23,806 nucleotides of DNA. Origin: Ectocarpus siliculosus (Eukaryota; Sar; Phaeophyceae; Ectocarpales; Ectocarpaceae). The stretch is taken from NCBI GenBank assembly GCA_000310025.1, contig FN648069.1, forward strand, positions 281,012-304,817. Reading direction: 5' to 3'. A model generated the notes under the pieces. That model saw only the letters and a program-made list of their open reading frames with translations, searched no databases and was not told the DNA's origin. The position numbers and the translations under genes were made by a program. Each line of letters begins with the position of its first letter. Within the stretch, counting starts at the first letter, position 1. Shown here in pieces: positions 1 to 23,806 of this stretch.

Positions 1-85
1 AACCCAAAAAAAAAACAAACACCAAAAAACCAAAAAAAAAAACCCACAAACACCACCCCCCCCCCCCCCCCCCCCCCCCTCCCCC
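1..85. repeat. Low-complexity A/C-rich stretch with C24 homopolymer
   Basis: Positions 1-55 are almost only A and C. Positions 56-79 are an uninterrupted run of 24 C, then a T and five more C. No coding potential is visible. Together with the G run at the far end of the window, this looks like the edge of an assembled contig at a hard-to-sequence homopolymer. It is not a telomere repeat. Confidence 0.9.
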
Positions 86-437
86 TAAGGGCGAGGGGAT
101 AAGTGCAGCTGATCCCGTCGCAGTTGGGCTTAGGGAATCCGCGGTGGTTCGAGTCATCTGGTGAAGTTGTCACCATGCAAGGTTCTCATGCGCACGTGAT
201 ACAAGGGCTACCCTCCCTAAGATCTGGATTTACGTAGCCAAGACCCCTGGTAGACTTTATTTTGGCATTTTGTTTTTGTTTTGTGGTTCACAGCCGCTCC
301 TCCCCCTAGCTACTCGCGTTGGCTTTGAAGATGCACAATTAAGGGGCACATGTTTTTGTTTTATGGAGTTCCGGCCGCCTGTCCGCTCAATCGTTCTTCC
401 TCTTGTCGTACGCTCGCGTTTGTTGCATGGATTGCAG

Positions 438-1562
438 GGGCGAGCTTTGAGGTTTTGTGTCTTGGTCGGTGGTGGGATAGCTTGGAGCGCGAGCTGTGGC
501 CACCAGGTTCTGCGGAAGCCGTGATGGAAGATTTCGAGGTGATATGATTGATCCAGTTTTCTCCAACTATCGCTTTTTTTCCCCTCTTGAAACACACACG
601 GAAAACGCTCTCTGTGTGTGGCCTTCCATTGTCCCCTGTGACCCCGGGTGATATGTTCAACGTGAACACATGAAGTACACCGAAAGGCGTAGACTGGCGC
701 CAGAATAGATAGATGGGACGAACACACACACAGTTCATGGCATCTAGAAGTGTTTTTTGTTTTCAACCACACTGAGACTGACGTATTTTCATTGGTCAGC
801 CGATTAGCGCGGTCGATTCTAATAAAACAGACTCACACGATTTGTGCCCTATAGAAGCATTTTGGGCTTTCCACCGCACTGAGACTGGCGTATTTTCATT
901 GGTCAGTCGGTGAGCTAGGTCAATGCCAGTAAGAAAGACACACTCGATTTACACAGCCGATCGGATCGTCTATCCAGAGCCTTTTCTTCGATGTCGATGT
1001 TGCTGTTGTTTGCTTCATGCGTTCGCGTCCTGGGTGACAAGAGTTCTCCGTTTGATTGTGCCGGGCCACCCTCCTTGCTTAGCTGGATCTTTGACAAATC
1101 GTAGAGGCTGAGATCTAGCCTCACGCCCCCAACTCCTCTTCCAAATCTGTATCCTGTATCCCCAAACATTTTTTCTCTCGGAATAACGTGGCACGTTGAT
1201 GATTTATTTCGCGATTATAGGTTAACTTATTCCGCCTCGCCTGCTTTGCTTTATCCATGCCGTCGCGCATAGATTCTGTTTTGCTTGTGTGCCTCCGTAT
1301 CTGGTGCTTCGTTTGCCCAATGGTATCCGCTGTTTTGTGCTACATGTGAATATGCATAAATTCTCACTCCTTTCATTTATGTCTGCGCAATCGTTTTTTT
1401 CAACGTTTTTTTTCCAAGGGCAAGTACGGGGACCGTCGACAAGAGTTGGTGTTCATCGGCATGGGGATGTGCGAGGAGTCCACCCGAGGGCCCATCGTGA
1501 AAGCACTCGATGGCTGTCTCTTGACGGACGAAGAGATGGAGGTGTACGAATCTGTCCGGGAG
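438..1562 (+). CDS. CobW/COG0523-family GTPase metal chaperone, C-terminal domain exons (partial)
   Basis: Two exons are joined in phase. Exon a is 438-538: acceptor ATTGCAG, two bases of a split codon, then 33 codons, donor GAG|GTGATA. Exon b is 1419-1562: acceptor TTTCCAAG, 48 codons, donor GAG|GTACGT. The product contains GRWWDSLERELWP followed across the junction by GDRRQELVFIG and, later, LDGCLLTDEEM. These are the tryptophan block and the GDRRQELVFIG signature of the CobW C-terminal domain. The family consists of G3E P-loop GTPases that deliver metals such as zinc or cobalt. The GTPase domain (Walker A, CxCC motif) is not in the window and must lie 5' of it. The last exon is unresolved: reading through the 1563 donor gives a stop at 1632-1634, but the donor is strong, so a short further exon downstream is likely. 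Family assignment is firm; gene ends are not. Confidence 0.82.
539..1418 (+). other. Intron of the CobW-family gene, with a dispersed tandem repeat
   Basis: This 880-bp stretch separates the two CobW exons (GT at 539-540, AG at 1417-1418). Its 3' end is T-rich, as expected before an acceptor. It contains the two-copy repeat at about 743-957. The open frames in it on either strand show no recognisable protein. Confidence 0.7.
743..957 (+). repeat. Dispersed repeat, tandem two-copy form (relative at 22.08-22.26 kb)
   Basis: Two units start near 743 and 853 (period about 110 bp). Each begins with TAGAAG and carries a core of about 33 bp: ACTGAGACTG, then RCGTATTTTC, then ATTGGTCAG and a CGR triplet. 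Each ends in an A/C-rich piece containing GACWCACWCGATTT. The same core recurs at 22103, again with a second weaker unit behind it. No terminal inverted repeats, target duplication or coding capacity could be made out, so the class of element is unknown. Confidence 0.75.
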
Positions 1563-1634
1563 GTACGTGCATACAAGAGCAGGGTTCAACATACGGAGGC
1601 CGTGTCGTGGCTGGGGCTTCCATCCTTGGCCTGA

Positions 1635-2740
1635 CAGAAAGTTCCAAAAGCTACTGCAGCTCCAGTCTAGTCGGTCTTCGGCCTCGATGTGAAAGCCGTA
1701 GGGTACGGGGTGATAGTTTTCCAGGCCGTCGGTAAGGCACGTACGCGTGTGATGATAACGTTTTTTTGTCCGTCATGCCGTTTGTTAACTGTCGCTCACT
1801 CGCAGTTTCCGTGCAGTATGTATCAGTACTTGCGTGTGTGCATAGGGTTATAGACGCCACAAATGTGAGATGCCCGTGCACACAACTTTTTGTTTTTGTG
1901 CGTGTGAGCGAGCACGGGAAGAATATTCGTTGTCGTTGGGCTTCTTCGGGCCTGTTCTTTTTTCTGTGTACTTGTACATGAGAAAATAGTGTGATGTAAG
2001 ATCGGAGGCGAGCGAGCCGATCACCCGTGGTTGCTGGCTAGAAGGCTATTTAGTAGACAGATGATTAAAGCATCCTGCCGCTCTTGAACACAACCCAACG
2101 CAGTGATGTTCCAATGACAGCGGTAGTTGAGGAGGTGGGATGCCTTCATACCCTGTACACATAGTTGTTTACGGCCGTAGATGGGGCGGTACTTGTCCGG
2201 GAAAACATTATTATACCATGATTTCTTGCAACCGCGGGTCTCGCGTACAACACAGGCCTCACTTGAAAGTTAGGTCGATCTACAAACCTTGCGCGGCAAG
2301 GGATTAGATACTCGCACAACCAAGAGACCAACAATATGAAATAAATATTAAAATACCCATGACGCCCCCCCCCTTCACCCCCACGAATGCACGTGCCCGC
2401 TACTGTTTTCGTGCTTTTCAGACAGCGGACGAGCTTCCTGAGGCATTCCCAAGCCCGCTGCGCGTCAGGTTTACTTAGGAGATTTGCTGGCGAAATTACT
2501 TCGATTACAATAGTGTGAAGTTATTTCACCTAGATTCTCTGGTGCTCGGGAGGAGATGCTGGGGCGAGTGGGTACTCTCCGCTACTTTTCTGACCGAGTC
2601 TGTCTGGGGAGCAGAAAAAATGAACAACTACACAACGTCTCCTATTGTTTGTGGTACAATCAGCTGTTAGTTTTCTTTCGTACGCTACAATAGAAAAGTT
2701 GTAACGGTTGGGTTTCTCTTATGCCCAAGAATACGACTTG
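1635..2740. other. Non-coding stretch downstream of the CobW-family exons
   Basis: No exon could be supported here on either strand. It should hold the 3' end of the CobW-family gene and its untranslated region, perhaps with one more short exon after an acceptor such as the one near 1803. The rest is unremarkable sequence of mixed composition with a C run at 2366-2372. Confidence 0.5.
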
Positions 2741-2742
2741 TG

Positions 2743-3125
2743 TGTGAAAAGAGGGAATCAATCGTCCTCGACTGTACTCTCATGAAGTGATCTCCACATT
2801 ACCCACCACCCCCCTTGTCGAGAGAACCTGGTCCGGTGAGAACCCGGCGTGCTCCGTCCCGGCTTTGTAGAGATGCGAGGTCAATGGTCAAACGACACGG
2901 TATGCACGACTATGAGTACCCCGCCCCCTGTTGAGTGTTCTTGGCTGCTACTGTAGGCAAGAACGCTTAGATAGTAGGGGTTGTCGGAACCCGACCGGCT
3001 GGTGGGGAGTCGATTCGCTTCCTTCACAATTTTCTGTGCGTGGTTGCACGGGTTCGCTACGTCCGCCATGCCCGTCCTTAGACTAGAAGCTCCACGAGTT
3101 CGTGCGACCATTGTCGGCATCTTTG
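2743..3125 (-). mobile_element. Decayed copy of the same miniature LTR element found at 10857-11305
   Basis: Positions 2743-2798 match the 68-bp LTR of the intact element in reverse orientation, with a small insertion and a deletion. They start TGTGAAAAGAGGGAATC and end TCTCCACA. Next comes a C-rich tract at 2799-2816, the counterpart of the polypurine tract. At about 2985-3075 the sequence again matches the internal region, e.g. GGAACCCGACCGGCTGG and GGTTCGCTACGTCCGCC. The second LTR is not recognisable, so the right boundary is approximate. The copy is truncated and old compared with the intact one. Confidence 0.75.
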
Positions 3126-3639
3126 GCCCGCCGGAAATGCGGCACTCCGACCAAGGAACCGAATACTATGGAGCTCTCAACTCTGGGTGAGCGGAGGGAG
3201 TGGGGGTGTGGTGGCTGTGGCCTTCCGCCGGAGGCTGGCTATTTCCTTTGGTGCAATACGGCGAGGAATGCCAAGCGGGACCGAGCGATCTCAGTCCAAA
3301 GCTTTAGGGTGGTGTGGAGAGTTGGCGAGCCTTCAGTACACCCGCGAACCAATCACACGACCACCACACCTGGAAAGGGGCGCAACGATTGAAATCACGC
3401 GGTGTTTCCCCTCGTCCCAGCAGTTACCTCGTTTCCTATTTAGCGCCTATTCGTCGCCACCAAATGCGCCACCCAGAAGGTTGACGTAGCCTATGTACAC
3501 CAACAAGGGGAACAAGTTCGAGGAAGGCGGCATGTATCCAACCGCTTCAATACTCGAGATAAATGATGACTACAATAGGTTACGTTTGATCCGCCGTCAG
3601 TCTGGCCAATGTCTTGGACTGTTGCCTTGCTTCCCCCTC
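3126..3639. other. Non-coding stretch, no gene seen
   Basis: Overlapping open frames on the + strand are short and show no family signature. No splice-consistent exon chain was found. Confidence 0.45.
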
Positions 3640-3910
3640 CTGTGATAGCACCCCCCGCCTCGTATAGTCTACAGGTTGAGCAGGGGCGTATGGAAACAGC
3701 TCGGGCAAATCTCTTGTCCCTCTCTAGATACCGGTGCACACCGAACCTGTAGCCTCTGCTCTTTCCCACCCGTGGCGGCCATGTACTGTGTAGATCGACT
3801 ACGTGGGTACAACGGCGGTCGATTGCACCTCTCAACCGAACAAAATTAGAGCGGAAGCCAAGCAATTCATGACACGACGAAATATGATGGCAGTGTAGCG
3901 GTTGTGCTTG
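3640..3910. repeat. Dispersed repeat, copy 1 of a diverged direct pair
   Basis: This segment aligns along its length with 5211-5480. Shared blocks include TCTTGTCCCTCTCTAGA (CTCTAGTCCCTCTCTAGA in copy 2), TTCCCACCCGTGGCGGC and ATCGACT followed by G/T-rich sequence. By eye roughly a quarter to a third of positions differ, with small gaps. Both copies read as similar short peptides on the - strand (DRRCTHVVDLHSTWPPRVG here), but no complete gene is present. Probably a fragment of an old transposable element. Confidence 0.7.
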
Positions 3911-4249
3911 GGAACGCGACGAAGATACATCCGAAAATAAATGCAAAAATGCACAACCGGTCGAGATGTCTTAAAAGCCACCGCCACCGCTCGTCATACT
4001 GTCTGTCTTCGATGGTGGACTGGAGCTTAGAAAAAACACGTGAGTCAGTCAACGTACGTCTGACAACGCCCCTCCTCGTTTTTGGCTTCAAAAATATACA
4101 CGTACAATACATGTAGAGCGGCCTACACCCACCAGCAGCGCGTTTGCAATTCTATCATCGCGTACCACCTTCTCAGAGACGCGATGTAGACACCACTGTA
4201 CTCGTTTACGCAAGGAGATACAACAAAAAGCACACCTTCGTTATCCCCA
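3911..4249. other. Non-coding stretch, no gene seen
   Basis: No exon with a recognisable product or consistent splice sites was found. A 70-81 residue open frame exists on each strand over part of it, with no family signature. Confidence 0.4.
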
Positions 4250-4549
4250 AATCTTGCTAGGGACCCTCTCTGGTGCCCCTATTGGCGGCTGCTGGTTGCT
4301 CTGCTCGCGGGACTGCTCTTGTTTTTCGTGTTGCATCGGAAATCGGAAATCGGGACACGGACACGGAGATAACCAGAACCACATTTCGTGGGTTCTTGTT
4401 TGGTTCTCTCCGTCCCACGTTCCCCTTCGCCAATACTCCAGCGCCCCGTCTTCGCTCCTCGCTCCTCGCTCCCACCTCCCCACCTCCCATATCTCACTGC
4501 GGTAAACCAGCAGCGCACAACTCTGGCATAGTCAGCCGTAAGCTGCGTT

Positions 4550-4610
4550 ATGGACGCACTTGTGGAAATTTCCCAGGGCTTCATCAGCGGAGTCAAGGGT
4601 TTCTTTGACG
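4550..4610 (+). CDS. Possible first coding exon of an unidentified gene
   Basis: An ATG at 4550 opens 20 codons reading MDALVEISQGFISGVKGFFD, then one base and a good donor, G|GTGAGA, at 4611. The 5' flank (about 4430-4500) is a pyrimidine-rich stretch with repeated CTCGCTC and CCACCTCCC blocks, of a kind seen near promoters. Against it: no downstream exon on the + strand could be joined in phase, since the nearest acceptors lead to immediate stops. It is therefore only a candidate, or a remnant. Confidence 0.22.
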
Positions 4611-5210
4611 GTGAGAGACAAGCAAGCAGTAGACTAAATAGATGTGTGTGCCTACGATATGTAGATACAGCAGCCCCCTGATCCGTCGTGCCTTCCTGTC
4701 TGTATTGTACTGCTGTGTAGTTTCGACCTCGTCGCCATCCTGTCCTGGCAGAAAGGAAACTGAAGCCCTAGAAACCAGTTGAGAGTTCGCCTGACAGATG
4801 CGATGAGGAAGTGCCTCTAGGTATCCCGCCGGGGCCGGCTGTCGCACGATCGCACGATGGCGACAGGTTTCGGGTGGACCGATGGATTTATATTTCGTCA
4901 TGAATATGCAAGTAGTAGGTTCGCTTTTTGGCATTGCAGTGAACTAGCCGTGCGTGGCCCCTTGCGTTAGACTGCTGGTGTATTGTAAGGCTAGCGAAGA
5001 CGAGCAGCGCGGATGGATAGTGTCAAGGCACAACAGAATAGTTTTAGAACTGCTCCTCCATCCTTTTCAAAGCATAGTCTACTGTAGACTAATACCCTTC
5101 AACTGCCCCCTTTCCCGATATTTCGAACGCTCCCTGGGTCCTAACGCCACCATGAACCCACCATGTTTTCAAACATCCCTCCCCCTTCTTTACCCACTGT
5201 CTTACGCTTC
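4611..5210. other. Stretch without a supported gene
   Basis: Short open frames on both strands show no family signature and no consistent splice chain. If the exon at 4550 is real, this would be its intron. Confidence 0.4.
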
Positions 5211-5480
5211 TTCCTTCCTGTGACAATACGCTCCGCCTCATCTAGTCTATCTAGAGGTTGAGCCGCGGCGTATCGCAACAACTTCGGCAACCCTCTAGTC
5301 CCTCTCTAGAATCACCCCGCTGCTCTCAAGTTCCCACCCGTGGCGGCGATGTACAGCGTAAATCGACTGGGCGGGCGCAACGGCGTTCGACTGTACCTCT
5401 CACCCGAACAACTTCGGAGGGGAAATCCGAGCAATCCATACTACTACAAAACTTGATGAGTGTGAAGCGGGAACTTTGAC
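5211..5480. repeat. Dispersed repeat, copy 2 of a diverged direct pair
   Basis: This is the partner of 3640-3910, in the same orientation. Shared landmarks are CTTCCTTCCTGTGA at the left edge, the CCTCTCTAGA block, CCCACCCGTGGCGGC, and AGCAATCCAT near the right edge. It ends a few bases from the stop codon of the - strand gene at 5487, so it may form that gene's 3' flank or untranslated region. Confidence 0.7.
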
Positions 5481-5486
5481 ACCAAA

Positions 5487-7612
5487 TTACGATTGCCACG
5501 TCTCCTGCCACTCACGAACCACACCCGCCCCGTCTGCTGCTGCCGTTGTCGTCACACCAGTTAGATCTTTCTCATCCCACCAACCGTCGTCCTCCCTCAA
5601 CGCCAATTCCTCGTGATACGCCCTCCTCCAGGCCAATTGCTCGCCAATCGACGCGGCTGGCGCGGTAGCGTGGGGTTGCATTCTGGAAAGCCACGGCTGG
5701 CCTGTTGCGTAGGAATCCATATCCGCCGCCCTGTACCGCGGAGGAGCCCAATCTGGTAACGTATACCCGTGTATCGCCCCGTGAGAGGCATACTGCGGTG
5801 CCAGCGGGTATCCCGGCCAGCCTTCGCCCGTGAATCCCATGTGCTGGAAGACGCCGGTCCCATCGCCCACCCCAAGCGGAAGCATGCCCTCCGGATATGA
5901 CGGCATGCCCATAACGCCCGCAGCGTGCCAGGCTTGGTGAGTCGCAGACATGTTGCTCGGAGGTTGTGGGCCTCCTATCGCCGCCGCGGTAGCGAAAAAT
6001 GGTTGAACGAAACCGTGCCAGAGCTGCACGGTTCCGAAAGAGTTGTCTATCACTGGTGCAGCGGGTAACATCGAGCTCGCGGAAGGATAGGCCGCCGCCT
6101 GCGAATAAGAATCCACCGCAGATAATACATAGTAAGAATATCGCTTCAAAGGCAGCATTTTCATCCCTTTATACGGAGTAACTGCTTTGGGAGGGGGGGG
6201 GCGAGGTCGGCACCGGGAACGCCGAACGAAAGAGCCTACGGTAACTTGGTCAAGTTTGAAGTCGCTAATTTCCCAAATCCTCTCCACTACGTTCTCCATC
6301 AGCGTCCCAACCCCATCAACACGGAATCCTCGACGTTCTGGCCCGCTCATGGCTTTGTATGTTCCCTTAGCTTTTATTGCCCTACCTACACCTCCAATCT
6401 TACCATGGAACAAATGTCCCTTTCGAAAAAAATTCTCTCACTCCCCTCTACCCTAAAGTAAGTAATCCATGGAGTGTTAAGGAGAGGCCGCCATCACTGC
6501 CGAGCAGAAACGCCTCGGGGGGCGACGAAAGTATCCAGAATCAAGCATCACAGCAAAAAACACGCTCAAGGCACACACACACCTGGCGCGCCAAGACAGC
6601 ATCCTCTGGGGGTAGGTGTTCGGCCGTATGTGCAAGAGGGTGAGCACCATCCCCAGCCAGCCGGAATCTCCTCGCATCCGCGTCCGGGTTGTGGTGGTCC
6701 TGCTGACCCTCTTCCTGCTGCTGCTGGGCCAAGAAACCGCCCTGCGAGTACAACGGGCGAGGCAGGACACAGACAGCGACCGAACTTAGGAACCTCTAGT
6801 TTTGGTTGAGGCTGGGATTTTTTTTCCCTCTTTTGGGGTACAATTGGCCGCTTATATAGGTTTTAGTGTAAGGCGTTCTTAACCGGGTTCACAAAAAATG
6901 TTGCTTGGTATCTATGATGTTGAGCGTTAAGTTCCGAAGTGCTAAGTTCTTGAGCGCGGGCGCTGTCTGTAGGCGAACGGTCGAAGAACAACAATTGGTT
7001 TTGTCTACACTTGAGAGTGCATTCCTTGTTCAACAGCAGGGGAGAACGAAAGCCAAAACTCAAAAAGGCGAGCGTGTGAAGCCCCAAGTATTGAGTGGGG
7101 TTACATATATATGCCCCACGGAAGGAATCATAGCGGACGGCGGTACAGTGATTTTGGTAGGCGGCAAGCTGACGTACACCATGGCTGTATGGAAACAAAG
7201 AAACAACATTAAAACAAACGGGCTACGGTGAACAAATCTACAATTTACAATAACATGCGACACAACAACATACACAACCAACCTGGCTCCTAGTGGCGCA
7301 CGGAGAAGCCAGGAAAGTGGAGGTGTCAGGGGAGGGCCTGACGACACCAGAGGAGCTACGGGCGCTGTCTAGGCCGGTGGATAGCGCAGCTCTTGAGCCT
7401 GCTTCTGGCCTGACTCCCTCCTGGTCGCGATGCCGCTTAACACCACGAACTTCGCCACCGGCGCCCAATGCGACCCCCACCGCACCCGCTATCACGATGG
7501 GTGCTTTCGCCATGGTATGACTGTGAAGCTGCTCTGTTGAAGATTCTGGTGCCGATGCGGCGGGGGTAATACTGGCGGGCAGAGATGCCACCGCCTGTGA
7601 AATTGTCGCCAT
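5487..7612 (-). CDS. Hypothetical protein, Ala/Pro/Trp-rich, three exons
   Basis: Proposed exons, all phase 0: 7612-7283 (110 codons), 6741-6583 (53 codons) and 6098-5487 (204 codons including the stop), giving 366 residues. Acceptors are TACTCGCAG and TTATTCGCAG. Donors are CAG|GTTGGT (weak) and CAG|GTGTGT. The start is the ATG at 7612; an in-frame ATG at 7642 is the alternative. Exon 1 is rich in Ala, Ser and Thr and has a basic patch, VKRHRDQEGVRPE, that could be a nuclear signal. Exon 2 starts GGFLAQQQQEEGQQD and is acidic and Gln-rich. Exon 3 is Pro/Gly/Tyr/Trp-rich, with a charged C-terminal part, LAWRRAYHEELALREDD followed by GWWDEKDL. No known domain, signal peptide or membrane segment is seen. 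Composition suggests a largely disordered, possibly nuclear protein. The open reading frame of exon 3 and the matching phases support a gene; the function is unknown. Confidence 0.5.
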
Positions 7613-8129
7613 AAAGTACGTTACTTGTTCAAAGTAAAACATGGAAAGGGGTTAGCGACGACGGCGAAGTCATTTGATCCAACAACCGTCTTCCACAGTA
7701 GTGCCTCGCCCTCTTCCCCAAATCCAAGTATTCCAAACAGAGAGGGGGGTACCATGAAAGTGAAAGAATGCGTGATGGTATGGTCTGGGGGTGTCACGAC
7801 CGATGGGTTTGCTGCTTGTGCGGTACGACGTGCGATGTCTTGCACGTTTATTCGAAAACAAATCTTGACGATGCTGGACCCAAACGACCGAAACTGTTTT
7901 TGGCATTTACTGGTACCAAGGGAACAGCAATAGAAACAGTTCATAGCACGCTGAGCGCAACCAAGCCTGTTTCACGGCACTTGACACACAACGCAGCGAG
8001 AGTTGCTCTCGCTCCACATATTATTTGCCGGTGTTTCCCATCGTGAGTTCCGCCCAGGCATACGTAAACAGAATCGATGGCGCGGTATTGGCCCTCCTGT
8101 GGGGCGTAGCAGGTACAGGTAGACACCGA
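7613..8129. other. Intergenic stretch between two - strand genes
   Basis: This is the presumed promoter region of the hypothetical gene ending at 5487 together with the 3' flank of the LRR-XKR gene. No additional exon, RNA gene or clear TATA box is seen. Confidence 0.5.
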
Positions 8130-11100
8130 CTACTGCAAGAAGAAAGCTATAATAGTCGCTAACCTCCACACCTTGGCGTCTCCTCTCTCCGAAGCTGAAG
8201 TCGTCATGGCGGACGTGATGGGTTGGCTTGGCGTCTCCTCTGAGCAAGCCGGGGTTCCGCACTCCGCCGTTTCGAGCTCATCAACGTCGACCTCACGCCC
8301 GTCTAATCTTATCGCCGTCGTTCCTGTCGAATGTTTGTCGGTGCCACCACCGGGAACATCATCGGCCCCTTGGGCAGCTGCGGCGCCCTGACTTTGGAGC
8401 CCACGTTCGTTCGCCTTGAGCGGGATTATGGCGAGCAGGGCCAAGCGCATCTTACCCACCATACAGCAGATAGATATGATGGTGAGCGTCCATCGCGCGT
8501 GCGGCGGCAAGTGGTCGCTGCTGAACAGGTGGTATGTCACGATGCAAGCAACGAACTCCACGAGGGTCAGCACGAGTCCTGCTCCGAACGCACGCGTCCC
8601 GTCCAGGATGGAGTCAATGAACGGCATGGCCACGATTCTCACCCGAAACCTAAAGCCCATCGTAGCTTCTCCCGAATAGGCCGCAGCCCAAACCACGAGA
8701 CACCGGCTGATCCAGAGGTAGGGTAGCACCAGGAAAAACCACTTCCGTAACACTAGTGCGATCATTGTCAGGGGCACAAAGCGACTAACGATCTCTAGGA
8801 CATGGTACAAGAAGCAGAACCACACATGAGTACGCGGGTGCACCCAACCCATCCTCCCCGCTAGTCTCGAAACGCCTTTCTCCGGCACCCGACTAAACAC
8901 TAGTGCCGTTACAGAAGGACAATCTGGGCACATTCTGAACCTCTCTGTGCCACCTTCCCCAGAAAGACGGGTGTTCAGCAGTCTCTCGACACTGGAAACG
9001 TCGGTAGCCGCATACGCCAGGCTTACCGTCGAGATGCACACGGAAATCACGCGCCCATTCAAGTCGCTGTTCGACAATGATGTCTCGCTCCAAAGCAGCA
9101 GCATCGCGTACAACTGGAGCAGCAGCTGGGGTACTGACTCGAACAGTGGCTCGATGACGCGCACAAGGGCTAAGACAGGGGAGTACGTACGCGACGCCGC
9201 AGAAAATACGGCTTCTAGCAGCAAGCTCAACTGAGTCGCTACCAAGAACCGACGACCGCAAGTGAATTCGGGGAGAAAGAAAGCGGACACGATCACTGCC
9301 GGACCGAGGGCGAAAGCAACCACAAGCACAAACCAAAATAAGTGGCCTGAATTGTAGTAGGAAACCGCAGTGTAGAGATCTGAAGCCAAGTCTAGGTACC
9401 CAAGGGCAACAGGAACGATCAAAATCTTGACTGCGTGGCCAGCGTCATTGACATGAGGAAGCGGGGGTCCGTCCATAGCGCGTCCTACTATGAACTTCTT
9501 GAAGCGCGGGTGCTCCGCCAGCCGCTTCGGGATCTCGCCTCCTGTATGAAAACCGGACAGGGTGTCAGCTTTGCGCTCGCCATACCCCTTGGGTACTTGT
9601 CAGAGGAGTTGCGAAGCTTAACCACGTCTTCTGAAGAGTTCCATGTTCATGTTCATGTTTCAATGATTGGAAATGATATGGGTAACCCATCAACAACATC
9701 GTCTCTGTTTGCTGTTCGACACCCGCTCTGAAACGGGCACGATGAGCTCACCGCTCAGCGGGTTCGAAGAAAGATTCAGGTGCTCCAGAGACCACAGGTT
9801 GCCCAGCTGCGGTGGAATAGGCCCTGCGGCAGGTTCATGTGCATGTCGAGGAGTACGTGAGTCGCCAGCCGAAAACATTGTCGGATGCGAAGGAATGAGA
9901 ATGCAGTGCGAGCCCGTGGTTTGTACCTCGAGAAGATAACTATTGCGGTGGGATTTTCGTCGCTTTACGTGACTCAACAACAAAAACAAATTGATAATAA
10001 TGTGTTCCAGCGCTCACCGCAAAGCTCATTGTTGGAGAGGTCGAGCCACGTCAGATTGTTCAGCGAGCCGAGAGCACCAGGAATTACACCTGCGTGAACA
10101 AGAAATCGATCAATCGTGAACGACAATACATCATGAATTTGTGGTGGTTGTGTAAGGTTGAGGTTGTAATCGAAGCCTACTCGAATAGTTGTTTCCACTG
10201 CGAGACGACCAACGAACCAGGTGGTGCTTGCTTCGAATTGAAAGCTTGCTTGTAGTGCCCCACCCACGCATCGGACGGAACAACGAGAAAAAACGATTCT
10301 TGGGACGTCCTGCCACATTGAGTTATCGACGCGGCTTACACCTGCCAGGAGTTCGATTTGGAAACCACTCAACTAAGTAAATCATCTTCTCAAGAGTAAT
10401 GGACTGATTCCCCCCCCCCCAAAAAGGCAGAATCCCAATCCCGGGTAGCGCAGATATTTCTTGAAAGGCCATCTCGGACATGCAGGGTTAATCGTTAAGA
10501 ATGCTAATCTCACCGTCCAGCTGATTGTTCCACATGGAGAGGATTGTCAGGGCACCAAGATTTCCGAGCTCCGGGGGAATAGGGCCTGCACGTTGGGGAA
10601 AACAACAGGTATGCTCCTCGCTCAACCGTGTCTAGGTCTAGAACATCATACTCCCGGTACTCTTTGGACTCGACCAATTCATGTAATAATGGCGAACGCC
10701 TGACATTCGTTCCACGAAAAATGCAACCACCACCGAGGCATGGTGAGTGCTCTCTGGTTGTTGAGCAGCAGCATGTGAATGAGATTGGAGAAAACACGAT
10801 GATGCCCCTTCCCACACATCCCGACCGATTCCCTAAAAAAACTTGTTGTTCGGTACTGTGGAGACCACCTTCATAAAGGTAGAAACTCCCCAACGTCTGT
10901 CGAGGACGATTCCCTCTTTTCACAATGGCGTCGACATAAGATGTCAGGGTGTCTGCTTTTGGTTGCAAAAGACACGGGTTCAAAAACCGCTGGTCACCAA
11001 ATTTTCTTCCGGAAAACGGAAAAAGAAAAACGGTGGGTGGGCCAAGGGAGGACGCACTGGCTATCGAACTCGGAACTTCTGTAAACGTGGCGGACGTAGC

Positions 11101-12782
11101 GAATCCGTAAAACACGTACAGAAGATTGTGAGGAATGTGAATCGCCCCGCCGCCAGCCGGTCGGGTTCCGGTTACCCCAAGAAGACTTCTCTTGCCTGGA
11201 AAACAAGAAAAAGTCTCGAAAAAAAAGGGGGGGGTAATGTGGAGACCACCTTCATAAAGGTAGAAACTCCCCAACGTCTGTCGAGGACGATTCCCTCTTT
11301 TCACAGTACTACTGCACTAGTTTGCGTCAAGTGTGTCATCCACACCACCAGTAGCTCGGGACGGGGTAGTAGAGCTTCAACACCCGGGTATTGAAGCTCC
11401 ATACGTGTCTCTTGTGGCTACGCAGCGATGTGTGTCGCGTCAACCTTTATTTCTTCAGCGTCAACTATCATTCCGTTCTTCGAACTCTTGATGACTTACA
11501 CCTTTATCCACACTACACCTTCCTCACCTTCCACCAGTACTCTCAAGTCCCACAGATGGCCGCGAAGAAGCGGAAATTACCAAGGAAAGCATGTAGCGGC
11601 GCTGTGTTGCTGCTCTCACGGATGACTGCTCTTGTTTGCCCTCCACTGTCAAAATATCTACGGTGTCGTCACAAATATCCCGCAAAAAACGCTAAACGTC
11701 GCCCTGGTACACCTATGTAAGTCCTGGTGGCTGGGTGGTATACCTACCACTCACCCGGAAACCCGGCGACAAGAAAAAACACTTCCCTAGTACCTTCTTG
11801 AACCAAGGGCTCCATGACTAACGACCTCGATATCGTACTGCAATATGCATATGCAACGCTCGCTCGCATGATATCACCTCGCGCTAGACAAAAACATCAT
11901 TCTCCTTCTTGTTTCTGGGCTCACCCATCAGCTGGTTGTTCGAGAGGATGAGTACTGTCAGGACACTAAGCGTTCCTAGCCTGGGCGGGATAAAACCTGT
12001 TTGATTCGCAAAAAAAGTACTCGAGTAAGCGTTTCGAAGAGGGAGAGTAGGTCCGACAAAATACTTCACACCTGCGTGACGTGTTCGGCGCACGTGATTT
12101 CCCTCGCATCTCAAGGCCGAATATATGTGTCGATTTGCAAGATGTATGTATGTGTAACTACCGCAGGCAATTAGTGGGGGTTCGTTGTCACCCAAACAAT
12201 GCGGGATCTATGGGCATGGTTACGATTGGCGACAGCGAGCGGGTATCAGACAGAGAAGGCGCGCCTGCTGTGTCCGTACGCAAGTAGTCCATGGGTTCTA
12301 GAGTAACAACAAGTGGACGATCCATCACATACAGCAGTAGTAGCAGTTCCCCCGCGAACAAAAATACCTCGGAGGTTGTTGCTTCCTAGCTCCAGCCGCT
12401 CAACGCGGCGCTCATCATTTGCTTGAACCCCATACCACGACCCAATATGATAGTCTGTGTCCCAGTGTGCGCCTGCCCTCCAACGGCTGCCGGTCCACTG
12501 AGAAAGGGCGGCAAGTGCCTTACGATCCGTCTCTGCTTCAAAGGAAACATTAACATTTGTGACATCCAAAACGGGGCGAAGCTGAGTAGAGCAAGAACAG
12601 ACCGGCTGTTGCTCTGGAAGAATTACCTCGCAGGTCCCAAACATCTGCTGCTGCTGTGTATTGCTCGAGAAAAATAGTAGTTTTCTGATCTGGTTACCAG
12701 GTAATGGCGCGGACACGTGTGTGTTGGTATTTATGTTCTCCAGTACGAGTATTTCCGCTTGTGGTGTGGTCTCTCCCGCCAT
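8130..12782 (-). CDS. LRR protein fused to an XK-related (XKR) membrane domain
   Basis: Exons: 12782-12368, 11996-11925, 10585-10514, 10089-10018, 9823-9752 and 9541-8130. Every junction splits a Gly codon after its first base. The joined frame is 2115 bases, 704 residues. Residues about 84-138 form an N-terminal LRR cap (DRKALAALSQWTG, then WDTDYHIGSWYGV) leading into the first repeat (VERLELGSNNLRG). Residues 139-234 are four 24-residue repeats of the type GPIPPELGNLxxLxxLxLxxNxLx. The last exon starts GEIPKRLAEHPRFKKF and stays open into about nine hydrophobic segments from residue 257. It has the XKR features GYLDLASDLYTAVSYYNSG and EPLFESVPQLLLQLY (about 365-379). The C-terminal tail is polar. 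Animal XKR proteins include lipid scramblases. No signal peptide is seen, so the LRRs are probably cytosolic (inference). The ATG at 12644 is an alternative start, and a TATATTAA-like box lies just 5' of the ATG at 12782. Two separate genes remain possible, but no stop or promoter separates the parts. Confidence 0.78.
10857..10924 (+). repeat. Left LTR of the TRIM-like element
   Basis: A 68-bp direct repeat, identical by eye to 11238-11305, beginning TGTGGAGACCACC and ending TTCCCTCTTTTCACA. Confidence 0.9.
11238..11305 (+). repeat. Right LTR of the TRIM-like element
   Basis: A 68-bp direct repeat, identical by eye to 10857-10924. It is preceded by the purine tract and followed by the GTAC target duplication. 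Confidence 0.9.
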
Positions 12783-14180
12783 TTAATATACGTACGTACT
12801 GGCTCTTATTTCGCGAAAAAGATGCGCAAGGCCTGCGGCATATACAGACTATATTGGAAGCCGTAGATTCGTGAGTCAAGGCTCATGAGGATGTTCGTTT
12901 CAGGTACATCTGATACTGCTGCAACCCTCCTGCTGTCTGTACCGAATCTGAAATTGGTTCCAGGCCCGCAGGTTCCTGGTTGGCAAATGATGAGGATCGA
13001 GTTGAATATGCATGGAGTGTAACAGAGAGCGACAGAGATCGAGAGGCAGAGATCCTGTACAGCGGAGAGAGAGAGCGAGAGAGAGCGAGAGAGAGGAACC
13101 TGCACCTCTATCACACATTGTAATAATTTGGGGATCGGCTGTAGGCCGTTGCGTGATGAAGAGCACGGCGGACAAAAACAAAAACCAAGAGGTCGCCCTT
13201 CAATGTCGGCGAAACTTGAGAGACTTCAAATTTTCAAAAGTTTTTCATGTACTACAACAACAGCCAACGGAGGGGTGGTGATGGCTACAATTCCAATTTC
13301 AGCTGCTGTACACAACACCCACAATAAACATACAAAACCGTGACTATGCTCCCCCCTAAAGTCAACGCTGTCCGCTGCTGCCGGGTAGCGGAGTCCGATC
13401 AACCCCACCGCCCTTTCTATGCATGTGCCCAAGAACACACCCACACCTGCTGAAGTTTGCATGTTATCCGAAGCAAAAGAAGTAAATCGTGGTGGTATCC
13501 ACAGCGCGCGCCCCTTCAAAGCAACCTCTTCGTCGGTTTCACGTGATCCACTCCCGAACAGGTATGTGTCCACTGGCGTTGGTGGGGGCTAGGTACGCGC
13601 TCGAGGTTGTAGTTGTGGTTGGTAGACACCCGGCTCTGTATTCCAGGTACAGTCCAGGACTGGTCCAGGTTTTATTTTAGTCCAGGACGGGTTCCAGGAT
13701 TTTCTCGGAATTTTCGTGGGGTGGTCCAGGTGTATATGTACTTGGGCCCACACACCACAAAGTGCTGCACCGCATGTTTCGTGAGGCAGAGGGCCAAACC
13801 TCAGAGATTGAATCAAGGAAAAGAGGTTTGGCAAGCAACTCTCTGCATTTGGCAGCAAATCGCCGGTACTGGCACCACCAACGCACCGCCCTGCAGCACA
13901 GCACACACCGCACTTACTTGTGCCTTGGTACACGGTACACAGAGCACGCACAAGACGCACCGCATCGCACCGGTGACAGCTGATAGAGATAGAGTATAGG
14001 GGGCAAGCCCAACATATCCACACGCCAACGGCGGCAGCGTCGATACCCCATGATGGCAGGGCGGCGTACTTCCACTCTATTTGGTGGGATGGGCGTACTC
14101 AACGCTGGTATTCGTGGGATTTCCCATGTGGTGTATGTACAGCAGTATAGTCCATTGTGATGTATCGTATGTACCGTAAT
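12783..14180. other. Intergenic stretch with short simple repeats
   Basis: No gene was supported. It holds a GA-rich tract at about 13060-13096 and a cluster of the motif GTCCAGG (about 13646-13730, five or more copies at irregular spacing). On the - strand, the frame 13573-13226 has an ATG and a possible donor after a CAG near 13447; it could be an upstream exon of the LRR-XKR gene, but nothing in its product supports that. Confidence 0.5.
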
Positions 14181-15015
14181 AAAAGGATGGTGCGAGTCTT
14201 GGCACGGATCGGCTACATGGCACAGGCCGGGGTCTTGGCACAGGGGGTGCGGGAAAAGTCGGGTTTGAAGGGATTTTATTGATTATGGCACAGGTATCGT
14301 TCACTTCGCACCGGGGTGTGCGGAGACCCCAATACCTTCGGCGAGGTTGGGTGATGCCATTGTTTCCAGCTTTTGTCGTTGGCCACTGCTGTACCAAAAG
14401 GTAAATAGCTTGTATCGGGCTCCACTGCTGTACTTTGGTATCGTAACGTTGCTCATGTGCAAGCAAGTGATGTTGTTCAACACTGCCCTGTTGGTTGGAA
14501 TCGGCAAACGGTTTCTACTCAATCAACCAAGAACGCGCACAAATCACAGAGACCACACGACCACAACCAACCACGAAAAATACAGACTCCGCGCTTGCAC
14601 CCTCTGACATCGTGTTGCTTGTGTGTGGTGTATGTGTGAGCACACAACTCTCTGTGTTGGGGAAGTTCAAGGTAATTCGCCGCCTCGGATTTTTATTCGC
14701 TGCATGTGTTTTGTGTGTTTTGGGGTGTTGGTGTGCTGTTGTGTCTATCTGTGTTCGTTGTGTTGTGGTCCTGATGCTGCGATACCTGCACACGCACACG
14801 AAAGTGCTGGTGTATGTCTGCCGTGATTTGTTCAGGATCGCACACATCGGAGTCTTGGCGCGGGGGTGGGCGTTCACAGCACCCCACGCGCCACTCTGTA
14901 CTTCTTCAGAATCGCATCGATCGGAGTCATCGCGCGGGGGTGTGCGTTATACTTTCAGGACCAAACATTTAATTCATGTCCCGCACAGGTATCGGGTACA
15001 TGGCACGTATCGGCG
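14181..15015. repeat. Degenerate repeat region with GGCACAGG / ATCGGAGTCTTGGCRCGGGG motifs
   Basis: A loose motif made of TACATGGCAC, RTATCGG and AGTCTTGGCGCGGGGGTG recurs near 14195, 14220, 14285, 14835, 14905 and 14990. The best pair is about 14830-14880 and 14905-14955, which share GATCGGAGTC/ACATCGGAGTC and CGCGGGGGTG with a period near 73 bp. In between (about 14600-14800) is a GTGTGT-rich stretch. No coding role is evident. Confidence 0.6.
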
Positions 15016-16255
15016 TCTTGGCACCCCTGTGCGATAGAAAAACATATGATGCAAGAAAACATCTTAAAAGACGATCGCACAGTGTGCCAAGACCCGCATC
15101 CTTACGGTAGTCCACAACGTTTGTTTTTCTGATTGTCATTGTGGGGTCCTTCGCGGCTGCGAACGGTACCACCATTAACACCATTGGACGCACGGCACAT
15201 TCCGTGTGACATCTGTCACCATCGTCGCCTCTTACCTCTCATTGGCACTACCCACAGCAAGTACGTGTGATACCAACACGCGAGAGTGTTTAGTGTGTGA
15301 CCTCCATTCCGATGAGTTAGCTGGCGATAATTGGTACGACAACCGTTTTTTTTCGCGACTTCTCCAAAAACAATTTGTCACATGCAGACTCTATTGTATG
15401 TGTTGCACACCTCGCACAAAACACTAATGCTTACCTTCGGACAAGACACTGGGCTATATCTATGACAACAGAACGGTTCTACGAGTAGGCTTCGATGTTT
15501 CGGCCACATGCTTGCTTCGACCTTCCTCCCAGAGCACCAAAAACCAACCCCCCACTCCCTCGGCAGATGCTCCGCCCTTCCTCCTTTACATCCAGCATCT
15601 AAAAGCACTAAACTCTGAGCAGTGAAGAATAAAATATCAGTACACAACACTACGAGATGCTTCCTTCTTTCGCTCTTCCGATACCTTTCGTTTGTCACAA
15701 AGACGAGTCTTGAATGGAACATTCCGAGCAAAGCCAGAAAGCCATACCAATATTTTCCTTTCCCTTTCCCTCACGATAAAACCAACCCACTCCCCACCCG
15801 TCCGTCTCTAGTGCGTCCGACGGACACGAGTCGTACACATACACCCTCGGCCCCGCCCACAATTTCGGCAGGCCCATGAGCCCGGACAACTCCCTCCCTC
15901 CCTCCCTCACCAATTAAACCCACTTGCTACCCACCCGGCCCTGCCCGACCGAGCGACAGCAATCATTCACATATCCTCCCCGCCCAATATGACACGGACT
16001 CCTACTCTTTGTAAATCTCGTGCCACGATCACGTCCATATTCTCGCCGAAAGACCCCCCTCTATTGTACGACAGCCTACCACTGCGGTGCCCTTCTCGCC
16101 CTATCCCCGCAAAGCGGTGCACACCAGCAGAAGCAAGCGGCAGTAAATCGCACCAAAACACAAGAGGCCAGGTGACTCGTCAGCGAGAGCAGGAGAGACG
16201 GACAGAACAAAAAACAACAACCAACCCAAATGCTGACCAACCAGCAAGAACAAAC
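15016..16255. other. Intergenic stretch, 3' flank of the TRRAP-like gene
   Basis: No exon was supported on either strand. It contains a CCCT/CCTC-rich patch near 15888-15910. No AATAAA was found on the - strand just after the TRRAP-like stop codon (16255 and below). Confidence 0.5.
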
Positions 16256-23552
<7,297 letters not shown>

Positions 23553-23806
23553 CTGTGCGCGTGATGAAATAAAATCAAGAACAACGAAAGTAAAAACGGG
23601 ATAAAATGTGTCAGTTGGGGGTAGTGGGGGAAACGACGGTGACAATGGTTGGTTGAAAAGCCTGTAGAATTCAGACATATATTGTTAGACTAGTACGGAC
23701 AGAAGAAGGTACTGGGCAGAGAGAACGGAACGGTTTTTACTGTTAAGACAACAACAACAACAACATTCGGAGGGAGAAAGGGGGGGGGGGGGGGGGGGGG
23801 GGGGGG
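23553..23806. other. Intron edge of the TRRAP-like gene, ending in a G27 run
   Basis: No further exon is visible upstream of 23552 on the gene strand. It contains a CAA run at about 23749-23764 and ends in 27 G (23780-23806). Confidence 0.7.

What the first reader, a model, noticed from the sequence alone, without database searches (positions are those of the whole stretch)
8130..12782. LRR recognition module fused to an XKR-type membrane module
The last LRR exon stays open from GEIPKRLAEHPRF directly into a nine-segment membrane domain with XK-related hallmarks (DLASDLYTAVSYY; EPLFESVPQLLLQLY). All six exons agree in phase, giving one 704-codon frame. Known brown algal LRR families are LRR-GTPases (ROCO), and TPR repeats play the recognition role in the NB-ARC family. 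I know of no described LRR-XKR receptor. Some animal XKR proteins scramble lipids during cell death, so a sensor joined to a membrane effector, possibly for defence or programmed death, is conceivable. That role is inference.
Basis: partly seen in the sequence, partly recalled or inferred. Interest (0 to 1): 0.85.

Follow-up and report, generated by a model that had tools for sequence, protein, structure and literature searches.

The report
Algal sensor fused to lipid scramblase
In a brown alga, a repeat-based recognition domain of the kind suspected to act in algal immunity is joined in one gene to a membrane domain related to the animal proteins that scramble membrane lipids in dying cells, and the genome holds at least four such genes; what they do is untested.

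Summary
On the minus strand, six exons (12782-8130) splice in one phase into a 704-codon frame: N-terminal cap, four 72-bp LRR exons, and one long exon that starts with half an LRR and runs into a membrane domain. Pfam assigns the membrane domain to XK-related PF09815 (53 bits, cut-off 24.8); its reversed sequence matches nothing. The host genome (189 Mb, brown-algal by its EsV-1-7 expansion) holds seven XKR loci. Four, the window's included, have same-strand LRR exons upstream (4, 7, 12 and at least 6) and an unbroken XKR module. The module is under purifying selection in the three tested. Of five XKR8 scrambling-path positions that I could align, four are invariant in all four modules. The cap also heads 9 Roc-GTPase loci, so one front end serves two back ends. 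Of 30 caps examined, 28 have a Met at their start, which leaves no room for a signal peptide and puts the LRR in the cytosol. Best reading: a cytosolic LRR sensor that gates its own scramblase, perhaps for defence or cell death. Architecture is well supported; function is inference. My searches found no description of LRR-XKR.

The parts
12368..12782 (-). Exon 1: 84-codon N-terminal extension of uncertain status, then the LRR N-terminal cap (ETDRKALAALSQWTG...NNLRG; cap about 12533-12368)
   Evidence: frame, GT donor; cap match 1.2e-12 to the C477 cap; extension has no clear coding signal
11925..11996 (-). LRR exon 1, 72 bp, FIPPRLGTLSVLTVLILSNNQLM
10514..10585 (-). LRR exon 2, 72 bp, PIPPELGNLGALTILSMWNNQLD
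10018..10089 (-). LRR exon 3, 72 bp, VIPGALGSLNNLTWLDLSNNELC
9752..9823 (-). LRR exon 4, 72 bp, PIPPQLGNLWSLEHLNLSSNPLS
8130..9541 (-). Exon 6: terminal half-LRR (GEIPKRLAEHPRF), XK-related membrane domain, C-terminal tail, stop. Tandem acceptor 9541/9538
   Evidence: PF09815 5e-15 for this exon alone
9378..9392 (-). Two Asp codons (P0001 D50, D54) in the first membrane segment, aligned with Asp 21 and 25 of the XKR9 chain, taken as counterparts of XKR8 D26/D30
   Evidence: HMMER alignment to 7P14; invariant in 4 of 4 modules; role in XKR8 from PMC8500837; codons checked
9138..9161 (-). Arg and two Glu codons (P0001 R127, E130, E134), aligned with R135/E138/E142 of the XKR9 chain, taken as counterparts of XKR8 R/K134, E137, E141
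   Evidence: R127 and E130 invariant in 4 of 4, E134 in 3 of 4 (Gln in C16); codons checked
8130..8429 (-). C-terminal tail after the last membrane segment, probably cytosolic; its 3' end is uncertain

Best explanation
This is one gene of a small brown-algal family that fuses an intracellular LRR recognition domain, built from single-repeat 72-bp exons, to an XK-related lipid-scramblase-type membrane domain. Shown here: the fused frame, the family membership of both halves, recurrence in four genes, constraint on the membrane half, and preserved scrambling-path residues. Inferred: the LRR lies in the cytosol, because family members start at the cap without a signal peptide and animal XKR proteins have a cytosolic N-terminus (recalled). 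It holds the XKR module inactive until it meets a ligand, or a modified host protein. Binding then opens the lipid path, phosphatidylserine and other lipids cross the plasma membrane, and this marks or kills the infected or damaged cell. Sensor and membrane effector would thus be one molecule, replacing the caspase cleavage or phosphorylation step that switches animal XKR8. Likelihoods: fused LRR-XKR gene family 0.95; membrane module can scramble lipids 0.55; LRR gates it in response to a ligand 0.45; defence or cell-death role 0.35.
For: Frame and splice phase. PF09815 above cut-off in 4 of 4 modules and no other Pfam family in any at E up to 1; reversed control empty (its letters checked). 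Rat XKR9 is the only PDB sequence returned, though weakly (E 0.09). Four LRR-XKR genes with the same fusion point at a half-LRR. Purifying selection on the XKR exon, omega 0.27-0.38 for the three pairs of three genes. XKR8 path residues D26, D30, K/R134, E137, E141 are needed for scrambling (PMC8500837, passages); the aligned positions are kept in 3 of 3 close members, and four of the five in the distant C16 copy. Met at the cap start in 28 of 30 caps examined. The same cap heads 9 Roc loci; LRR-ROCO proteins are candidate immune receptors according to PMC11378527. In the C8 gene's duplicated LRR exons, exposed beta-strand positions have pN 0.397 against 0.088 elsewhere; 7 of 33,649 five-position sets reach this.
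Against: No expression, structure or function data. The PDB match is not significant on its own, and the best-scoring stretches against PF09815 all lie within positions 3-183 of 337, so the C-terminal half is little supported. The single-sequence AlphaFold model failed (pLDDT 42.9). On the exposed LRR positions pN/pS is 0.96, which is relaxed or diversifying but not above 1, and the pairs are not independent. The C16 copy has Gln for one path Glu. In liposomes, purified rat XKR9 gave no strong evidence of scrambling (PMC8298096, passages).
Confidence: 0.5

Rival explanations
1. The LRR is a docking or targeting module and the XKR domain works in ordinary lipid traffic, for example as a scramblase partner of a VPS13-type lipid transfer protein. 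There is no ligand sensing and no defence role.
For: XK lacks the caspase site and associates with VPS13A (PMC10938166, passages). LRRs are general binding modules. Purifying selection on the membrane half fits housekeeping as well.
Against: LRR number varies from 4 to 12 and exposed LRR positions change fast in the C8 gene, which fits a variable recognition surface better than a fixed docking site. The cap is shared with Roc-bearing loci.
Confidence: 0.27
2. The membrane module descends from XKR but is not a scramblase. It acts as a membrane anchor, channel or transporter under LRR control.
For: Homology is clear only in the N-terminal half of PF09815, and no study of XKR outside animals appeared in the listings that I saw.
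Against: The conserved part is the one that holds the acidic scrambling path, and four of its five aligned positions are invariant.
Confidence: 0.2
3. The window copy is a decaying member. The family is real, but this gene has lost its start and perhaps its C-terminus.
For: The cap is the longest branch of the tree and has no Met where 28 of 30 other caps have one; the N-terminal extension and tail show no clear coding signal. Three other XKR loci in the genome are broken or partial.
Against: All six exons are open, five of five introns are canonical, the 469-codon last exon has no stop, and window-C8 omega is 0.27. An upstream ATG keeps the frame open.
Confidence: 0.15
4. LRR exons and the XKR exon belong to two neighbouring genes and are joined only by model building.
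For: No transcript evidence is available.
Against: Half an LRR is encoded in the same exon as the membrane domain in all four members, and LRR exons precede it on the same strand in all four; the whole frame was assembled in three of the four.
Confidence: 0.03

Closest known systems
Animal XK-related scramblases (XKR8, XKR9; Pfam PF09815)
   Same: Pfam membership above cut-off; aligned first-segment Asp pair and R..E...E motif of the scrambling path; C-terminal tail after the last segment
   Different: Carries an N-terminal LRR domain, which animal XKR8 and XKR9 lack (recalled); a caspase site was not looked for; found in a brown alga; C-terminal half is diverged
Brown algal LRR-ROCO GTPases
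   Same: Same N-terminal cap ahead of Roc at 9 loci of this genome; 72-bp single-LRR exons in one phase, as described in PMC11378527
   Different: Roc-COR GTPase is replaced by a multi-pass XKR membrane domain; PMC11378527 reports LRR-ROC-COR as the only ROCO domain order and says that most of 15 other shuffling-LRR-exon sequences in S. japonica contain only LRR motifs
Plant LRR receptor-like kinases
   Same: Plant-type LRR consensus; best PDB sequence matches are LRR receptor kinases
   Different: No signal peptide in the family members with a Met at the cap, no kinase in the Pfam scan, a multi-pass membrane domain instead of one segment
NLR resistosomes (recalled, no call)
   Same: Working analogy only: LRR-controlled intracellular sensor whose output acts on the plasma membrane
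   Different: No NB-ARC domain in the Pfam scan; the effector would be a built-in scramblase rather than an oligomeric pore

Membership tests
XK-related family (PF09815) | Score above the curated Pfam cut-off | tested here: met
   55.7, 53.3, 57.9 and 51.5 bits against 24.8, 4 of 4 modules; reversed window sequence 0 families at E up to 10
XK-related family (PF09815) | Conserved acidic cluster of the N-terminal domain (XKR8 D26, D30, E137, E141) | tested here: met
   D50, D54, E130 in 4 of 4, E134 in 3 of 4; roles from PMC8500837
XK-related family (PF09815) | Two four-helix repeats, eight membrane-spanning segments | tested here: inconclusive
   Hydropathy shows overlapping stretches; structure prediction failed; best-scoring Pfam stretches lie in the N-terminal half of the model
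XK-related family (PF09815) | Lipid scrambling switched by the C-terminal tail | not testable with these tools
   Needs a cell assay. Tail sequences differ among the members
Brown algal shuffling-LRR-exon genes | One LRR per 72-bp exon, all in one phase | tested here: met
   4 internal exons in the window, 7 in C477, 12 in C8, spliced frames open. The scan looked only for 72-bp units, so exons of other lengths would have been missed; in C16 one place holds two adjoining LRRs
Brown algal LRR-ROCO | ROC-COR GTPase after the LRR | tested here: not met
   No Roc or COR in the Pfam scan of the model; XKR is in its place
Candidate immune receptor | Exposed LRR positions evolve faster than scaffold positions | tested here: inconclusive
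   Met in the C8 relative, pN/pS 0.96, pairs not independent; not tested in the window gene
Candidate immune receptor | Induced by, or required against, a pathogen | not testable with these tools
   No expression data

The most novel reading that the evidence does not exclude
Brown algae evolved a one-piece intracellular immune receptor in which an exon-shuffled LRR sensor directly opens a built-in lipid scramblase, coupling recognition to phosphatidylserine exposure or cell death without caspases; the same interchangeable LRR front end is mounted on GTPase (ROCO) or scramblase (XKR) back ends.
Probability: 0.3. Interest if true: 0.92.

Novelty: new variant of a known kind. Interest (0 to 1): 0.74.

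Why it matters
Brown algae have no animal caspases and no plant NB-LRR proteins (recalled), and how they recognise pathogens and kill infected cells is open. A receptor that carries its own scramblase would give a direct, testable route from recognition to membrane change. It would also take XKR scramblases, known to me only from work on animals, into a distant multicellular lineage in a new regulatory setting. The shared front end of Roc and XKR genes suggests a modular receptor kit.

Tried and rejected
Structure: AlphaFold on exon 6 alone gave pLDDT 42.9 and was not used for fold search. An alignment with relatives was not submitted, because structure prediction states that it does not take sequences from genome-search loci.

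Public collections: no relatives in viral contigs or in the prokaryote genomes of genome contigs. Those scans rest on two exact peptide patterns each and hold no algal genomes by design, so they say little about other algae. Other brown algae could not be searched.

NCBIfam gave only a chance-level row for exon 6.

Shuffling of caps between the ROCO and XKR families: the C477 cap is closest to caps not known to head XKR (up to 81%), but the AU test does not reject one XKR clade (p 0.241), so I do not claim it. An earlier tree is void: I had translated part of the loci on the wrong strand. One search stopped on an error after leaving out three rows that failed my filter; all 30 are.

COR models found one place each and were too insensitive; Roc was used instead.

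C-terminal plug: I464, F467, L468 of exon 6 have the spacing of XKR9 I367, F370, L371 (PMC8298096). The relatives lack this and the tail may read into an intron; a search for a conserved downstream exon in C8 and C477 found none. Left as a curiosity.

C30:3453615, C30:3382337 and C476:197267 carry XKR remnants with stops or missing parts; no LRR exon passed the scan at two of them, and one degenerate LRR without an AG acceptor lies at C30:3380420. They were not counted as genes. Codon-bias scoring of both ends of the model was inconclusive.
Full report
What is there. On the minus strand of the window, six open segments with canonical GT...AG introns splice into one 704-codon frame. Exon 1 carries a cap (ETDRKALAALSQWTG...W...NNLRG). 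Four exons of exactly 72 bp each encode one plant-type LRR, and every junction splits a codon after its first base. The last exon (9541-8130) begins with half an LRR (GEIPKRLAEHPRF) and runs without a stop into a membrane domain of about 350 residues and a tail. Since half an LRR and the membrane domain share one exon, the core of the fusion does not rest on splice prediction. The acceptor is a tandem CAGGAG (sequence); the site at 9538 would give the usual LRR register and 703 residues.

What the parts are. Pfam gives LRR_1 (2.4e-17) and XK-related PF09815 (3.1e-14, 53.2 bits against a cut-off of 24.8) for the model. Reversed exon 6 matches no family at E up to 10 (letters checked). A profile of three or four family members returns one PDB sequence, rat XKR9 (7P14/7P16), at E 0.09: the only row, but weak. 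The best-scoring stretches against the Pfam model lie within its positions 3-183 of 337; the C-terminal half is little supported.

Host. The genome holding the window has 189,456,909 bases in 492 contigs. The first look for the EsV-1-7 motif gave 880 candidates, of which 150 were scored and all 150 listed are over the cut-off. That this motif is expanded in brown algae is recalled. No tool names the species.

The family. PF09815 finds five XKR loci in this genome and the exon-6 protein seven. I count four as genes with LRR exons on the same strand upstream of an XKR module with no stop: the window (4 LRR exons); C477:30772-18485 (cap, 7 LRR exons, one with a GC donor, 639 aa); C8:1176239-1158801 (cap, 12 LRR exons, 867 aa); and C16 (XKR in three exons joined at GT...AG sites that I chose by eye; six LRR exons with both splice signals and two further repeats in the scan). 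The scan asked for 72-bp units, so LRR exons of other lengths would be missed. The other three loci are broken or partial. All four XKR modules start with a half-LRR GxIP. Identity of the module to the window's is 57% (C8), 55% (C477) and 35% (C16), so the fusion is probably older than the split of these copies. Nei-Gojobori omega over the last exon is 0.27, 0.38 and 0.38 for the three pairs of C476, C8 and C477: purifying selection, with dS of 0.9-1.4; C16 was not included.

Functional residues. In XKR8, mutation of D26, D30, K134, E137, E141 and R183 markedly reduces scrambling (PMC8500837, passages read). HMMER aligns D21/D25 and R135/E138/E142 of the XKR9 chain with D50/D54 and R127/E130/E134 of exon 6. 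The XKR9-to-XKR8 correspondence is my reading of the shared motif and was not computed. D50, D54, R127 and E130 are invariant in 4 of 4 modules; E134 is Gln in C16. R183 could not be placed.

Topology. In 28 of 30 caps examined (the best 30 of 66 listed) a Met stands within two residues of the start of the match, so these proteins start at the cap with no room for a signal peptide. The 45 residues of exon 6 up to the first membrane segment hold seven Lys or Arg. Animal XKR proteins have a cytosolic N-terminus (recalled). The LRR is therefore most likely cytosolic. The window's own cap lacks that Met and is the most diverged of the 31 in the tree; its upstream extension has no clear coding signal.

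One front end, two back ends. The search with the C477 cap lists 66 caps (a lower bound). Within 20 kb downstream on the same strand, 9 of 66 have a Roc GTPase domain (of 54 Roc places, 53 over the cut-off) and 3 of 66 an XKR domain. On the opposite strand there are none, and upstream there is one Roc place, which also lies downstream of a neighbouring cap. Whether COR follows Roc at these nine loci was not seen: the COR models found one place each, elsewhere. PMC11378527 (passages and section 15 read) describes the 72-bp LRR exons in brown algal ROCO genes, gives LRR-ROC-COR as their only domain order, and mentions 15 other sequences with such exons in S. japonica, most with LRRs only.

Signs of recognition. 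In the C8 gene, LRR exons come in blocks (EIP, HIP, PIP types) that repeat with their introns (aligned pieces 67-86% identical). Among these copies the five exposed beta-strand positions have pN 0.397 and pS 0.414, and all other positions pN 0.088 and pS 0.296. Of 33,649 five-position sets, 7 reach the exposed value; among non-scaffold positions, 6 of 1,287. Leaving out one divergent copy gives 24 of 33,649 and 15 of 1,287. The pairs are not independent, and a ratio of 0.96 does not prove positive selection. The window's LRRs were not tested this way.

How it may work. XKR8 is kept inactive by its C-terminal tail and is switched on by caspase cleavage or phosphorylation (PMC10938166, abstract and passages). 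I propose that in LRR-XKR proteins the cytosolic LRR takes over this control: ligand binding frees the lipid path, lipids scramble, and the cell is marked or dies. The architecture is shown; scrambling, gating and purpose are inferred, with the likelihoods stated above. The main rival is a docking LRR on a lipid-traffic scramblase.

Novelty. Searches for XK-related with brown alga and LRR, XKR with stramenopile and XK-related with Ectocarpus found no paper. XK-related with scramblase, evolution and LRR found two and XK-related with alga six; the titles and abstract starts listed name no such protein, and I did not open these papers. Two broad searches were seen only in their first ten rows. 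Only open-licence papers are held, so prior mention elsewhere, or in database annotation, cannot be excluded. Both domains are known; the combination, the family and its shared front end appear new.

Noticed in passing
window 10852-10924 and 11233-11305: Two 73-bp direct repeats, 99% identical, 381 bp apart start to start, inside the intron between LRR exons 1 and 2; they look like the ends of a short inserted element.
   Followed up: no
C8:1174839-1163351: LRR exons of the C8 LRR-XKR gene form repeated blocks of EIP, HIP and PIP types together with their introns, a visible trace of repeat-number growth.
   Followed up: partly
66 places in G000, list: At least 66 LRR caps; nine have Roc and three have XKR within 20 kb downstream.
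   Followed up: partly
just upstream of many caps, e.g. C477:30787-30773: Eight of 30 caps read QVP*A in the five codons before the Met, and three more differ by one letter, a conserved stretch that looks like a 3' splice site plus a short leader.
   Followed up: no
window 16259-16621, minus: Weak FATC-like end of a possible PI3K-like kinase (19.6 bits, below the cut-off of 25.3).
   Followed up: no
window 8130-8147, minus: The last residues of the frame (I464, F467, L468 of exon 6) have the residue spacing of the inhibitory C-terminus of XKR9; the relatives lack it, so it may be chance or intron read-through.
   Followed up: partly
C30:3453615-3454028, C30:3382337-3383500, C476:197267-197449: Broken or partial XKR copies, suggesting turnover of the family.
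   Followed up: partly
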